This document shows positions 1 to 64,000 of a DNA stretch of 64,000 bases, piece by piece. The stretch's first letter is position 1; every line of letters begins with the position of its first letter. This DNA comes from Vulcanisaeta souniana JCM 11219 (GTDB lineage Archaea; Thermoproteota; Thermoprotei; Thermoproteales; Thermocladiaceae): contig NZ_AP026830.1 in the NCBI RefSeq assembly GCF_026000775.1, positions 372,001 through 436,000 of the forward strand, read 5' to 3'. The translations under genes and the position numbers were made by a program. Below the pieces are notes generated by a model, which made no database searches, was not told the origin of the DNA, and worked only from the letters and a program-made list of their open reading frames with translations.

Positions 1-77
1 AATTTAATGGTGCCATAAATAAGGCAATGCATTGAAAAATATAAGGGATTGAATATGACCTAGAAATATTATTTAAG

Positions 78-1517
78 CTATCCCCGTCTTCCTCTCTTCC
101 TTGCAAGGATCCCAATCCCGCCCTCCAAGACCATTTGCTCTATTTGCGATGGTGTCAAGCCCTTTGTCTCAGGCATGAGGAGGTATGACCAAAGAGCCAC
201 AAAGAGTATTGCGCTACCAAGCAGTATAAATGCCCCATCATAACCAATTTGATGGATCAGCACTGGCATGTAGAAGGTAGAGAATGCCGCGCCAAACCTA
301 GAGAACATGGCAGCAAGACCCTGGCCGGTGGCCCTAACCCTAGTTGGCCAGATCTCGGCCATTGCCACAGTGAATGGTCCAGGACCAAAATTCATGAAGT
401 AGTAATAGATCGTGAATAGCGTCATGACGAGTGGGAAGGCTAAGGATGTTGAGAATAGTTTCATTTCATATAGTGCCAGTCCAATGAACATGTCGATCCC
501 CATCACCGTTGATCCAAGTATTGTTACAAGCCTCCTGCCAAGGATGTCATAGGTGACCGCCGTTGTGTAATAACCAAGGAGCGCAATAGCCCAGTAAAGC
601 GCTGATGCTAGGAAGGACATCTGGGGTGTTGTTAATCCAAGTCCCTTAGTAATGTATGGTGTGTACATGTTTGATCCATAGAAGGCTATGTCAGCGACGG
701 GCCACCAAACCCATATGAATATCGTCACAATCCACATCTTACCAGCAAATAAATCCTTAATTGACGGCTTCTTAGCAACACCAGCATCGAAACTAGCCTC
801 CTTACCACCAGTCATCTTCTTAACCACATCATTAGCCTTCTCCTTAACTCTCCTACCCAATTGCTCCTGTAGCGCAGCCCACCTTGGTGATTCAAGAATG
901 CCCATCCTGAGTAAAATGACCACTAGGCCCCAAATGGCCTCGCTACCGAGCATGAACCTCCAGGTAAAGTCAGGGCTTGTGTTTCCCCAGGCAACTGCCA
1001 TGCCGTATGCAGATAGGAAGCCGACGACAGAGCCAATTCCCCAGAAACTATTCATTGACGCAAGTGCGAAGCCCCTGCGCCTTGCCGGTGCGTACTCAGC
1101 AACCATTGTTGGTGACAATGAGTAATCACCGCCAATACCTATACCCAGTAAAAACCTCACGGCAAATAATTCCCAGAAGTTCGTGACAAAGGCTGAGAGG
1201 GCACCGAAGACCACGAAGAATACTAAGTCATAGATATAGAGTAGTCGTCTACCCATTCTATCAGCAATTGGACCAAACAATACGGCGCCCAGGGCAACAC
1301 CGATAAAGGCTGACGCCGCCAATAGACCAGTCTCTACAGGCGTTAACTTCCATAGGGGTTCTATATAAAGTAGTGCGGCGCCTATGATTAAAGTGTCATA
1401 GGCATCCACAAACTGACCCATGGATGCTGTGAACCAAGCAAGCCAGAAATACCTACCTAGTTTCCTCAACGGCATATCATCAAAATTAATACCGCCTAGG
1501 TTTCCTCCATTCCTCAT
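78..1517 (-). CDS. MFS transporter (phosphate/metabolite:H+ symporter-like)
   Basis: About 479 residues with roughly 12 hydrophobic segments, the usual length of the major facilitator superfamily. It shows the loop 2-3 signature (GPIADRMGRR), the TM4-TM5 stretch GIGIGGDYSLSP followed by AEYAPARRRG, and a C-terminal PETKGL. The N-terminal DAYDTLIIG and the GGDYSLS stretch resemble phosphate:H+ symporters and related metabolite symporters; the substrate cannot be read from sequence. An in-frame TTG lies at 1526, but a TATA-like element centred near 1544 puts transcription start near 1518, so the ATG at 1517 is preferred. Confidence 0.88.
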   Translation of the reverse strand: MRNGGNLGGINFDDMPLRKLGRYFWLAWFTASMGQFVDAYDTLIIGAALLYIEPLWKLTPVETGLLAASAFIGVALGAVLFGPIADRMGRRLLYIYDLVFFVVFGALSAFVTNFWELFAVRFLLGIGIGGDYSLSPTMVAEYAPARRRGFALASMNSFWGIGSVVGFLSAYGMAVAWGNTSPDFTWRFMLGSEAIWGLVVILLRMGILESPRWAALQEQLGRRVKEKANDVVKKMTGGKEASFDAGVAKKPSIKDLFAGKMWIVTIFIWVWWPVADIAFYGSNMYTPYITKGLGLTTPQMSFLASALYWAIALLGYYTTAVTYDILGRRLVTILGSTVMGIDMFIGLALYEMKLFSTSLAFPLVMTLFTIYYYFMNFGPGPFTVAMAEIWPTRVRATGQGLAAMFSRFGAAFSTFYMPVLIHQIGYDGAFILLGSAILFVALWSYLLMPETKGLTPSQIEQMVLEGGIGILARKRGRRG

Positions 1518-1540
1518 TAACGGCAAATATTAACAACTAT

Positions 1541-1549
1541 TAATATGCA
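1541..1549 (-). promoter_or_regulatory. TATA-like box of the MFS gene
   Basis: An AT-rich element (ATATTAA on the minus strand) is centred about 27 bp upstream of the ATG at 1517, the spacing of archaeal TATA boxes on leaderless genes. Confidence 0.5.
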
Positions 1550-2275
1550 TTACCCATTGCACCCAAGGATCTGCGGCAGATCCAGCAAAGAACTAATTAT
1601 GAAATCAGGCCTTGAACCTCCACCTAAATCATCAATACCTAATGAACCGCTCCTATCAACAATAACGGCATACATGCCCACAGCCTTAGCCCCCGGAACA
1701 TCGGTGCTCACCCTATCACCAACATAAACAGCCTCCCTACCCTCAACACCCAACACCCGCAGGGCCTTAAGGAATGGCTCAGGATGTGGCTTAACATGCT
1801 CAGTATCATCACCAGCGACAATTATTAAGTCAAAGAAGTCGTAAACACCATCCCTACGTAACCTATCCCTTTTAAGACCCGGCTCTCCATCCGTATTAGT
1901 CACCATGCCAAGCCTATAACCACAAGCCCTTAATTGCCTCAACACAGGCAGCGTCTCAGGGAATAACCTACTTCTCGAGGACCAGGAATCCCAATAAACC
2001 CTCACCAACTCATTAATTAAATCAACGCCCAACTCAACCCCTAACTCAGCAACCACCCTCCAAAACCAAACCCTCCTATCGAACAAACCAAGGGACTCCA
2101 TACGACTCTCCACACCCCTAACGACATCAAGCACCACAGACTCACCAACCCCAGTCAATGAAGAAATCCTACCCGCAACAACACGCCTAGCGAACTCCCT
2201 AGCCTCACCAACATCGACCAATGTATCATCATAATCAAACAAAACAATCCCAACACCCCTCATCCCACCAAACAC
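1550..2275 (-). CDS. HAD-superfamily hydrolase (phosphoglycolate phosphatase-like)
   Basis: 241 residues with all four HAD motifs: nucleophile loop DYDDT near residue 14, motif II VTNTD, the lysine motif HVKPHPEPF and motif IV YVGDRVSTD. The cap lies between motifs I and II (class I). The family transfers phosphoryl groups from small phosphomonoesters through an aspartyl-phosphate; the substrate is unknown. It starts at a GTG preceded by GGTGG; the ATG at 2263 is an alternative. The gene ends about 30 bp from the upstream end of the MFS gene on the same strand. Confidence 0.88.
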   Translation of the reverse strand: MFGGMRGVGIVLFDYDDTLVDVGEAREFARRVVAGRISSLTGVGESVVLDVVRGVESRMESLGLFDRRVWFWRVVAELGVELGVDLINELVRVYWDSWSSRSRLFPETLPVLRQLRACGYRLGMVTNTDGEPGLKRDRLRRDGVYDFFDLIIVAGDDTEHVKPHPEPFLKALRVLGVEGREAVYVGDRVSTDVPGAKAVGMYAVIVDRSGSLGIDDLGGGSRPDFIISSLLDLPQILGCNG

Positions 2276-2378
2276 CGAAAAACCACCAAAAACAACACAA
2301 ATAACCCTTACTGACTAGGGAATAATTATCCGCGGTAATCAATACATAAATGACAGAATGAGTTAGACACGATGATAG

Positions 2379-2477
2379 TGCCGGGGCCGGGATTTGAACC
2401 CGGGCCCCCTTGCGGGGACGGGATGTCTTGCTTTACTCTCGAGTCCCGCGCCTTGGACCTAGCTCGGCCACCCCGGC
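2379..2477 (-). tRNA. tRNA-Ser(CGA) with a 13-nt intron
   Basis: Read on the minus strand this folds as a class II tRNA: acceptor GCCGGGG/CCCCGGC, D arm GCC...GGC, anticodon stem CGGGA/TCCCG, a long variable arm (CCCC/GGGG) and T arm CCGGG-TTCAAAT-CCCGG. The anticodon loop region is 20 nt instead of 7, so about 13 nt must be removed; every placement that keeps T33 and avoids an A34 anticodon gives CGA (serine). The base after the acceptor is A and no CCA is encoded. The serine call rests on the anticodon and the long variable arm. Confidence 0.85.
2428..2440 (-). other. Probable tRNA-Ser intron
   Basis: If the cut is at the canonical site between positions 37 and 38, the excised piece is 13 nt, AGTAAAGCAAGAC. 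Repeated bases at the edges allow shifts of one base or more. Confidence 0.6.
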
Positions 2478-2523
2478 GGTTTTTACTTGTTGGATATTGT
2501 TTTTAATTTTTCTTTGTGCCGTT

Positions 2524-3414
2524 TTATGGCGTTTGCGTGTGCTTCTCTAGTTCTATTTCTTTTTTAAAGATCGATAATGCATAGCCTATGTCGTTGAGTG
2601 GTATGCCCAATAATTCCATTGCCCTCTTATTGCCTAGACTACTGTCCCTCGGCCTCTTGGCCTTGTATTTCACATCACCCAGCCCTATCGGTTTTACCAA
2701 GCTCTCATTAAGCCCGAAGTACCTAGCTATGGCCCTAGCGAACTCAAACCTGCTGAGTCTGGGCCCAACAACATGGAGAATACCCGTGAATTTCATGCTA
2801 ATCAGTTTCTCAAAGGCTTCACCAATTATTGTGTTGAGGGTTGGCGATGACCATTGATCAACTATTGCCGTGACCTCCTCACTCCTCATAAGTTTTTCCA
2901 CAACTATCCTCCCAAAGTTCTGCCTACCAGGCCCAGTACCGTAGATCCAGGCAACCCTAACAATAGAGCCATCCAATGCCCTAACGGCCTCCTCGGCAAG
3001 TAACTTCGTTAACCCATAGTAGTTAATCGGTTTCGGTGGATCATCCTCACTATACATACCCCTCTCACCATCAAATACGTAGTCCGTGGATAGGTAATAA
3101 ATGGCGGAGCCAACCCTATAGGCCGCCGTGAATAAACCCCTACTGGCCATCACATTAACCCTATAACAAAGCTCCAACTGCTCCTCGCACTGGTCAACAT
3201 TACCAATGGCCGCCATGTGAATAATCACGTCAGGCCTATAATCAGTGATTAACCTGGCGGAATCCCTGGTTATGTCGGCCTTAACCACAGTGACGCCGGG
3301 TATGTTGATTGGGTGCTCGTTATAGGTGCCAACAACCTCATGCTTATTAGCCAGGCTAATGGCTGTTTTATACCCTGGTGATGAACTAACACCAGTAATT
3401 AATATGATCATCAT
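2524..3414 (-). CDS. RmlD-like SDR (dTDP-4-dehydrorhamnose reductase family)
   Basis: About 296 residues, typical of the RmlD/extended SDR family that reduces nucleotide-sugar ketones with NAD(P)H. The N terminus MMIILITGVSSSPG is a Rossmann strand and glycine loop; the catalytic Tyr-Lys pair is in NYYGLTKLLAEEAV, preceded by the serine in YYLSTDYVFDG. The reading frame is open upstream to 3474, but the Rossmann fold begins at the ATG pair at 3414/3411, and a TATA-like box centred near 3436 fits a leaderless start there. No other rhamnose or nucleotide-sugar gene is adjacent, so the exact sugar is open. Confidence 0.85.
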   Translation of the reverse strand: MMIILITGVSSSPGYKTAISLANKHEVVGTYNEHPINIPGVTVVKADITRDSARLITDYRPDVIIHMAAIGNVDQCEEQLELCYRVNVMASRGLFTAAYRVGSAIYYLSTDYVFDGERGMYSEDDPPKPINYYGLTKLLAEEAVRALDGSIVRVAWIYGTGPGRQNFGRIVVEKLMRSEEVTAIVDQWSSPTLNTIIGEAFEKLISMKFTGILHVVGPRLSRFEFARAIARYFGLNESLVKPIGLGDVKYKAKRPRDSSLGNKRAMELLGIPLNDIGYALSIFKKEIELEKHTQTP

Positions 3415-3736
3415 GAATAAGTTAAGTCGATTATTTATAAGGAATTCCAGGAAAGGTCCATGGCATAATCTCACGATTATTAATGAGCCAAGGTTAATTA
3501 AACCATAGGATTACTAAGTAGGTTGAGGGAGGACTCGAGAGCCGTGAAACCCATGACTCAATGAAACCCTGGAACGGCCACACTCTTTACCTACTCATCC
3601 TTTATTATCATGTAAGGTTCATAAACGTGCCTTAACCCATTATTAATGCATTAAATCTTAATGTATGAAGATTATGGTTTGTCGTTATCGACTAAAATAT
3701 TTATTGAGGTACTACAAATAATTTGGGGTTGCCTAA
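3415..3736. other. Intergenic region, 322 bp
   Basis: Contains the TATA-like element of the RmlD-like gene (TTATAAATAA on the minus strand, about 3431-3441). Otherwise AT-rich sequence with no ORF, repeat or RNA I can support. Confidence 0.5.
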
Positions 3737-4690
3737 ATGTTATTTAGTATCGAGTCCAAGAGCAGGGGAGATGATCTCTATTTTTGATCATGAGTTGGGA
3801 ATGCTTACGAGGTTCCTAAGGGGTTCGAGGCTGACGTTGGTTACCGGCCTTAGGAGGATTGGTAAGACTTCGTTAATGAGAGTTACACTCAATGAGGCGG
3901 GCATTGACCATGTGTACCTAGATGTTAATGGGTATATGCAGATTACTGCGACGTGACTGACCTATTTATAGGACTTAATGATCTACTGCGTAGGAGATCC
4001 CAATAAGGATAGAGTAGTTAATGTGTTCAAGGTATCGAGGGTTTAAAGATACCTCTTAACCTAACCCGAAATACTCATTAAGTTCAGGGGTAAGTCACGG
4101 ATCAGTATCGCTGACCTACTTATCAAGCTTAACCATTGTCAGTGAGCCAGTGATAATAGTCATTGATGAGATCCAGGAATTGAGGAGTTAATTGAATAGG
4201 ACTAAGTTCGATAAGTTCACTGGATCACCCTATGATACACCTTGTTTTTAATCCAGAGTAAAGGTGATTATTAACGGATATAAATATCGCTGACACAATT
4301 GGGAAATCCGTGACCAGGAACAATATTGCCCTTGGCAGTAATAGCTCCATTGAGATCAAAACACCTAGAATCCCTACCCATGACCTTCAGTGAACCAAGT
4401 GATGGGAATCGGACTTACTCACGAAACTCCACTGCATTATTGGTTGAGGAGGACCATCAGCCTAAACGAATTGGTGAAGGGGTACTACGGGGAAATAACG
4501 TGAGTATGCAGTGGGTTTTTTGAAGTCCCCATGAGTTTACCGGTTGATTAATCAAGGCATAGCTAAATCACTGCAGCAACGGCGAGATAACCGTAGGAAC
4601 AAGTACGTTGTTATGGAATTGAACAATACCGAGGAAACAAGTAATACTCACTTCGTAGAGACCGTTAGAACAAGCCCGAATCATTAACGT
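3737..4690 (+). pseudogene. Decayed archaeal ATPase (P-loop) gene
   Basis: Pieces of one archaeal AAA-type ATPase (PF01637-like) lie in order but in different frames. From the ATG at 3737 one reads MLFSIESKSRGDDLYF and a stop; after a frameshift near 3785 another frame gives FDHELGMLTRFLRG and an intact Walker A (TGLRRIGKTSL) to a stop at 3956. Shifting again gives CDVTDLFIGLNDLLRR, and near 4147 a Walker B segment PVIIVIDEIQELR that also hits a stop. Beyond about 4260 no domain is recognisable. Such ATPase genes are often found near mobile elements and toxin loci. At least three disabling changes make this a dead gene; the right edge is uncertain. Confidence 0.75.
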
Positions 4691-4737
4691 TCATGCGGAA
4701 TAAAGATCCAACAACAACCAAGCAAAGGATAGGGTAA

Positions 4738-4749
4738 AACTTATAAAAG
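4738..4749 (+). promoter_or_regulatory. Candidate CRISPR leader TATA element
   Basis: ACTTATAAAAG is centred about 27 bp before the first repeat at 4771, so transcription could begin essentially at the first repeat. It lies just past the ATPase remnant, leaving no room for a long conserved leader. Confidence 0.45.
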
Positions 4750-4770
4750 ACCTAATAAAATGACGATCCA

Positions 4771-5060
4771 GAAGATTTCAATAGAATATTGAAAGTATGG
4801 GTGGGGCTTGCCATATCTATTCCCCATACTGAGCAAGAAGATTTCAATAGAATATTGAAAGCCTGGGTATATTTGCGTTATTTCTCAGCGATTTTAGTAT
4901 ATTGAAGATTTCAATAGAATATTGAAAGAACATCGTACTGCCCAGCACCAGCATAATCAACTCGATAACAGAAGATTTCAATAGAATATTGAAAGGTTTT
5001 TACAATCAGTGTATCGGCAATTGCGTTTATGACTTTTGTGAAGATTTCAATAGAATATTG
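4771..5060 (+). CRISPR. Short CRISPR array, 5 repeats and 4 spacers
   Basis: A 25-nt repeat (begins GAAGATTTC, ends ATTGAAAG) occurs at 4771-4795, 4837-4861, 4904-4928 and 4971-4995; a fifth copy at 5040-5060 loses its last bases (AAAG replaced by GGGG). Spacers are 41, 42, 42 and 44 nt. The repeat contains a 7-bp palindrome, TTCAATA/TATTGAA around GAA, and ends in the 8-nt handle ATTGAAAG typical of crenarchaeal crRNAs, so the array reads on the plus strand. The degenerate copy marks the distal end. The bases flanking the first four repeats vary, which sets the repeat length. A cas6 gene follows on the same strand; no effector genes are in the window. Confidence 0.95.
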
Positions 5061-5145
5061 GGGGTGAGGGTTTTGGTGGTTAGGGCGTTGTTTGGGTGTA
5101 GTGGGTCTTCTATGGTTTGGTGTGTGGGTTTTGTTGCGTTAGGGG
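5061..5145 (+). other. G/T-rich tract between the array and cas6
   Basis: About 85 bp that is almost entirely G and T on the plus strand, with at least seven runs of three or four G. It precedes the cas6 TATA box. Confidence 0.6.
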
Positions 5146-5153
5146 TATAAATC
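5144..5153 (+). promoter_or_regulatory. cas6: cas6 TATA box
   Basis: GGTATAAATC is centred at about 5149, 25 bp before the GTG at 5174. This argues against the upstream in-frame ATG at 5159, only 10 bp from the box. Confidence 0.55.
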
Positions 5154-5173
5154 CTTAGATGCTGTGGTGGTTT

Positions 5174-6025
5174 GTGTCCCTGATCTTCGTGTTTAATTTT
5201 GGTGTCAGGTCTTCATCACCCATTGTGCTCAGTGGGTTTACTGGCTCGGTGACAATGTCCATACTCCTCAATGTATTAAACACTATCGAGCCTGGCCTCG
5301 GTGATGAGGTTCATGCGAGGAGGGGTCCTAAGCCTGTCTCGGTGACGCCGTTCATGCGTGGTGGTAGGGTTTTGTTTAGGGGTGTTTACGTGGCGCCGCC
5401 TGGTGAGGAGTTGAGGTTTAGGGTTACGGTTGTTGGGGAGTCCCTGGGCCTTAAGCTCCTCAATGGGTTTGACGGTGTTAGGAGTGTGGGGATTGGTGGT
5501 GTTGATGCATCGCTTGAGTTGTTGGGTGTTGAGGTTCTTAGGGTTGATGATCTTTGGAGGGTTGGTGGTGATAGGTTTAGGATCGAGTTTCTAAGCCCTG
5601 TTAGGTTTGCCAAGAGGAGTACTATGGGTAGGAGGCGTAGGGTTAGGTTTGACTTCTGCCCAAGCATTGTAAACATACTATTCACCACGATAAACCACTA
5701 CTCAAGCATTGTCGGGCTGGGTAACGAGTTGAAGTCCTGGCCCTACCTACTCAGGTGGGCTTATAACTACGTGTACATGAGGGACATGAGGGGTAGGGTT
5801 ATGGCTACGAAGCATGCCGGTAGACCGGAACTAGGCTTCCTGGGTTCCGTTGCGTTCGAGATAGTGAGCAAAAGGCAGTCGAGGATTCAGCAATTGTGGC
5901 ATTTACTGAATTATGCGGAGCTCATTAACGTGGGCACGGGGAAGAGCATGGGATTCGGAGTAATAAAAATAACAACAAACCAAACCCCAGCACTGCATCA
6001 AAATCCTCAGAAATACATGAGTTGA
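5174..6025 (+). CDS. cas6: CRISPR-associated endoribonuclease Cas6
   Basis: About 283 residues. Cas6 proteins are tandem ferredoxin-like-fold RNases that cut pre-crRNA at the base of the repeat hairpin, leaving an 8-nt 5' handle. Here the C terminus carries the glycine-rich loop of the family (NVGTGKSMGFGVIKI), preceded by a hydrophobic helix (LWHLLNYAELI), and the N terminus has the strand-helix LSGFTGSVTMSILLNVLN. The array lies directly upstream on the same strand and its repeat hairpin and ATTGAAAG handle suit Cas6 processing. The catalytic residues cannot be assigned by eye. It is the only cas gene in the window, so effector proteins must be encoded elsewhere or be lost. Confidence 0.88.
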   Translation: MSLIFVFNFGVRSSSPIVLSGFTGSVTMSILLNVLNTIEPGLGDEVHARRGPKPVSVTPFMRGGRVLFRGVYVAPPGEELRFRVTVVGESLGLKLLNGFDGVRSVGIGGVDASLELLGVEVLRVDDLWRVGGDRFRIEFLSPVRFAKRSTMGRRRRVRFDFCPSIVNILFTTINHYSSIVGLGNELKSWPYLLRWAYNYVYMRDMRGRVMATKHAGRPELGFLGSVAFEIVSKRQSRIQQLWHLLNYAELINVGTGKSMGFGVIKITTNQTPALHQNPQKYMS

Positions 6026-6400
6026 GAGAGGACTGAGTACGATAGAGGTATTCTTCAAAACCCTGCTGAAGTGTCGCTAGGGCTTAATTAACATTTAAGA
6101 AAAGAGGCTCTTTCAATTCTGGCCAAATTCTAATTAACAACAATAATACTGTTTACTGCATACCTGGCAATACTGCACCGTTAGTACCAATACAACGGCC
6201 AGACAAACAGGGGATACTCAGCCAGTACTGGGACGATGAATCAGCCAAGGCCGGCATCACGCAGCCATTAAGTGTTATTGGTAGGTTATTACGTGAAAGG
6301 GTATTTAGGTGTCTTCACCTTTCTCGAAACTATCCCTCATTTAAGTATCATCCCTTGTGTAGTGATAAAGGCTTAAATAATGCATGGACGCGGTTTTACT
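6026..6400. other. Intergenic region, 375 bp
   Basis: No gene with a recognisable start. One plus-strand frame is free of stops from about 6094 through the start of the next gene, giving a roughly 95-codon stretch with segments such as YWDDESAKAGITQPL, but it has no usable start codon and I recognise no family. A TATA-like CTTAAATAA at 6372-6380 belongs to the downstream reductase gene. Confidence 0.45.
6372..6380 (+). promoter_or_regulatory. TATA-like box of the sulfite/nitrite reductase gene
   Basis: CTTAAATAA is centred 25 bp upstream of the GTG at 6401 and overlaps the in-frame ATG at 6380, which therefore is unlikely to be the start. Confidence 0.5.
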
Positions 6401-7846
6401 GTGTCTTCGTTTAAGTACTCGGATGTTTACAGGGTTGTGTATCCGAGGAGGCATGAGGGTATTTATAAGAACCGTGGTGATAATCCCTGGGTATCAATAA
6501 GGATTAGGCAGGGCGTTGGTCGTGACCCAAGCAAGTGGTTTTCGAATCAATTAAAGGTTATTGCCGAGGTCAGCAGGGTTTATGGTGATGGTAGGGCCAT
6601 GCTCGGTACTAGGGGTGATATTGAGATCTTTAAGGTTGATTTCAGACTCTTCGATGAGGTGGTGACCAAGCTTAAGGAGGTAGGCCTTGACCCAAGGGAC
6701 TCCTGCGGGAACTCTGTTAGGAATCCAATACCGTGCACCTCCCAGTTCTGTCCGTATGCCCACATCAACGCTGAGGCATTGTCCACATTCATAGGCGATT
6801 ACTTTAGGTATAGGAGTGAGTATGAGCAACCCTCGCTCTCGCATAGGATTAAAATATCAATTTCGGCGTGCGAAAGGACCTGCGCAGTGCCCGTTGCCCA
6901 GGACATAGGCATTGTGGCTAAGCCCAATGGTAAGTTCGACGTGTACCTAGGCGGTGGCATAGGTGAGCACGCCTTCAGCGCCAAATTAGCCTTTACCGAC
7001 GTTGATGCGGAGGATTTACTACCAGTCTGTGTGGGTGTTGCCGAGGTATTTAGGAGGTCTGGCGAGAGGAGGGGGTTCAAGTGGGTGGTTAAGTTACGTG
7101 GGCTTGATAAGGTTAAGGAGGAGGTCATGGCGATCGCCAGGGAGGTCAAATCCAAGCTACCCAAGCCACCCGATTTGGCTCCAAGGTTCATTAAGTCAAG
7201 GATTGTGAAGGCCCCATACCCAACCGGCTGGGTTACCGCCGATGAATTGATTAAATTGGCTGATGTGGCTGAGAAATATGGGTTTGGCTACGTACTACTA
7301 TTTAACAACCAAAGTGTTTACATACCAATCCGTGAGGAGGTTAATAAGATTGAGGAATTGAACAATTATGGGATTAGGGATCCAGGGCCCATATATCCCG
7401 AGGGCCCAATAACCGTTGCATGCCTAGGGAATGAACTATGCCCACCAGGCCTAATAGACACCACCGGGCTCGGCCGTAAAATACACGTGCACTTAAGTAG
7501 GCTCAATGAACCAATTAGGGTCGGCATTAGTGGGTGCACGCATGATTGCGGCATGTCGTGGGTCTCGGACATCGGTTTCGAACCATTTGGTTCTAAGACG
7601 AGGATCTTAATAACAATGGGTGGTTCACCGACGGCCCTGGGTTTCGTCATTGGTACGGTTGACCCAGGGGATGCGGAGCTCGCGGCACAGGTTCTACTTG
7701 AGATGTATAGGGAGTCGGGTATTCACGGGGTTAGGGACCTCATGACTAAGGTTGGCGTTAACACCATTAGGAGCAAATTAACTAAAAGCGTGCCCTCCTT
7801 TAAACCGCCGGATAAGGACATTGGTATTGTTTTCGGGCCTGACTAA
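6401..7846 (+). CDS. Siroheme sulfite/nitrite reductase (hemoprotein)
   Basis: About 481 residues made of two homologous halves, as in ferredoxin-dependent sulfite and nitrite reductases that carry out six-electron reduction on a siroheme-[4Fe-4S] centre. Numbered from the upstream ATG at 6380, the C-terminal half has the canonical ligands C348-x5-C354 and C386-x3-C390 (ACLGNELC, GCTHDCG). The N-terminal half also holds cysteines at equivalent places (C119-x4-C124 and C164-x3-C168), which single-cluster enzymes lack. Start: GTG at 6401, placed by a TATA box 25 bp upstream. The gene stands alone, so sulfite versus nitrite, and assimilation versus respiration, cannot be decided from context. 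Confidence 0.88.
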   Translation: MSSFKYSDVYRVVYPRRHEGIYKNRGDNPWVSIRIRQGVGRDPSKWFSNQLKVIAEVSRVYGDGRAMLGTRGDIEIFKVDFRLFDEVVTKLKEVGLDPRDSCGNSVRNPIPCTSQFCPYAHINAEALSTFIGDYFRYRSEYEQPSLSHRIKISISACERTCAVPVAQDIGIVAKPNGKFDVYLGGGIGEHAFSAKLAFTDVDAEDLLPVCVGVAEVFRRSGERRGFKWVVKLRGLDKVKEEVMAIAREVKSKLPKPPDLAPRFIKSRIVKAPYPTGWVTADELIKLADVAEKYGFGYVLLFNNQSVYIPIREEVNKIEELNNYGIRDPGPIYPEGPITVACLGNELCPPGLIDTTGLGRKIHVHLSRLNEPIRVGISGCTHDCGMSWVSDIGFEPFGSKTRILITMGGSPTALGFVIGTVDPGDAELAAQVLLEMYRESGIHGVRDLMTKVGVNTIRSKLTKSVPSFKPPDKDIGIVFGPD

Positions 7847-7893
7847 CCTCGGAGAATATGCTTTAAAGCATTGTTTACTTGATTCTTCGGCTT

Positions 7894-8727
7894 ATGATTA
7901 TTGAGGACCTACCTGCATTATCAACAGCCATTATCTGGGCCTGGGCATCAATAATGTATGGAGACTTCATGAAGAGGATGCACCCATTAACAGTGAACTT
8001 CCTCAGGATGCTCTACACCTCAGTAATACTCCTAATTCCAGCAATGGTGCTGGGGCTTAACTACGGAGCCATATGGGGCTCACTGAGCGGCTTGCTTTCA
8101 CTCGTCATTGGCGACTCACTATACCTATTCTCAATAAACTACTCAGGCGTCTCAATAGCCGCACCGGCATCCTACACCTACATACCATTAACAGTGTTAT
8201 TCGCGGTATTCCTAGGCGAACCACTGACAATAACGAAGCTAATGGCCAGCATACTATTAATACCCGGCGTCTACCTACTATCCCGCGGTGGTGGTTCAAG
8301 GAGGGAGATTAAGGGTTTGTTCCTCGGGCTCTCCGCGGCCGTTGCATGGTCGGCGGGCCAAACAATGATTAAGATCGCCGATACTGCTGGGTTAAATCCC
8401 ATTTCCATAGCCTTCACGAGGGTTGCAGCGGCCGGTATCGTACTATTCGTGGTTAATCGCCTCATGGGAAGTAACATTGCTAAGGCCGTTAGGGGGACGG
8501 TACGTGGTTACCTACCCATCATAGCCGTGCTTGACCTGGGCCTTGGTGTTGCCCTGTTTGCCCTTTCAATGGATTTAATAGGCCTTGGGCTTACTGTGAT
8601 ACTGACGGGCACCATGCCATTGATAGCCCAGGCCATGTCGAGCACCATGGGCAGGGAGAGATTCAGCATTCTTAAGTTCCTCGGCGCACTAATAATAGTA
8701 GTGGCAATAATACTAGTAGTCCTTTAG
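7894..8727 (+). CDS. EamA/DMT-superfamily transporter
   Basis: About 277 residues with ten hydrophobic segments arranged as two five-helix repeats, the EamA design (repeat 1 ends near LLSRGGGSRREIKG, repeat 2 follows from LFLGLSAAVAWSAGQTMIK). Members export small metabolites across the cytoplasmic membrane; the substrate is unknown. An in-frame TTG occurs at 7879, but a palindromic CTTTAAAG centred near 7864 puts the transcript start near 7890, so the ATG at 7894 is preferred. It follows the reductase by about 45 bp yet has its own promoter. Confidence 0.85.
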   Translation: MIIEDLPALSTAIIWAWASIMYGDFMKRMHPLTVNFLRMLYTSVILLIPAMVLGLNYGAIWGSLSGLLSLVIGDSLYLFSINYSGVSIAAPASYTYIPLTVLFAVFLGEPLTITKLMASILLIPGVYLLSRGGGSRREIKGLFLGLSAAVAWSAGQTMIKIADTAGLNPISIAFTRVAAAGIVLFVVNRLMGSNIAKAVRGTVRGYLPIIAVLDLGLGVALFALSMDLIGLGLTVILTGTMPLIAQAMSSTMGRERFSILKFLGALIIVVAIILVVL

Positions 8728-8817
8728 CCATGGTTTATTCATTATAATTGATGAGTATTTATAATTCTTTAAATATTTCTTATTATTATCATGGGATTTA
8801 ATCATTAACTCCTTATC

Positions 8818-9370
8818 CTAAACTACTAACTTTGCATTTAATCTCATCGTTAAATACACATAGGTTGCGTCATAATACGTTATATTCATTTCTCTAGCTA
8901 AGTCAATTACATCATTGCTTAGGCCTACTGATCTAACATTCATTAAATTATGGCCAGCATCCTCAACCATTAATTTGGTCTCATGAAAACCCCGCACATG
9001 TAATGAGTAACCCGCATTCTAGCCATCCAATACCCAATCACCAAGGGTCTTGGATGGTCTCGAGCAAGCCTTAAGTAGTAGGTGCATGTGCCACCTGCCC
9101 TCCCTGATTGCCTGCCGGTTCTCAGATAAATCGTACTTCTCGGCCAATGCCTTAACGTTCTCTTCAGCAGCCTTGTAGAGTTTCTCGCTGACCTGTACTG
9201 CATCGCCCTTGTTAATGTATTCCTTAGCTTCGTTTAGGTACCTCTCGGCAATGGTAATCCCATCCCTCATGCCCTCCTTGGGTTCCTCATGCTCAAGGCA
9301 TTAAGCAATAACTCAGTAACATCAATACCTCATCCATCAACTTCCTAATTAACTCCTCAATACTACTCAT
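8818..9370 (-). pseudogene. Broken PaREP1-family gene joined to a PIN-toxin remnant
   Basis: The best-kept part (9270-9019) reads ITIAERYLNEAKEYINKGD and VSEKLYKAAEENVKALAE, the helical start of PaREP1 proteins found in Thermoproteales. A TAG at 9019-9021 then interrupts, and the same frame continues NAGYSLHVRGFHETKL, the usual PaREP1 continuation. Upstream, from an ATG at 9370, MSSIEELIRKLMD and (in a shifted frame) DVTELLLNALSMRNP look like the lost N terminus. After HETKLMVEDAGHN the frame runs without a break into LSNDVIDLAREMNITYYDA and LTMRLNAKLVV, which resembles the end of a VapC-type PIN domain, then stops at 8818. PaREP1 and PIN assignments are by eye. At least two frameshifts plus a nonsense codon indicate a dead locus. 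Confidence 0.7.
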
Positions 9371-9446
9371 CACATTAATTACGGCATTACCCAGTATATA
9401 AACCCTCCATAATGTGGCGGGTACTCCCTTTGCTCTGCTCGATTAA

Positions 9447-9455
9447 TTTTTAAGA
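9447..9455 (+). promoter_or_regulatory. TATA-like element upstream of the broken secreted-protein gene
   Basis: A TTTTTAAG element lies about 50 bp before the ATG at 9503. That would leave a leader of about 25 nt ending in a GGTGG Shine-Dalgarno-like sequence. Confidence 0.4.
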
Positions 9456-9502
9456 GCACCCGAAAGTAAAAAAGTCCGGTGTGCAGTGCTGGGTTGGTGG
9501 TT

Positions 9503-11203
9503 ATGGCCGGGGCTAAGGCCAGGGCTCTTGCAACTCTCTCCCTGGCTATTTCATTAATCACCGTTGTCCTGGTCGGCCTAGGGCAACAATCCACACTTTA
9601 TAGGTCCTGAACCTACTCACCGGTTAATGGTGTTGTTGAGGATTACGTGGTCTATAAGGTGGTGGCAAACGGCATTAACTACTCAAGGATAGTAATGAGC
9701 ATTGGGTCCATAAGCGGGTCATCACTCAGCAATGCCTCGGTCACGGTATTTGCATTAACGCCATACCGCATAGTCCCCGTGGGACTCTACGAGGGTTCCA
9801 AGGTAATCATACCAATGAATACGCCCGGCATAGCCTACGCTGTGAATAGGTGGGTATCCTGGATGCTGAGGAGTACCTGGCACTCAATACAGCCAGGCTT
9901 GTACACGGCACTCCTCGTATTCGTGACCTACCAAACACCGCGCGGGATCTATATTAAGTCATTCACAGTACCGTATGCACCAGCCCCACTATACATTGGC
10001 AATGAGTCTTACGTAATAACCATTAACGCCAAAATAAACACAGCCGCACCACCAGACATACCAATAAGCCAATTAAAGAGCGTGGGCCCCGCAATTACTA
10101 AACCCACGCTTGTATTAACGAACAACACGGATCAACCCAACCAGCTATATGATTGCGCGAGCCAGTCGACAGAGGCGCCATTATACGCGCCTGGCACTAC
10201 ACCATCGGCGTATGGGTATTTAGCCCTGGCCAATTGCACAGGTTATAACGGGACAATACCACTATTATGGGTCTCATGGAGCCAAAGAGTAATTAATGTG
10301 TTAAGTGGAGGTACTGTTAATCTAGGGCTTAGTATTCAGTCATCATACTCAGAACCATTTTCTATATATGCCGAGGAGTTAGGAAAAAGTAACGGACAGG
10401 TTATAGTCAATGTAATTGGTTCTACCTTCAGTTCATCATCATTTTATCTATACGTGCCAAGTGCATCTCCCGGTGAATTTGGAGTAGCCGTTACAAGACC
10501 CGGTATATACTACATAGGTGCGCTTGGTGCTTATGCTATGGCTCAATACCAGTTTTGGGAATGCAACCCGATTTCTGGCGCGTGTGAACCCACTAACCAA
10601 TATTATTACTATGTCATAGGGCTTAATACGCAGGAACAAGCCATAACGGATCTTGATACGGGCAATGGCCCGGTATCCGCCATATTCCAGTTCCTAAACT
10701 ATTACGGTCTAAGCCTACCAACTCCTGCATATGCAGGTTGCGCGATTAATAATGGTGGGATTCCATACTTCTATTTCCCCAATGGAACGGGAATTACGTC
10801 ATACCCATACCTAATTGCTCAGTATGTGGCTAACGTGTTTAATGTGTCGTTGACTGAGGTTATATTCACCTTGGTCTCCGCGGTCAAAGATGGCGTGGTT
10901 GTTAAGACCATAATTGAGGTGGGCGGATTGCCAACCTGGGCTCAATGGCTTATTAATGTGCTTTCGAGCATGGACCAAATGACTAATCTCCAACAGTATG
11001 AAATAACAATCCCCGAATATTATTACGTATGGGCTCAGCCAAGTCATGTTGGTAAGTATGTTTATTATAATGTTGTTCCTGGCATTAGTTACGTGAATTA
11101 TAATGGTCAGACCTACGCTGTGCCCACGCCTGGTGTTGAGCTCAATGAGACCTGGGCTGGTGGGCGATTGGCTCAGGGATGCCCGCCGACATACCTTGGT
11201 TAA
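9503..11203 (+). pseudogene. Secreted/surface protein gene interrupted by one in-frame TGA
   Basis: From the ATG at 9503 the frame encodes MAGAKARALATLSLAISL..., a signal peptide or membrane anchor, then after 35 codons meets TGA at 9608-9610. The same frame continues through TYSPVNGVVEDYVVYKVV into a 520-residue open stretch to TAA at 11203, so a single change breaks an otherwise intact gene of 567 codons. The body is rich in Tyr, Asn, Thr and Pro with several N-glycosylation sequons and ends without an obvious anchor, like crenarchaeal exported proteins. I recognise no domain. A GTG at 9647 could start a leaderless but non-exported product. Alternatives: sequencing error, natural read-through, or recent pseudogene. 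Confidence 0.7.
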
Positions 11204-11253
11204 TGAGGTTCCGATCTATGTATTTTTAAATCTACGGCACTCATTAAACCCTA

Positions 11254-11601
11254 GTGGGCAGTATTTCCCTTGGTGATATTTATGGACGTTGTATCACGGT
11301 TTATGAGTACAGTATATTGGTTAGGCTATGTGCTTCGATTGTGGTATTATTGGTTGTTCTATTTCTATTTTTAATCGCTTACAACTTCTTTATCAGTATA
11401 ATCATGATCGTGATTATCCTATCCTTCTCGGAGTTGCATCATAGGGAGTTGAAGATTGATAGAATAATCATAGCTAAGCATGGCAGATACTACATGGTTA
11501 ATTTCGTATGCGGTAACGAGGTCATAAGAGCCAGGGCAAACCTAACCACAGTATCTAAGATAGCATCGATTGTTAAGGTGCCCGTTGACCTTCACCAGTA
11601 A
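11254..11601 (+). CDS. Small membrane protein, unknown function
   Basis: 115 residues: a short N terminus, a long hydrophobic stretch (residues about 22-60) able to form two membrane helices, then a soluble part of about 50 residues with strands such as IIIAKHGRYYMVNFVCG. The GTG start at 11254 lies 28 bp from the centre of a TATA-like TATTTTTAAA at 11221, so the start is well placed. No family recognised. It lies between the broken secreted-protein gene and the amidohydrolase gene on the same strand. Confidence 0.65.
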   Translation: MGSISLGDIYGRCITVYEYSILVRLCASIVVLLVVLFLFLIAYNFFISIIMIVIILSFSELHHRELKIDRIIIAKHGRYYMVNFVCGNEVIRARANLTTVSKIASIVKVPVDLHQ

Positions 11602-11633
11602 CATTTACATAGGCGTTTTGATAACCCTAAGTA

Positions 11634-13220
11634 ATGGTTAATGGCTTTGTTTTGTTTAATGGCTTGGTTTACTCATCCTTCAAGCCCCTGGTTAGAGCTG
11701 AGGCTATGGTTGTTGTTGGTGATAGGGTTGTTCATGTTGGTAATGAGTCGAGGGCGTTAAAAATTGCGGATGCCCTCGGGCTTGAGGAGGTGGACTTAAA
11801 GGGTCGTGTTGTGATGCCGGGATTCATAGATGCCCATGTGCACCTGGACTCGATAGGCATTAACCTGGCAACGCTGGATTTAAGGGGTGTTGGTAGTATT
11901 GAGGAGTTGAAGAATAAGCTTAGGGAGTATGTAAAGAGTGTCAAGGCCAGGTGGATAATGGGTAGGGGTTGGGACCAGGAGTTGTTTAGGGAGAGGCGTT
12001 GGCCAAGTAGGTTTGACATTGATGATGTGGTTAGTGATAGACCTGTCATGCTGGTCAGGGTCTGTGGGCATGCCGCTGTACTTAACACGAGGGCCATGGA
12101 GCTGACCGGTCTCTTGAATGCGGCAGATAGGGATGTGGTTAGGGTTGAGGTGGGTAATGCCACGGGCGTAATTGTTGAGCGGGCTTTGGATAGGGTTGAG
12201 GAGTTGGTGAGGGACTCATACACACTCGATGATTATAGGGAGTTCATGATGAATGCCATGAGATATGCAGCATCGCTTGGCGTTACGACCGTAGGCTTCG
12301 TATCCGCAGACCTAAAAAGCCTACAATCGTTGATAATGCTTGAGAGGGGTCTCGGTAAGTTACCGACTAGGGTTAGGGCATACCTAAATCCATTTGATCA
12401 TGGTATTGACGTCATTGAACTACTGAGGCAACTCGGCATTAGGGCCGGCTTCGGCTCTCAATACCTGAGGATTAATGGTATTAAGGTCATTGCCGATGGC
12501 TCGCTCGGAGCTAGGACTGCCTGGTTATCAAGGCCTTATAATGACGACCCAGGTAATTCCGGCAGGCCGAATTACAGCTTTGATGAGTTGATGAGTATTG
12601 CGAGGAGGAGTAGTGAGGTTGGTCTTCAACTCGCTATTCACGGTATTGGGGATAAAATGGTTGAGACGATACTCGATATTTACAGCAGGTTAGGTAATGC
12701 CCAGGTGCTTAGGCATAGAATTGAGCATGCATCCGTGTTGAGGGAAGACCTTATCAAGAGGGTTAGGGAACTCGGCATCGCATTAGCTGTACAACCTCAT
12801 TTCGTAATTACTGATTGGTGGGTTGTGAGTAGGGTTGGTGCTGATAGGGCTAGGTACGTGTACCCATTCAAGACGTTAATTGATAATGGCGTAATGCTCG
12901 GCTTCAGCACGGACGCCCCAGTTGAGCCTCTCAATCCATGGGAGACCGTGTACGCGGCGGTTACCAGGGGCTGCCATGAGGGTATAGAGCTCTGTAGGTA
13001 TACGGAGAATGAGAAGGTAAGCGTGGCAGACGCACTTCACCATTACACATACGGTTCTGCGTACCTACTCCGTGAGGAGGACGAACTCGGCAAACTCGAG
13101 CCAGGCTACCTGGCGGACTTCATAATAATCGACAAAGACCCGCTAAACATTGACGAGAAGGAACTTAGAAACGTAAAGACCCTAGAGACATACATAGGAG
13201 GGCAGAGAGTATACCCATGA
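11634..13220 (+). CDS. Metal-dependent amidohydrolase (YtcJ-like, amidohydrolase 3)
   Basis: 528 residues, the usual length of the YtcJ/amidohydrolase-3 group, which hydrolyses amide or imide bonds with a mono- or binuclear metal centre. Visible are the N-terminal composite beta domain, the metal-binding VMPGFIDAHVHLD near residue 60, IHGIGDKMVE, HRIEHASVL, the aspartate motif GFSTDAPVEPLNPW and the C-terminal return of the beta domain (LEPGYLADFIIIDKDPL). The true substrate of this group is rarely known. The ATG start follows the previous stop by about 30 bp. Confidence 0.88.
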   Translation: MVNGFVLFNGLVYSSFKPLVRAEAMVVVGDRVVHVGNESRALKIADALGLEEVDLKGRVVMPGFIDAHVHLDSIGINLATLDLRGVGSIEELKNKLREYVKSVKARWIMGRGWDQELFRERRWPSRFDIDDVVSDRPVMLVRVCGHAAVLNTRAMELTGLLNAADRDVVRVEVGNATGVIVERALDRVEELVRDSYTLDDYREFMMNAMRYAASLGVTTVGFVSADLKSLQSLIMLERGLGKLPTRVRAYLNPFDHGIDVIELLRQLGIRAGFGSQYLRINGIKVIADGSLGARTAWLSRPYNDDPGNSGRPNYSFDELMSIARRSSEVGLQLAIHGIGDKMVETILDIYSRLGNAQVLRHRIEHASVLREDLIKRVRELGIALAVQPHFVITDWWVVSRVGADRARYVYPFKTLIDNGVMLGFSTDAPVEPLNPWETVYAAVTRGCHEGIELCRYTENEKVSVADALHHYTYGSAYLLREEDELGKLEPGYLADFIIIDKDPLNIDEKELRNVKTLETYIGGQRVYP

Positions 13221-13225
13221 TCTCG

Positions 13226-14368
13226 TTAAAAGGCGGCCTTTTCCTGCACAGTCCCCTGTATTAACCTCCCCTCCCTAAACCTGCTCAGCCTAAATATGTC
13301 CCTGAATGTTCTTACTTTTCCATACTTTATTAATTCTGTGACCATCAAGGCGAAGGCCGGCGCCAACTTAAAGCCATGACCACTCAAACCAACAACGACT
13401 ATTAAATCCTTAATTGGCTCATCAATTATGGGCATCCAGTCCGGGGTAACGACATCATATAAACCCCTCCAGCCACCCAGGTACTTAGCATTTGTAAACC
13501 ACGGCATTCTCTTGGCGGCGTTCTCCATCGCGTTAACGGCATAGTCAAACTCTGGCTCGGCTAATGGATTGAAGTCGTCTGGGTCTGGCCAAGCATCCTC
13601 GGGTGGGTACAGTAGGCCCATTAAACCATAGCTAGAGCCCTCGGGCCTTATGTAGAAGTTATTCACGTAATCAAATACGTTAGGCAGTGACCTGCCTATT
13701 TCGACCCTAATCACCCTCTCAATAATGTTCTTAATCGGCAGGTTCAACTGTGGTAATAGTTTTTGGGTCCAAACGTTGGTTGCAATAACGTAGTGGTTAG
13801 CCCTTATAACCTCGCCACTATTAATGAGCCTCACACCAACCACCTCATTACCCTCAAACTTGACCTGAGCCTCATCAATCACAAACTCAACACCCAACTC
13901 CCTAGCCCTATTCATTACGGTGTTCGTGTATAGGCCAGTATCAACATAGCCGGCATCCTCCTCATAAATGCCGGCCTCACCCAACGTAACGCTAGCGTTA
14001 AGCATTTCACGAATTTCATCACCACCCAATAATCGAACCTTAGCACCAATACTACGTAACATGTCAAAGGTCCTCCTTATGCCAGTCTCATCATTGCTAA
14101 TAACCAGGAGGCCCGTCTTCGTAAATACACCAGTGCCAAATTCTCTCTCGAAATTCATGAAAAAACCATGACTATAATGCGACATCCGAGCCACATAATC
14201 ATTGGCATAATAACTCCTAACAAGGCCTAGGGAGTAAGCCGTCATCCCCTGAGCAATCCCACGCTTATCAACCACCAAGACCCTAAAGCCTTCCCGGGCA
14301 AGGTAATACGCCGTCGTCGCCCCTGTGGAGCCTGCACCAACCACCACGACGTCGAATGTTTTACCCAT
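13226..14368 (-). CDS. FAD-dependent oxidoreductase (DAO family)
   Basis: 380 residues with an N-terminal dinucleotide fold (VVVGAGSTGATTAYYLAREG, acid end VDKRG) and the C-terminal FAD segment GLSGHGFKLAPAFALM, as in D-amino-acid oxidase, sarcosine oxidase and glycerol-3-phosphate dehydrogenase relatives. It probably oxidises an amine or amino acid using FAD in the cytoplasm; the substrate is not determinable. The gene is divergent from the molybdopterin oxidoreductase gene, sharing one TATA-like element, and convergent with the amidohydrolase, whose stop is 5 bp away. Confidence 0.85.
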   Translation of the reverse strand: MGKTFDVVVVGAGSTGATTAYYLAREGFRVLVVDKRGIAQGMTAYSLGLVRSYYANDYVARMSHYSHGFFMNFEREFGTGVFTKTGLLVISNDETGIRRTFDMLRSIGAKVRLLGGDEIREMLNASVTLGEAGIYEEDAGYVDTGLYTNTVMNRARELGVEFVIDEAQVKFEGNEVVGVRLINSGEVIRANHYVIATNVWTQKLLPQLNLPIKNIIERVIRVEIGRSLPNVFDYVNNFYIRPEGSSYGLMGLLYPPEDAWPDPDDFNPLAEPEFDYAVNAMENAAKRMPWFTNAKYLGGWRGLYDVVTPDWMPIIDEPIKDLIVVVGLSGHGFKLAPAFALMVTELIKYGKVRTFRDIFRLSRFREGRLIQGTVQEKAAF

Positions 14369-14398
14369 GACTAATCCTTACTTATCACTGGGAATCAG

Positions 14399-14405
14399 TT
14401 TATAA
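14399..14405. promoter_or_regulatory. Shared divergent TATA box
   Basis: The near-palindromic TTTATAA lies midway between two divergent ATG codons, 34 bp from the one at 14368 and 32 bp from the one at 14434. It could serve both genes with leaders of 6-8 nt. Confidence 0.55.
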
Positions 14406-14433
14406 CTAGTACGTGACTGACCACTTGATTAAC

Positions 14434-16212
14434 ATGGTAATTGCATGCACGAGGGACTGCTACGATACATGCATATTCGACGAGAGCTACAGACCGCTTA
14501 ACATATTCCCAATCAATGGCTTCACATGTGCCAGGGGCAAGGCCGACCTAATTAGGAATGAGAGGAATAGGGTTACTTCGGCTTACATAGATGGTAAGGA
14601 GGTTAGCATTGACGAGGCCATTAAATACGTAGCGAAACTGTTCAGGGAGGTCATAAAGAGGGATCCAGCAAGGATACTGCGTACGGATTACGATGGTAAC
14701 CAATCTTTACTTACGTGGTATTTCCCAGACAGGCTATTTAATGTAATTGGTGCATCACAGACTGACAGGTCCATATGCTCTGCGGAGGGCCATGCAGCCA
14801 TTAGGGCGCATTACGGCACCAGCATGGGCGCACTACCCGAGGATTTCGTTGAGTATAGGGCTGCCGTGTTCTGGGCGTTCCCGGCTAGTGTGTCGGCGCC
14901 GCACATATGGGCTTTATTCATTAAGAAGTTTAAGGTGGCGATTGATGTTAGGTTAAGCGACACGGCTAGGAAGTCGGATAGGGCGATAATAGTTAGGCCT
15001 GGCACTGATGTGTTCCTGGCGCTCGGTGTAATTAAGGTCTTGATTGAGGAGGGTCTCGTTGAGGGTAGGGTTAGGCATTTCGAGGATTTGGCGGGTTACG
15101 TTGGGAAGTTCTCGCTTGATTACTTATCGAGGATTAGTGGCGTGCCTATTGATGACATTAGGTGGCTCGCCGAGTTTTACCATGATTATAAACCATTAAC
15201 ACTGATTGGCTTTGCCCTTGGTCGTTCATTAAACGGCGGTGATGCCATTGGCATGATTTCACTAATACCGGCCCTAGTCGGTCTTGAGAGGGGTTATTAC
15301 TACTCGAATTCCCTGGGTTGGGGAATAGACTTTGATTACCTCAGGGGTCTTCACATGGCTAAGTCGCCTAGGGTTATACCCATGGCAGATTTTGGGGATT
15401 ACATTGAGCGTGGTGAGGTGGATATCGTGTATGCCTGGAATGAGAACCCAGTGGTTACACTGCCAGGTGGTGACAAGTTGATTGAGGCTGTTCGTGAGAG
15501 CAGGGCCACATTAATCGTTCATGATCCGTACTGGTCTGAAACAGCTAAGCTGGCTAATGTCGTTATTCCAGCGCCGACATTCCTTGAGAAGTATGACGTG
15601 GTTTATGGTTATTGGCATGATTACCTGGTCTATAACGAGCCCATTAAATCACCCAGGGGTATAACGGAGGTTGACCTAGTACGTAGGTTGGCTAAGGAGC
15701 TTGGGATTTCCCACCCATTACTTCTTGAGGATCCCTGGGATGCCGTGGATAAGGCCATAAGACCCACCGGCATTACTCTAGGGGAGTTAAGGGATAGGAA
15801 AGTCGTTAGGATTAAGCCGAGGTATTTACCCGCAAACGAGCCCGACGCACTTCCACTACCTAATCCCGTGGAACCCAGCGAATTGAGCAGTAACGAGGTT
15901 CGCCTAGTATTTACCTCACACCCGCTTTACACTAATACGCAGTTCCGTGAGGTTTACGGTAATTTAGAGTCTGTGGTTTATACTCATGATTATGAGGGTG
16001 TTTTTGCCTTAGAGAATGAGTTTGGTGTTGTTAGGGTTAGGGCCGTTAGGGATAGTAATGTGCCTTCTGGTGTGGCGTTGATTTATAAGAGTAGCCTTAT
16101 TGACCTTGATGGTAAGCCAATAAATGCCCTCACAGGTCGTGTTAAGGGCAGATATGCAGGCACACCGTTGCTAAATGGCGTTAAGGTAAGGATAAAGAAA
16201 TTATTCCAATAA
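14434..16212 (+). CDS. Molybdopterin-dependent oxidoreductase (formate dehydrogenase/thiosulfate reductase superfamily)
   Basis: About 592 residues with an N-terminal [4Fe-4S] motif (CTRDCYDTC and a fourth cysteine in FTCARG), a likely metal-ligand cysteine in RSICSAEGHAA, the cofactor-binding core (YAWNENPVVTLPG, VHDPYWSETAKLANVVIPAPTFLE) and a C-terminal dinucleotide-binding domain (LVFTSHPLYTNTQF). The family transfers oxygen atoms or hydride equivalents at Mo or W bis-pterin. It is short for the family and no iron-sulfur or membrane subunit is adjacent, so it may work alone or with an unlinked partner. No twin-arginine signal is visible, implying a cytoplasmic enzyme. An in-frame GTG at 14413 is only 11 bp past the TATA box, so the ATG at 14434 is preferred. 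Confidence 0.85.
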   Translation: MVIACTRDCYDTCIFDESYRPLNIFPINGFTCARGKADLIRNERNRVTSAYIDGKEVSIDEAIKYVAKLFREVIKRDPARILRTDYDGNQSLLTWYFPDRLFNVIGASQTDRSICSAEGHAAIRAHYGTSMGALPEDFVEYRAAVFWAFPASVSAPHIWALFIKKFKVAIDVRLSDTARKSDRAIIVRPGTDVFLALGVIKVLIEEGLVEGRVRHFEDLAGYVGKFSLDYLSRISGVPIDDIRWLAEFYHDYKPLTLIGFALGRSLNGGDAIGMISLIPALVGLERGYYYSNSLGWGIDFDYLRGLHMAKSPRVIPMADFGDYIERGEVDIVYAWNENPVVTLPGGDKLIEAVRESRATLIVHDPYWSETAKLANVVIPAPTFLEKYDVVYGYWHDYLVYNEPIKSPRGITEVDLVRRLAKELGISHPLLLEDPWDAVDKAIRPTGITLGELRDRKVVRIKPRYLPANEPDALPLPNPVEPSELSSNEVRLVFTSHPLYTNTQFREVYGNLESVVYTHDYEGVFALENEFGVVRVRAVRDSNVPSGVALIYKSSLIDLDGKPINALTGRVKGRYAGTPLLNGVKVRIKKLFQ

Positions 16213-16325
16213 GTGTTTATGACTATGTGCTATTGATAAGTAATGGCTTTTTTGCTGGTATTCTGTGGTAATTATTTGATATTTATTTTTGATTTGACAT
16301 ATGCATATTGTTATTTTGAGAATTA

Positions 16326-16336
16326 GGTTTTAAAGG
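16326..16336 (+). promoter_or_regulatory. TATA-like box
   Basis: GGTTTTAAAGG is centred about 27 bp before the ATG at 16358. Confidence 0.45.
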
Positions 16337-16357
16337 CATACCTACTGATTGATGGAA

Positions 16358-16759
16358 ATGGTCGTCAAACTGGCCAGGGGGTCTACCAGGAACTTGAAGA
16401 AGTTCTTAGGTGGATTTAACATAACCGTTGGTAACTGCTTCGATGAGCTTGAGTTCATGTCCATACTAAGGAGTATTAATGCCAGGTATAGTGGTGAGTA
16501 TTGGTTGTTGGGATGGAAGGAGCATAAGGTTACAGGCTCGTCATCGGCTTTCACGGTCACGATAATTGATGGACACGATAAAGAATATGCCGTTAGTATT
16601 TATGTTCGTACCAACACCATTACTGTCACACTCCCTGTTGCGTATCTGGATCTGGCTGACGATACCACGGGTGTGACGATAGCCATTAACGGGGATCTAG
16701 CCAGCCTCTCGGGGAGGATCCTATGCATCACTGATATTAAGGTGAGGGAGATACCATAG
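16358..16759 (+). CDS. Hypothetical protein
   Basis: 133 residues, no family recognised. The N terminus is basic (VVKLARGSTRNLKKFLGG), followed by alternating strands including FTVTIIDGHDKEYAVSIYV and TITVTLPVAYLDL, suggesting a mostly beta soluble domain; two cysteines are far apart. Alternative starts are the ATG at 16352 and a TTG at 16349. It is convergent with the radical SAM gene, the two stop codons being adjacent. Confidence 0.6.
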   Translation: MVVKLARGSTRNLKKFLGGFNITVGNCFDELEFMSILRSINARYSGEYWLLGWKEHKVTGSSSAFTVTIIDGHDKEYAVSIYVRTNTITVTLPVAYLDLADDTTGVTIAINGDLASLSGRILCITDIKVREIP

Positions 16760-16760
16760 T

Positions 16761-17900
16761 TCAATCCTGCTTCCTCACATGCACCCTGCCCCTGAATTCC
16801 TCAATCTGCTCCCTGGTTATTCTAACGTACCTAGACAGTAGTTCTATTGGTACGTATGCGAACCTATCACTGGATCTCCACGTAGGCCAAACCCTGCCGC
16901 CGATGTTGATCTTGGCGCCGCAGAATTTGCACCTGCCATCCTCGGTTAAATTAACTTCCAATATATCAAACCCCCTCCTTCTAATAACTACCTTGCCGCA
17001 GTTGGGGCAGTAAGTATTTTCAAGTCTGTGCCCCGGTACATTACCAATGTACACATACCTAAGTCCCTCCTCCTTAGCCACCTGTGCATGTCTCTCCAGG
17101 GTCTCTGTGGGTGTTGGCGGTAGGTAATCAACCCTGTAATCAGGATGAAACCTCAGGAAGTGCATGGGTGTCTCGGGCCCTAGGTTATCCACTACCCACC
17201 TGACCAGTTTACGGGCGTGCTCCAGGTTATCACCTATCTCGGGGACCACGAGGTCAGTGATCTCAATGAATATGCCCTTCCTCTTCATATCAAGGAGTGT
17301 CTGGAATATGGGTTCGGGGTCGGGAACCAATGAGAATCTCCTCAGGAACTTAGGCTCAGCGTTCCCCTTGAAGTCCACAGTGGCTGCATCGAGGAATTTA
17401 GATATGTAATCAACGGCTTCATCAGTCATGTAGCCATTAGTAACGAATGTGTTGAACAACCCCCTCTTCCTGGCTAGGACTCCAACGTCATACGCAAATT
17501 CGGCGAAGATCGACGGTTCATTATACGTATATGTGATTCCCTGGGTCCCATAGGTCTCGGCCAATTCCACGATCTTCTCCGGAGTTACCTCGAATCCCTC
17601 GAGAATCCTCCTCTGGCTTATGTCGAAGTTCTGGCAGTACTGGCATGCCCAGCTGCAGCCGTATGTGGAGAAGGAGAGGACCATTGAACCTGGGTTGAAG
17701 TGGTAAAGTGGCTTCTTCTCTATCGGGTCCACGGCTATTGCCGAGATCTTCCCATAAACCATTAAGTAGAGTTTACCGCCTAGGTTCCACCTAACTCCAC
17801 AAAATCCATACTGCCCATCAGAAAGTTTACACCTCCTTGCGCATGCCGTGCACTCAATCCTGCCATCAGGCAATGCCTTATATAATATTGTCTCCTTCAT
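16761..17900 (-). CDS. AmmeMemoRadiSam-type radical SAM protein
   Basis: 379 residues. The radical SAM cluster motif is [16 protein letters not shown] near residue 80; an N-terminal cysteine set ([19 protein letters not shown]) and a C-terminal zinc ribbon (CPNCG ... CKFCG) match the pyruvate-formate-lyase-activase-like proteins that co-occur with AMMECR1 and MEMO proteins. Reductive cleavage of SAM is expected; the substrate is unknown to me. Neither the AMMECR1 nor the MEMO partner is in this window. Confidence 0.88.
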
Positions 17901-18403
17901 TAGGCTTCATAGTTAATCATTAATCTATGATTAAAAACCTTATGAGGCAAGTAAGTTTTTCTTTATTAGTACGTAATTACGAAGGGGACAGAAACAATTT
18001 TAGGTATTTTTAAGCCCCCCTTCCACAGCTATTGCAGTCTCAGTTCTATTCTCCTACATACACATTTAATTTCCTGGCATTTCTGAGCGTTGAGTTGTAT
18101 TAATACGACCACGCCATCCATGCGCCTACTATTAGGTGGTAAGTCATTGTGTCTCTCATGGGCAATCCTTAGGTCTGAGACAAGTCAATAAGCGTATTAT
18201 TAGCCTTCGCATGACCAAGTGGTTTATGAATGCACAACCTAGAAAAGCCATGCAGTCTCCTCATCCTAACTGTTACCTGGCGGGCCTTGGTTTCCAAGAA
18301 CCGTGGTAAGGGTGACGGGGCATTGCCGCAATTAACCGGGGTTAAAAACCACCCCCGGACGAACGGTATGTTTTTTAAGTAGCTTGCTATATGGTGCCAA
18401 GAT
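17901..18403. other. Intergenic region, 503 bp
   Basis: No supported gene. Between about 18280 and 18362 it is GC-rich and has a strong inverted repeat, CCGGGG ... CCCCGG at about 18336-18360, plus a weaker one near 18286-18305, which could be a structured RNA, but I could not match it to SRP, RNase P, or box C/D or H/ACA motifs. A TATA-like TTTTTTAAG at 18371-18379 belongs to the S26e gene. Confidence 0.5.
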
Positions 18404-18805
18404 ATGCCGAAGAAGAGGAAGAACAGGGGACGCCATAAGGGCGATAAGGGCAAGGAGCCGATGGTTTACTGCGATAATTGCGGTAAGCTGGTGCCTAGGT
18501 CCAAGGCGGTTAGGGTCACTGTGCCTTACTCACCAGTGCCTGGTGACTTGGCTAGGGAGCTTGAGAAGCAAGGGGCTATTGTGCCTAGGTATTACGTAAC
18601 CAAGACCTATTGCATAAACTGCGCGATTTACCTGGGTATACTTAAGGTTAGGTCTGAGGATGAGAGGAAGAGGAAGATTGCCTCGGCGAGGCCCCTTGTG
18701 CGTAGGGAGACCGTGGCTGCGCCACCAGCAACAAAACCCGCACAGACACAGCCGCCAACACAACCCACGCAACAGGGTAATGAAGGGGCCCAGACAAAAT
18801 CCTAA
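18404..18805 (+). CDS. rps26e: 30S ribosomal protein S26e
   Basis: 133 residues; the first 95 match eS26, a small-subunit protein of archaea and eukaryotes that binds near the mRNA exit channel. The basic start MPKKRKNRGRHKGDKGK, the zinc pair CDNC near residue 24 and CINC near residue 71, and LGILKVRSEDERKRK are diagnostic. A Pro/Thr/Gln-rich tail of about 30 residues (PPATKPAQTQPPTQPTQQG) is added at the C terminus. The ATG is 28 bp from a TATA box, so the mRNA is probably leaderless. Confidence 0.95.
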   Translation: MPKKRKNRGRHKGDKGKEPMVYCDNCGKLVPRSKAVRVTVPYSPVPGDLARELEKQGAIVPRYYVTKTYCINCAIYLGILKVRSEDERKRKIASARPLVRRETVAAPPATKPAQTQPPTQPTQQGNEGAQTKS

Positions 18806-18870
18806 CTTTAAATCGTAGTGATAACTCTTATATAAGTAACCATGCCTACTAAAGACCTAGTGGTTAAGTA

Positions 18871-19275
18871 ATGGGTACTAGTGAAGAGACGAGAAGGATA
18901 GATATACCAACAACTGAGACTATGAGGAGGAGCATTAATAAGCTTGAATTGATTTTCATTGAGAGTCCCAGGGACGTTATGAAGGATTTTAAGGTAATGT
19001 TTGATCTATCAATAATTAAGGAGATTACGTTGGGCAGAAGCCCGGAGAATGTCGTTGTGATACCGGATCCCACGGTATCGAGGAAGCACGCGGTGATCAC
19101 GGTAATCAATAACGAGGAGTTATTACTCAAGGACTTAAATAGTACTAATGGTACTTATGTACTCGATGGTGGTTCATTTAAAAAGATAAGTGAATATAGA
19201 TTTAGCGATGACATAGTGGTTAGGCTTGGCTATTATACTGTTGTTAAGCTATCCATCATAGGTGAAGGGCAATGA
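18871..19275 (+). CDS. FHA-domain protein
   Basis: 134 residues. After about 25 N-terminal residues a forkhead-associated domain fills the rest: the phosphothreonine-binding signature runs LGRSPENVVV, then PTVSRKHAVI near residue 68 and LKDLNSTNGTYV. FHA domains bind phosphothreonine peptides, so the protein is a likely reader of the membrane Ser/Thr kinase encoded convergently next to it. The N-terminal TSEETRRIDIPTTETMRR is rich in Thr and could itself be phosphorylated. A TATATAA-like element lies near 18832. Confidence 0.88.
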   Translation: MGTSEETRRIDIPTTETMRRSINKLELIFIESPRDVMKDFKVMFDLSIIKEITLGRSPENVVVIPDPTVSRKHAVITVINNEELLLKDLNSTNGTYVLDGGSFKKISEYRFSDDIVVRLGYYTVVKLSIIGEGQ

Positions 19276-19317
19276 ACTCAATAACGGAGAATTAGTCTTA
19301 GATGCACAAGTAAGGAT

Positions 19318-20967
19318 TTACATGGCATTACCCAGGAACTTACCTAGGACCGTTAGTATTTCCTCAGTGCTTGATGGTCTCATTGCAGGGTTCACCTCGA
19401 GGCCTCTCATCACTAACAAGACTATTTCAAGCGGTATATCAGGCCTATAGTTATTGAGTGGTGGTACCACTACCTGACCGCTACTTAATCTATACATGTG
19501 TGGGTTTATTCCAGTCAGCATTTCATAGAATATACAGGAAAGTGAGTATATGTCTGACCTAATGTCGGCGATACCCCTGCTCACCTCAGGAGCTGCGTAG
19601 GCTATTGAGAATTGGGATACATAGGACTTACCACTAATCATTATCTTAGCCGCCCCTAAGTCGCCAATCTTAACCACAGACCTATTCTTATCCTTAAATA
19701 ATATGTTCTCAGGCTTAAGATCAAGGTGTATTATGTTTACCCTATGGAGTTCAGAAAGGGCTAGGGTTATTGAGTAGGCGATCTTCATGAACTCATCTAG
19801 ATTGAGCGGCCCTCTCTCCCTCATTAGGTCTCTCAATGAGCCACCCTCCATATGCTCCATAACCACGTATGGAGGCTCGTTCAGGTAATCCTCGAGGGAT
19901 TTATAGGGAAGCCTCTCATCAGGTGGTATATGAACCTCGAATACCTTAACAACGCGCGGGCTCTCAATAAGCAGGTACTCACTCATCTCCTTCTTAAATG
20001 ATGATAGAACCCTGGGGTCACTCGCCAAGGGGTTGCCTCTTGAATCCTTATCCTTAAGAACCTTTATTGCGTAGACCCTGCCCCTCTCGTCCCTGCCCCT
20101 AAGGACGTAACTAAATCCACCGATCGCGATTACCTCATCGATTAGGTACTTACCATCTAACCAAGTGCCTAGCCACGATATTGGCGGCTTTAGCCCCTTA
20201 ACGAACCTCAACCTAGTGGGTCTTAGGTAGGCTATTATGAAGATCAGTATTAGGGCTGTGAAACTCAGCCAGGTGAAATTAATGGATGGGTATACGCCAT
20301 AGAATATGGCTAATGCAATCAAGATTGAGGAGACATATCCAGGAACCCTCCTCATCATGGGCATTGCGGATACCACACTGGGCAGCAATGCCATGTATAC
20401 GTAAGGCTCATTTAGAAACACCAGGAATACAGCCAATGGTATGGTCAACGAAATGCCTAGGTATGTCATTACTGAGTCAAGACGGTCTTCCGGGAAGTCA
20501 ACTCTGTACATGAGGATTGCATGTCTTATTGTTATTACGAAGGTGGAGAAAAAGATGAGAAGGGAATTAATCAATAGATAGAGACCAGTTGGTGCTGGGT
20601 TCAGATAACCCCTGTAGAACAGGTATAATACGTAAACGGTCATTAGCGCAATTAAAACTCTAAAGTCAGCAACCCTCAGCGCCAGTATTAGTACCACAAT
20701 CCCCATGAATATGGCTAATGCGTCATAAAAACTCGCCGTAGTCATGAGAAAAATTACGGATAATGCTATTATGATTTCCGAAACCAAGGGCACCAAGAAC
20801 CAATTATTCTTTAGTGGAAACTTCCTAAATAATTCATAGAACAGTACAAAAAGTGCGATAGCAATCAATACGCGTGGGATGCTGGCGCCAACCAAAAACA
20901 ATAGGCTTATGAATAGTACCATTCCCGGCAACACCTTAATCACCTTATCAATACTGGTAACCAACAC
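19318..20967 (-). CDS. Membrane Ser/Thr protein kinase
   Basis: 549 residues in two parts. Residues 8 to about 235 hold eight to ten membrane helices. Residues about 280-545 are a eukaryote-like protein kinase: glycine loop GGFSYVLRG, the ATP lysine in YAIKVLKD near residue 300, the catalytic loop HLDLKPENILF near 416 (His-Leu-Asp rather than His-Arg-Asp), metal-binding DLGAAK (DLG for DFG) and AYAAPEVSRG. All catalytic residues are present, so it is probably active, with the kinase domain facing the cytoplasm. The FHA gene lies tail to tail 42 bp away, a likely writer-reader pair. The start is a GTG 29 bp from TTTTAAAA. Confidence 0.88.
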   Translation of the reverse strand: MLVTSIDKVIKVLPGMVLFISLLFLVGASIPRVLIAIALFVLFYELFRKFPLKNNWFLVPLVSEIIIALSVIFLMTTASFYDALAIFMGIVVLILALRVADFRVLIALMTVYVLYLFYRGYLNPAPTGLYLLINSLLIFFSTFVITIRHAILMYRVDFPEDRLDSVMTYLGISLTIPLAVFLVFLNEPYVYMALLPSVVSAMPMMRRVPGYVSSILIALAIFYGVYPSINFTWLSFTALILIFIIAYLRPTRLRFVKGLKPPISWLGTWLDGKYLIDEVIAIGGFSYVLRGRDERGRVYAIKVLKDKDSRGNPLASDPRVLSSFKKEMSEYLLIESPRVVKVFEVHIPPDERLPYKSLEDYLNEPPYVVMEHMEGGSLRDLMRERGPLNLDEFMKIAYSITLALSELHRVNIIHLDLKPENILFKDKNRSVVKIGDLGAAKIMISGKSYVSQFSIAYAAPEVSRGIADIRSDIYSLSCIFYEMLTGINPHMYRLSSGQVVVPPLNNYRPDIPLEIVLLVMRGLEVNPAMRPSSTEEILTVLGKFLGNAM

Positions 20968-20978
20968 GTTAGGTACCC

Positions 20979-21000
20979 CTTTAAAGACCCAATTTTAAAA
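20979..21000. promoter_or_regulatory. Overlapping divergent TATA elements
   Basis: CTTTAAAG (about 20980-20987) and TTTTAAAA (about 20993-21000) lie in the 50 bp between the kinase GTG at 20967 and the acylphosphatase ATG at 21018. By spacing, the right element serves the kinase and the left one the acylphosphatase. Confidence 0.4.
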
Positions 21001-21017
21001 CGTTATTGACCAGCACT

Positions 21018-21293
21018 ATGAAGAGGGTCCACGTACTAATCAAGGGCATGGTACAAGGAGTGGGCTTTAGATCGTTCGTAAGGAGAAACGCCAGAAACCT
21101 CGGAGTTAAGGGCTTCGTTAGGAATTTACCTGATGGCTTCACAGTGGAGGTCGTAGCCGAGGGTGATGATGACTCCATTGAACAGTTAATAGGGATAATA
21201 CGCAAAGGCCCACCAGGCGCCATCGTTGAGGACATGGAGGTCGAGTATGAGGAGCCTAAGAACGAGTTTAATGACTTTGAGATCCTTTATTAA
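21018..21293 (+). CDS. acyP: Acylphosphatase
   Basis: 91 residues, the standard length. The phosphate loop and catalytic arginine are in GMVQGVGFRSFVRRNA, and the catalytic asparagine is in GFVRNLPDGFTVEVVAEG. The enzyme hydrolyses the carboxyl-phosphate bond of acyl phosphates in the cytoplasm. The in-frame TTG at 21006 is less likely than the ATG at 21018. Its last 26 bp overlap the convergent Nudix gene. Confidence 0.93.
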   Translation: MKRVHVLIKGMVQGVGFRSFVRRNARNLGVKGFVRNLPDGFTVEVVAEGDDDSIEQLIGIIRKGPPGAIVEDMEVEYEEPKNEFNDFEILY

Positions 21294-21750
21294 CGTACTT
21301 AATAAAACCACCACCACACGGTTTAAGCCCTGAATCCAGTAGGTCCATTATTAGTTGCCTTACGGTGTCCGTTAAATCAAGGCTCAAGGCCTCCCTTAAA
21401 CCAATAAATCTTAATTCTAAGGCATCACTTGACGCCCTAGGTTCTCCACCAACGGGCTCCACTAAATAGTCAAGGATCAGGAAGTGATGCTTGACTCTGC
21501 ATTCATTGTCCCTCTCCACGTATTGGTAAACACCGAAAAGGCCAATTACCTTACCGATGATGCCAGTCTCTTCCTGCAATTCCCTCAGTGATGCGCGGTC
21601 TGGGTCTTCACCTGGTTCAACCATTCCACCCGGTATTGACCACTTGCCCCTGTTGGGCTCCGCGCCTCTTTTTATCAGCAGGATCTTATCATCCTTGATG
21701 TCTATAGCGCCGACACCAACCAGGGGATATCTTGGATACTCTCTTCCCAT
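21268..21750 (-). CDS. Nudix hydrolase
   Basis: 160 residues with a complete Nudix box, GGMVEPGEDPDRASLRELQE followed by ETGI near residues 38-61, which binds divalent metal for attack on nucleoside diphosphate derivatives. The N-terminal YPLVGVGAIDIKDDKILLI and the insert EYVERDNECRVKHHFLILDY resemble ADP-ribose pyrophosphatase or MutT-like members, but the substrate is not fixed by sequence. The gene is 75 bp from the divergent small protein gene. Confidence 0.88.
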   Translation of the reverse strand: MGREYPRYPLVGVGAIDIKDDKILLIKRGAEPNRGKWSIPGGMVEPGEDPDRASLRELQEETGIIGKVIGLFGVYQYVERDNECRVKHHFLILDYLVEPVGGEPRASSDALELRFIGLREALSLDLTDTVRQLIMDLLDSGLKPCGGGFIKYVNKGSQSH

Positions 21751-21825
21751 TTAGTGACTTAGCATTGTTCCGCTAATTAAGTTTAGTGTTAATACTTAAT
21801 AAGGCTGTAACTGCTTGGTGAGTTA

Positions 21826-22065
21826 ATGGAGTGTAATAATGATAAGGTTAGGAGTGTGGTTGATGGTTTATCCGACAAGGAACCACTGGAGGCTTATCAA
21901 ACACTGCTTGAGGAGAATTGCTTTGGCAGGAGTATGATATATGACTTGGGTGGAAGATACATTGTTTATATGAAGGATGAGGAAAATGCGTGCATTGAGG
22001 AAACAAACTCAATAGATCGGGCGAGGGAACTGGCAAAGGCATTTGTTGATTCGGTTTGTATCTGA
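21826..22065 (+). CDS. Small hypothetical protein
   Basis: 79 residues, acidic, no family recognised. Two helices flank a short beta section (YDLGGRYIVYMKDEEN). It starts at an ATG 5 nt after a GGTGAG Shine-Dalgarno sequence, and its stop lies 5 nt before the next start, so it is probably cotranscribed with the MoaD-like gene. Confidence 0.6.
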   Translation: MECNNDKVRSVVDGLSDKEPLEAYQTLLEENCFGRSMIYDLGGRYIVYMKDEENACIEETNSIDRARELAKAFVDSVCI

Positions 22066-22070
22066 TAACC

Positions 22071-22349
22071 ATGAAGGTGAGGGTAGTACTATCGGCAAAC
22101 CTGCATGAGCTCGCTAGCTCCGTAAGCCTAGTTGTTCAGGTGCCGAATGAATATACGGTCAGGGACCTAATAATAAAGCTTGGCGAACTAAACCCTGAAA
22201 TACCAAAGATCCTACTTAGAGGTGGTGAACTTAGTGAGAGTTACATAGTTATTGTGAATGGCAGGGACATACATTGGTTGAAGGGTTTACTTACTAACCT
22301 TAATGATGGCGATGAGGTATTAATTGCGCCTAAGGCGTTCATATCATAA
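22071..22349 (+). CDS. MoaD/ThiS-like beta-grasp protein without C-terminal Gly-Gly
   Basis: 92 residues with the ubiquitin-like pattern: MKVRVVLSANLHELA, YTVRDLIIKLGELN, YIVIVNGRDIHWLKGL and NDGDEVLIAP. True sulfur carriers end in Gly-Gly, which is adenylated and thiocarboxylated; this protein ends APKAFIS, so it cannot act that way unless processed. It resembles the two MoaD-like proteins at 35.4-36.0 kb, sharing the NGR motif and the GDEV segment. The ATG at 22071 is preferred to the TTG at 22056. A CoA-transferase operon begins about 40 bp downstream. Confidence 0.8.
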   Translation: MKVRVVLSANLHELASSVSLVVQVPNEYTVRDLIIKLGELNPEIPKILLRGGELSESYIVIVNGRDIHWLKGLLTNLNDGDEVLIAPKAFIS

Positions 22350-22390
22350 AACTTAATACCTCTGTTATTACTACTATTCTGTGAACACAC

Positions 22391-23206
22391 ATGGCCAAAA
22401 GCAAGCTAATGAAGATTGATGAGGCGCTGGACTTGATTAATAATGATGATGAAATAGCGATTGGTGGCATGTCCCTCCACAGGAACCCCATGGCGATCGC
22501 GGTGGCCATAGCTAAATCGAACAAGAATGACCTAACGTTAGTGGACAGGGAACCTGGCCTAGCCTTTGACTTGTTAACAGTTTCAGGAAGGGTCAGGAGG
22601 ATTAGGGCGGCAATGGTGACCTTCGAACACTTCGGCATTGCGCCTGGGTTCAGAAGGATGGTGGAAAGCGGCGAGGTGGAGTTCATAGAGGACGTCTGTG
22701 AGGGCGTTATGGCTGGGCTCCGTGCTGGGGCTTACGGTCTCCCCTTCATGCCATCAGCAATAGCCCTAGATAGCGACTTGGTTCTATTAAATGTTAAGAG
22801 GGGTATTTGGAGGGTGATTAGGGATCCATTTAATGATCAGGATTTAGTTGTAGTCAAGGCCATAAGGCCTGACGTAGCCTTAGTACATGTACATAGGGCT
22901 GATGAGAGAGGTGATTTTGAACTCTATGGCCCTAAGTACGAGGACTTACTTAAAATACAGGCTGCCAGGAGAGTGATAATTACGGCTGAGGAGGTAGTCA
23001 ATGAGGATTACTTCCGGGAACATCCAGAGCGTTTAGCATTGCCTGGCTTCCTGGTGACGGCAGTAGTGCATTCACCAAAGGGTGCATGGCCGACATCAAT
23101 GTACGGTTATTATAGGGCTGATTATGATGTCATTAAGAAGTACTTTGATAGTGTTAAGGCTGGATTAAGCGTTGAGAAGGTGCTTGAGGTGTTTGCCTAT
23201 GGCTGA
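22391..23206 (+). CDS. CoA-transferase alpha subunit (glutaconate/IpdA-like)
   Basis: 271 residues of the family I CoA-transferase alpha type. The N terminus holds DEIAIGGMSLHRNPMAIAVAI, equivalent to the CoA-loop region, then TLVDREPGLAFDLL and LVHVHRADERGDFELYG. Together with the next gene it would move CoA between carboxylic acids, or open a ring CoA ester if it is IpdAB-like. Its stop overlaps the start of the beta subunit gene by 8 nt, so the two are translationally coupled. Confidence 0.83.
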   Translation: MAKSKLMKIDEALDLINNDDEIAIGGMSLHRNPMAIAVAIAKSNKNDLTLVDREPGLAFDLLTVSGRVRRIRAAMVTFEHFGIAPGFRRMVESGEVEFIEDVCEGVMAGLRAGAYGLPFMPSAIALDSDLVLLNVKRGIWRVIRDPFNDQDLVVVKAIRPDVALVHVHRADERGDFELYGPKYEDLLKIQAARRVIITAEEVVNEDYFREHPERLALPGFLVTAVVHSPKGAWPTSMYGYYRADYDVIKKYFDSVKAGLSVEKVLEVFAYG

Positions 23207-23921
23207 CATGGATAACGTTATTAAGTGCATGGCAACGCAATTAAGAAATGGCGATATTACCTATACGGGACTTGCATCGGTCCCTGCCATATTAGCCATT
23301 GAGTTGGCTAGGTATTGGGGACTGAATACTTGGTTCATAAACGTGGCGGAGATATACGAGCCCAAGGACATAGTAATAACGCCATCATCAGGGGACCCAT
23401 ACTCATTTATTGATGGTAAGGGCTTCTTCGTAAGCCTAGACGCGTTCGACTTGGCTAGGCGTGGTCAGCTTGATGTCATGTTCTTTTCGGCGGCTCAGCT
23501 CGATCGTAGAGGCAACATGAACTTATCAGTAATTGGTAGTTATGAAAGGCCCAGGGTTCGATTACCAGGCGGCGCAGCCGCGGCTTACCTGTATAGGAGG
23601 GCTCGCAGGGTGGTGATGTGGCTTAGGGAGCACTCGAGGAGGACACTTGTTGAAAGGGTTGACTTCATTACGGCCCCTGGTCCCACAAAGCAAGGCCCGA
23701 CCCTAATTGTATGTACGCCAAAGGCAATGTTTGTGTTTGACCGTGACTCGGGAGAGTTAATGCTGACTGGCTTATTCCCAAGTGTTAGTGTTGATGATGT
23801 CATTAATAATATGGCCTTTAGACCAAGGATTAAGGAACCACTGAGTGTCCTTGAACCTGTGACTAATGAGGAGCTTCAATTCCTAAATAAACTAGACCCA
23901 GCCAGTGTCAGGTACTCGTGA
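23199..23921 (+). CDS. CoA-transferase beta subunit (glutaconate/IpdB-like)
   Basis: About 240 residues. Family I beta-subunit features are NGDITYTGLASVPAILAIELAR, SAAQLDRRGNMNLSVIGSYE and RLPGGAAAAYLYRRARRVV. The catalytic glutamate motif of classical enzymes (SENG or EGG type) is not obvious, as in the IpdAB-like group, where the pair can act as a hydrolase instead. The ATG at 23199 lies inside the end of the alpha gene (ATGGCTGA overlap). Confidence 0.82.
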   Translation: MADMDNVIKCMATQLRNGDITYTGLASVPAILAIELARYWGLNTWFINVAEIYEPKDIVITPSSGDPYSFIDGKGFFVSLDAFDLARRGQLDVMFFSAAQLDRRGNMNLSVIGSYERPRVRLPGGAAAAYLYRRARRVVMWLREHSRRTLVERVDFITAPGPTKQGPTLIVCTPKAMFVFDRDSGELMLTGLFPSVSVDDVINNMAFRPRIKEPLSVLEPVTNEELQFLNKLDPASVRYS

Positions 23922-24083
23922 ACCCAATATCGCCTCTCATCATTATTACCCAACCAACCCCAAGGCGTGCCCATGGCAATTAAGCCAAGCGGAAAGGCAG
24001 CAAACAATCATTGCGATAGGTAGGATTTGACTAATAAACCACGTACCGTCAAAATGCACAGAGGTAATCAAAAACCTGCGAAA

Positions 24084-24093
24084 AGCTTAAATT
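24084..24093 (+). promoter_or_regulatory. TATA-like box of tRNA-Ala
   Basis: AGCTTAAATT is centred about 28 bp before the first base of the tRNA at 24117. Confidence 0.5.
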
Positions 24094-24116
24094 CCCAATA
24101 ATCCGTTCCTTTCCTT

Positions 24117-24215
24117 GGGCCGGTAGTCTAGCCTGGAAGGATGCCCGCTTGGCATGCGGGAGATCCCGGTCGCGGGTCAACCGCGGGGAAAGTTCAAGTC
24201 CCGGCCGGTCCACCA
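24117..24215 (+). tRNA. tRNA-Ala(GGC) with an intron in the T arm
   Basis: Acceptor GGGCCGG pairs with CCGGTCC, including the G3-U70 wobble that identifies alanine tRNAs. The anticodon stem CCCGC/GCGGG closes a normal 7-nt loop, TTGGCAT, with anticodon GGC. The T arm reads CCGG, then 22 extra bases, then G-TTCAAGT-CCCGG, so the arm is only completed after splicing. Position 73 is A and CCA is encoded (24213-24215). Confidence 0.9.
24170..24191 (+). other. Non-canonical tRNA intron
   Basis: 22 nt inside the 5' strand of the T stem, after the fourth stem base. It contains its own hairpin (CGCGG/CCGCG around GTCAA), consistent with the bulge-helix-bulge substrate of the archaeal splicing endonuclease. 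Confidence 0.75.
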
Positions 24216-24265
24216 CTTTCTCATGTGAGTTAGTTTTTTGTTTACCTATTGTCTTTTGTGTCTTG

Positions 24266-24886
24266 ATGCTTCCTTGGTTGTTGGGCATTGGTTTCGGTAT
24301 GCTGGGTGTTTCCCGGTTTATTATAGAGTATGCATCTGCATTCAGAGTTAGTGCCAGTTATAGATCGTCGTATGTTAGGGAGAGACTGAATTACTTAGTG
24401 CCATTATACCTCATCGGTGCCGTTGCAGTGTTCTTGACGTTGGTTTCATGGACTGGTCCTTGGTATAGGGTTTACGTGTCCTATGTCGTGGCGCTTGGGC
24501 TCACAGTTGGCGGCAGGGTATTCCTTAGTAGGGCTAGTAGGGGTTTCGTTAGGGTTCTTGATGTTTATGACCTTGACCTTGATTTACCCATGGTTTCCAT
24601 GGCAGTATCATTAATACCAGTGAACGCTGTGTTCAATGTTGTTATTATTAATCTGATATCGAGTTTCACATTGTTTTTGGAAACCGTGGTAATGTATGTT
24701 AGGGCCAGCAGGAAATTATTCGATGTAGGCCGTATCAACGCCTTAATCTACTCATTGCCTCTGTTGGTTATTGCCCTGTATGCACTATATGAATCAGTTG
24801 CATCATTGGTAGTATTCATGATTGCATTATTCATTCTGGCGCTATTCATTATCAATCTAATGTACTTAATCCTCAGGGGTACCTAA
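24266..24886 (+). CDS. Membrane protein, unknown function
   Basis: About 206 residues, nearly all hydrophobic: six or seven membrane helices with short basic loops (RSSYVRERLNY, RVFLSRASRGFVR). No family recognised. The reading frame is open back into the tRNA gene, so the start is inferred; the ATG at 24266 follows a run of T that could end the tRNA transcript and a weak TATA-like element. Another choice is the ATG at 24299. Confidence 0.6.
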   Translation: MLPWLLGIGFGMLGVSRFIIEYASAFRVSASYRSSYVRERLNYLVPLYLIGAVAVFLTLVSWTGPWYRVYVSYVVALGLTVGGRVFLSRASRGFVRVLDVYDLDLDLPMVSMAVSLIPVNAVFNVVIINLISSFTLFLETVVMYVRASRKLFDVGRINALIYSLPLLVIALYALYESVASLVVFMIALFILALFIINLMYLILRGT

Positions 24887-25026
24887 TGAAAGCCTTTTTA
24901 TTTCCCACAAATCTATGTTTGCCTTGAGTGATGATTACTGGACCAGGGCGAGTGTTGATGAGCGGGGAAACCCGTCTGATTCTAGGTTATGTTTTTTATA
25001 TTGTTTAATCCTTATTATTTATTTAG

Positions 25027-26157
25027 ATGGATAATAATAAATTGAAAAATTACGTAATAATCCAAAACCTGGCCAATGGCCTTGTTTCACCTTTCATGAG
25101 CTTTTTAGCGGCAATTATCGGTGTGCCCAGTATTGGTATTAGCCTGGTTTCATCAGCCTCATCCTTCTTCAGCGGCATTGTTCAATTACCATTAAGGAGG
25201 AATAGGCATGTTGGGTATTTGCTTAGGTTGTCAACTATGTTGCTGGCTACTCTGTGGCTTACAATGGCATTTATCGCATATGGAAATCCAGTGTTGTACC
25301 TAGTAACGTACATACTCATAGCTGGTGTCAGTGGCGTTAATTCCTTTGCCTGGTCCCTAATAATGGAGAGGCTTAGTCGGGGTAGTCGTGGTAGGGTATT
25401 GGCAACCTACGCCTTCTATGGATCAATAGGTGGTCTGTTGGCCACGTTGATGACCGGCATGTTAGTCGGTGATAATTACGTGGTAATGCACTACGTGTTT
25501 ATTGGAAGTGCTGTTCTTAATTTTGCGAATACGATCAATATATGGTATATTAAGCACATGGATCCTGATTCGCAAGTCATTGATGGAGTAATAATGATGC
25601 TTAGGAATAACAGGAGGTTAACGAGGTTTCTCTTGGTTAATACTCTATTTGCTATCGTATGGAGCTTTGCATGGCCGCTTTTTCCGTTGGCGCAGGTCTA
25701 TCTTCTCAACATGAATGTTGAGCAATTAGCCATTGTTAATATTATTAGTGGTTCATCGACACTCATCCTCCAGAGACTCGTGGGCAGGTGGTTTGATAGA
25801 GACAGGAGGTTAATAATGTTCCTAGGTAGGCTTTTGCTTGTGACTTTTCCGTTATCGTATGCCCTGGCGAATAGTGTGTATGTGATTTACCTGGCAAATA
25901 TTATAGCTGGTTTTACGAATTCTGCATCTAACATTGCGTACATGTCATTTGTCTATGATAATTCCAGGGATAGGAAAACGGCCATTGGACTTTATAACTT
26001 GTTTTATGGCATTGGTACTTTGATCGGTTCGTTAGTGAGTGGTGCCCTGATAACATTGATCATTAACTACGCAGGTCTGAGGAATGGCATTAGGTACATG
26101 TTGCTTGGTGATGCGGCGGCTAGGGCAGTTGTTGCCACCTTATACACAAGTGTTTAA
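25027..26157 (+). CDS. MFS transporter, unassigned
   Basis: 376 residues with about 12 hydrophobic segments and an MFS layout: SLVSSASSFFSGIVQLPLRRNR at the first loop, WSLIMERLSRGSRGRVLATYAF as the central loop with GSIGGLLATLMTG, and the second-half pattern LQRLVGRWFDRDRRLIMFLGR. The acidic-arginine loop signature is kept in the second half only. The substrate is unknown. Confidence 0.78.
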   Translation: MDNNKLKNYVIIQNLANGLVSPFMSFLAAIIGVPSIGISLVSSASSFFSGIVQLPLRRNRHVGYLLRLSTMLLATLWLTMAFIAYGNPVLYLVTYILIAGVSGVNSFAWSLIMERLSRGSRGRVLATYAFYGSIGGLLATLMTGMLVGDNYVVMHYVFIGSAVLNFANTINIWYIKHMDPDSQVIDGVIMMLRNNRRLTRFLLVNTLFAIVWSFAWPLFPLAQVYLLNMNVEQLAIVNIISGSSTLILQRLVGRWFDRDRRLIMFLGRLLLVTFPLSYALANSVYVIYLANIIAGFTNSASNIAYMSFVYDNSRDRKTAIGLYNLFYGIGTLIGSLVSGALITLIINYAGLRNGIRYMLLGDAAARAVVATLYTSV

Positions 26158-26302
26158 GTCCGTCCCTGTATGTCGCAGTTGTAGCTGCGGTCCTCGGTAC
26201 CGTCCTCACTTCCCCCGTCTCATTGATCTGCGATCATTGATACTGCGTGCCTAGTGGTGGTTCGGAAGTTTTTTATTAAGGTTGTTTTATTTACCGTAAG
26301 TA

Positions 26303-27073
26303 ATGTTTACAGTTTTCATAGTTGGTACCGCGGGGTCTGGGAAGACGACGCTCGTTAGTGCATTTGCTGAGTGGCTTGAGAATAATCAGTATGATGTTGC
26401 CCTTGTTAATCTCGATCCTGCCGTGGAGTACGTGCCCTATGTGCCTGATATAGACATTAGGGATGTGGTTTCAGCCAGGGAGTTAATGAGGAAGTATAAG
26501 CTTGGTCCTAATGGTTCAATAATAGCGGCGATTGATATGTTAGCTGTCAGAGCTCAAGAGATAAAGAGTCAGATTATGGATATTGGTGCTAATTACGTCT
26601 TGATAGACACGCCAGGACAGATGGAGCTCTTTGCCTTTAGAAGTGTCGGATCAGTGCTTATTAATAGACTTAGTGTGGATAGATCCGCCGCTGTCTTCGT
26701 GATAGATGCCACACAGGCCCAGACACCGAGTGGTTACGTATCGTCAATGCTCTTGGCATTATCAACACAGTTCAGGTTCAATTTGTCCCAAGTAAATGTG
26801 TTGAATAAGATTGACCTGCTTGATAAGCCTGTGATTGATGAGATACTCGAGTGGAGTGAGGAGACTGATTTACTCAAGGAGGCGTTGCTTTCGGACCAAG
26901 TTAATAAGTTGGAGGCCGACCTAAGCGTTAGGTTGTCTGATGTGTTAACTGCCGTAGGCACACTGTCTAGGCCGATACCAATAAGTGCAAGGACCGGTGA
27001 AGGCCTTGATGCATTGTATAGAGTGCTTCACAATATCTACGTTGGCGGCAGTGACTATGATTACCTTGAGTAA
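26303..27073 (+). CDS. GPN-loop GTPase
   Basis: 256 residues. Walker A is GTAGSGKTTLVSAFA near residues 7-21; the family-defining Gly-Pro-Asn insertion is LGPNGSIIAAIDML near residue 70; then IDTPGQMELFAFR (G3), NKIDLLD (G4) and ISARTGEGLDAL (G5). GPN GTPases dimerise through the GPN loop; eukaryotic homologues help assemble RNA polymerase II, and the archaeal role is not established. The 3' end overlaps the convergent regulator gene by 13 bp. Confidence 0.93.
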   Translation: MFTVFIVGTAGSGKTTLVSAFAEWLENNQYDVALVNLDPAVEYVPYVPDIDIRDVVSARELMRKYKLGPNGSIIAAIDMLAVRAQEIKSQIMDIGANYVLIDTPGQMELFAFRSVGSVLINRLSVDRSAAVFVIDATQAQTPSGYVSSMLLALSTQFRFNLSQVNVLNKIDLLDKPVIDEILEWSEETDLLKEALLSDQVNKLEADLSVRLSDVLTAVGTLSRPIPISARTGEGLDALYRVLHNIYVGGSDYDYLE

Positions 27074-28068
27074 ATCTCACCAGTGTTCCTAAGCATCACG
27101 TAACCTGGCCTTGGCCCTACATGGCTTATTCTACGAAGAAATTCCTTGACGGTAGGCTTATCAATGCTCGCCCTAGCTATTACTATGTCGAATTCCTCAA
27201 GGGTCAGTGGCCTTATTGTGAGCCCCATACTGAGTGCCTGTCCTGCTATGGCTACTCCATAATCAGCGAGTCCTCTGGCAACCTTTTCAGTGACCTCTAT
27301 GTGCGTCTTTACCGCATCATTGTAGCCCTTTATCAGCTTCCTTAATTCATCAATACTATACCCAGTATTCCTGGCAATACCATTAAGTAGTAATTCTATC
27401 GCAAGCCTAGTGCCCGAACCTGGGTTTCTATTAATCATCCTGAGACCCAATATATCTGTTAGGTCGCCGATGCTTAAGTATGGCCTATGCACAATACCCA
27501 GCAGCCTTAGGTAGCCCCTAAGCAGTACCGTTTCATCCCAGGCACCCAGCATTTCCATGAATGGCGCATTATACTCACCACTAGCTGGGTCGATTAGGTG
27601 AATACCGGCAATATCCGCGAGGCCATTCATGACCATGTTTAATCCACCCATTGAACCAACCCAATGCGCATCAATGCAATACCCCTCGTTTCTCATTTCG
27701 TTTATTACATCCCTAACTATACAGTCGTCACTTCCAGCATAAACAGTATCGCATACAGTACCGTCGGGATTCCATGAATACCGTCTCCTTATTGCCCTAT
27801 ATGTACCTATTAATTCTGTTCCTTCAGCGGTCAATGCCATCCCTCCCCTATGGCCCCTCCTTGGGTTAACGACCTTGACCTCTAGGCCATTTTCGAGTTT
27901 ATTAATCAACTCCCACGCCCTTGAATAAGGTAGTCCAAGATCCCTCACGACGGATAATAAGGATCCCCTCTTCTCGAGGGCCTCGAGAAGCTTCGCAGTT
28001 ATATCATCCATCAGCACCCTTCCATCCTTCTCAAGCACTACCTCGATCCTGTACTTAGGCTTGCCCAC
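27061..28068 (-). CDS. ModE-like HTH regulator with a periplasmic-binding-protein-like domain
   Basis: 335 residues. The first 100 form a winged helix of the ModE/LysR N-terminal type (LLEALEKRGSLLSVVRDLGL, YSRAWELINKLE, VVNPRRGHRGGMALTAEG). Residues about 105-335 resemble the substrate-binding fold of molybdate or tungstate sensors (YAGSDDCIVRDVINEMR, GLRMINRNPGSGTRLAIELLL). Such proteins sense oxyanions or small ligands and regulate transporter or cofactor genes. No molybdate transporter is adjacent, though a molybdopterin enzyme is encoded at 14.4 kb. It is convergent with the GPN GTPase gene. Confidence 0.85.
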   Translation of the reverse strand: MGKPKYRIEVVLEKDGRVLMDDITAKLLEALEKRGSLLSVVRDLGLPYSRAWELINKLENGLEVKVVNPRRGHRGGMALTAEGTELIGTYRAIRRRYSWNPDGTVCDTVYAGSDDCIVRDVINEMRNEGYCIDAHWVGSMGGLNMVMNGLADIAGIHLIDPASGEYNAPFMEMLGAWDETVLLRGYLRLLGIVHRPYLSIGDLTDILGLRMINRNPGSGTRLAIELLLNGIARNTGYSIDELRKLIKGYNDAVKTHIEVTEKVARGLADYGVAIAGQALSMGLTIRPLTLEEFDIVIARASIDKPTVKEFLRRISHVGPRPGYVMLRNTGEIYSR

Positions 28069-28167
28069 TGTTTATTAGGAATGATTTATTCCTTAATAAG
28101 ACTTTATTTCCACGTAACTCAATAGAATGGTTTATTAATGAGCTAAGGCCATAGAGTATTCTTCACT

Positions 28168-28815
28168 ATGGTGATCAAGGCCATTGTACTGGACCTAGAT
28201 ATGACACTCGTGAATACACTACCCAAATTCCTGGTTCTATTGAGGGAGTGCGCGGCTAAGTATGGTAAGAACCTAAGTGGGGATATCAATGAATTACTTA
28301 GTATTTACTACAGGGATCCATCATTAAGTGAGTTACTTGGTGATTTATCACGAAATTTTTGGTTCTGGCACGACTGTTGGCTTCAGTACTCAACCAGAAA
28401 GGATTACGGGAAAGTATTTCCCGGAGTCCTTGGTTCCCTGAGACTTCTTCGTAGTATGGGCAAGAGATTGCTCATAGCCACTGGAAGGGAACTGGAGTGT
28501 TGGCGTATGCAGGATGAGTTGAGGTACTACGGGTTCACGGAGTTAATAGATGGCTGTGTGTCTCTTGGTGATTTAGGCCCAGGGCATAACAAGTATGATT
28601 TGGTGAAGAAGGCTGTTGAAATGCTTAGGTTATTACCTAACGTTGTTGCTTACGTGACTGACCATCCCAGGGACATCGTGGTGGTTAATGGTTTAGGTAC
28701 AATAAACATAGGAGTCGCCACTTGGGTTAAGGAGTTCCCAGCCACTAGGTACGTGATAGGTAGCGTGGCCGAGTTACCCCACCTTATTACTGCGCTTGAT
28801 GGAGCCTTTTATTGA
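28168..28815 (+). CDS. HAD-superfamily hydrolase
   Basis: 215 residues. Motif I is VLDLDMTLVNT near residue 7, motif II IATGRE, and the C-terminal acidic motif YVTDHPRDIVVVNGLG. The motif I pair is D-x-D, so phosphatase chemistry is expected; the cap sits between motifs I and II. The substrate is unknown. It overlaps the 3' end of the surface-protein gene by 29 bp. Confidence 0.82.
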   Translation: MVIKAIVLDLDMTLVNTLPKFLVLLRECAAKYGKNLSGDINELLSIYYRDPSLSELLGDLSRNFWFWHDCWLQYSTRKDYGKVFPGVLGSLRLLRSMGKRLLIATGRELECWRMQDELRYYGFTELIDGCVSLGDLGPGHNKYDLVKKAVEMLRLLPNVVAYVTDHPRDIVVVNGLGTINIGVATWVKEFPATRYVIGSVAELPHLITALDGAFY

Positions 28816-30736
28816 CCATAATACCCGTGACGGCGCCAATCGCCATTGGTGCAAGGTATGCAAGTAACATGTACCAAGGTATTCCCAGTAGGCCTGGCAT
28901 AACTACTACGTAGTAGGGCCCGTAGGTACTTGGCTTCACGTATTCATTACCTGGATAATAAATAAGGACCCTGTAATTACCCGGTGCATTGAATGGTATT
29001 GAACCCCTTATGTAATTACCCGTGATGGGTATTTCATAGGTACTAATGGTTTTATTACTGCTACTTATGGTTATCGTTATGTTTCCATTAACGTAATTAA
29101 TCGGTATATCCGTCGTAAGACTTATACTAAACAGGACATGACCACCAGCGGCAATCAGGTTATTGCTCTCATTTACAGAGAGGCTTAAGGATGCTCTTCC
29201 TATGCTTAGACTTTTTGTTGCGCTGCATGATTGGTAATTAATGTTTCCGGGCCATGAAACAGTTATTGTGTAATTACCCGGTGTTTCTGGTGTGAATGTA
29301 TATTCGCTCATGCCGCTTGTATTTACGTAGATCGCCCCGCTCATTGGGATGCCGCTGCTTGGCGTTACTTGAATATTTAATTGCGTATTTATGATTGCTG
29401 GGTTCATGTAACTTATTACCGTAATTTCATGCAGGACCTCTGGGGTTCCATTAACCGCAATCGACAAAGAGCAAGGTGCCTTTTTAACGGTTAGCGTGAG
29501 GTTTGTGGAACTCGGTAGGTAGTTTGGGGAGTTTACGTAGTAGATCAGTATTAGGTATGTGCTTGCCTGTGGTGGTATCCATGTAGCATTAACACTGCCA
29601 TTTACGGGTGTGTAACTGCCTATTACCGATGAGGAGCCGTTAATCACATAACTTATGGTTAGTGTGCCTCCGGAGATTGGCGGTGATAACTTTACGTATA
29701 TGCTCACGGCGTTTCCATAGGTAATGTTTGTGTTATTTACGTAGGCTATTATGTAGACTGTGCCCGGTAATACAAAGAATGTGTAATTCGCAGAGGCCTC
29801 TTGGAAGTAGGTAGTGTTTGTGAATAAAACTGTTAATGTATGGTAGCCAATACCGTAATTCACAGGTAGTATGTATTGAGTGGTTCCCTGACTATTCGTT
29901 GTTACGGTAGTCACATAATTATTATCAACATACACACTCAACTGTTGGTTCTGTAGTGGACCTACTGGCGTTGATACCTGGATTGATATTGGCAGGTAAT
30001 TACCGTAATTAACCTTGTTGGATTGGGCGCTTAGCACTATTGTTACTGGTGTTGGTATTACTGTAAATGTTAGGGTTTCATTGGCGGTCCAACTATAACC
30101 TCCAGCATCCGTATAGCTTATCCTGAAGCTAAGCGCTGCTGTATTCAGCGTGTATGGTCCAGGCGTCACGGTGACGCTCGTGTTTGATGGAGGTTTTATA
30201 GTGAAGACGCCGGTACTCACTGTAGCATTGGTTCCGGACACGGCAATTAATGCCGAGGTTATTGGTATGGGGCTTGTGCTTACCACCCTGATTGTCACTA
30301 TCTGTGGTACACCACTGTATAGCGTACTGGACACGGCACTAATACTTATACTTGGGATCACTGAGTACACCGTGAAGTAATAACTCACGGAATAACCCAG
30401 CGATCCTAACACCAGTGTTGCATTGTAATTGCCCTGCCCAAGGCCAGGTGCTGTTATACTAAGCGTATTGTTCCCGGGTTGTAGCTCAACTATGCCTTGC
30501 GTGCTTTTGCGCCCTATGCTTAGTGCATATGTTATGTTTATTGGCGTAGGTAGGTTATTGTTTATGTCTATTGATATTGTACTATTTATACCGACGCCGG
30601 TGTATATCTGCGTATTATTACTTATAGTTTCTGGGTATGTTCCGTAATACCACGTGGCACTGGTTACAGTAAATGGTGTTGGTGGATCCGCAAGCATCAT
30701 CAATATTGTGTGCATTATTAAGAGGGTTATCATCAT
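28787..30736 (-). CDS. Secreted surface protein with Ig-like repeats and a C-terminal membrane anchor
   Basis: 649 residues: an N-terminal signal-like segment (MMITLLIMHTILMML), then repeated beta-sandwich modules of about 90-100 residues marked by LSAQSNKVNYGNYLPISIQV, YVNNTNITYGNAVSIYVKL and related strings, and a C-terminal helix (WYMLLAYLAPMAIGAVTGIMV) before a short basic tail. Many Asn-X-Ser/Thr sites suggest glycosylation. It is probably displayed on the cell surface; binding partners are unknown. The start is an ATG pair 28 bp from a TTTTAAAT element. Confidence 0.8.
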   Translation of the reverse strand: MMITLLIMHTILMMLADPPTPFTVTSATWYYGTYPETISNNTQIYTGVGINSTISIDINNNLPTPINITYALSIGRKSTQGIVELQPGNNTLSITAPGLGQGNYNATLVLGSLGYSVSYYFTVYSVIPSISISAVSSTLYSGVPQIVTIRVVSTSPIPITSALIAVSGTNATVSTGVFTIKPPSNTSVTVTPGPYTLNTAALSFRISYTDAGGYSWTANETLTFTVIPTPVTIVLSAQSNKVNYGNYLPISIQVSTPVGPLQNQQLSVYVDNNYVTTVTTNSQGTTQYILPVNYGIGYHTLTVLFTNTTYFQEASANYTFFVLPGTVYIIAYVNNTNITYGNAVSIYVKLSPPISGGTLTISYVINGSSSVIGSYTPVNGSVNATWIPPQASTYLILIYYVNSPNYLPSSTNLTLTVKKAPCSLSIAVNGTPEVLHEITVISYMNPAIINTQLNIQVTPSSGIPMSGAIYVNTSGMSEYTFTPETPGNYTITVSWPGNINYQSCSATKSLSIGRASLSLSVNESNNLIAAGGHVLFSISLTTDIPINYVNGNITITISSSNKTISTYEIPITGNYIRGSIPFNAPGNYRVLIYYPGNEYVKPSTYGPYYVVVMPGLLGIPWYMLLAYLAPMAIGAVTGIMVNKRLHQAQ

Positions 30737-30829
30737 TGTTGGTTAATGAGCGAGTTAACTCATTTAAAAGCACTGCTAACACGCAACTAGACTTATAAGG
30801 GTTGCAGTATTTTCTAACTCGACGATGGT

Positions 30830-32188
30830 ATGGATAATAAGTTCACTGTGGTGACATTTGGTTGCTGGTTGAATAAGGCGGATAGTGACCTAGTGATCAC
30901 CAAGCTTAAGTTGTTGGGTTGGGAATACGTTGAGGACATTGATTCGGCAGACACTATTGTCATAAATACTTGCGCCGTTAGGGAAGAGGCGGAGAGGAAT
31001 GAATTGAAGCTTTTGGCAGAATTGAGCAAGAAATACCCAAGCAAGAGGATTATCGTTACTGGCTGCCTAACGAGGGTTAGACCAGCGGCGATAAGGGAGT
31101 CCTCGCCCAATGCAGTGATTGTCACATCACATGGTGTGGAATCCATAGATGAGATAGTGGGGGGTGGTGATAATGTGTATGTTTACGATGATAGGCCCAT
31201 GAAGTACCTGCCCAACTATTATCCCGAGCTTCACGGACATAGGTATGTTGTACCAATACAGGTTGGTTGCCTGGGTAATTGTAGCTTCTGCGTTACTAAG
31301 ATTGGCAGGATGGGCTTCGGCAAGGTGAGAAGTTATGATAAGCATGACTTAATTAATGCCATAAAGAGGGCCGTTAACAGTGGTGCACGGGAGGTGTACT
31401 TAACCGGGCAGGAAATCAGTGCGTATGGTCGTGACAAGGGTTATGACTTGGTTGATCTACTTGAGGAGTTATTGAGGGAGATTGATGGTAGGTTCATGGT
31501 TAGGTTGGGCATGATGGAGCCCCTTGAGCTAAGTCGCATACTCGATGGATTACTTGACATAGTGAAGTCCGATTGGCGTGTGTATAGGTTCTTCCATATT
31601 CCCGTGCAGAGCGGTAGTGACCGTATACTAACCCTTATGAAAAGGAAGTACTCAGCCAGTTTCTTTAGGGATATTGTGACGAGGATTAGGAGGGTTTTTC
31701 CCGATGCCACGATAGTCACCGACGTCATTGTTGGCTTTCCCGGTGAAACCGATGATGATTTCTGGGCCAGTGTGAGACTAATTGAGGAGTTGGGCATTGA
31801 CAAGGTTAACCTGGCCAGGTATAGCCGTAGACCCTTCACTGAGGCAGCGTATATGGAGCAAGTGCCTGAGCAGGTTAAGAAGGAGAGGAGTAAGGTAGCT
31901 ACGGAGATCTTTAGCAAAGTGTCGCTGGAAAGGAATAAACCGTTTATTGGTAGGGAGATGTGGGGTATTGCCAGTGAGGTGGATTTTAGGGGCGAGAATT
32001 ACATTGTTCGTTCTTATAACTATAAACCCATAGCCGTGAAAAGAGTGGACATCGGCGCATTCGTAAAGGCTAGGATTATAGATGCAACGCCCCATAGGTT
32101 AATTGGCGAACTCCTGGCGTCTGAGGAATTGGGCATTAGGTATAGGGTTGATTTCAGGATCTCCGAAGGCCTTGACTTAATGTCTTAA
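30830..32188 (+). CDS. tRNA t6A37 methylthiotransferase (MiaB/MtaB family)
   Basis: 452 residues with the three-domain layout of methylthiotransferases. The N-terminal UPF0004 domain has cysteines in VTFGCWLNK, INTCAVRE and TGCLTR that hold an auxiliary [4Fe-4S] cluster. The radical SAM motif VGCLGNCSFC is near residues 145-155. A C-terminal TRAM-like RNA-binding part covers about residues 375-440. The archaeal/eukaryal group is expected to convert t6A37 to ms2t6A37. The Sua5 protein encoded at 45.4 kb would supply the t6A step. Confidence 0.9.
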   Translation: MDNKFTVVTFGCWLNKADSDLVITKLKLLGWEYVEDIDSADTIVINTCAVREEAERNELKLLAELSKKYPSKRIIVTGCLTRVRPAAIRESSPNAVIVTSHGVESIDEIVGGGDNVYVYDDRPMKYLPNYYPELHGHRYVVPIQVGCLGNCSFCVTKIGRMGFGKVRSYDKHDLINAIKRAVNSGAREVYLTGQEISAYGRDKGYDLVDLLEELLREIDGRFMVRLGMMEPLELSRILDGLLDIVKSDWRVYRFFHIPVQSGSDRILTLMKRKYSASFFRDIVTRIRRVFPDATIVTDVIVGFPGETDDDFWASVRLIEELGIDKVNLARYSRRPFTEAAYMEQVPEQVKKERSKVATEIFSKVSLERNKPFIGREMWGIASEVDFRGENYIVRSYNYKPIAVKRVDIGAFVKARIIDATPHRLIGELLASEELGIRYRVDFRISEGLDLMS

Positions 32189-32199
32189 TAATGCAGCGC

Positions 32200-33369
32200 T
32201 TATTCAATTCTCAGGACTTCCATGGGTCTAATTCTCGTTATTGATATTAGTGATGGTACTGAGGCTACTATTGATGTCGCCACAGCAATCAACAGCGAGT
32301 ATAGATATAATGTGGGTAGTAGTATTACGGGTATTATTATTGGTACATTGATCTTGATCATTATGTACCTAGCTAAGTACGCACCCCCTATCCCGAGGAC
32401 TATACCCAGAGCTGAACCCACTATGCTCATGATAATTACCTCAAGGAGGAATATGATGATAACTTGCCTATTGGAGGCGCCTAATGCCTTGAGTATGCCT
32501 ATTTCCCTGGTCCTTTCTCTAACATTCATAATAGCCGTATTTGCAACGCTAAGCCCGGTGACTATTAGGCTCAGTGCTATTATTACTACGAAGAATAGGT
32601 TGACCATTGATAATGCATTAGAGATTGAACCAAGCACTGAACTCTGTTCATAAACATCTGCATTCGGAAAATACTCACTCAGAGCAGTGGCCAGTTGATT
32701 AAGGTAGGTTGGGTTCTCTTGAGACAGTTTTATGAATATTGCATTAATGAACCCCGCATCACCTAGGTCGTCCTGTAACGTGCCTATTGTTGTCACAATC
32801 ATGTTTAGATGAAAACCAAGGAAACCCCCCAATATACTACTGAAGGTCCCAGTCACCTTAAGTGGGATGATCTGAGTACTTCCTTGAACCCCCGTGAGTA
32901 CCTGCGCGTATATAGTGTCACCAATACTCACGTTACCCTCGGAAGCCAGGGTGTCCTGTATTATTGCCTCTCCATCACTTGCTGGCATGGAACCGTTTTC
33001 CATATGCACCTCGAAATAAGAGAAGTACTGACTTGGTATGCCTATTAGGGTAACAGCTTGCCCATTAACCTGCACTGTACCCAGTATTATTGCGGGGACT
33101 ACGTATGAAACATGTGGTAGTCTCGCAATTACCTGGGCTACCTCCTCAGGTATTGAAACACTTTGTGAGTATACCATGAGGTCTGTGGGCAGTATATTCT
33201 CAACCTCACTGGTTATTGCGACCTTGAATCCGTAGGTCATTGTCTCTAGGGTTACCATTAACGCCACGCTATAGACTATTGCCAGCATCGTCAGTATAAC
33301 CCTCGTTCTTCTGCTCCCAAGATTTCTCATTGACATTGTAAATAACGTCCTTAAACTCATGAGATTCAT
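32200..33369 (-). CDS. ABC transporter permease (MacB/FtsX family)
   Basis: 389 residues: first helix VILTMLAIVYSVALMVTLETM near residues 24-46, a long external domain (about 60-260), then three C-terminal helices with the FtsX motif TAIMNVRERTREIGILKALGASNRQV. This is the layout of MacB or LolCE-type permeases that use ATP to move substrates or work on envelope components. No ATPase subunit gene is adjacent, so the partner must be elsewhere. Confidence 0.87.
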   Translation of the reverse strand: MNLMSLRTLFTMSMRNLGSRRTRVILTMLAIVYSVALMVTLETMTYGFKVAITSEVENILPTDLMVYSQSVSIPEEVAQVIARLPHVSYVVPAIILGTVQVNGQAVTLIGIPSQYFSYFEVHMENGSMPASDGEAIIQDTLASEGNVSIGDTIYAQVLTGVQGSTQIIPLKVTGTFSSILGGFLGFHLNMIVTTIGTLQDDLGDAGFINAIFIKLSQENPTYLNQLATALSEYFPNADVYEQSSVLGSISNALSMVNLFFVVIIALSLIVTGLSVANTAIMNVRERTREIGILKALGASNRQVIIIFLLEVIIMSIVGSALGIVLGIGGAYLARYIMIKINVPIIIPVILLPTLYLYSLLIAVATSIVASVPSLISITRIRPMEVLRIE

Positions 33370-33610
33370 TAATGTAACCCTATGTACTTAAAAACGCTTC
33401 TAACAAAACGTAATCAGACTTCACCTCCTTCCTCATTATTCAGTACTCGGTTTGTTGATCCGTCATCATATCTAAACTATAAATTGGTAATTAATGGGTT
33501 TTTAAGTTCTTAATTTCTGAAATTGTATGAATACAATTGAATACGATACTATAATTACTTATAATCTAATTAATAATAATATTTAAATAGCAGTATTAAT
33601 CTATGACCAC
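33370..33610. promoter_or_regulatory. AT-rich spacer with the SQR promoter
   Basis: 241 bp, very AT-rich. TATTTAAATA at 33580-33589 is centred 26 bp before the GTG at 33611, indicating a leaderless transcript. Confidence 0.5.
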
Positions 33611-34783
33611 GTGCCAAAGAAAATCCTCATTTTAGGCGGCGGTGTTGGTGGTGTTGTTGCTGCAAAGAAAATGGCAGAGAGATTGAGGGGCAGAGTCGAT
33701 GCAGAAATAACAATAATAAATGACACTGATTACTACCTATTACCACCATTGCTAGTTAACATAGCATTAGGCGACATGGAACCCAGGCAAGCCCAATTGC
33801 CCTTATCAATGCTCGAAAAGAGGGGTGTTAAGTATGTTAAGGCTAAGATAACGAAGATAGACCCCGACAATAGGGTCGTGGAGACGGACCAAGGCAAGTT
33901 TAATTATGATTACTTATTGGCGAGTCTAGGTGTTGAGAATGACTTCCAGTCCTATAACCTAGGCGTTGGTTACCACAACTATACACTTGATGGTGCATTA
34001 AAACTTAAAGAGGCGCTAAGATCCTTTACCGGTGGAAAGGTTGTTTTATTGGCCCCTGAGCCGATATATAGGTGTGGTGTCTATCCCTTTGAATTTGCTT
34101 GCCAATTAGATACTTTGTTTAGGAAGAGGGGTATTAGAGATAGAACAAGTATAACGCTGCTCTACCCATTTAATAAGCCCTTAGAACCTCTAGGTCCTGA
34201 AGCCGTTAAAATATCTGAGGGTATTGCTGCTAAGAAGGGTGTGGAATGTGTAAGTGGTGTTAAGCCACCAATTACTATTGATGATAAGGAAAGAGTCGTT
34301 ACGCTTTCTAATGGTGAAAAATATAAGTATGACCTATTAATTGTGACGCCACCAGCAAGGTTGCCTAAGCCCTTCGAAGGTACGCCATTAGTTGCCGAAA
34401 TCCCTACTGGGAAATGGACCGCAATAAGTGTATATACGGGTAGGAGTCTTAAGTATGATGATGTGTACTTACCTGGAGAGCACTCAATGCCATATGTAGG
34501 TCTTCCAACAGCAGGCGTTCCCGTGCACTTCACTGCACTGGCCAGTGCGGCATCCATTACTGGCGAATTACTCGGTCAACCAGTTGATCCTGCTCAAATA
34601 AATGCAATGACATGCGCCTTGGATTATGGCGATGTTGGAATGATGTTTAACTGTGACATAAAGCTTGACCTATCAAGCAATAAGGCTGCATGGATGGGTA
34701 GTTGTTATAGTATATTAACGTCACCATTAGGTAGGTTGATTAAGGATCTATTTTATAAATCCTGGTTGGCAACAACAATGTGA
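33611..34783 (+). CDS. Sulfide:quinone oxidoreductase-like flavoprotein
   Basis: 390 residues of the pyridine nucleotide-disulfide oxidoreductase fold: FAD motif LILGGGVGGVVAAKKMAE at the N terminus, second fold GGKVVLLAPEP and the FAD segment LLIVTPPARLPKPF. Cysteines in YRCGVYPFEFACQLD (about residues 154-162) and near the C terminus (MTCALDYG, FNCDI) fit the redox-active set of sulfide:quinone oxidoreductases, which oxidise sulfide at the membrane and pass electrons to quinone. It is followed at once by a DUF1641 gene and two MoaD-like genes, a plausible sulfur module. Flavocytochrome-c-like sulfide dehydrogenase is the alternative. Confidence 0.83.
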   Translation: MPKKILILGGGVGGVVAAKKMAERLRGRVDAEITIINDTDYYLLPPLLVNIALGDMEPRQAQLPLSMLEKRGVKYVKAKITKIDPDNRVVETDQGKFNYDYLLASLGVENDFQSYNLGVGYHNYTLDGALKLKEALRSFTGGKVVLLAPEPIYRCGVYPFEFACQLDTLFRKRGIRDRTSITLLYPFNKPLEPLGPEAVKISEGIAAKKGVECVSGVKPPITIDDKERVVTLSNGEKYKYDLLIVTPPARLPKPFEGTPLVAEIPTGKWTAISVYTGRSLKYDDVYLPGEHSMPYVGLPTAGVPVHFTALASAASITGELLGQPVDPAQINAMTCALDYGDVGMMFNCDIKLDLSSNKAAWMGSCYSILTSPLGRLIKDLFYKSWLATTM

Positions 34784-34787
34784 GGTG

Positions 34788-35258
34788 ATGATCGTGGCAC
34801 AGGCTCAACAAACACAGGTTGAGAAGAGCCCGGATGAACAGATTGCAGAGGCCCTCAATGTGCTTGTTCAGAACATTGATGAGGTTAGGGGATTACTTGA
34901 TCAATTAATTGAGCTTAAGCGTAGTGGTGTTATTGATGCATTAATGATGATAGTTAATAGATTTGAGGAGGTTCTGCAGTACCTCTTCCAGGACCCAGCA
35001 GTGCTTAGGTTATTGTCAATACTCATCGATGGTAGTTTACAGGCGATGAATAAACTGGATGCCCAAGATGTAATTAGGCTAAAGGGCTTAGTTCAGGATT
35101 TGGGTGGGTGTTTGGGCAAGAACATTGACATAGCGAATGCAAAGCCCATAGGCTTAATGGGGCTTTGGAGCGCATTAGGTGATAAGGACATCCAGAAGGG
35201 TCTTGGTGTTACAATGGCCATACTGAAGGCATTAGGTAAGTGTTCATCATCAAAGTAA
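34788..35258 (+). CDS. DUF1641 family protein
   Basis: About 156 residues, all helical, with the DUF1641 pattern: LNVLVQNIDEVRGLLDQLIEL, IVNRFEEVLQYLFQDPAVLRLL and KPIGLMGLWSALGDKDIQKGLG. This family often accompanies sulfide:quinone oxidoreductase or formate dehydrogenase genes and is thought to assist them; its biochemistry is unsettled. It begins within a few bases of the SQR stop. GAGGTGATG can act as Shine-Dalgarno for a GTG at 34794, or the ATG at 34788 is used. Confidence 0.82.
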   Translation: MIVAQAQQTQVEKSPDEQIAEALNVLVQNIDEVRGLLDQLIELKRSGVIDALMMIVNRFEEVLQYLFQDPAVLRLLSILIDGSLQAMNKLDAQDVIRLKGLVQDLGGCLGKNIDIANAKPIGLMGLWSALGDKDIQKGLGVTMAILKALGKCSSSK

Positions 35259-35330
35259 GCGGTTGATACCATTAAGAATTAAAATCGGGATAATAATTAT
35301 TACTTGATTCATCAGCTTTAGATTGAAAAA

Positions 35331-35343
35331 GGTTTTTTAAATA
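35331..35343 (+). promoter_or_regulatory. TATA-like box of the first MoaD-like gene
   Basis: GGTTTTTTAAATA is centred about 26 bp before the ATG pair at 35363/35366. Confidence 0.45.
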
Positions 35344-35365
35344 CATGAGTATTCTATGAAGAATG

Positions 35366-35650
35366 ATGAAAATACAAGTCAAATTTTTGACCATATTATA
35401 CGAAAAGACAAAGACCCTAAAGGCGGAAATCGAATTACCAGAGGGATCAACTTTACTTGAACTCATAAAGAAAATAGACAGTAACATATATCAGGGTTTC
35501 TCTAAGCTTATCCTAGACTGCAATAATAAAGTTAGAGAGAAGTTCTTGGTAATGATTAATGGTAGGTCTATTGACTTCCTTGAGGGAATTAACACTAGGT
35601 TACGGGATGGTGATGAGGTAACGTTCCTACCGCATTGTGGCATTGCATAG
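35366..35650 (+). CDS. MoaD/ThiS-like protein lacking C-terminal Gly-Gly
   Basis: 94 residues, beta-grasp: MKIQVKFLTILYEKTKTLK, STLLELIKKIDSN, FLVMINGRSIDFLEGI and RDGDEVTFLP. It ends HCGIA, so the diglycine needed for thiocarboxylation is missing, although a cysteine and single glycine remain. It is a close paralogue of the next gene. It has its own TATA box; the ATG at 35363 is an alternative start. Confidence 0.82.
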   Translation: MKIQVKFLTILYEKTKTLKAEIELPEGSTLLELIKKIDSNIYQGFSKLILDCNNKVREKFLVMINGRSIDFLEGINTRLRDGDEVTFLPHCGIA

Positions 35651-35670
35651 TGAATACTTTTAGGAATTAA

Positions 35671-35680
35671 GTTTTTAAAT
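35671..35680 (+). promoter_or_regulatory. TATA-like box of the second MoaD-like gene
   Basis: GTTTTTAAAT is centred 26 bp before the ATG at 35702, which selects that start over the upstream ATG at 35684 and lines the protein up with its paralogue. Confidence 0.5.
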
Positions 35681-35701
35681 TAAATGATGAAGCCAAGTTT
35701 A

Positions 35702-35986
35702 ATGAAGGTTCAGGTTAAGTTCTTGGCATCTCTTTATGACATAACTAAGGTGCTTAAGACAGAGCTTAATGTACCTGATGGTATAACTGTCAAGGATTTA
35801 ATAGTAATCATTGACAAGTCAGTGAGTCCCAACTTCTCTAAGGTAATACTTGATGATAACAGTAAACTTAAGGATCAGTACGTAATTCTAGTTAATGGTA
35901 GGTCCGTGGACTTCCTAAATGGACTAAGTACTAAATTATCTAATGGTGATGAGGTAGTGTTTCTCCCACCTGCCGGTGGCGGTTGA
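35702..35986 (+). CDS. MoaD/ThiS-like sulfur carrier protein
   Basis: 94 residues, beta-grasp, ending LPPAGGG, the C-terminal Gly-Gly that an E1-like enzyme adenylates and thiocarboxylates for molybdopterin, thiamin or tRNA thiolation. MKVQVKFLASLYDITKVLK and YVILVNGRSVDFLNGL align over the full length with the preceding paralogue. It is the only one of three such proteins in the window with an intact tail. The E1-like partner is not in the window. Confidence 0.87.
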   Translation: MKVQVKFLASLYDITKVLKTELNVPDGITVKDLIVIIDKSVSPNFSKVILDDNSKLKDQYVILVNGRSVDFLNGLSTKLSNGDEVVFLPPAGGG

Positions 35987-36270
35987 GTATTATCACTATC
36001 GCTTAATCCGTCAATTGTGGTCACCGGATACATGTGCCAAGCGAAGCGGAATATGCAATCTCTAAGGACTAGGTGGAGGTTTCAGGCCATTAAGCCTTCA
36101 GAGCCTGTCCGTGCTATGGGAGACATGCTCCAAGCCGTGGACTTAAGTCTATGGTACTAGCAAAGAATAGGAACAGTTTACTATTTAAGAATTTTTTAGT
36201 AAATGTTATTTATTTTTATAAAAATTTGAGATTGAGTTAATATTCAGTGGTTTGAAATAAAATCGTTCAA
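35987..36270. other. Intergenic region, 284 bp
   Basis: The plus frame stays open for about 58 codons after the MoaD stop, ending EPVRAMGDMLQAVDLSLWY and TAG near 36160, without its own start codon. It could be the tail of a lost gene, possibly transposon-derived, but I recognise no family. The rest is AT-rich. Confidence 0.4.
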
Positions 36271-37428
36271 TTATGCATTGCTTTGTTCCTGGTCCTCTTC
36301 ATAGTTCTCCATGAGCCATGATGGTGTTGATAATATGGCCACATAGCCGCCGAAGGTCTGTGTCAGTGTCAGGTTCTCCTCAACTGATTTTGGCATTACG
36401 AATAGTTCGATGTCCTTCCTTCCCCTAAGCATTAATGTTAGGTTCATTATCTCATCCTCGCCAACATCCTCACTAACAACAACAATCTTGGCAATACCTC
36501 TCTTGATCGCGTCCATCACGGGGTCCTTACCGTAGATTAGGTACTCCGGTTTCTTAACAGCTAGGTACATAATTTCCTCCATTAGTTTCTTGGCCTTAAC
36601 GTACTCCGTCTCCTTGAGCTTATCCTCAGCATTCCTAATTGCTTCGAGGACGCCACTAATGTCGGCACAACACGCAGGCACTATTGCGATTACCTTGTCC
36701 CTTATTCTATGATCGAGTTCCCCCTCTTCAAGGAATTCCTCCTTGGTTGGGCCTGGCCCAGCGACAACGATGCCCTTTAGGTTGGGTATTTCGGTTAGTA
36801 TCTTGTTGGTTCTTTCGGCTACCATCTTGTAGAAGGTCTCGGCTAGGTGTTCTGTCTGTCGCTTGTATCTTAGGGCTGATTGACCGCCTGCGGCATGTTT
36901 ATTTGGTACGAAGAACTGAACCTTATCTGCAATCTCCCAGTAATTACCCCTTAGTAGCGCGATCACGGCCTCGCCTCTTTCAATGACTATTATACCATAC
37001 GTATCACTACTCTTCACCATACCCTCCAGGATCTCCGTATGGAATGAGGTATCGCATATGTACTTAAAGGTTGATATGGGCAATGGTGGTATCAGAGCAT
37101 GGAAAACCCACTCATAGTTACCAGGGTTTATCATGTGAAAGCCTCCAAATATCGCAAGCCCATTCTCAGGCGCCTTAGATATACCTTTTATCGAGTTTAT
37201 TATCCTCTCAAGTGCATCCTGAACATGAGTCCTAGTGGTTTTATCCTTGATGTTACTTGCCAAAGCCCACTCCTGCCTAAGCATTGATACGACATCGGGA
37301 ATCGGCCTATTACTATTGATGTAGAGACTAATGAGCGTAGTTGCATATCCCCTGTATCTCTTCAGCAAATTTATTATGACCTTAAGCTCTCCGAAATCCT
37401 TTATTCCAGGACGTCCACGAAGAACCAA
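36271..37428 (-). CDS. prf1: Archaeal peptide chain release factor 1 (aRF1)
   Basis: Class I release factor of the aRF1/eRF1 family, about 385 residues from the start chosen here. The peptidyl-hydrolysis motif is HAAGGQSALRY (GGQ), and the stop-codon pocket motif YICDTSF fits YxCxxxF. The other recognition motif, normally NIKS, reads ASNIKDKTTR here (NIKD). The first in-frame ATG (37539) lies inside the upstream thiolase gene. A TATA-like GCTTTTAAAT at 37441-37450 and the usual N-terminal helix (FGELKVIINLLKRYRG) suggest a later start; the TTG at 37428 is the best candidate but remains uncertain. Confidence 0.92.
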   Translation of the reverse strand: MVLRGRPGIKDFGELKVIINLLKRYRGYATTLISLYINSNRPIPDVVSMLRQEWALASNIKDKTTRTHVQDALERIINSIKGISKAPENGLAIFGGFHMINPGNYEWVFHALIPPLPISTFKYICDTSFHTEILEGMVKSSDTYGIIVIERGEAVIALLRGNYWEIADKVQFFVPNKHAAGGQSALRYKRQTEHLAETFYKMVAERTNKILTEIPNLKGIVVAGPGPTKEEFLEEGELDHRIRDKVIAIVPACCADISGVLEAIRNAEDKLKETEYVKAKKLMEEIMYLAVKKPEYLIYGKDPVMDAIKRGIAKIVVVSEDVGEDEIMNLTLMLRGRKDIELFVMPKSVEENLTLTQTFGGYVAILSTPSWLMENYEEDQEQSNA

Positions 37429-37462
37429 AGGACCTACTTCATTTAAAAGCCTTTTGCTATAC

Positions 37463-38653
37463 TTAAAGCATCTCAACAGCCACTGCGGTTGCGCCACCCG
37501 TGCCATGACACAGCGCAGCCACGCCTCTCCTGCCACCAACGTGTATTAATGCCGACATTAATGTCGTAACTATTCTGGCACCACTTGCACCAAGTGGATG
37601 GCCCAGTGCTATTGCGCCACCGAATATATTCATCTTCTCGTACGGTATACCCAATTCCTTATTTACCAGGACATTAACAACGGCGAAGGCCTCATTAACC
37701 TCGAAAACATCAACATCACCCACGTCCCAACCAACCTTGCTCAGTAATTTCCTAATCGCATGAATCGGTGCCTCTGGGAATCTCCAGGGCTCGAGCATGT
37801 GCCATGTGTAACCAATAATCCTAGCCATAGGCCTCAATCCCAGTTCCTTTGCCTTGTCTATGGTGGTTAATAGCAGTGCGGCAGCTCCATCAGATAGTTG
37901 AGAGGAATTACCAGCGGTGTGTAGTCCGCTCGAACCAAAGGCAGGTTTTAGCCTTGCTAATTTCTCAAGGCTTGTGTCTGGTCTGATCCCTTCGTCCTTA
38001 TCTAAGTAAACCCTTTCACCGTTTATTGCAGTATCCACAGGCTCCAGTTCAAGGTAATACTTATTCTCGGTGGCCCTTAGGGCTCTCATGTGGCTCTCAT
38101 AGGCAACCTTATCAAGTTCCTCCCTGGTTATTTCGTGTTCTACAGCCACCTTATCGGCCTCCTGTCCCATAAGCATCATGTTTGTGGGGTCTATTAACCC
38201 ATCATGGATCATCAAGTCCATAAACCTTAAATCTCTGCCAATTAAGTGCTTAATTCCCCACCTTGCATCATGCGGTAGCGCAAGTGGTTGCGTACTCATG
38301 GATTCAGCACCACCAGCGATCACTACATTGACGTCGCCGACCTTAAGGGCCCTGACCGCTTCGATAATTGCCTGCATTCCTGATGAGCAAACCCTATTAA
38401 CGGTAAATGCACTGACGCTATTCGGCAACCCAGCCAGTAGCGCTGCGAATCTGCTTAGGTTCTGCCCCATGCCTCCCTGGAGTGTTGAGCCGAAAACAAC
38501 CTCATCAATTAACTTTCCATCAATACCAACTCTATTGATTAAGGATTTTATTGTCTCAGCGGCTAAATACGGGGTCTTCATGTTTCTAAATGCACCACCA
38601 AATTTACCAATGGGGGTCCTTACGAAACCCGTGATAACAACCTCCTGGCTCAT
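37463..38653 (-). CDS. Acetyl-CoA C-acetyltransferase (thiolase)
   Basis: About 396 residues with the thiolase catalytic set: nucleophilic cysteine in NRVCSSGMQAI near residue 90, histidine in ALGHPLGASGARI and the second cysteine in ALCHGTGGATA at the C terminus. It condenses two acetyl-CoA or cleaves 3-ketoacyl-CoA; with lipid genes next door it may feed the mevalonate pathway. The ATG at 38653 is placed by a TATA-like element near 38684 and begins the usual first strand (SQEVVITGFVRTPIG). The same-strand aRF1 gene begins just past its stop. Confidence 0.92.
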   Translation of the reverse strand: MSQEVVITGFVRTPIGKFGGAFRNMKTPYLAAETIKSLINRVGIDGKLIDEVVFGSTLQGGMGQNLSRFAALLAGLPNSVSAFTVNRVCSSGMQAIIEAVRALKVGDVNVVIAGGAESMSTQPLALPHDARWGIKHLIGRDLRFMDLMIHDGLIDPTNMMLMGQEADKVAVEHEITREELDKVAYESHMRALRATENKYYLELEPVDTAINGERVYLDKDEGIRPDTSLEKLARLKPAFGSSGLHTAGNSSQLSDGAAALLLTTIDKAKELGLRPMARIIGYTWHMLEPWRFPEAPIHAIRKLLSKVGWDVGDVDVFEVNEAFAVVNVLVNKELGIPYEKMNIFGGAIALGHPLGASGARIVTTLMSALIHVGGRRGVAALCHGTGGATAVAVEML

Positions 38654-38798
38654 ACGTGCTAATGATGATCTAAACAATATTAAACTTTGTCCCTAGTTTA
38701 TAAGCAATAATGGGAATAAGCCATAGTCGAATTATTATTCAACAGTTAAATATCGTTGAGGATATAACTTAATTACCTAGGTGTTAACCGAAGGATCA

Positions 38799-39830
38799 AT
38801 GGACATATTGGATAAGCTTCACGGCCTCTATGGGCGCGAGATTGATGAGCAATTAATCAAGTACCTAGGTAAGGATGTTAATGAGGAATTCAGGGAGGCT
38901 GTGATTTACCAAGTATCCACTGGCGGTAAGAGATTGAGACCGTTAATAACATTAACAACCGCAGGGGCCTGCGGTAGTGATTACAGGATTGCGCTACCGG
39001 CTGCGGCTATTGTGGAACTCATACACAACTACTCCCTGATATATGACGACATAATTGATGAGGCGTTACTAAGGAGGAATAAGCCAACAGTTAGGGCTAA
39101 GTATGGCGATAATGCGGCCATACTAATCGGTATATGGTATAGGGAGGCGATCGAGGAGGCAATACTCGATACCAGGGATCCGGTATCCTTTGCTAAGGAG
39201 ACCGCAAACACAATACGCGCAATAGACGAGGGGGAACGCCTTGATATACTCCTGGAGTACTCGGGGCGCAAGGATCCGTACTTCACCGAGAACAGGCTTG
39301 GCCCTAGGCTATTGGGTAATTGGGGGGCTCTCTACGATACGTACATAAGGATGATTGGCCTGAAGACCGCGGCCCTAATAAGGGCAGCATCAGTCTTTGG
39401 CGCCATGTCGGTTGGCGCCAATCACTGCATAAGGGCTCTCTCTGACTATGGCACATACTTGGGGCTTGCATTCCAAGTGCTCGACGATGTACTGGATGTA
39501 TTTGGTGATGTTAGGAAGTTCGGAAAGGAAATTGGGAAGGACATTAAGGAGCATAAGTTGGGTAATGCAGTTGTTATCATGGCATTGAGGGAATTAAATG
39601 ATAAAGATAAGGAGGAACTACTGAGTATACTTAGTAGTGGTGTTATTACGGACATTGACATCAAGAGAGCCGTGGAGTTAATTTCCAAAACAAATGCTAG
39701 AGAAAACGCGCTGAGACTAGCGAGGGATTTCGCTGAGAGGTCCGAGAAGGCACTTGGCGAACTAGGTAGTAATGAGTACGTGGAGGATCTTAGGGAGATC
39801 TTAAGATTCACAGTAACCAGGGAATTCTAA
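38799..39830 (+). CDS. Geranylgeranyl diphosphate synthase-like polyprenyl synthetase
   Basis: 343 residues. The first aspartate-rich motif YDDIIDEALLRRNKPT is near residue 83 and the second, FQVLDDVLDVFGD, near 228; the substrate motif GGKRLRP is near 45. Such enzymes add isopentenyl units to allylic diphosphates; in archaea the C20 product starts membrane ether lipids. Chain length cannot be read with certainty. The stop overlaps the start of the isopentenyl phosphate kinase gene by one base (TAATG). The in-frame GTG at 38781 is less likely by TATA spacing. Confidence 0.92.
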   Translation: MDILDKLHGLYGREIDEQLIKYLGKDVNEEFREAVIYQVSTGGKRLRPLITLTTAGACGSDYRIALPAAAIVELIHNYSLIYDDIIDEALLRRNKPTVRAKYGDNAAILIGIWYREAIEEAILDTRDPVSFAKETANTIRAIDEGERLDILLEYSGRKDPYFTENRLGPRLLGNWGALYDTYIRMIGLKTAALIRAASVFGAMSVGANHCIRALSDYGTYLGLAFQVLDDVLDVFGDVRKFGKEIGKDIKEHKLGNAVVIMALRELNDKDKEELLSILSSGVITDIDIKRAVELISKTNARENALRLARDFAERSEKALGELGSNEYVEDLREILRFTVTREF

Positions 39831-40603
39831 TGGGATTATTCATAGTGAAGCTTGGGGGCAGTGCAATAAGTGATAAAACGAAACCGCTGAGTTACAGGGA
39901 GGATTGGGTTCGAGACCTAGGTAAACTTCTCCTTACGGGTGTGAGGGCTGGTAATAGGTTTGTATTGGTTCACGGAGGCGGTAGCTTTGCGCATCCACTG
40001 GCATTAGCCTACGGATTAAGTAGGTATAGGGATAACGGGCAATTAACGGGAGTGTCTCTAACATCAGCAATACTTCATTACCTAAGCATGAAAATAACAA
40101 TGACGCTAGCAACGGTTGGGCTACCAATATACCCATTAAGAACGGGCTCTATATATGTAATTAGTAATGGAAAACCACAGTTATTAATAAGCCCCATCCA
40201 CATCCTGGAATTACTTAAGAGGGGTGTCGTGCCGATGATGTATGGCGACGTTGTGCCAAGCGATGAGGGCTTTTCGATAATAAGTGGCGACGATATAATG
40301 CTCGACCTAAGCTCGAAGCTAAGACCGTCAGCCGCAGTATTCTTAACCGATGTACCTGGTATTCTAGATAGTAACGGCAACTTAATTAGGGAATTATCGA
40401 GTTCATCAATAATCAATGAGAGGAATACGCGGGGCATTGACGTGACAGGAGGCCTCATGAAAAAAGTTCAATCAGCAATAGAACTATCCAATTACGCAAG
40501 AACCTACCTATGTGCCATTTGGGATCTAAAATCAATAACCAGTATTATTAATAATGAAGAACCCAGTAATTGCACGAGGTTTTTACCTCGTACTAAAGAT
40601 TAA
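39830..40603 (+). CDS. ipk: Isopentenyl phosphate kinase
   Basis: 257 residues of the amino acid kinase fold: FIVKLGGSAISDK at the N terminus, VHGGGSFAHPLALAYGL with the histidine (near residue 58) characteristic of isopentenyl phosphate kinase, PMMYGDVVPSDEGFSIISGDD, and VFLTDVPGI with the VTGGLMKK substrate loop. It phosphorylates isopentenyl phosphate to the diphosphate, the last step of the modified archaeal mevalonate route, and its product feeds the GGPP synthase encoded directly upstream. Confidence 0.92.
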   Translation: MGLFIVKLGGSAISDKTKPLSYREDWVRDLGKLLLTGVRAGNRFVLVHGGGSFAHPLALAYGLSRYRDNGQLTGVSLTSAILHYLSMKITMTLATVGLPIYPLRTGSIYVISNGKPQLLISPIHILELLKRGVVPMMYGDVVPSDEGFSIISGDDIMLDLSSKLRPSAAVFLTDVPGILDSNGNLIRELSSSSIINERNTRGIDVTGGLMKKVQSAIELSNYARTYLCAIWDLKSITSIINNEEPSNCTRFLPRTKD

Positions 40604-40639
40604 CTACTTAGTTATTTCCAAGTGTAGATTATTATCCAG

Positions 40640-41368
40640 CTAGTTACTGTTTGATGGGAACAGCGCCTCGTTCAAGTATGTAGCATTTGCAAGTTGCTGC
40701 CCATATATAATCCCCGTCGCGTTTACGGCATTATGCGGACCGATTAATATTAGTATTGGTAGGTATACGTTACTTACGTTCATGCCCAGTTTAGTGAGTA
40801 ATTGCGTTAATAGGGTTTGGTAACCTGGTATTACGTAAGTACCCTCAGTAATATTATCCCAGAACGTAGTTACTATCATGAAGTTTGTGGAACTCGGACT
40901 AAAACCACAGAGTTGGGAAACATAACTATTGAATAACTGAATTGAACCGGTGGATGCAGGTGCTTGTGATGGTGGGTTGGGAAGCACAACCACGATTACG
41001 GTATACCCATGGTACGCACTGGCATTATAAAGCACGGGCCAAACGCTGCATGTTGTTTCAATTACGCTTATATCGTTAACGGTTAAGAACATGACCATGG
41101 GTTTTTCATTATTTATGAACCCCATCGCGCTGGCATTGATGAGTGAGTTAGTCGATGGGTTGTATAGCAATGAAAGCATTCCCTGGGTTATATTAGCCGT
41201 ACTAATCCCTTGACTTGCCACTGTCGGTGTTGTTATCCTGGATAGTACACCTGGCAGGAACATCATGGCTACGAAAGCAGCCTCGCCAAATATCACCAAC
41301 GCCAGCGCAAGGTAAAAGAACTTCCCCCTGCGTTTCTGGGTCTTCCTTGCCTTTTTGGGTTTAGACAT
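40640..41368 (-). CDS. Membrane-anchored extracytoplasmic protein, unknown function
   Basis: About 242 residues: a basic N terminus (MSKPKKARKTQKRRGK), one membrane helix (FFYLALALVIFGEAAFVAMMF), then an external domain with alternating strands and helices (KPMVMFLTVNDISVIETTCSVW, YTVIVVVLPNPP, NFMIVTTFWDN) that hints at a thioredoxin-like fold but lacks a CxxC motif. The ATG at 41368 is placed by a TATA-like element near 41397; the upstream frame offers only TTG. It is convergent with isopentenyl phosphate kinase. Confidence 0.65.
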   Translation of the reverse strand: MSKPKKARKTQKRRGKFFYLALALVIFGEAAFVAMMFLPGVLSRITTPTVASQGISTANITQGMLSLLYNPSTNSLINASAMGFINNEKPMVMFLTVNDISVIETTCSVWPVLYNASAYHGYTVIVVVLPNPPSQAPASTGSIQLFNSYVSQLCGFSPSSTNFMIVTTFWDNITEGTYVIPGYQTLLTQLLTKLGMNVSNVYLPILILIGPHNAVNATGIIYGQQLANATYLNEALFPSNSN

Positions 41369-41465
41369 GACTAAGGTCAAGACCCTTGATTGTTTATTAA
41401 GGTTAACTCTCCTTCGCCTTTGCTCATGATAAACTTTAATTAATGCGGTAATACGTAATTTAATA

Positions 41466-42098
41466 ATGAAAGCCCTGGTACTTCATGGCCTGGGATCAAG
41501 TCCTGAAAAGATAAATTGGCTGATTGGCCCGCTGATAGCACTGAGTTTAGAGGTGGCGTCACCTACTTATAGGGACTTTGAGGATGGATTGAACAAGGTC
41601 AATGAGATCCTAGGGAACATTAATGAGGATTTCATTATTGCGGGTCATTCCATGGGTGGTACAATCGCTCTACTTACTGCCTCAACAGCAAGAAAGATCG
41701 CATGCGCAATCTCCGTATCTGGACCTACCGATAGGCTAGCCCAGATTAGGTGGTTACTTGCTGGTGAGCCTGGTAGTATTAGGCGGAGGACGTATGAGGA
41801 GTTGGCTAGGATTGATAGTAGGCAAGTCACAGAGGAGTTCCTAATAAAGACCTCGCCAATTAATTACCTAAAGCCTAACCTGCCGCCGATGCTCCTTATA
41901 CACGGTACTAATGACGAGTTAGTGAATATTCAGCAGGTTGAGAATTATTACGAGAAGGCCAAGGCTCTTGGTAATATTGTGGAACTCATAAGGGTTGAGG
42001 GGATGCCGCATACACCAAGGGGTAAGGACATTAGGGTTATTGCCAGAGCCATTGAGGATTTTGTACGTAAGCGTTGCCTATCTAACTCAAGTAAGTAA
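41466..42098 (+). CDS. Alpha/beta hydrolase
   Basis: 210 residues with a short alpha/beta-hydrolase core: strand MKALVLHGLGSSPEK, nucleophile elbow IAGHSMGGTIAL (Ser near residue 62), acid in LLIHGTNDELVN and a histidine in EGMPHTPRG near the C terminus. A small esterase, lipase or peptidase in the cytoplasm is expected; the substrate is unknown. Confidence 0.85.
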   Translation: MKALVLHGLGSSPEKINWLIGPLIALSLEVASPTYRDFEDGLNKVNEILGNINEDFIIAGHSMGGTIALLTASTARKIACAISVSGPTDRLAQIRWLLAGEPGSIRRRTYEELARIDSRQVTEEFLIKTSPINYLKPNLPPMLLIHGTNDELVNIQQVENYYEKAKALGNIVELIRVEGMPHTPRGKDIRVIARAIEDFVRKRCLSNSSK

Positions 42099-42168
42099 TG
42101 GCAATTAAGTAATGAGTAATAAGGTAAATTAAATTTTTAAGAAGAGGTCATTGCTGTGCGTTGGTCTG

Positions 42169-42462
42169 TTAGTCTGCGACATACGTCTCTTGATGTGATT
42201 CCTCATCAATATATGGTACTTTAACCAGTTTATGGCCCTTATGAAGTGGCAGCAAGGATTTATGGATCATGGTCCTACAATCTGAGCACCAATAAAATTC
42301 ATCCTCGTCGGTCTCCTCGTTTAACTCCATGAAGAATGGGCATTGCCACTCAGTCATCACCATCTTCATATAGTAGGGGCTATCCTTATTTGTGCAAATA
42401 CCTATATCGTCATGTAGCTCATGAAGCCTGAAGTATTTGCAATTTATACACTTAATTTCCAT
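42169..42462 (-). CDS. Small Cys/His-rich probable zinc-binding protein
   Basis: About 97 residues. Two metal-binding halves: CINCKYFRLHELHDDIGICTN...WQCPFF and WCSDCRTMIHKSLLPLHKGHKL; the second resembles a B-box-like Cys/His cluster. The start at the ATG 42462 follows a GGTGAG Shine-Dalgarno sequence; the frame is open further upstream but that part does not look coding. A protein- or nucleic-acid-binding role is a guess. Confidence 0.65.
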   Translation of the reverse strand: MEIKCINCKYFRLHELHDDIGICTNKDSPYYMKMVMTEWQCPFFMELNEETDEDEFYWCSDCRTMIHKSLLPLHKGHKLVKVPYIDEESHQETYVAD

Positions 42463-42588
42463 AAACTCACCCACTATTTTACTTACAAATAGAGTTAATA
42501 AATCTGTCGCAAAATGTACTAGTGATATACATCCATACACATCTATAGATAATAATGCTTAAAATTACTAACATAGTACAAATGCCAT

Positions 42589-43569
42589 ATGAAGCTGGTA
42601 ATAATAAGTGGTAAGGACGTTGACGTGGTAATCGATAATAAGGATGGTGCAGCAGGGCTCATAAATGCGGTAGCAACTGCCTTTAAAGATTACAGTACCG
42701 GTAGGGTTAAAATGCCCCAGAGGACGGTTATTTACTTGGATAATGATTGGTGGGGTGTAATGCCCTGTGGTTCACGTAATATAGGGTTCTCTGTTAAGGT
42801 TGTTAACGTTATTGAAGGTAATAAAGCCCGTGAATTGCCAACCACCCAAGGCATTGTCATTCTAATGGATGACATAACTGGAGTTCCACTGGCGGTTATT
42901 AATGGCACTGCGATGACTGCATGGAGGACAGCTGCGGCCACTGCTGTGTCAATTAGGTACATGGCTCGACGTGCTGACAATGTTGCGATTATTGGTGCCG
43001 GGTTACAGGCGAAGTACCACGTGCTATTACTTACCAGAGTGTTTCCAATAAGGAAGTTAATAATATACTCCAGGACGAGAACTAAGGCCATTGAGCTAAT
43101 GAAGGTAGCGCAGGGCAGGGGCGTTGACGCCATGGTTGCGGATACAGGCCATGATGCAGTTAAGCATGCGGACGTTGTGATTACGGCAACCACAAGCAGG
43201 GAACCAGTGCTCCTGGGGTCTTGGTTGCATGATGGTATTCACATAGCGTCTATTGGTGCACCTGAGATTAATTCCAGGGAACTTGATGATGAAGTAATAC
43301 GTAGAGCATCGGTGATTGCCGTGGATTCACGTGTGGCCGTCACTAATGAGACTGGGGATGTAATAATTCCTATTAGGAATGGGTTAATAACTGAAAATAA
43401 TTTAATAGAGATAGGTGAGATAATAAGTGGTTTAAGGCGTGGTAGGTCAGGAGATAATGACATTACATTGTTTAAATCCGTCGGTATTGCGGTGGAGGAT
43501 TTGGCCGCTGCGTCGTATATCTATAAAAATGCTGAAAGTAGAGGTATAGGTAATGCAGTAGAGCTATAG
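42589..43569 (+). CDS. Ornithine cyclodeaminase/mu-crystallin family (archaeal alanine dehydrogenase-like)
   Basis: 326 residues. Typical features are VAIIGAGLQAKYHVLLLT (NAD(P) fold near residue 130), the preceding TAWRTAAATAVSIRYMA, and ADVVITATTSREPVLLGSWL. Family members deaminate amino acids or reduce imines, for example alanine dehydrogenase in Archaeoglobus or ornithine cyclodeaminase. The substrate is not determinable by eye. A TATA-like GCTTAAAATT is centred 27 bp before the ATG. Confidence 0.87.
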   Translation: MKLVIISGKDVDVVIDNKDGAAGLINAVATAFKDYSTGRVKMPQRTVIYLDNDWWGVMPCGSRNIGFSVKVVNVIEGNKARELPTTQGIVILMDDITGVPLAVINGTAMTAWRTAAATAVSIRYMARRADNVAIIGAGLQAKYHVLLLTRVFPIRKLIIYSRTRTKAIELMKVAQGRGVDAMVADTGHDAVKHADVVITATTSREPVLLGSWLHDGIHIASIGAPEINSRELDDEVIRRASVIAVDSRVAVTNETGDVIIPIRNGLITENNLIEIGEIISGLRRGRSGDNDITLFKSVGIAVEDLAAASYIYKNAESRGIGNAVEL

Positions 43570-43669
43570 AGTTTAAAGTTTATGTAAATAATGTAATAGG
43601 TTACGTGAGTTTGTAGTGGAAAATGTTGGAGAAAAAGATTTATAAACACGCTATGTGACACTGATGTTG

Positions 43670-44113
43670 GTGATTCACGTGGTGTCTCTTGTGACAATTA
43701 AGGAGAAGAGTACCGAGGAAATCCTCGAGGACGTTGACATAAAGTACATCCTGAGATGCATCCTTAGATTATCCCCAACTGAGGTAGAGATTTATTATCT
43801 ATTGCAGAATAAGGCTAAGGAACCATTAACCGTGGCAGAAATAGCCAAGGAAATGAGCAAATCAAGAAGCACCATTGAGAGGTCCTTGGTGAAGCTCGTT
43901 CAACTTGGACTAATAGCCAGAAGGCCAGTACTGGCTAAGAATGGAGGATATACGTACGTTTACTACACTAAGCCCATAGACTATGTAAAGCAAAAATTAT
44001 TACAACTGGTAAATGCATACTATGAGAAGTCTAGACAGTTAATTGAGAACTTAACGTCGGCAGCGTTAATGGAGTCGCTGAACAGCATGGCAGCCGAGGA
44101 AAACGTGGAATAA
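43670..44113 (+). CDS. Winged-helix transcriptional regulator (TrmB/Lrs14-like)
   Basis: About 147 residues: winged helix with LSPTEVEIYYLLQNKAKEPL, LTVAEIAKEMSKSRSTIERS as the recognition region and wing RRPVLAKNGGYTYVYY, followed by a dimerising helix (LLQLVNAYYEKSRQLIENL). This fits small archaeal DNA-binding proteins of the TrmB or Lrs14 kind. Several GTG or ATG codons compete for the start; a TATA box ATTTATAAA at 43638-43646 favours the GTG at 43670. Confidence 0.8.
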   Translation: MIHVVSLVTIKEKSTEEILEDVDIKYILRCILRLSPTEVEIYYLLQNKAKEPLTVAEIAKEMSKSRSTIERSLVKLVQLGLIARRPVLAKNGGYTYVYYTKPIDYVKQKLLQLVNAYYEKSRQLIENLTSAALMESLNSMAAEENVE

Positions 44114-44130
44114 AAATCAAAAGCCAGAAA

Positions 44131-44547
44131 CTACCTTCTTTCTAAACCCAGGTCCGTAATTAAATCATTTAAGCCCTCCTCCACGGAATACATTATGAAG
44201 TTGATGTCCAGTGTCTTATCTACAATCATTATTAATGCCAATTTGCCTATGGACTTCGCAATCAATAAGTCCTGACCAATAGAGATAACTATCTCAGAAA
44301 GGCTTGCGTTCTCCAGCACCTTTCTTAAATTAGTCTCTAGGTTTTTGATTGATGAAACAATGAGCGCGCCAAGTAACTTAGGATCAATGTTATTGTCATC
44401 CTTCAAATTAGAGGCTATTGTGAATCCATCCATCGTAACAAGACCAACGAATTTAATTAAATCACTTGATTCCAATATTTCACTTAACTTTTGCCTAACT
44501 CGCTCGGTCAATGTTTTTCCCGGTGAAACACTGCCAGATGATAACAC
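44131..44547 (-). CDS. Roadblock/LC7-like domain protein
   Basis: 138 residues with the longin-like roadblock pattern: EILESSDLIKFVGLVTMDGF, LLGALIVSSIKNLETNLRKV, SEIVISIGQDLLIAKSIGKL and LALIMIVDKTLDINFIMYSV. Roadblock proteins form dimers and partner small GTPases in archaea and bacteria (MglB-like). No GTPase of the Ras or Arf type is adjacent. The GTG start is 28 bp from a TTTAAAA element, so it is probably leaderless. Confidence 0.78.
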   Translation of the reverse strand: MLSSGSVSPGKTLTERVRQKLSEILESSDLIKFVGLVTMDGFTIASNLKDDNNIDPKLLGALIVSSIKNLETNLRKVLENASLSEIVISIGQDLLIAKSIGKLALIMIVDKTLDINFIMYSVEEGLNDLITDLGLERR

Positions 44548-44822
44548 ATTTTCTATTTTAAGTTATACCTTTTAAATTCTTTACTCAGAACGTGAACTAA
44601 CGCCTTTAAGGATTATAATTAAACTAGGCATGAACTTTAACCGCCTAGTTAGGGATTTTTAGTATTAAGACCGGTCAATTAAACGGCCTTGGATTAAGTG
44701 TGAACTAACCTTATTCCAATAGTAGGTCTCTTGGTGTCAATATGGTGCAGTTTAGATTTTCAAAGTACTTAGGCATAAAATAAATTTTGATAATATTAAG
44801 GTTGAAAATTACTGAATTAAAA

Positions 44823-45281
44823 TTATGAGCCTTCATTGTTGCCTTGAATAGATTGTTCTCCCTGTGTCTTTAGCCATTGTTCAACGATGTCGTATCCGTA
44901 GATCGCTTTAAACATTTCACGGCCTAACCTAGTCATCTTTAGGGGGGTCCATGGAGGGTCGAAGACAACATCGATTTCTATGTCTTTGGCATCAGGTATT
45001 GCCTGCTGTATGGCAGCACCAACTTGGTAACCTAGGTTTTCTGATAATGGGCAACCCACGGCTGTTAATGTCATTTTAACATGCACCACCTTATCGTCAT
45101 CAATTGTCACCTCATAGATAAGTCCTAAATCGTATACGTTTATTGGTATTTCTGGGTCGTAAACATTACGCAGTATTTCTATTAATTCCTTGGTCTTCTC
45201 GCTAGGTAGGTTTGTCTTAAATATTGGTTCCTCTGCCTCCTCGTTTGTGGCATTGCTTGCTTCTTCATTAGACACTGCCAT
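44823..45281 (-). CDS. DUF59/MIP18 family iron-sulfur assembly protein
   Basis: 152 residues. After an acidic N terminus of about 30 residues the MIP18/PaaD-like domain runs from ELIEILRNVYDPEIPINVYD through GLIYEVTIDDDKVV, MTLTAVGCPLSENLG with the conserved cysteine, and VVFDPPWTPLKMTRLGREMF. Homologues act in Fe-S cluster delivery or as PaaD-like factors. The gene is divergent from Sua5, each with its own TATA box. Confidence 0.88.
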   Translation of the reverse strand: MAVSNEEASNATNEEAEEPIFKTNLPSEKTKELIEILRNVYDPEIPINVYDLGLIYEVTIDDDKVVHVKMTLTAVGCPLSENLGYQVGAAIQQAIPDAKDIEIDVVFDPPWTPLKMTRLGREMFKAIYGYDIVEQWLKTQGEQSIQGNNEGS

Positions 45282-45368
45282 TATTAATCACCAACAGTGT
45301 CACGGTTAATCATTTATAAACCTAACTAGCTTAATAATTGCACGTGGCCGAGATTGGTTTATAAATAA

Positions 45369-46472
<1,104 letters not shown>

Positions 46473-46603
46473 CTAGGGTTCTTAGTTCATTCTAACTTTT
46501 CATAAATAGTAACCATTAATTACTGGTGCTAATTATTGGCAAGACATTGTGTGTGGATCAAAGTTAAAAATGCATTGGCAATACCTACAATGGGTGTCAG
46601 GGG

Positions 46604-47533
46604 ATGATAACAATAATAGGTAGTGGGCGTGTTGGTGCAACCGCAGCTGCCTTCCTAATGTTCTTCGAGCTAGACAATGAAATCACACTAATTGATGTAA
46701 TAAAGAACCTGCCTCAAGGTGAGGCTGTAGACCTTAATCATGCAGCTGCTATACTTGGTAAGTCAGTTAGGTACAAGGGTAGTAATGATTATAAGGACAT
46801 GGAGGGTAGCGACATTGTAATAGTGACGGCGGGTTTAGCCAGAAAGCCTGGAATGACTAGGGAGGAATTAGCGGCTAAGAACGCTGAGATCATAGCTTCG
46901 GTGGCGGATCAAATCAAGAGATATGCGCCAAACTCCATAGTCATAATCACCACGAACCCGCTTGATGCCATGGTTTATGTTCTCTACAAGAGACTGGGCT
47001 TCCCAAGGAATAGGGTCATTGGATTCAGCGGTGTACTGGACTCAAGCAGGATGGCTTATTACGCATCCCTTCTCATTGGTATAGCGCCTGAGTCAATAAT
47101 ACCGGTTGTCCTTGGGCAGCATGGCGAGAACATGTACCCGGTTCCCGAGGCGTCCTTCGTGTATGGTAAGCCGCTCACCGAATTCATAACTAAGGAGCAG
47201 TATGACGAGATAGTGAAGAAGACCATCCAAGCCGGCGCAGAAATAACGAATCTAAGAGGTTTTAGTAGCAACTGGGGTCCAGCAGCCGGTCTGTCGTTAA
47301 TGGTTGATTCGATAAAGAAGAATAGAAAGAGGGTATTCGAGGTATCGGCGTATTTAGATGGTGAGTATGGTGTAAGGGATGTATTTGCCGAGGTACCTGT
47401 GGTACTTGGTAAGAATGGCATTGAGAAAATAATCGAGTTGAAACTCAACGATGAGCAGAAAAAGAAGTTCTTGGCGAGTATTGATGCAATAAAGAAGAAC
47501 CTAATGCAAGTTCCTCCTCAGTACCTATCATAG
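46604..47533 (+). CDS. mdh: Malate dehydrogenase (LDH/MDH family)
   Basis: 309 residues. The NAD fold IIGSGRVGATAAAFLMF ends at the cofactor-selecting acid in LIDVIKNLPQGEA; the substrate loop is GLARKPGMTREEL, the catalytic aspartate-arginine region VIGFSGVLDSSRM, and the catalytic histidine VVLGQHGENMYPVP. Loop residues fit malate rather than lactate. It interconverts malate and oxaloacetate in central carbon metabolism. A TATA-like element lies near 46567. Confidence 0.92.
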   Translation: MITIIGSGRVGATAAAFLMFFELDNEITLIDVIKNLPQGEAVDLNHAAAILGKSVRYKGSNDYKDMEGSDIVIVTAGLARKPGMTREELAAKNAEIIASVADQIKRYAPNSIVIITTNPLDAMVYVLYKRLGFPRNRVIGFSGVLDSSRMAYYASLLIGIAPESIIPVVLGQHGENMYPVPEASFVYGKPLTEFITKEQYDEIVKKTIQAGAEITNLRGFSSNWGPAAGLSLMVDSIKKNRKRVFEVSAYLDGEYGVRDVFAEVPVVLGKNGIEKIIELKLNDEQKKKFLASIDAIKKNLMQVPPQYLS

Positions 47534-47557
47534 TAAGCGTCATAAATGCATTAAAAA

Positions 47558-47974
47558 TTACGTCAAATTCTTTAGATAAGCATGAATTTTTATTCGTAAT
47601 GCTGCGATGATTCTGGACATGATCTCATCATGGATAAGCATATACCTAACAATGTCCTTTATAGTATTGTCAAAATTATTTATGTAATTACTAATGAATT
47701 CCGGGTCATCCGTTAATGAAATACCATCATGCACGTTCTTCAGAAAATCCTTGAATGCCATAGTAGTATCATTACCTAGGCAAATCATGGTACCCTCCAT
47801 GTTCCTCAACATGCTGTCCTCCTTATGTAAGTGATCCCTTAAAGTATTTAGAAGTTGATCCTGTATTTCATCACTACCAGCCTTACTTATCAGTAGGAAG
47901 ATCATGTAATGCTCAACTACCATAACTGAGTAGAAAGTCATTAGTAAATTCATAGCATTCTCCAGGCAATCCAT
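47558..47974 (-). CDS. Helical hypothetical protein
   Basis: About 138 residues, predicted all alpha, with histidines and acids spaced along helices (VVEHYMIFLLISKAG, TLRDHLHKEDSMLRNMEG, YMLIHDEIMSRII), reminiscent of hemerythrin- or ferritin-like bundles but not matching either motif. No family recognised. The ATG at 47974 is placed by a TATA-like element near 48004; the ATG at 47995 is the alternative. Confidence 0.6.
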   Translation of the reverse strand: MDCLENAMNLLMTFYSVMVVEHYMIFLLISKAGSDEIQDQLLNTLRDHLHKEDSMLRNMEGTMICLGNDTTMAFKDFLKNVHDGISLTDDPEFISNYINNFDNTIKDIVRYMLIHDEIMSRIIAALRIKIHAYLKNLT

Positions 47975-48029
47975 GCTACTGCCTTTGCTGCCCATAATAT
48001 GTTTTTAGTACCAGAGCACCAGTACTTGT

Positions 48030-48275
48030 TTATTTCTTGGCTGCCTTTTTGACTTCGCCAACAACTTCTCCATACATGCTAATTGAAAACTGCTTTCCGC
48101 ACTTAGGGCATGTTATTGAAATACCCATATTATACCAGGACTCACCAATCTCAGTCTCAAAGGTATGGCCACAGTAAGGACACTTAGCCCTAACCCTAAG
48201 CATCCTCTCAGGCATTCCACCACTGTAATCCCAGTCCTCAGGGAACTGCCATTCTTCGCCTCCTTCGCCACTCAT
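48030..48275 (-). CDS. Small zinc-ribbon protein
   Basis: About 81 residues: an acidic, Trp-rich N terminus (GEEWQFPEDWDYSGG) and one zinc ribbon, RAKCPYCGHTFETE and ITCPKCGKQFSI, followed by a lysine-rich tail. The spacing fits a C2C2 zinc finger that may bind nucleic acid or a protein partner. The ATG at 48275 is 26 bp from a GTTTTTAAC element; GTG/ATG codons at 48290/48287 are alternatives. Confidence 0.7.
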   Translation of the reverse strand: MSGEGGEEWQFPEDWDYSGGMPERMLRVRAKCPYCGHTFETEIGESWYNMGISITCPKCGKQFSISMYGEVVGEVKKAAKK

Positions 48276-48637
48276 CGAAGGAGGCATCACCTAGTAAGTT
48301 AAAAACATTACTATTTACGGATTACGAATTTTCATTATATGAGCCTGGCCTCAGTGAGTTGTATTGTACTTTACGGGACTCAGAAGGTAATTAAGTTTAA
48401 TCGTTCGCTAGGTATATGAATATGCATTACTATTGTCATGTTGATGCCATGTTTACCTAAAGTTTCGTCCTCACATTGTCTCATGGTGTCCTCTTTAATA
48501 TGTTATTTCCATAGGTCTAACGAATTCCGTGCTTAACGTAATCCATGGGACTCTTACATAAGGGGATTAGGAGAGGATTAATTGGATCACCGTGGTTAAT
48601 TAGTATTTTAAATCTTAGATTATTTCAGAAGAGGACA
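48276..48637. other. Intergenic region, 362 bp
   Basis: AT-rich, with the TATA-like elements of the two flanking genes at about 48297-48305 (minus) and 48605-48613 (plus). I see no ORF, repeat or RNA fold I can support in the rest. Confidence 0.45.
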
Positions 48638-49354
48638 ATGAGAGTTTGTTCATTGTTCTCAGGGGGCAAGGACTCCACCTATGCATTGCATTGGGCGGTG
48701 CTTAAGGGCTTCGATGTAGTTTGTCTGCTTACGTTAAGGCCTCACCGTGGTGATTCCTGGATGTTTCACTACCCAAACATCGAATGGACTAAGTACCAAG
48801 CTGAGTCATTGGGGATTCCTCAATATGTGTGTGATACTAGTGGAATTAAGGACCTGGAGCTTGAGGACCTAAGGAGGGCCTTTATTGAGGTCAAGGGTAA
48901 GTACGAGGTTGATGGTATTGTCACTGGGGCTTTACTGTCTGATTATCAAAGGATGATGATAAACATGATCGCCCACGAAGTTGGGCTTAGGGTTTACTCA
49001 CCACTGTGGAGAAAGAACCAAGTTGATTACCTAAGGGATTTATATCGACATGGTTTTAGGTTTATGCTAACGTCGATAAGTACCGTGGGCATAAGCCCTA
49101 GGTTACTGGGTAAGGTGTTGACGCCCAGTGACATTGAGGAGTTAATAGGGGCTGCATTGAGGTTTGGCTTTAACCCAGCATTGGAGGGCGGTGAGGGCGA
49201 GTCCTTTGTTGTTGATGCGCCGTTGTTCAGGGAGGAAATAGTGATTGGGGATGGTGAGGTGCATAGGTTAGACCAGTACTCGTGGATTTACATAATAAAG
49301 TCCATATACCTAAAGCCAAAGGTTTTAGTTAATCCAGTAACGACTAGTCAATGA
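48638..49354 (+). CDS. Dph6-like diphthine-ammonia ligase / ATP-PPase
   Basis: About 238 residues. The PP-loop SLFSGGKDSTYALHWAVLKG is near residue 4-23, followed by family motifs GALLSDYQRMMINMIAHEVGL, YSPLWRKNQVDYLRDLY and ALEGGEGESFVVDAPLF. In eukaryotes Dph6 amidates diphthine on elongation factor 2; archaeal members are expected to do the same on aEF2. The frame is open to 48545, but a TATA-like ATTTTAAAT centred near 48609 supports a leaderless ATG at 48638. Confidence 0.87.
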   Translation: MRVCSLFSGGKDSTYALHWAVLKGFDVVCLLTLRPHRGDSWMFHYPNIEWTKYQAESLGIPQYVCDTSGIKDLELEDLRRAFIEVKGKYEVDGIVTGALLSDYQRMMINMIAHEVGLRVYSPLWRKNQVDYLRDLYRHGFRFMLTSISTVGISPRLLGKVLTPSDIEELIGAALRFGFNPALEGGEGESFVVDAPLFREEIVIGDGEVHRLDQYSWIYIIKSIYLKPKVLVNPVTTSQ

Positions 49355-49360
49355 ATTGAT

Positions 49361-50644
49361 ATGGGTTATGTGCTTAGGAACTGTGATTTTGTACTAACAT
49401 GGATCAATGAAGAACTCAGGATCCTTAGGAAGGTGGATGTGGCTGTTGAGAATGGCTTAATAGTCAATGTTGGTAACATTGGTAGCGTTGGTCTTGAGGA
49501 AATTAATTGCTCAGGTCATGCCGTGATACCAGGGATTGTGAATGCCCATACCCACACACCAATGTCGCTATTGAGGGGTTTCTTTGATGATGCAGAGTTA
49601 AAGCTGTGGCTTGATAGGATGTGGACTGTTGAACGTGAGTTGGTCCCTGAGGTCATAGCCCTTGGCAGTGAGCTTTCGATTATTGAAATGATCATCAGCG
49701 GTACAGCGGCTTTCATAGATATGTACCATCACCCAGACGTAACAGCAGATATTGCGTTAAGGTATGGATTAAGGGCCGCCCTAGGACCTACATTCATTGA
49801 TACGCTTAGGGATCCCGCGCAGGTGGAAAATGAACTTAGAAATTTTGTGAGTAGGTACAGGGGATCGCGGTTAGTGATACCCATAATCAATGTACATAGT
49901 GCCTACACTGTCAGCAAAGATACGTTGCTTAGGGCTAGGGATCTCAGTAATGAGTTAGATTTGCCAATACAGATACATGCGTCTGAGACGAGGGATGAGG
50001 TTTACAGGGTAAAGCGGGACTACGGTGTCTTTCCCGTTGAATATCTAAACTCTCTCGGTCTTGTGTCCAGTAGGTCGCAACTTATTCACCTTGGTTGGGT
50101 TACTAATTGGGAGTTAAATATCATAACTAGAGCCAATGCCCGCGTTACGCATGCTCCAACATCAAACATGAAGTTAGCCACTGCGGGTCACTTTCCCATG
50201 AGGGAATTAATGGATATGGGAGTGTTGGTAACACTTGGTACGGATGGTCCAGCCAGTAACAATTCCCTTGATATGTTTAGGGAAATGAAGATGGCAGTTC
50301 TGCTTCAAAGGCATTCGTATTGGGACGTAGGTATTAAGGCAATTCACGCATTTAAGGCAGCCACATTAAATGGATATAGGTTATTGGGTATTAATGGTGG
50401 TTGTATAAACAAGGGTTGCATTGCGGATTTAGTACTACTTGACCTAAGTAGTCCAAGGCTTCAACCTGTTAGGTATGATAATATCCTATCAAACATTGTT
50501 TATTCGGCGGATGGTTCAGACGTGAGTATGTCGATGGTAAATGGCAGAATAATCTACGATAGGGATCGGGATTACGAGTTGCTGAGGAATCGTGCAGTGA
50601 AAATAGGGGAGAAATTAAATGATTTTATTCAAAGGTTCCTATAA
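49361..50644 (+). CDS. Amidohydrolase (MTA/SAH deaminase-like)
   Basis: 427 residues of the cytosine/adenosine deaminase branch of amidohydrolases: metal motif VIPGIVNAHTHTPMSLLRGF near residue 58, IQIHASETRDEV, SQLIHLGWV and the aspartate motif VTLGTDGPASNNSLDMF. Close in pattern to 5'-methylthioadenosine/S-adenosylhomocysteine deaminases, which recycle adenine nucleosides. It starts 7 bp after the Dph6-like gene and is probably cotranscribed. Confidence 0.87.
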   Translation: MGYVLRNCDFVLTWINEELRILRKVDVAVENGLIVNVGNIGSVGLEEINCSGHAVIPGIVNAHTHTPMSLLRGFFDDAELKLWLDRMWTVERELVPEVIALGSELSIIEMIISGTAAFIDMYHHPDVTADIALRYGLRAALGPTFIDTLRDPAQVENELRNFVSRYRGSRLVIPIINVHSAYTVSKDTLLRARDLSNELDLPIQIHASETRDEVYRVKRDYGVFPVEYLNSLGLVSSRSQLIHLGWVTNWELNIITRANARVTHAPTSNMKLATAGHFPMRELMDMGVLVTLGTDGPASNNSLDMFREMKMAVLLQRHSYWDVGIKAIHAFKAATLNGYRLLGINGGCINKGCIADLVLLDLSSPRLQPVRYDNILSNIVYSADGSDVSMSMVNGRIIYDRDRDYELLRNRAVKIGEKLNDFIQRFL

Positions 50645-50647
50645 AAT

Positions 50648-51598
50648 CTATGGGAATGGGTCATTAGGATAGTGAGCAACGACCACTTTATTCATGCCTT
50701 CCCTGCTCCATGCCCTGCCCATGACCTCTGTATTAAATGCCGACGCCACATTACCAGCACCATCCACCGCAATCAACCCAATATTACCTGGTCCAAACAT
50801 CCTTGTAACATAATCAACCGCCTGCCTAACAGCATCATCCAGCCTAGTGCCGCTCTTAACGAGTGTCGCTACCCTGAACGACGCCATGGCCCTGATAATA
50901 AATTCCCCAATACCCGTAGCCGAGACCGCACATACACCATTTTCCGCCCAATAACCAGCCCCCGGCAAAGGAGAGTCGCCAACGCGACCAGGCCACTTTA
51001 GTATTGTCCCTCCAGTTGATGTTGCCGCGGCTAGGTTGCCATTCCTGTCAAGGGCCACCGCGCCCACAGTGCCTGTTAAGCCAAACCTTTTAGCAAGTTC
51101 TATGTTTTTCTCGTAACGTGAACGTAAATTCCTAATTAGGGATTTATACCTATTGATCTTTGCTTCATTAATTAGTTCAGTAGATGGTACCCAAAGACCG
51201 AATTGCTTGGCTAATTCCTCTGTGCCATTTCCAGTGATTAATACGTGATCCGTCTTCTCCATGACAAGCCTGGCAAGCCTTATTGTATTAATTACGTGCT
51301 TAACAGAGGCCACTGCGCCAACACTGAGGTCCTTACCCCACATGATGCCGGCGTCCTGCTCGACTTCGCCATATAAATTCAAGACAGATCCTCTACCGGC
51401 GTCGTAGGATCCATCATACTCCATGGTAGTGACGGCCTCGGTGACCATGTCCAAGGCATCACCTCGTTTAGCAGCCTCTAGACCGGTATTGACAGCATCA
51501 ATCAAACCATTTAGATACCTCTGTCTGTGCTCCTCATTTATGAAGGAGCTTGCGCTACCCGCACCCCCATGTATTGCAATGACCGCCTTTGTGTTCAT
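50648..51598 (-). CDS. Isoaspartyl peptidase/L-asparaginase (Ntn hydrolase)
   Basis: 316 residues. The precursor is expected to cut itself before the threonine in LTGTVGAVALDRNGNLAA (near residue 175), giving the N-terminal nucleophile; the glycine-rich ATSTGGTILKWPGRVGDSPL and SATGIGEFIIR follow as in the family. The N-terminal AVIAIHGGAGSAS is also typical. It hydrolyses isoaspartyl dipeptides or asparagine, useful for damaged proteins in a thermophile. Its 3' end is 4 bp from the convergent amidohydrolase stop. Confidence 0.92.
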   Translation of the reverse strand: MNTKAVIAIHGGAGSASSFINEEHRQRYLNGLIDAVNTGLEAAKRGDALDMVTEAVTTMEYDGSYDAGRGSVLNLYGEVEQDAGIMWGKDLSVGAVASVKHVINTIRLARLVMEKTDHVLITGNGTEELAKQFGLWVPSTELINEAKINRYKSLIRNLRSRYEKNIELAKRFGLTGTVGAVALDRNGNLAAATSTGGTILKWPGRVGDSPLPGAGYWAENGVCAVSATGIGEFIIRAMASFRVATLVKSGTRLDDAVRQAVDYVTRMFGPGNIGLIAVDGAGNVASAFNTEVMGRAWSREGMNKVVVAHYPNDPFP

Positions 51599-51726
51599 CA
51601 GGGACCAGGGATGTTTGTACTTAATATTATTAACTGTCAGTGCTGTATATCTATGTGTAATATATGAATATTTTATTAATTTAGGGGCATAAACTGATTT
51701 TTATTGCGAACAATATTTTACAGTGT

Positions 51727-52305
51727 ATGTCGAGTAAGTTAACGAAGACTGAGGAGTTGGCGGCCAAGTTGTATTTCAACGAGGGCCTAAAGCCGAAGGA
51801 GATAGCACAGAAGCTTGGTATTTCCGTGAACACTGTTTATAAGGCAATATCTAAGTATAGGGCATTCGTGAAGAACCTAGATCAACCACTACCACAGTCG
51901 GGCAACGAACAGCCAAGTAATGATTCATTGCAATTGACTGATAATAATTATAGCCTAAATGCTTATAGTGTATTCAACGTTAAACTTTCTATAATAACCA
52001 ATTCGCCATTGCCAGTTATCAGTAATAGCGAGCCTAATGATACCATTGACAAGAGTGAGGTGGTTAAGGAACTAAGGGGGCTTAGGGAGTTACTCGGCAA
52101 GCTTATTGCTAAAGTCGAGGAGCTTGAAAAAAGAGGCAGTTGTGTGCCTAGTACTGGGAGTAATCATGAGAAGGAGGATGATTATTCATATAACGAGCCA
52201 ATAAACAGTACTGCGCAGAATAATTACTTACTGCCTGATTTTATCCGTGATAACCCATGGGTTGACGTAATAAAGTCAATCCACAGTACAGCAGAGTCCT
52301 CATGA
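51727..52305 (+). CDS. HTH protein with a C-terminal coiled coil
   Basis: 192 residues. An N-terminal helix-turn-helix of the sigma-like type (TKTEELAAKLYFNEGLKPKE, IAQKLGISVNTVYKAISKYR) covers residues 5-50. A polar linker rich in Asn, Ser and Pro follows, then a helix likely to form a coiled coil (VVKELRGLRELLGKLIAKVE, about residues 118-140) and a disordered tail. DNA binding is expected but the target is unknown. The membrane AAA-like protein gene begins 73 bp downstream on the same strand. Confidence 0.75.
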   Translation: MSSKLTKTEELAAKLYFNEGLKPKEIAQKLGISVNTVYKAISKYRAFVKNLDQPLPQSGNEQPSNDSLQLTDNNYSLNAYSVFNVKLSIITNSPLPVISNSEPNDTIDKSEVVKELRGLRELLGKLIAKVEELEKRGSCVPSTGSNHEKEDDYSYNEPINSTAQNNYLLPDFIRDNPWVDVIKSIHSTAESS

Positions 52306-52345
52306 GTGCGTGTCTCTGATTTCTTTCAGTTTTACCGTGAAGAAT

Positions 52346-52356
52346 AATTTATAAAG
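52346..52356 (+). promoter_or_regulatory. TATA box of the membrane AAA-like gene
   Basis: AATTTATAAAG is centred 28 bp before the GTG at 52379, giving a leaderless transcript separate from that of the HTH gene. Confidence 0.5.
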
Positions 52357-52378
52357 TACTTTCTATGCCTCATATAAT

Positions 52379-54694
52379 GTGGAGCAGAACGCGATAACAA
52401 ATGCATTTTACACGGCTATGGACGCAATTGCTGCGGTAACGCTGTATGTTGTTTTTCCCATAGTGCCGGTGTATGTTTTCGTGGTGCTCCTGACAATGGT
52501 ATTAGCGTCTTCAATACTTAATAAATATGGACTTTCTACAGCAATCATAATAACGTATGTCATTTTCATTTTCATAACAACACTGAATCACGCTTCACTA
52601 ATAATAATGCCGTTACTGTTACTTACCTACTTAGTGACTGAGGCTGGTGTTGTTAATGACATAGCCGTAATATCATGGTCCCTACTCTTCACGCCCATCT
52701 ACTGGCTATCCATACCATTATCCATGCTACCCTCAGCCAAGGGATACGGTATAAGATCCACAGTAATCTTCTCCCTTCTCACATTGCTATACGCAGTGGC
52801 CTACGCATATATGGGTATTGAGTGGGTACCAGTAACTATGCTACACGTGAACAACCTAGACTTGGTTAAGGGTATTTTATTAATGCTCTCTGGTGGTTAC
52901 GGTTACCTAACCACGACTTATGGCGAGCTGAGTAATGCATCATTGTACTTCCTCCTTGTGATAGTTGTGGTAATTCCCCCATTATTGAGTAGGTACTTGG
53001 CGAGGTTCATAACCTTCCTAAACCTGAATGTGTATGTTAACTATGCAATAATGAACTTAATGCCATTACTGGTAACAACAGCCCTTCTCTATGTCCCACT
53101 TGCCATTAATGTGGGGAGTTACGAAGCAACCCCATTGCTATTGCTAGGTTCGTTAATTGCAGGTTCATTGGGTTACGCCTTTGATTATTTAAGGCGTATT
53201 ATGGAGATCACGCTTCCAAGGGTAATGACAGCTAGAAGGAAGGCCCCAACCATAATACCAATAACTGATCCATTGGTGATCATGGAGTATAATCAATGGG
53301 CCAAGAAGTTACCCAGCGATGACTCAAGCTTAGTGAGTAATGCAATAAACACGGTATCAAAGACAGGGTTACTAGTTCTTCAGTCCTCACTACCGCAAGA
53401 TAAGATGGAACTAATTAGTAAGGTTTTATTTGGGTATGCAAGGGCCAAGGGGTTCATAATTAAGGGCGATGTTAATTACATACCAAGTGACGTGGATTGG
53501 TTCGTGAGAACGCATGAAAAATCCCTATTGGTATTCATGCCCAATAACTTGAACAAGAAATTAGTTCCGAAATTAATGGAGTATATTAAACAGTCAAGGG
53601 CTAACATAATACTGATAAACATTGACGATTCACTATTCAGTAAATTAAGGAAGTATGGCATTGAAGTAATAACTCACAGCGCCGTGAAGGTAGGAGAGGA
53701 GAAGCAGTCTCAGGTTAATAATGCGTCAGTAGGGTCTACTGAGCAGCCGAGGCCTGTTATGCCCAATCTAGCCGTTAATACCAGCCCCGCAGGTACAAGT
53801 GCCGGTGAGGATATTAAGGCCAGGGATAAGTCAGAGCAAGCTATCGGTAAGGAAATCATGGTTAATAATAGCATTACTACCAAGAGTACTGAGGAGAGTA
53901 AGCCAGTGACGGATCTAGGCGGGAAGGAAGGGTCAGTCATTAAATTGAATAATGAGCGTGCAGAGGAGGAAAGAAAAAGGAAAATGGAGAAGGGTAATGA
54001 AAACAAGCGTGAGGTTGCTAAGGCCCAGTCCAAGGGGAAGCCCGTAACTAATGTTACACTTACTCTTGATCCTGTTGACCTAATAAACATGAGCATTAAG
54101 TCTAAGCTAATTGATTACATAGATTCATCAATTAGGCTAAGAGACATGCTAAGCAATCTTGGGCTTAAGTACGTGTCATCAATATTAATAATAGGGCCGC
54201 CGAAATCGGGGAAGACGGCTTTGATAAACCACGTAGCCAAACACCTAGGTATTCAAGTCATTGATTATAAGGATCCAAGTATCTCCGTACTTGATAATGC
54301 CATTATCCACGTACCAAGTCTCGAGAAGGCATTTAGTGAGGACAGTAATCATATACGCAGGTTAATGAGTATTGCCAAGGCTAAGCATTTTGTGGTTGTT
54401 ATTGAGAGTAGTAATCCCTGGTCAATAGATGCTGATTTCATTAAGGGTAATGTGGATGCCATAGTGCCTATATTACCTATTGACGAGGATTACATAGACA
54501 CGATTACTCAAGAGAAACTAAAGGTAAGCATGAAGGATAGGGAAGTAATCAGGGGTATAATTAAGTCATGCCCGGCAGTTGAGGCTATTGAGAAGGTGAA
54601 GCTTTACCTGTCAGGTAGGGATGGTTCTGATGTGGTATGCGAAGACATGTTTAGGAAGTTCCAGGAATTTGCACGTTCGCTATCACTTAAATAA
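52379..54694 (+). CDS. Membrane-anchored protein with two AAA-like modules, unknown function
   Basis: 771 residues. Residues 1 to about 275 hold eight or nine membrane helices. Residues about 300-440 form an alpha/beta module (LLVLQSSLPQDKMELISKVL, EKSLLVFMPNNLN, ANIILINIDDSLF) laid out like an AAA core but with no P-loop. A charged, low-complexity linker runs from about 445 to 560. Residues about 565-765 form a second module with an intact Walker A, ILIIGPPKSGKTALINHVAK near 605, but the expected Walker B position (DNAIIHVPSLEKAF) lacks the acidic pair. I recognise no family. It could be a membrane scaffold or a degenerate ATPase. Confidence 0.75.
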   Translation: MEQNAITNAFYTAMDAIAAVTLYVVFPIVPVYVFVVLLTMVLASSILNKYGLSTAIIITYVIFIFITTLNHASLIIMPLLLLTYLVTEAGVVNDIAVISWSLLFTPIYWLSIPLSMLPSAKGYGIRSTVIFSLLTLLYAVAYAYMGIEWVPVTMLHVNNLDLVKGILLMLSGGYGYLTTTYGELSNASLYFLLVIVVVIPPLLSRYLARFITFLNLNVYVNYAIMNLMPLLVTTALLYVPLAINVGSYEATPLLLLGSLIAGSLGYAFDYLRRIMEITLPRVMTARRKAPTIIPITDPLVIMEYNQWAKKLPSDDSSLVSNAINTVSKTGLLVLQSSLPQDKMELISKVLFGYARAKGFIIKGDVNYIPSDVDWFVRTHEKSLLVFMPNNLNKKLVPKLMEYIKQSRANIILINIDDSLFSKLRKYGIEVITHSAVKVGEEKQSQVNNASVGSTEQPRPVMPNLAVNTSPAGTSAGEDIKARDKSEQAIGKEIMVNNSITTKSTEESKPVTDLGGKEGSVIKLNNERAEEERKRKMEKGNENKREVAKAQSKGKPVTNVTLTLDPVDLINMSIKSKLIDYIDSSIRLRDMLSNLGLKYVSSILIIGPPKSGKTALINHVAKHLGIQVIDYKDPSISVLDNAIIHVPSLEKAFSEDSNHIRRLMSIAKAKHFVVVIESSNPWSIDADFIKGNVDAIVPILPIDEDYIDTITQEKLKVSMKDREVIRGIIKSCPAVEAIEKVKLYLSGRDGSDVVCEDMFRKFQEFARSLSLK

Positions 54695-54723
54695 TCCAGG
54701 TCTTCTTTATTTTTAGTTTGGCA

Positions 54724-55638
54724 ATGAGGATTAGAATAGCCACAAGGGGGAGTAGGTTGTCACTGATCCAGACTGGGATTGTCATGAACATGATAAGGAG
54801 AATTGAACCTAGTGTTCAATTTGAGATAAAAATAACAAAAACAACAGGGGACGTCATTCAGGACAAGCCATTATATGCAATTGGAGTCAAGGGTATTTTC
54901 GAGAAGGAGGTTAACATGGCATTGCTAAGGAATGAGGCAGATATAGCTGTGCATAGTCTCAAGGATCTGCCCAGTGAGATTAACCCTGGTCTAGTAATAG
55001 CTGGTTTTTCATCCAGGGATTCGCCGTATGACGTGTTGGTTGTTAGGGATGAGTATGTGGATGATTTAATGGCGTTACCAAGTGGTGCCAGGATAGGTAC
55101 ATCAAGCATTAGGCGTAGGGCATTCCTATTTAGTGTGAGAAGTGATGTGGTATATGACGTGATTAGGGGTAATGTGGATACACGAATAAGTAAATTAATC
55201 AAGGGTGAGTATGATGCTGTGGTACTTGCCGAAGCCGGTCTTGTGAGGTTAATTAAGGACTTGAGTGATTTTCACGTGAGGTACACCCGTATACCGCTTG
55301 ATGTACTACCGCCGGCGCCCGGTCAAGGTATAATAGCGGTTATAGCGCGTGAGAGGGATACGGACATAGTGGATGTTCTCAGGAGAGCCAGCGATCCTAA
55401 GGCGAGGATTGAAGCATTAGCAGAAAGGGCATTCCTTAGGGCCATTGGCGGTGGTTGTCATGTACCAGTCGGTGGCATTGCCATGTACAGTAATGGCCGC
55501 TTGGGATTCATTGCCGGCATTGCGGATGTAAATGGTAATAGAAGAAGAATAATAAAGCTGGTGGGATCGCCAGATAACCCAGAGGAACTGGGTGTTAATG
55601 CTGCCCATGAATTATTGGAGCAATGGAACGAAACCTAG
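54724..55638 (+). CDS. hemC: Hydroxymethylbilane synthase
   Basis: 304 residues, the family length. Seen are RIATRGSRLSLIQTG, the catalytic aspartate region HSLKDLPSEINPG, IGTSSIRRRAFL, and APGQGIIAVIARERD. The cofactor-binding cysteine is in AIGGGCHVPVGGIA. It joins four porphobilinogen units into hydroxymethylbilane for siroheme and heme, and siroheme is needed by the reductase at 6.4 kb. The ATG at 54724 is preferred to the TTG at 54718. No other tetrapyrrole gene is in the window. Confidence 0.94.
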   Translation: MRIRIATRGSRLSLIQTGIVMNMIRRIEPSVQFEIKITKTTGDVIQDKPLYAIGVKGIFEKEVNMALLRNEADIAVHSLKDLPSEINPGLVIAGFSSRDSPYDVLVVRDEYVDDLMALPSGARIGTSSIRRRAFLFSVRSDVVYDVIRGNVDTRISKLIKGEYDAVVLAEAGLVRLIKDLSDFHVRYTRIPLDVLPPAPGQGIIAVIARERDTDIVDVLRRASDPKARIEALAERAFLRAIGGGCHVPVGGIAMYSNGRLGFIAGIADVNGNRRRIIKLVGSPDNPEELGVNAAHELLEQWNET

Positions 55639-55702
55639 CGATAATAATCAGTGGGTTACGGTACATCTCTCTACACTAAAGCCTGCAATTGAATGAGTTT
55701 TC

Positions 55703-56434
55703 CTAGACAATTATTGGTAATTTAAGGACCAGTGCGATTAGGGAGGTTGTCACTGGTATTGCTAGGTTGTCCTCCATTCCATATGCCTCCGCCAGTGCTG
55801 CAACCACGGTGATCGCAAGTGGCCCGATCAGTTGGTTCGTGAGTATAAAAAGCACTATTGCTAATGATGCCATGCCTACGAGTGCGCCCTCCATAGTGGC
55901 GTTACTAAAGGGTAATTTAACCCTCCCGAGGAGTGTACCGCCAAGAGCGCTCATCGTGTCGTAGATTATTACTGATATTATACCGTAGATTACGTAGTTA
56001 CCGGTCAGTAATTGACTTATTAATACACCAATGGCCCCCATCAGGATTCCTAAATACCCACCTCTTCTCTCGTAATCTCTCTCCACGCTATCAAGTAGTT
56101 CCTTAACGGTCTTCTCGAGCTTCATTAAACTATCATCCAGCGTGTCCAATGGTATTGCGGAGCTTATTGGTGACTTCGTGATCTGTTGCAGTATGGATCT
56201 TCTGGCACTTGTTAATGCATCCAATAACATTATTGTTATTATGGGTCTCTTAACCTGTATTACATAAATCACAGAAACTATCAGAGTTATTAATGTGAAG
56301 TAGAGGGTTGTTGATATCCCATAAATGCCTAAATTCATTATAAACGGTATTATTAGAAATACCGACAATACCACGTGTATTAACTTCCTAAGTGCCATTG
56401 CCCTTAGTCGCTCCAACCTGCTCAAGATCAACAC
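55703..56434 (-). CDS. Dolichol kinase/CDP-diglyceride synthetase-like membrane protein
   Basis: 243 residues with six or seven membrane helices. The N-terminal ALRKLIHVVLSVFLI and the C-terminal signature YDTMSALGGTLLGRVKLPFS ... TMEGALVGM ... AEAYGMEDNLAIPV match the CTP-dependent dolichol kinase / phosphatidate cytidylyltransferase superfamily. A soluble cytoplasmic loop (TLDDSLMKLEKTVKELLDSV) interrupts the helices near residue 105. It probably phosphorylates a polyprenol or activates a lipid phosphate. Its start overlaps the end of the DUF371 gene by about 47 bp on the same strand. Confidence 0.8.
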   Translation of the reverse strand: MLILSRLERLRAMALRKLIHVVLSVFLIIPFIMNLGIYGISTTLYFTLITLIVSVIYVIQVKRPIITIMLLDALTSARRSILQQITKSPISSAIPLDTLDDSLMKLEKTVKELLDSVERDYERRGGYLGILMGAIGVLISQLLTGNYVIYGIISVIIYDTMSALGGTLLGRVKLPFSNATMEGALVGMASLAIVLFILTNQLIGPLAITVVAALAEAYGMEDNLAIPVTTSLIALVLKLPIIV

Positions 56435-56852
56435 CTACAATGTACATTGTAAGTGGTGCACCCCTTTTCAATCTATCTATGAGTTTCCTATCAAGATCTA
56501 TGGCTGCCTTATTAGCCTTTATCATTAGTGTTGAGTCATCGGTATAAGCGCTCCTCCTAATTATCATTTTGCTCCTGCTACCTAAAGTGAGTTTCGAGGA
56601 ACCCATGCCGATGACCAAGTCAAGGTATTCATCGACTATGAACACAACGATCACCACTGCATTATCTCTCCTAATGATATCCTTCAATTCAGGATTTATA
56701 TCAACCAAACCCCTATCGGCCTTGATACCCACTATGCAGTCTCCCCGGGGTGTTAGGTAATCATCTTTGGTTACCTCAATTGTTCTCCTGTGGCCGGCTC
56801 TGACGTTGATGTGTCCCCATGCCTGCACCTTATCAATAATGATCCTGACCAC
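56388..56852 (-). CDS. DUF371 family protein
   Basis: About 154 residues with the DUF371 pattern AWGHINVRAGHRRTIEVTKD, DYLTPRGDCIVGIKADRG and SAYTDDSTLMIKANKAAIDL. This archaeal family has no known function to my knowledge. A GTG at 56852 lies about 25 bp from the shared TATA-like element at 56873-56880; the TTG at 56867 is the other possibility. Confidence 0.83.
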   Translation of the reverse strand: MVRIIIDKVQAWGHINVRAGHRRTIEVTKDDYLTPRGDCIVGIKADRGLVDINPELKDIIRRDNAVVIVVFIVDEYLDLVIGMGSSKLTLGSRSKMIIRRSAYTDDSTLMIKANKAAIDLDRKLIDRLKRGAPLTMYIVGVDLEQVGATKGNGT

Positions 56853-56872
56853 GGTTTTTAAGCTCAATAAAG

Positions 56873-56880
56873 CTTAATTA
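56873..56880. promoter_or_regulatory. Shared divergent TATA-like element
   Basis: CTTAATTA is centred about 25 bp from the DUF371 GTG (56852) and about 27 bp from the TyrRS ATG (56904). Confidence 0.5.
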
Positions 56881-56903
56881 TCTTAACTTTAGTGGTAATA
56901 ACA

Positions 56904-58028
56904 ATGGATATTGAGGATAAGTTGGCGCTAATAACCAGGTACCCAACGGAGGAGGTACTCACAATTGATGAGCTAAGGCAGTACCTAGAGACAGGTCTTA
57001 AGTTGAAGCACTACATAGGTTTTGAAATAAGTGGCTATATACACATTGGTACGGGCATTGTCAGTCTGTCAAAGGTTGTTGATCTACAGAAGGCCGGTGT
57101 TGAGGTCTCAATAATGCTCGCTGACATACACTCATGGCTTAATAACAAGCTGGGCGGTGATCTTGAGCTGATAAGGAAAGTCGCTAACAGGTACTATGTA
57201 GAGACCTTTAGAAAGGCCATAGAGTTGCTTGGTGGTGATCCGGATTCCGTGAAGTTCTACATGGCTAGTGACCTTTATCATAACAACGATGAGTACTGGT
57301 ACCTAATACTCGACCTAGCCAGGATGACTAACCTAGCCGATATTAGGCATAGCTTGACAATACTTGGTAGGAAGATGGGTGAGTCAATACCAATGTCATG
57401 GCTTGTATATCCATTACTACAGGTTGCTGATGTCTTTGTTATCGGCTCGCACATTGCCCATGGTGGTATAGACCAGAGAAAGGCGTATGTACTGGCCAGG
57501 GAAGTTGCACTGAAGGTTAGGTTCCATCCATTGATGCTTAATAATGAGAAGGTAAAGCCAATAGCCCTATTCCATGGTTTAATACCCGCGCTAAACATCA
57601 CTGGTAAGGAGTCCAAGGAAGAATTGAGTGAAATGAAAATGAGCAAATCATTACCTGACACGGCGATATTTCTCCACGACAACGTGGATTCCATACGACA
57701 AAAAATACTCAAGGCCTATTGCCCACCCAGGGAGGTCAGCATGAACCCAGTAATAGAATTGGCGCATTTATTCTCGTTCAGGGAAAGTAGGGACAAGCCG
57801 TTCACAATAGAAAGGCCACGGCAATATGGCGGTGGCTACCTGGAGTTCTGGTCATTCGATGAGTTGGTGAGGGCATATGCAGATGGTAAGATACACCCAC
57901 TGGATTTAAAGAATGCAGTGGCTAATGAAGTCGTTAAATACCTGGAGCCGATAATCAAGTGGTTCCAGGAGGGGCAAGGCGCCAAGTTAATAGAGGAAAT
58001 GAACAACATAATGAGAATAACCAGGTGA
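56904..58028 (+). CDS. tyrS: Tyrosyl-tRNA synthetase
   Basis: 374 residues, a class I synthetase of the archaeal/eukaryal type. The HIGH-equivalent is [15 protein letters not shown] near residue 46; the tyrosine pocket includes [17 protein letters not shown] and [20 protein letters not shown]; the second signature is [17 protein letters not shown] near residue 245. It charges tRNA-Tyr. The in-frame GTG at 56892 is only 15 bp from the TATA-like box, so the ATG at 56904 is chosen. Confidence 0.93.
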
Positions 58029-58030
58029 AA

Positions 58031-59209
58031 CTAACCCAGCACTTCTCTAATTAATTCACTAATACGATTTGGTTCTACCAACGATAGTTCACCTATAATT
58101 GAAAACACAACTTTAGCAAAGGCCCAAGGCCTTTTCATGGCGGTCCTTAGTATGGCATCAACGTGATTGTCATAATCGTAAGTATCGACATTAACCGCAT
58201 TCATGCTACGCATTACCTCGCTTAAGCTACTATTCATCATTAGATGAAGGGTACTTGATGCGCCGCCCAAGGCCCTTATCTTACGCCTAATGAATTTTCT
58301 AAATACCATGTTGTAGATACTTAATGCATCACTTACTTGCAGTCCCACCTTAACGGCGCTATATATGCTCTCGGCAAGTAACTTCGCACTTAGCATTCCC
58401 ATTATTATACCGCCACCTGTTGTTGGCTTTACAAAGCCAGCAGCATCACCTATAACTGCAACGTTATTGGTGGTTACGTCATTAGGCGATCCACCAATTA
58501 TCACCTTACCACCAAATGGCTTGTAATACCTTGCACCAATAATTTTTAGTAACCCAATGAACTTAACCCATGTATTTGCATCATCAGCGATTCCAATCCT
58601 AAGTTCATGATTATCCCTGGGAACTATCCAGGCAAAGAAATGATTGCTCAACCTCCTATCAAATACAACTACCACTTCATCAACGTCCCTAGGCATTAAG
58701 GCGTTTGATTCGTGTGACGTGGTATCGGTTTGGACGCCATAAACATAGGTTGGTTTCCAAGGTATCAAGTTCTTAGTTAAGGACATACCGGAGCCCTCGG
58801 CAATAGCTACTAAATCATACGTGGTTTCCCTAGTCTTAGTCCTGACGGTTCCTCTCCGAACGTCAAGGACCCTCTCACCTAATGCCAATGATGCGCTACC
58901 AAGTTCATCAGCTAAGTAATTCTCAAGACCTGGTCTGTCAAGCATAGCAACAGCTTTTCTCTTGAAATCAAACGTAATGCTGTTGCCCTCTAGGTCCGTG
59001 ATTCGGACATATCGGTAGGAATTTATGATTGGTGGCGATATATTAAGTACCTTCAGTGAGTCGGCATTGACGAGACCCGTACAGTGAGGCGGCAACCCCA
59101 ATTCCTTATCCTCCTCGAAAATCACCACATTCATTATCTTACTTAATTCACGCGCTAAGTAAAGACCACTTGGTCCTGCACCAATTATTGCCACGTCGCT
59201 CTCTCTCAT
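58031..59209 (-). CDS. Geranylgeranyl reductase family protein
   Basis: 392 residues. FAD-binding motif VAIIGAGPSGLYLARELSK at the N terminus, then NHFFAWIVPRDNHELRIGIA as the substrate-cavity strand and VAVIGDAAGFVKPTTGGGII as the second FAD motif. Homologues saturate the double bonds of geranylgeranyl chains in archaeal lipids or quinone tails. It acts downstream of the GGPP synthase encoded at 38.8 kb. The stop is 2 bp from the convergent TyrRS stop. Confidence 0.88.
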   Translation of the reverse strand: MRESDVAIIGAGPSGLYLARELSKIMNVVIFEEDKELGLPPHCTGLVNADSLKVLNISPPIINSYRYVRITDLEGNSITFDFKRKAVAMLDRPGLENYLADELGSASLALGERVLDVRRGTVRTKTRETTYDLVAIAEGSGMSLTKNLIPWKPTYVYGVQTDTTSHESNALMPRDVDEVVVVFDRRLSNHFFAWIVPRDNHELRIGIADDANTWVKFIGLLKIIGARYYKPFGGKVIIGGSPNDVTTNNVAVIGDAAGFVKPTTGGGIIMGMLSAKLLAESIYSAVKVGLQVSDALSIYNMVFRKFIRRKIRALGGASSTLHLMMNSSLSEVMRSMNAVNVDTYDYDNHVDAILRTAMKRPWAFAKVVFSIIGELSLVEPNRISELIREVLG

Positions 59210-59236
59210 TAAACTTAGTGCTATTGATCAGTAGGT

Positions 59237-59246
59237 TAATATATAT
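59237..59246. promoter_or_regulatory. Shared divergent TATA box
   Basis: TAATATATAT is centred about 33 bp from the geranylgeranyl reductase ATG (59209) and about 27 bp from the HD protein ATG (59269). No second TATA-like element is visible in the 59-bp gap. Confidence 0.55.
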
Positions 59247-59268
59247 GTTTTAGTCATTAGTGTTTTGA

Positions 59269-60972
59269 ATGACATTAAGCTACACGAAGGCCATTGCAGA
59301 TCCAGCATTTGGTTGGATAAGATTAACCAATGAAGAGGCAAGGTTCATTGATGCATGTAAATACGTACAGAGACTAAGGCATATACATCAACTTGGATTA
59401 GCCTATATGGTATATCCCTCGGCGCACCACAGTAGGTTTGAGCACTCACTGGGTACGTTACAAATAGCTACATTAATGTTCGAGAGAATAATGAGGATGA
59501 GTAACATTCGTGAACTACTACTTGCCCTGGGTAAGTCCCTGGGTCTCGACACAGAGGATGAATTGATACTTCACGTGAGGATAGCGGCACTGTTACATGA
59601 CCTTGGGCATTTACCCTTTTCACACGTACTTGAGGGTACCTTCGGCCAAGGCATTGAGCCGTTAATAAGGAATTGTAGCGAGGACTCCCGTGAAGCATCC
59701 AGGGGCACGGTATTCAGGATGCCCTTCAAGGAGCATGAAGTAGCAACGTACTTCATACTCGCGAATAACGATGAGTTTAGGAGTACGTTAAAGGAGGTAT
59801 TGCCAAGTATTGACCTGAGGATAGTTAAGGCATTGCTTCATGCAGATATCATAGGGAAGATTATGGGGGTTATACCACATTACCTGGACATTATTGACTA
59901 TGAAGATGGGAAATTCCTCAACTCATTGATCAATGAATCAAGGCTTTTCAATGTGCTCAGGAGCCTGGTTTCTGGAAACCTTGATGCAGATAGAATTGAG
60001 TACATACTCAGGGACTCGTACCTAACTGGCGCAAGCATAGGTTCCGTGATTAGTATTGGGGACATTGAAAGGATATTTGATAACATGAGGATTGTTAATA
60101 ATAATGATGAGTATACCCTGGCCTTTGACGAGAAGGCTAGGGCTAACCTAGAGGGGTTCATAATAGCACGATACAACATATATAAGCATGTATATCTACA
60201 CCACAAGGTTGTTTTGTTTAACACGTTGGCCAGGAACCTACTTGGTACATTATTACGGAATTATGATATACTTAATGACGAGTTTAAGGATTACTTATGT
60301 AAGATCTACCATTTCTCCACAGGGCTTTTGAGGGATTACGATATCATGTACATAACAGATGATTACTTCCTATCAATACTGCTAAGGAACAGACAATACC
60401 TAATTGGTAAAATACCTGGTGTGTCTAAGTACCTAGATCCCCTCATAACCAGGAACACCGTTTACAAGGCTCTATGGAAGAGGGACTTCGACTTCATAGA
60501 TCTCATTAACAAACAGGGAATTAACCTAGATCTCGTAAATGATGCATTCCCATTACTACTGAGCAAGGGCGAAAGCAGGGATGAAGTTCTCCAAGTCTTT
60601 TACAGAAAGTTAAGGGAGAAACTACGTAATTTCTCGAATAAGTGCATTAGTGACTTGGCAAATGATGAACTTGAATCTATGGTTCTAATCGGATCCAGGA
60701 CGTTCGAGCCAGAGACTAGACTAAACATTATACATGGTAATAAGTTGGTCAATATAAATGAATTATCGCCGTTGGCAAGCTCAGTCGCGATTGCCTGGAG
60801 GAAATCCCCACACGTCTTTATATTTATTGACATAACTAAGCTAGAGAATAATTGCATTGGTATTAACATGGATAGTACGCTAGAAGCCATTAAGAGCCTG
60901 GTCTTGATGGTTATGCATGAGACGCTATTGGAACTTGGAAGCATCATTAGTAAGTATTTCAAGCATCCTTAG
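59269..60972 (+). CDS. HD-domain phosphohydrolase (dGTPase/SAMHD1-like)
   Basis: 567 residues. The N-terminal IRLTNEEARFIDACKYVQRL, AHHSRFEHSLGTLQIA (near residue 50) and the metal motif LLHDLGHLPFSHVLEG (near 108), with ALLHADIIGKI and NLDADRIEYILRD later, give the H...HD...D set of HD hydrolases related to dNTP triphosphohydrolases. It may regulate dNTP pools or act on another nucleotide. The C-terminal 250 residues show no domain I recognise. Leaderless ATG. Confidence 0.88.
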   Translation: MTLSYTKAIADPAFGWIRLTNEEARFIDACKYVQRLRHIHQLGLAYMVYPSAHHSRFEHSLGTLQIATLMFERIMRMSNIRELLLALGKSLGLDTEDELILHVRIAALLHDLGHLPFSHVLEGTFGQGIEPLIRNCSEDSREASRGTVFRMPFKEHEVATYFILANNDEFRSTLKEVLPSIDLRIVKALLHADIIGKIMGVIPHYLDIIDYEDGKFLNSLINESRLFNVLRSLVSGNLDADRIEYILRDSYLTGASIGSVISIGDIERIFDNMRIVNNNDEYTLAFDEKARANLEGFIIARYNIYKHVYLHHKVVLFNTLARNLLGTLLRNYDILNDEFKDYLCKIYHFSTGLLRDYDIMYITDDYFLSILLRNRQYLIGKIPGVSKYLDPLITRNTVYKALWKRDFDFIDLINKQGINLDLVNDAFPLLLSKGESRDEVLQVFYRKLREKLRNFSNKCISDLANDELESMVLIGSRTFEPETRLNIIHGNKLVNINELSPLASSVAIAWRKSPHVFIFIDITKLENNCIGINMDSTLEAIKSLVLMVMHETLLELGSIISKYFKHP

Positions 60973-61206
60973 GTAGTGAATGCCCTCATCGCTTAGGGTC
61001 ATCTTATCTCCATTTACCATTATAATATCAAGTAGGTAAATCATATCACTTGGTTCAATAGAGTTACTGGAGTTATCCATATATTGCGATATTTTTGTAA
61101 GCAGGCTTGGGAAGTCCCTCGTATTCACATACCCAAGTCTATGTAGCTCCCTTGCTACCATCATCTTGAGAACCATTAAGCTGAATACGCCACGTGAGGT
61201 CATCAA
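60925..61206 (-). CDS. Small hypothetical protein
   Basis: 93 residues, mostly helical (VLKMMVARELHRLGYVNTRD, LLTKISQYMDNSSNS), no family recognised. Its last 48 bp overlap the end of the HD protein gene in the opposite direction. The ATG pair at 61206/61203 starts it. The continuous helical pattern supports coding, but it could be a chance ORF. Confidence 0.45.
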   Translation of the reverse strand: MMTSRGVFSLMVLKMMVARELHRLGYVNTRDFPSLLTKISQYMDNSSNSIEPSDMIYLLDIIMVNGDKMTLSDEGIHYLRMLEILTNDASKFQ

Positions 61207-61286
61207 TAAAAATAATGATATTTCCTTAATTAAATTAATGATTAAAAAATAGCCCCAGAATATGTAAAAACTTTCGGTTTACTGAC

Positions 61287-62396
61287 TCAGAACAACTCAG
61301 TTGGGTATTTACTTATTGGTCTCGAGCCTGATTCAGTAATTAATAAAGTGTCCTCAATCCTAACACCACCAATTCCATTAATGTACACTCCGGGTTCAAT
61401 CGTTACTACCTCGTAGGGTCTCAACTCCTCATCACTAGAGGGACTTATGGCGGGTCTTTCATGGACTTCGATACCAACGCCATGACCAGTACTATGTATG
61501 TAATACTTATCATAACCATACTCAGAAAGAACTTCTCTCGCAACCAAGTCTATGTCCTTAGCCTTGACACCAGGTTTAACGTGACTAGATGCCTTCCTAT
61601 GTGCCTCAAGAACAGCCATCGCCATGTCTCTTAACTCCTTACTTATCGTCCCCACCGCAATTGTTCTAGTCATGTCAGTACAATAAAGATGGTACCTGGC
61701 GCCTACATCGATCGTAACAAGTTCATTTCTACCTATGGTCCTACTGGTAAATACATGGTGAGGATATGCGCCATTAGGGCCTGAGGCCACTATGGGCCTA
61801 AATGCAACATCCTCAGCGCCCCTACTGATCATTCCGTAGTAAAGCATTGCTGCAACATCACTTTCCCTTTTACCCTCAAGTCCCTCCCTTAATACATTAT
61901 CGAGGGACTCCTCGGTTATTCTAGTGGCTTCCTCAATCATACTAATCTCGCTCTCGTCCTTAATTTCCCTAAGCCTTAGTATATAGTTATTAACATTGAT
62001 TACCCTAATGCCTGCAGAGTTTAGTTCCTTAACAATTGGCGAGTCTATATTATCAACACCAATAATATTGGTGGGCCTAAGACCAACCTCCCTGAGTAGA
62101 TAATCACCAAGGTTCTTTGAAACAAATAGGTTCTCTCCAGGTATTCTTCGCGGAACCTCAATTGTTGAGTACCCAATGAGGGTTGTTTCATTATCAACGA
62201 TACTACGGACCCTTTGTAGGTCTAGCCTTGGAACTATTAGTGTAGTATCTAATGATCTATTTATTATGAGCATCAAACCACTATCAATACCCGTGAGATA
62301 TTCAAGGTTTGGTTCATTAAGTATTATTAATATGTCTAGGCTTAGTTCGTCAAAGAGTTCGATTGTTTTCTTAGTGCGGTTCTTAATTAACCCCAC
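61287..62396 (-). CDS. pepQ: Xaa-Pro aminopeptidase (M24 family)
   Basis: 369 residues. A creatinase-like N-terminal domain (about 1-125) precedes the pita-bread metallopeptidase domain. Metal ligands are visible: VTIDVGARYHLYCTDMTRT (two Asp), HSTGHGVGIEVHERP (His), VVTIEPGVYINGIGG (Glu) and VRIEDTLLI (Glu). It removes N-terminal residues before proline or splits X-Pro dipeptides. It begins at a GTG 29 bp from TTTTAAAT. Confidence 0.9.
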   Translation of the reverse strand: MGLIKNRTKKTIELFDELSLDILIILNEPNLEYLTGIDSGLMLIINRSLDTTLIVPRLDLQRVRSIVDNETTLIGYSTIEVPRRIPGENLFVSKNLGDYLLREVGLRPTNIIGVDNIDSPIVKELNSAGIRVINVNNYILRLREIKDESEISMIEEATRITEESLDNVLREGLEGKRESDVAAMLYYGMISRGAEDVAFRPIVASGPNGAYPHHVFTSRTIGRNELVTIDVGARYHLYCTDMTRTIAVGTISKELRDMAMAVLEAHRKASSHVKPGVKAKDIDLVAREVLSEYGYDKYYIHSTGHGVGIEVHERPAISPSSDEELRPYEVVTIEPGVYINGIGGVRIEDTLLITESGSRPISKYPTELF

Positions 62397-62420
62397 GAAC
62401 CTGTTTTAAAAGTTATACAT

Positions 62421-62428
62421 TTTTAAAT
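62421..62428. promoter_or_regulatory. Shared divergent TATA box
   Basis: The palindrome-like TTTTAAAT is centred 26-30 bp from both divergent starts, the GTG at 62396 and the ATG at 62451. A second AT run nearer 62405 could also serve the peptidase gene. Confidence 0.45.
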
Positions 62429-62450
62429 TGCTTTTCTTTATTCATTACTA

Positions 62451-63161
62451 ATGATGGGCTGGAGTGTGGAGACTGAGGATGCATTGATGACTACGTACGT
62501 GCACAGGTACTCAGTACTTGGGAAGTCCATAGAGGTTAGGGCCGTTTTTGATAAGGTACTCAATAAGTATAAGTTGAGGTTTATATCAATAAAGCCAGCC
62601 AATGAGACCGAGGTGTCCCTACTCACCATATTAACGCCTCATTTTAAGTTCACGATAGACTACGTCCAAGATGGCAAGGTGGTTATGATATACCCAAACC
62701 CTGAGGTGGAATTGTTTGATGATATGCAGTCAATAACGATGTACGTTGATTCATTGATATCACTAATAATCGAATTAATAAGCTACTCAAGCAATCCGCT
62801 TTTAAGGTCAGAAATTAATTATGACCTAGTGTCTAGGGGCTGGATACTCGATCTAAGCGGGTCCTTGGCAAGCATGTTTAAGGTTTATGACACTAAGGCT
62901 GGTATAATAAGGGTCAACGTAGAACTTGAGCAGAGACAACTTGAACTGGGTAAGGTAAGGGTAGATGTCTTGATTAGGGCGATAACAGCATTAAGATGCA
63001 TGGTGAACACACTAAGTAATAAGGGATTTAATGTATCAATAATCTATGATGATCTAGGCATAGCGCATTTAACCGGTGAGTTCCCAAGTCTCGGCATATT
63101 AACATTAATAGCCCTAAAGATCGATGGCATGATCAATGAAACGGAGAAGTCTTGTTCATAG
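62451..63161 (+). CDS. Hypothetical protein
   Basis: 236 residues, soluble, no family recognised. The pattern of strands and helices (YSVLGKSIEVRAVFDKVLNK, LRFISIKPANETEVSLLTIL, IIRVNVELEQRQLELGKVRV) suggests a repeated alpha/beta unit, as the first and second halves have similar layouts. It starts at the ATG 62451 or 62454, placed by the TATA box. The wHTH membrane protein gene follows after about 100 bp on the same strand but with its own promoter. Confidence 0.62.
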   Translation: MMGWSVETEDALMTTYVHRYSVLGKSIEVRAVFDKVLNKYKLRFISIKPANETEVSLLTILTPHFKFTIDYVQDGKVVMIYPNPEVELFDDMQSITMYVDSLISLIIELISYSSNPLLRSEINYDLVSRGWILDLSGSLASMFKVYDTKAGIIRVNVELEQRQLELGKVRVDVLIRAITALRCMVNTLSNKGFNVSIIYDDLGIAHLTGEFPSLGILTLIALKIDGMINETEKSCS

Positions 63162-63236
63162 GCATGCGTAGATGGGCGAGACGATACCGGAGTACTGCTT
63201 TATCGTAATACTACCCCATTCCAAGTGTAGTGTAAC

Positions 63237-63248
63237 TTATAAATAAGT
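63237..63248 (+). promoter_or_regulatory. TATA box of the membrane-anchored wHTH gene
   Basis: CTTATAAATAAG is centred about 27 bp before the ATG at 63269, so the in-frame GTG at 63260 is less likely. Confidence 0.5.
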
Positions 63249-63268
63249 TATGATGCGCCGTGATCAGT

Positions 63269-63745
63269 ATGGTTTTAATGAATTTATACAATTACTACAT
63301 AATGGTTTCCATAGCTTTAATCCAAATAGCCATACTATCCTCATTCATATACCAAGTGTTTAGGGAATCGAAAAAACCCATAGAAAAGGAGCGGGATAAT
63401 GTAAGAGTCGCAACCTCAAGAACATCAGTGAGCCAGTTGGAGTTTGATGAAACAGCAAGCAAGGCAGTTACAAGTAATAAGGCCATGAGCGAATTGAGTG
63501 ATGCTGTAAATGAAGATGAGATAAGCGTCCTCTCGTTCCTGTTATCTAAGGGTGGTGAAACGTACCAAGCTGAGATAGCCAGGGAATTAGGGCTTCCAAA
63601 GAGTACGGTTTCTAGGATCATTAGGAGATTGCATGATAAGGGATTAGTAACGGTCAGGAGGGTTAGTAAGTACAGTTACGTGCAGATAACCGACATGGAC
63701 TACGTAAGTGACTTAATTAGTAGATCAAGACTTAATAATTCGTGA
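63269..63745 (+). CDS. Membrane-anchored winged-helix (MarR-like) regulator
   Basis: About 158 residues. One N-terminal membrane helix (YYIMVSIALIQIAILSSFIY), a polar linker of about 50 residues, and a C-terminal winged helix: EDEISVLSFLLSKGGETYQA, EIARELGLPKSTVSRIIRRL, HDKGLVTVRRVSKYSYVQI. Archaeal proteins of this design are thought to couple membrane signals to transcription or to tether DNA. The target is unknown. It overlaps the end of the PfkB kinase gene by 21 bp. Confidence 0.83.
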   Translation: MVLMNLYNYYIMVSIALIQIAILSSFIYQVFRESKKPIEKERDNVRVATSRTSVSQLEFDETASKAVTSNKAMSELSDAVNEDEISVLSFLLSKGGETYQAEIARELGLPKSTVSRIIRRLHDKGLVTVRRVSKYSYVQITDMDYVSDLISRSRLNNS

Positions 63746-64000
63746 AGCAAGGACATCAGCTATTTCATTAATCTGAGCCCTACTTATGGTACCGTAGGGG
63801 CCATCACCCATTGTCTTAGCCACAGCGGTTGCATTCGAGTAAATAAAAGACCATAATGGGTCCTCACCGCTACTAAGCATGTGCGTGATCATGCAAGTCA
63901 ATACGTCCCCAGCACCGGTTGGGTCTCTAACGTGGACCACGCTGTCCGTTGAGACCTGGAACTTATGACCGTTGTGTAGCATTAACGAACCACGGGCACC
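63725..64000 (-). CDS. PfkB-family carbohydrate kinase, C-terminal part (runs off the window)
   Basis: The last 91 residues of a ribokinase/PfkB-type kinase. The catalytic-base and anion-hole motif is HVRDPTGAGDVLTCMITHML, followed by NATAVAKTMGDGPYGTISRA, the usual helix near the C terminus. The frame is open to position 64000 (upstream residues ARGSL), so the start and sugar-binding part lie outside the window. Substrate unknown: ribose, 2-keto-3-deoxygluconate, adenosine or fructose phosphate kinases all share this end. Confidence 0.88.
   Translation of the reverse strand, partial: GARGSLMLHNGHKFQVSTDSVVHVRDPTGAGDVLTCMITHMLSSGEDPLWSFIYSNATAVAKTMGDGPYGTISRAQINEIADVLASRIIKS

Follow-up and report, generated by a model that had tools for sequence, protein, structure and literature searches.

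The window analysed here, a stretch of 64,000 nucleotides from Vulcanisaeta souniana JCM 11219, encodes a fast-changing membrane protein, protein X, which we take to be a novel and extreme form of membrane tandem AAA protein. The reading that we favour, and consider somewhat better than an even bet, is that protein X is a catalytically dead, lineage-specific membrane tandem AAA derivative, possibly a partner of an active relative in the same genome (MBA), and that the tail of the neighbouring HTH protein binds crenactin. Protein X would then illustrate clearly how a membrane tandem AAA motor can decay, within one genus, into a protein that is conserved but no longer catalytic. Of the two proteins, the HTH protein is the more interesting and the most valuable lead: motif identity, coevolution and co-occurrence make it a candidate DNA-crenactin adaptor.

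Architecture of protein X

A preliminary description of this DNA had named a long reading frame for protein X and, upstream of it, one for an HTH/coiled-coil protein, and both are present as described (Table 1). The start methionine of X is the same in orthologues across the genus. Much of the proposed domain layout also held. Hydropathy gave seven to nine membrane segments where eight or nine helices had been counted, the alpha/beta module placed around residues 300-440 was located at 291-436 (module 1) and has no P-loop, and the long charged linker that follows it is predicted to be disordered. The full-length AlphaFold2 model had low overall confidence. In it, the membrane region was folded into helices at low confidence, the linker was disordered, and both modules reached values of ~72-84.

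Table 1. Coordinates of the features discussed, in the window unless a genome position is given
Feature	Position	Strand	Basis or remark
HTH protein, 192 aa: HTH, coiled coil and arcadin-2-type C-terminal tail	51727..52305	+	
HTH domain (sigma70 region 4-like / HTH_23), residues 4-48	51736..51870	+	Pfam profiles
C-terminal tail of the HTH protein, LLPDFIRDNPWVDVIKSI, residues 168-185, arcadin-2-type motif	52228..52281	+	
Protein X ORF, 771 aa, GTG start	52379..54694	+	ORF, orthologues, models
X membrane region, residues ~9-270, 7-9 hydrophobic segments	52403..53188	+	Hydropathy
X module 1, residues 291-436, alpha/beta core, no P-loop, no lid	53249..53686	+	AAA-like by predicted fold only
X linker, residues 437-555, charged, predicted disordered	53687..54043	+	pLDDT 22-38; dN/dS 0.3-0.5
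X module 2, residues 556-771, AAA core and C-terminal helical lid, nearest to MBA D2	54044..54691	+	Pfam AAA; profile comparison; model
Walker A GPPKSGKT, residues 606-613 of X	54194..54217	+	Kept in orthologues
Walker B position AIIHVPSL, residues 641-648 of X, no D/E	54299..54322	+	Orthologue and MBA comparison
Degenerate sensor 1 and next turn, FVVVIESSNPWSID, residues 671-684 of X	54389..54430	+	Compared with VIVIAATNRPWxxD in MBA
MBA, membrane-anchored tandem AAA protein, same genome as X	G000:C1:1601626-1604265		

Module 2 is an AAA domain that has lost its catalytic residues

Module 2 is a true AAA domain. The Pfam AAA profile (PF00004) matched residues 602-675 of X with 23.9 bits against a cut-off of 21.2, the model contains both the core and the lid helices, and the Foldseek matches were AAA structures. 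This module had been described as having a perfect Walker A and no clear Walker B, which agrees with what we found. It contains a P-loop of the GxxGxGK[ST] type, of which G606, P607, S610, G611, K612 and T613 were invariant in the orthologue alignment. No Walker B acid (hhhhDE) was found in the module: X reads AIIHVPSLE where MBA reads AIIFIDEID, and H644, V645 and P646 are conserved in the orthologues that cover this position. At sensor 1 the orthologues vary (ESSN, ESSD or ECDD vs ATNR), with ATNRPW of MBA D2 appearing as ESSNPW in X. The arginine fingers are absent from module 2 as well, LLRPGRFDK of MBA being replaced by IK-GNVDA. The loss of Walker B, sensor 1 and arginine fingers extended to all X orthologues covering those sites.

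Since Walker A is kept while the residues for hydrolysis are gone, X is most likely a nucleotide-binding, non-catalytic protein. Going by these motifs, we infer that module 2 still binds ATP or ADP and does not hydrolyse it; the bound nucleotide may serve X as a structural or sensing element. Could module 2 still be an active ATPase, with an unusual acid such as D632 or D639 in place of Walker B? D632, P633 and D639 are indeed invariant and lie downstream of Walker A, in a YxDPSI..D segment. Position alone, however, is no proof of metal coordination, and sensor 1 and the arginine fingers have been lost too, which leaves an active module 2 very unlikely.

MBA is an active-looking relative in the same genome

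A search of the source genome recovered a membrane-anchored tandem AAA protein, for which we use the label MBA. Crenarchaeal membrane-bound AAA proteins were reportedly treated by Serek-Heuberger et al. in 2009. MBA has six to eight N-terminal membrane segments followed by two AAA domains, D1 and D2, in both of which Walker A, Walker B, sensor 1 and the arginine fingers are intact; no NCBIfam model matched it above cut-off. All genomes of the genus gave MBA, some of them as fragments only; in the rest of the class its occurrence is patchy. X is restricted to genomes that have MBA, and the two genes lie far apart in the genome.

The best match of module 2 was MBA D2, which by sequence comparison appears to be its nearest relative. 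Aligned with hhalign, the two gave a probability of 98.9 and an E-value of 1.2e-17, against 2.5e-12 for MBA D1 and about 6e-12 (6.1e-12) and 4e-11 for D2 and D1 of CDC48, respectively. With an HMM of module 2, MBA D2 domains from the genus reached 40-45 bits, the best-scoring CDC48 domain 28.8. The best tree joined X to MBA D2 with support of 88/74, a placement with D1 or D2 of CDC48 not being rejected (p-AU 0.23). X has the same layout as the MBA family, namely N-terminal membrane helices, D1 and D2; only the homology to D2 is detectable, and hhalign found no sequence similarity to MBA for module 1 or for the membrane region.

Matches to related tandem AAA proteins were also obtained in other families of the phylum. 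One member of the MBA family (L202:693-3203, genome G070) has a D2 that keeps Walker A, reads LIIEEF with no Walker B acids and has no arginine fingers; as far as its sequence tells, this D2 is an independent degenerate case. Two genomes of another family (L203 and L204 in G051 and G045, family f4) encode MBA-like membrane proteins with a single AAA domain, D1. These degenerate forms elsewhere suggest that catalytic loss on this architecture recurs.

Module 1 resembles an AAA core in its predicted fold

Modelled alone, module 1 reached a pLDDT of 85 and a pTM of 0.81, with the element order b-a-b-a-b-a-b-a-b, as in the AAA core. Searched with Foldseek, this model retrieved almost only AAA+ and other P-loop NTPases, the top matches being nearly all AAA+ (RuvB, ORC, Lon, Rpt, FtsHi and Cdc48); each match was weak (E above 1e-3, TM up to 0.52). 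At the position of the P-loop, X has LLVLQSSLPQDKME, which is not a P-loop. No sequence similarity of module 1 to module 2, MBA or CDC48 domains was detected with hhalign. An AAA-like core that has no P-loop is thus supported for module 1 by the model, on structural grounds only. Isolated Pfam hints (TIR and Cro) fell under the cut-off and were set aside. We likewise took as chance the weak matches of module 1 in ORFs of ~300 aa, which were 35-50 residues long; the ORFs, read at four loci, look by sequence like P-loop ATPases of the Mrp/ApbC type.

Two further observations concern the protein as a whole. Foldseek aligned p97/Cdc48 with the full-length X model over ~600 columns spanning both modules, and in this alignment module 1 would fall on D1. 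Moreover, the first strands of the two cores are ~270 residues apart, similar to the spacing of the P-loops in MBA and CDC48. Module 1 may be pictured as a descendant of D1.

The preliminary description had explained the two modules as a duplicated unit, one copy dead and the other still binding nucleotide, and had proposed fold prediction and comparison of both. Both modules did retrieve AAA structures, those of module 1 being individually weak, and their elements do run in parallel, the two AlphaFold2 models having the same strand and helix order. Descent from a tandem AAA architecture, with one copy dead and the other binding nucleotide but probably not hydrolysing it, is therefore plausible. 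What did not stand was the duplication within the gene. The two modules have no sequence similarity to each other, with an hhalign probability below 1%, so we rejected an internal duplication as being without sequence support. An inherited tandem of D1 and D2 fits X better.

The same data bear on whether X was ever a tandem protein at all. It might instead be a chimera of a lineage-specific membrane protein, an unrelated Rossmann-like module 1 and a captured single AAA domain. In such a chimera one would expect what the searches gave, namely no likeness in sequence between MBA or any AAA domain and either module 1 or the membrane region, and also the missing lid and P-loop of module 1. Nevertheless, the Foldseek search of module 1 yielded AAA+/P-loop NTPases and not dehydrogenase or flavodoxin folds, and X shares its domain order with MBA and its core spacing with MBA and CDC48. 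We regard a chimeric origin as unlikely.

Under our preferred reading of X as a tandem AAA derivative, the ancestor would have been a membrane-anchored tandem AAA protein, whose order of membrane region, first module and second module X retains. In the D1-like module the P-loop and lid would have disappeared; in the D2-like module only Walker A would remain, with Walker B, sensor 1 and the arginine fingers gone. The resulting protein could be a scaffold in the membrane, or it could accompany or regulate an active motor, most likely MBA, without catalysis of its own.

Protein X is confined to one genus and is maintained by selection

Each of the 12 genomes of the genus contains protein X. Seven copies are intact and full-length, three are split by frameshifts, and two are cut by contig ends, one near its end and one after ~25 codons (G001, in which only these first ~25 codons are present). 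X was found in none of the other 69 genomes of the class, and searches of 300 phylum genomes, of viral contigs and of the GTDB contig collection gave no X beyond the genus either. The wider search for X also returned one CDC48 match, which was discarded as matching by Walker A only. X is therefore confined to one genus. Its dN/dS was ~0.11-0.24 in the two modules vs 0.3-0.5 in the linker, so that both modules are under purifying selection and the linker is less so. The selection on both modules indicates that X is a maintained protein and not a decaying pseudogene.

The HTH gene ends 73 bases upstream of X. The two genes are adjacent and co-directional in the members of the genus whose contig is unbroken here, except in G010, where hemC comes directly after the HTH gene and X lies on another contig. 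The HTH protein occurs class-wide without X and in varied gene neighbourhoods. The expectation that the HTH gene would always sit upstream of X thus failed on two counts, the class-wide occurrence without X and the separate contigs of the pair in G010. This distribution led us to reject a dedicated HTH-X module: the pairing is the neighbourhood of one genus and not a conserved module.

Elsewhere in these neighbourhoods, G011 (L071) has an extra ORF of 467 aa between X and hemC, ~3.7-5.1 kb after the start of the HTH gene. The only tRNA found in the window is a tRNA-Ala(GGC) at 24117-24215; at 99 bases it is longer than usual and possibly contains an intron.

If the adjacency and shared direction of the two genes in the genus reflected a joint function, X and the HTH protein could form a membrane-DNA regulatory pair, in which nucleotide-bound X controls or anchors the HTH protein. 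This is quite unlikely in our view: outside this genus the HTH protein always occurs without X, G010 has hemC in the place of X, and crenactin is a better candidate partner for the conserved tail of the HTH protein. The DNA-membrane system of the preliminary description likewise lost support, as the HTH protein is not a dedicated partner of X and its tail points to DNA-actin coupling instead.

The HTH protein carries an arcadin-2-type tail

The N-terminal domain of the HTH protein matched HTH_23 with 30.6 bits (cut-off 24.6) and Sigma70_r4_2 with 28.9 bits (cut-off 25.7). Its C-terminus is LLPDFIRDNPWVDVIKS, and the tail is kept in 39 of 40 homologues, the sole exception being a frameshifted copy. 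It shares with arcadin-2 the motif [LV]P[DSE][FY][LIV]x[DN]N[PV]W[VIL]x[VI][LI]xx[RK]. Arcadin-2 of Pyrobaculum calidifontis binds the hydrophobic groove of crenactin with its final 17 residues (R187-R203), which were crystallised as a peptide; full arcadin-2 binds crenactin with a Kd of 31 nM, the tryptophan is central, and the site on crenactin is the one that ParR uses on ParM (PMC5173319). Consistent with that peptide, the 203-residue protein encoded directly downstream of crenactin in genome G027 ends in RGGIGENEWVKILRSKR. In the HTH protein the groove-binding peptide is present as a sequence motif only, and the protein did not match the NCBIfam arcadin-2 model (NF053561). Its gene lies at another place in the genome than crenactin.

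A second protein of the source genome that matches the C-terminal half of the HTH protein does adjoin crenactin (G000:C1:810702-812009). It matched the NCBIfam arcadin-2 model over its length with 34.9 bits, against a cut-off of 290, and its homologue in G024 reached 51.8 bits. In a family-mate, G012, the arcadin-2-like gene (L273/L294, G012:C1:1073940-1074563) lies apart from crenactin (916766-918073). At L206:475-1533, two genes shortly upstream of arcadin-1 and crenactin encode a 165-aa roadblock-like protein and a small Ras-like GTPase of 186 aa, both so labelled by reading their sequences.

An arcadin-2-type tail on an HTH protein suggests that DNA is coupled to actin rather than to the membrane. 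Crenactin is the most likely binding partner of the tail, and the HTH protein is thereby a candidate adaptor between DNA and actin-like filaments.

Association of the tail with crenactin

We examined the tail motif as a loose DNA pattern in the 2.43-Mb source genome. It gave 13 matches; of the seven loci read, only two lay at ORF C-termini, those of the HTH protein and arcadin-2. Across 19 genera, the identity between HTH tail and arcadin-2 tail was 0.478 within the own genus and 0.409 with others (p = 1e-4, genus-level permutation), with phylogenetic autocorrelation among neighbouring families as a caveat. Of the 81 genomes of the class, 70 gave crenactin and 64 the HTH protein (68 with weaker matches); in the five genomes of families f6 and f8 neither was found. 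Four genomes have the HTH protein without detected crenactin and six the reverse; most of these are incomplete.

Against the 300 phylum genomes, matches of the HTH-family profile to the full HTH form were limited to the class. Proteins from elsewhere in the phylum matched by their C-terminal half only; of the eight such loci read, six adjoin crenactin, and one of the remaining two is at the end of a contig. Through its tail half, the profile thus retrieves arcadin-2 loci across the phylum.

Seven further proteins of 123-159 aa (L340, L341, L342, L343, L344, L345 and L346, in G016, G046, G045, G048 and G260) all end in an arcadin-2-type tail. By sequence reading, their N-termini vary and several resemble DNA-binding domains, being RHH-like in L340/L341, zinc-finger-like in L342/L346 and AbrB-like in L343/L344. 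Together they constitute a possible family of crenactin adaptors.

The tail might also bind something else, so that the motif held in common with arcadin-2 would reflect another partner of both proteins. Three of the four genomes with the HTH protein and no detected crenactin (G078, G070 and G075) keep an intact tail, which is neutral or mildly against a link to crenactin; these genomes, however, are only 57-90% complete. In arcadin-2, this tail is the peptide whose binding to crenactin is known from crystals (PMC5173319), the HTH protein and crenactin are jointly missing in f6 and f8, and tail-bearing proteins outside the class sit beside crenactin. To another shared partner we consequently give only a small chance.

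For the wider proposal we put the chances at about even: the HTH protein would be a class-wide, ParR-like DNA-crenactin adaptor, one of a tail-sharing set with varied N-termini, crenactin would act on DNA (in segregation or nucleoid positioning), and X may have joined in Vulcanisaeta. If true, this would provide a concrete, testable link between archaeal actin and DNA. Reviews hold that crenactin is likely division machinery of the Thermoproteales, direct evidence being absent (PMC7617429, PMC10936438). Within an incomplete coverage of the literature, we found no paper linking crenactin with DNA-binding proteins of this kind.

Comparison with known systems

Protein X shares with CDC48/p97 two AAA modules ~270 residues apart and the two-domain Foldseek alignments. 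CDC48 differs in being soluble and active and in having an N domain, whereas X is a degenerate membrane protein whose sequence is nearer to MBA D2. With MBA, X shares the layout of N-terminal membrane helices followed by two AAA modules; the catalytic motifs of MBA are intact, whereas X keeps only the Walker A of module 2 and has a disordered linker where MBA has the lid of D1. In the FtsH12/FtsHi motor of chloroplasts, membrane AAA paralogues that are no longer active are believed to work as members of a heteromeric complex (PMC8042743, PMC8197885). An inactive membrane AAA paralogue beside an active one is also what X and MBA would represent, by analogy only: X has no protease domain, and MBA is a putative partner.

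For the HTH protein, the closest likeness is to arcadin-2 (Rkd2), with which it has a coiled coil and the same C-terminal tail motif in common; it differs in its N-terminal domain, a DNA-binding HTH, and in its gene neighbourhood. A comparison with ParR has been made for arcadin-2 (PMC5173319). The HTH protein would resemble ParR of the bacterial plasmid ParMRC system in binding DNA and in fitting its tail into the hydrophobic groove of an actin-like protein, although it has no sequence relation to ParR and mostly uses an HTH instead of an RHH domain, L340 and L341 being the RHH-like versions.
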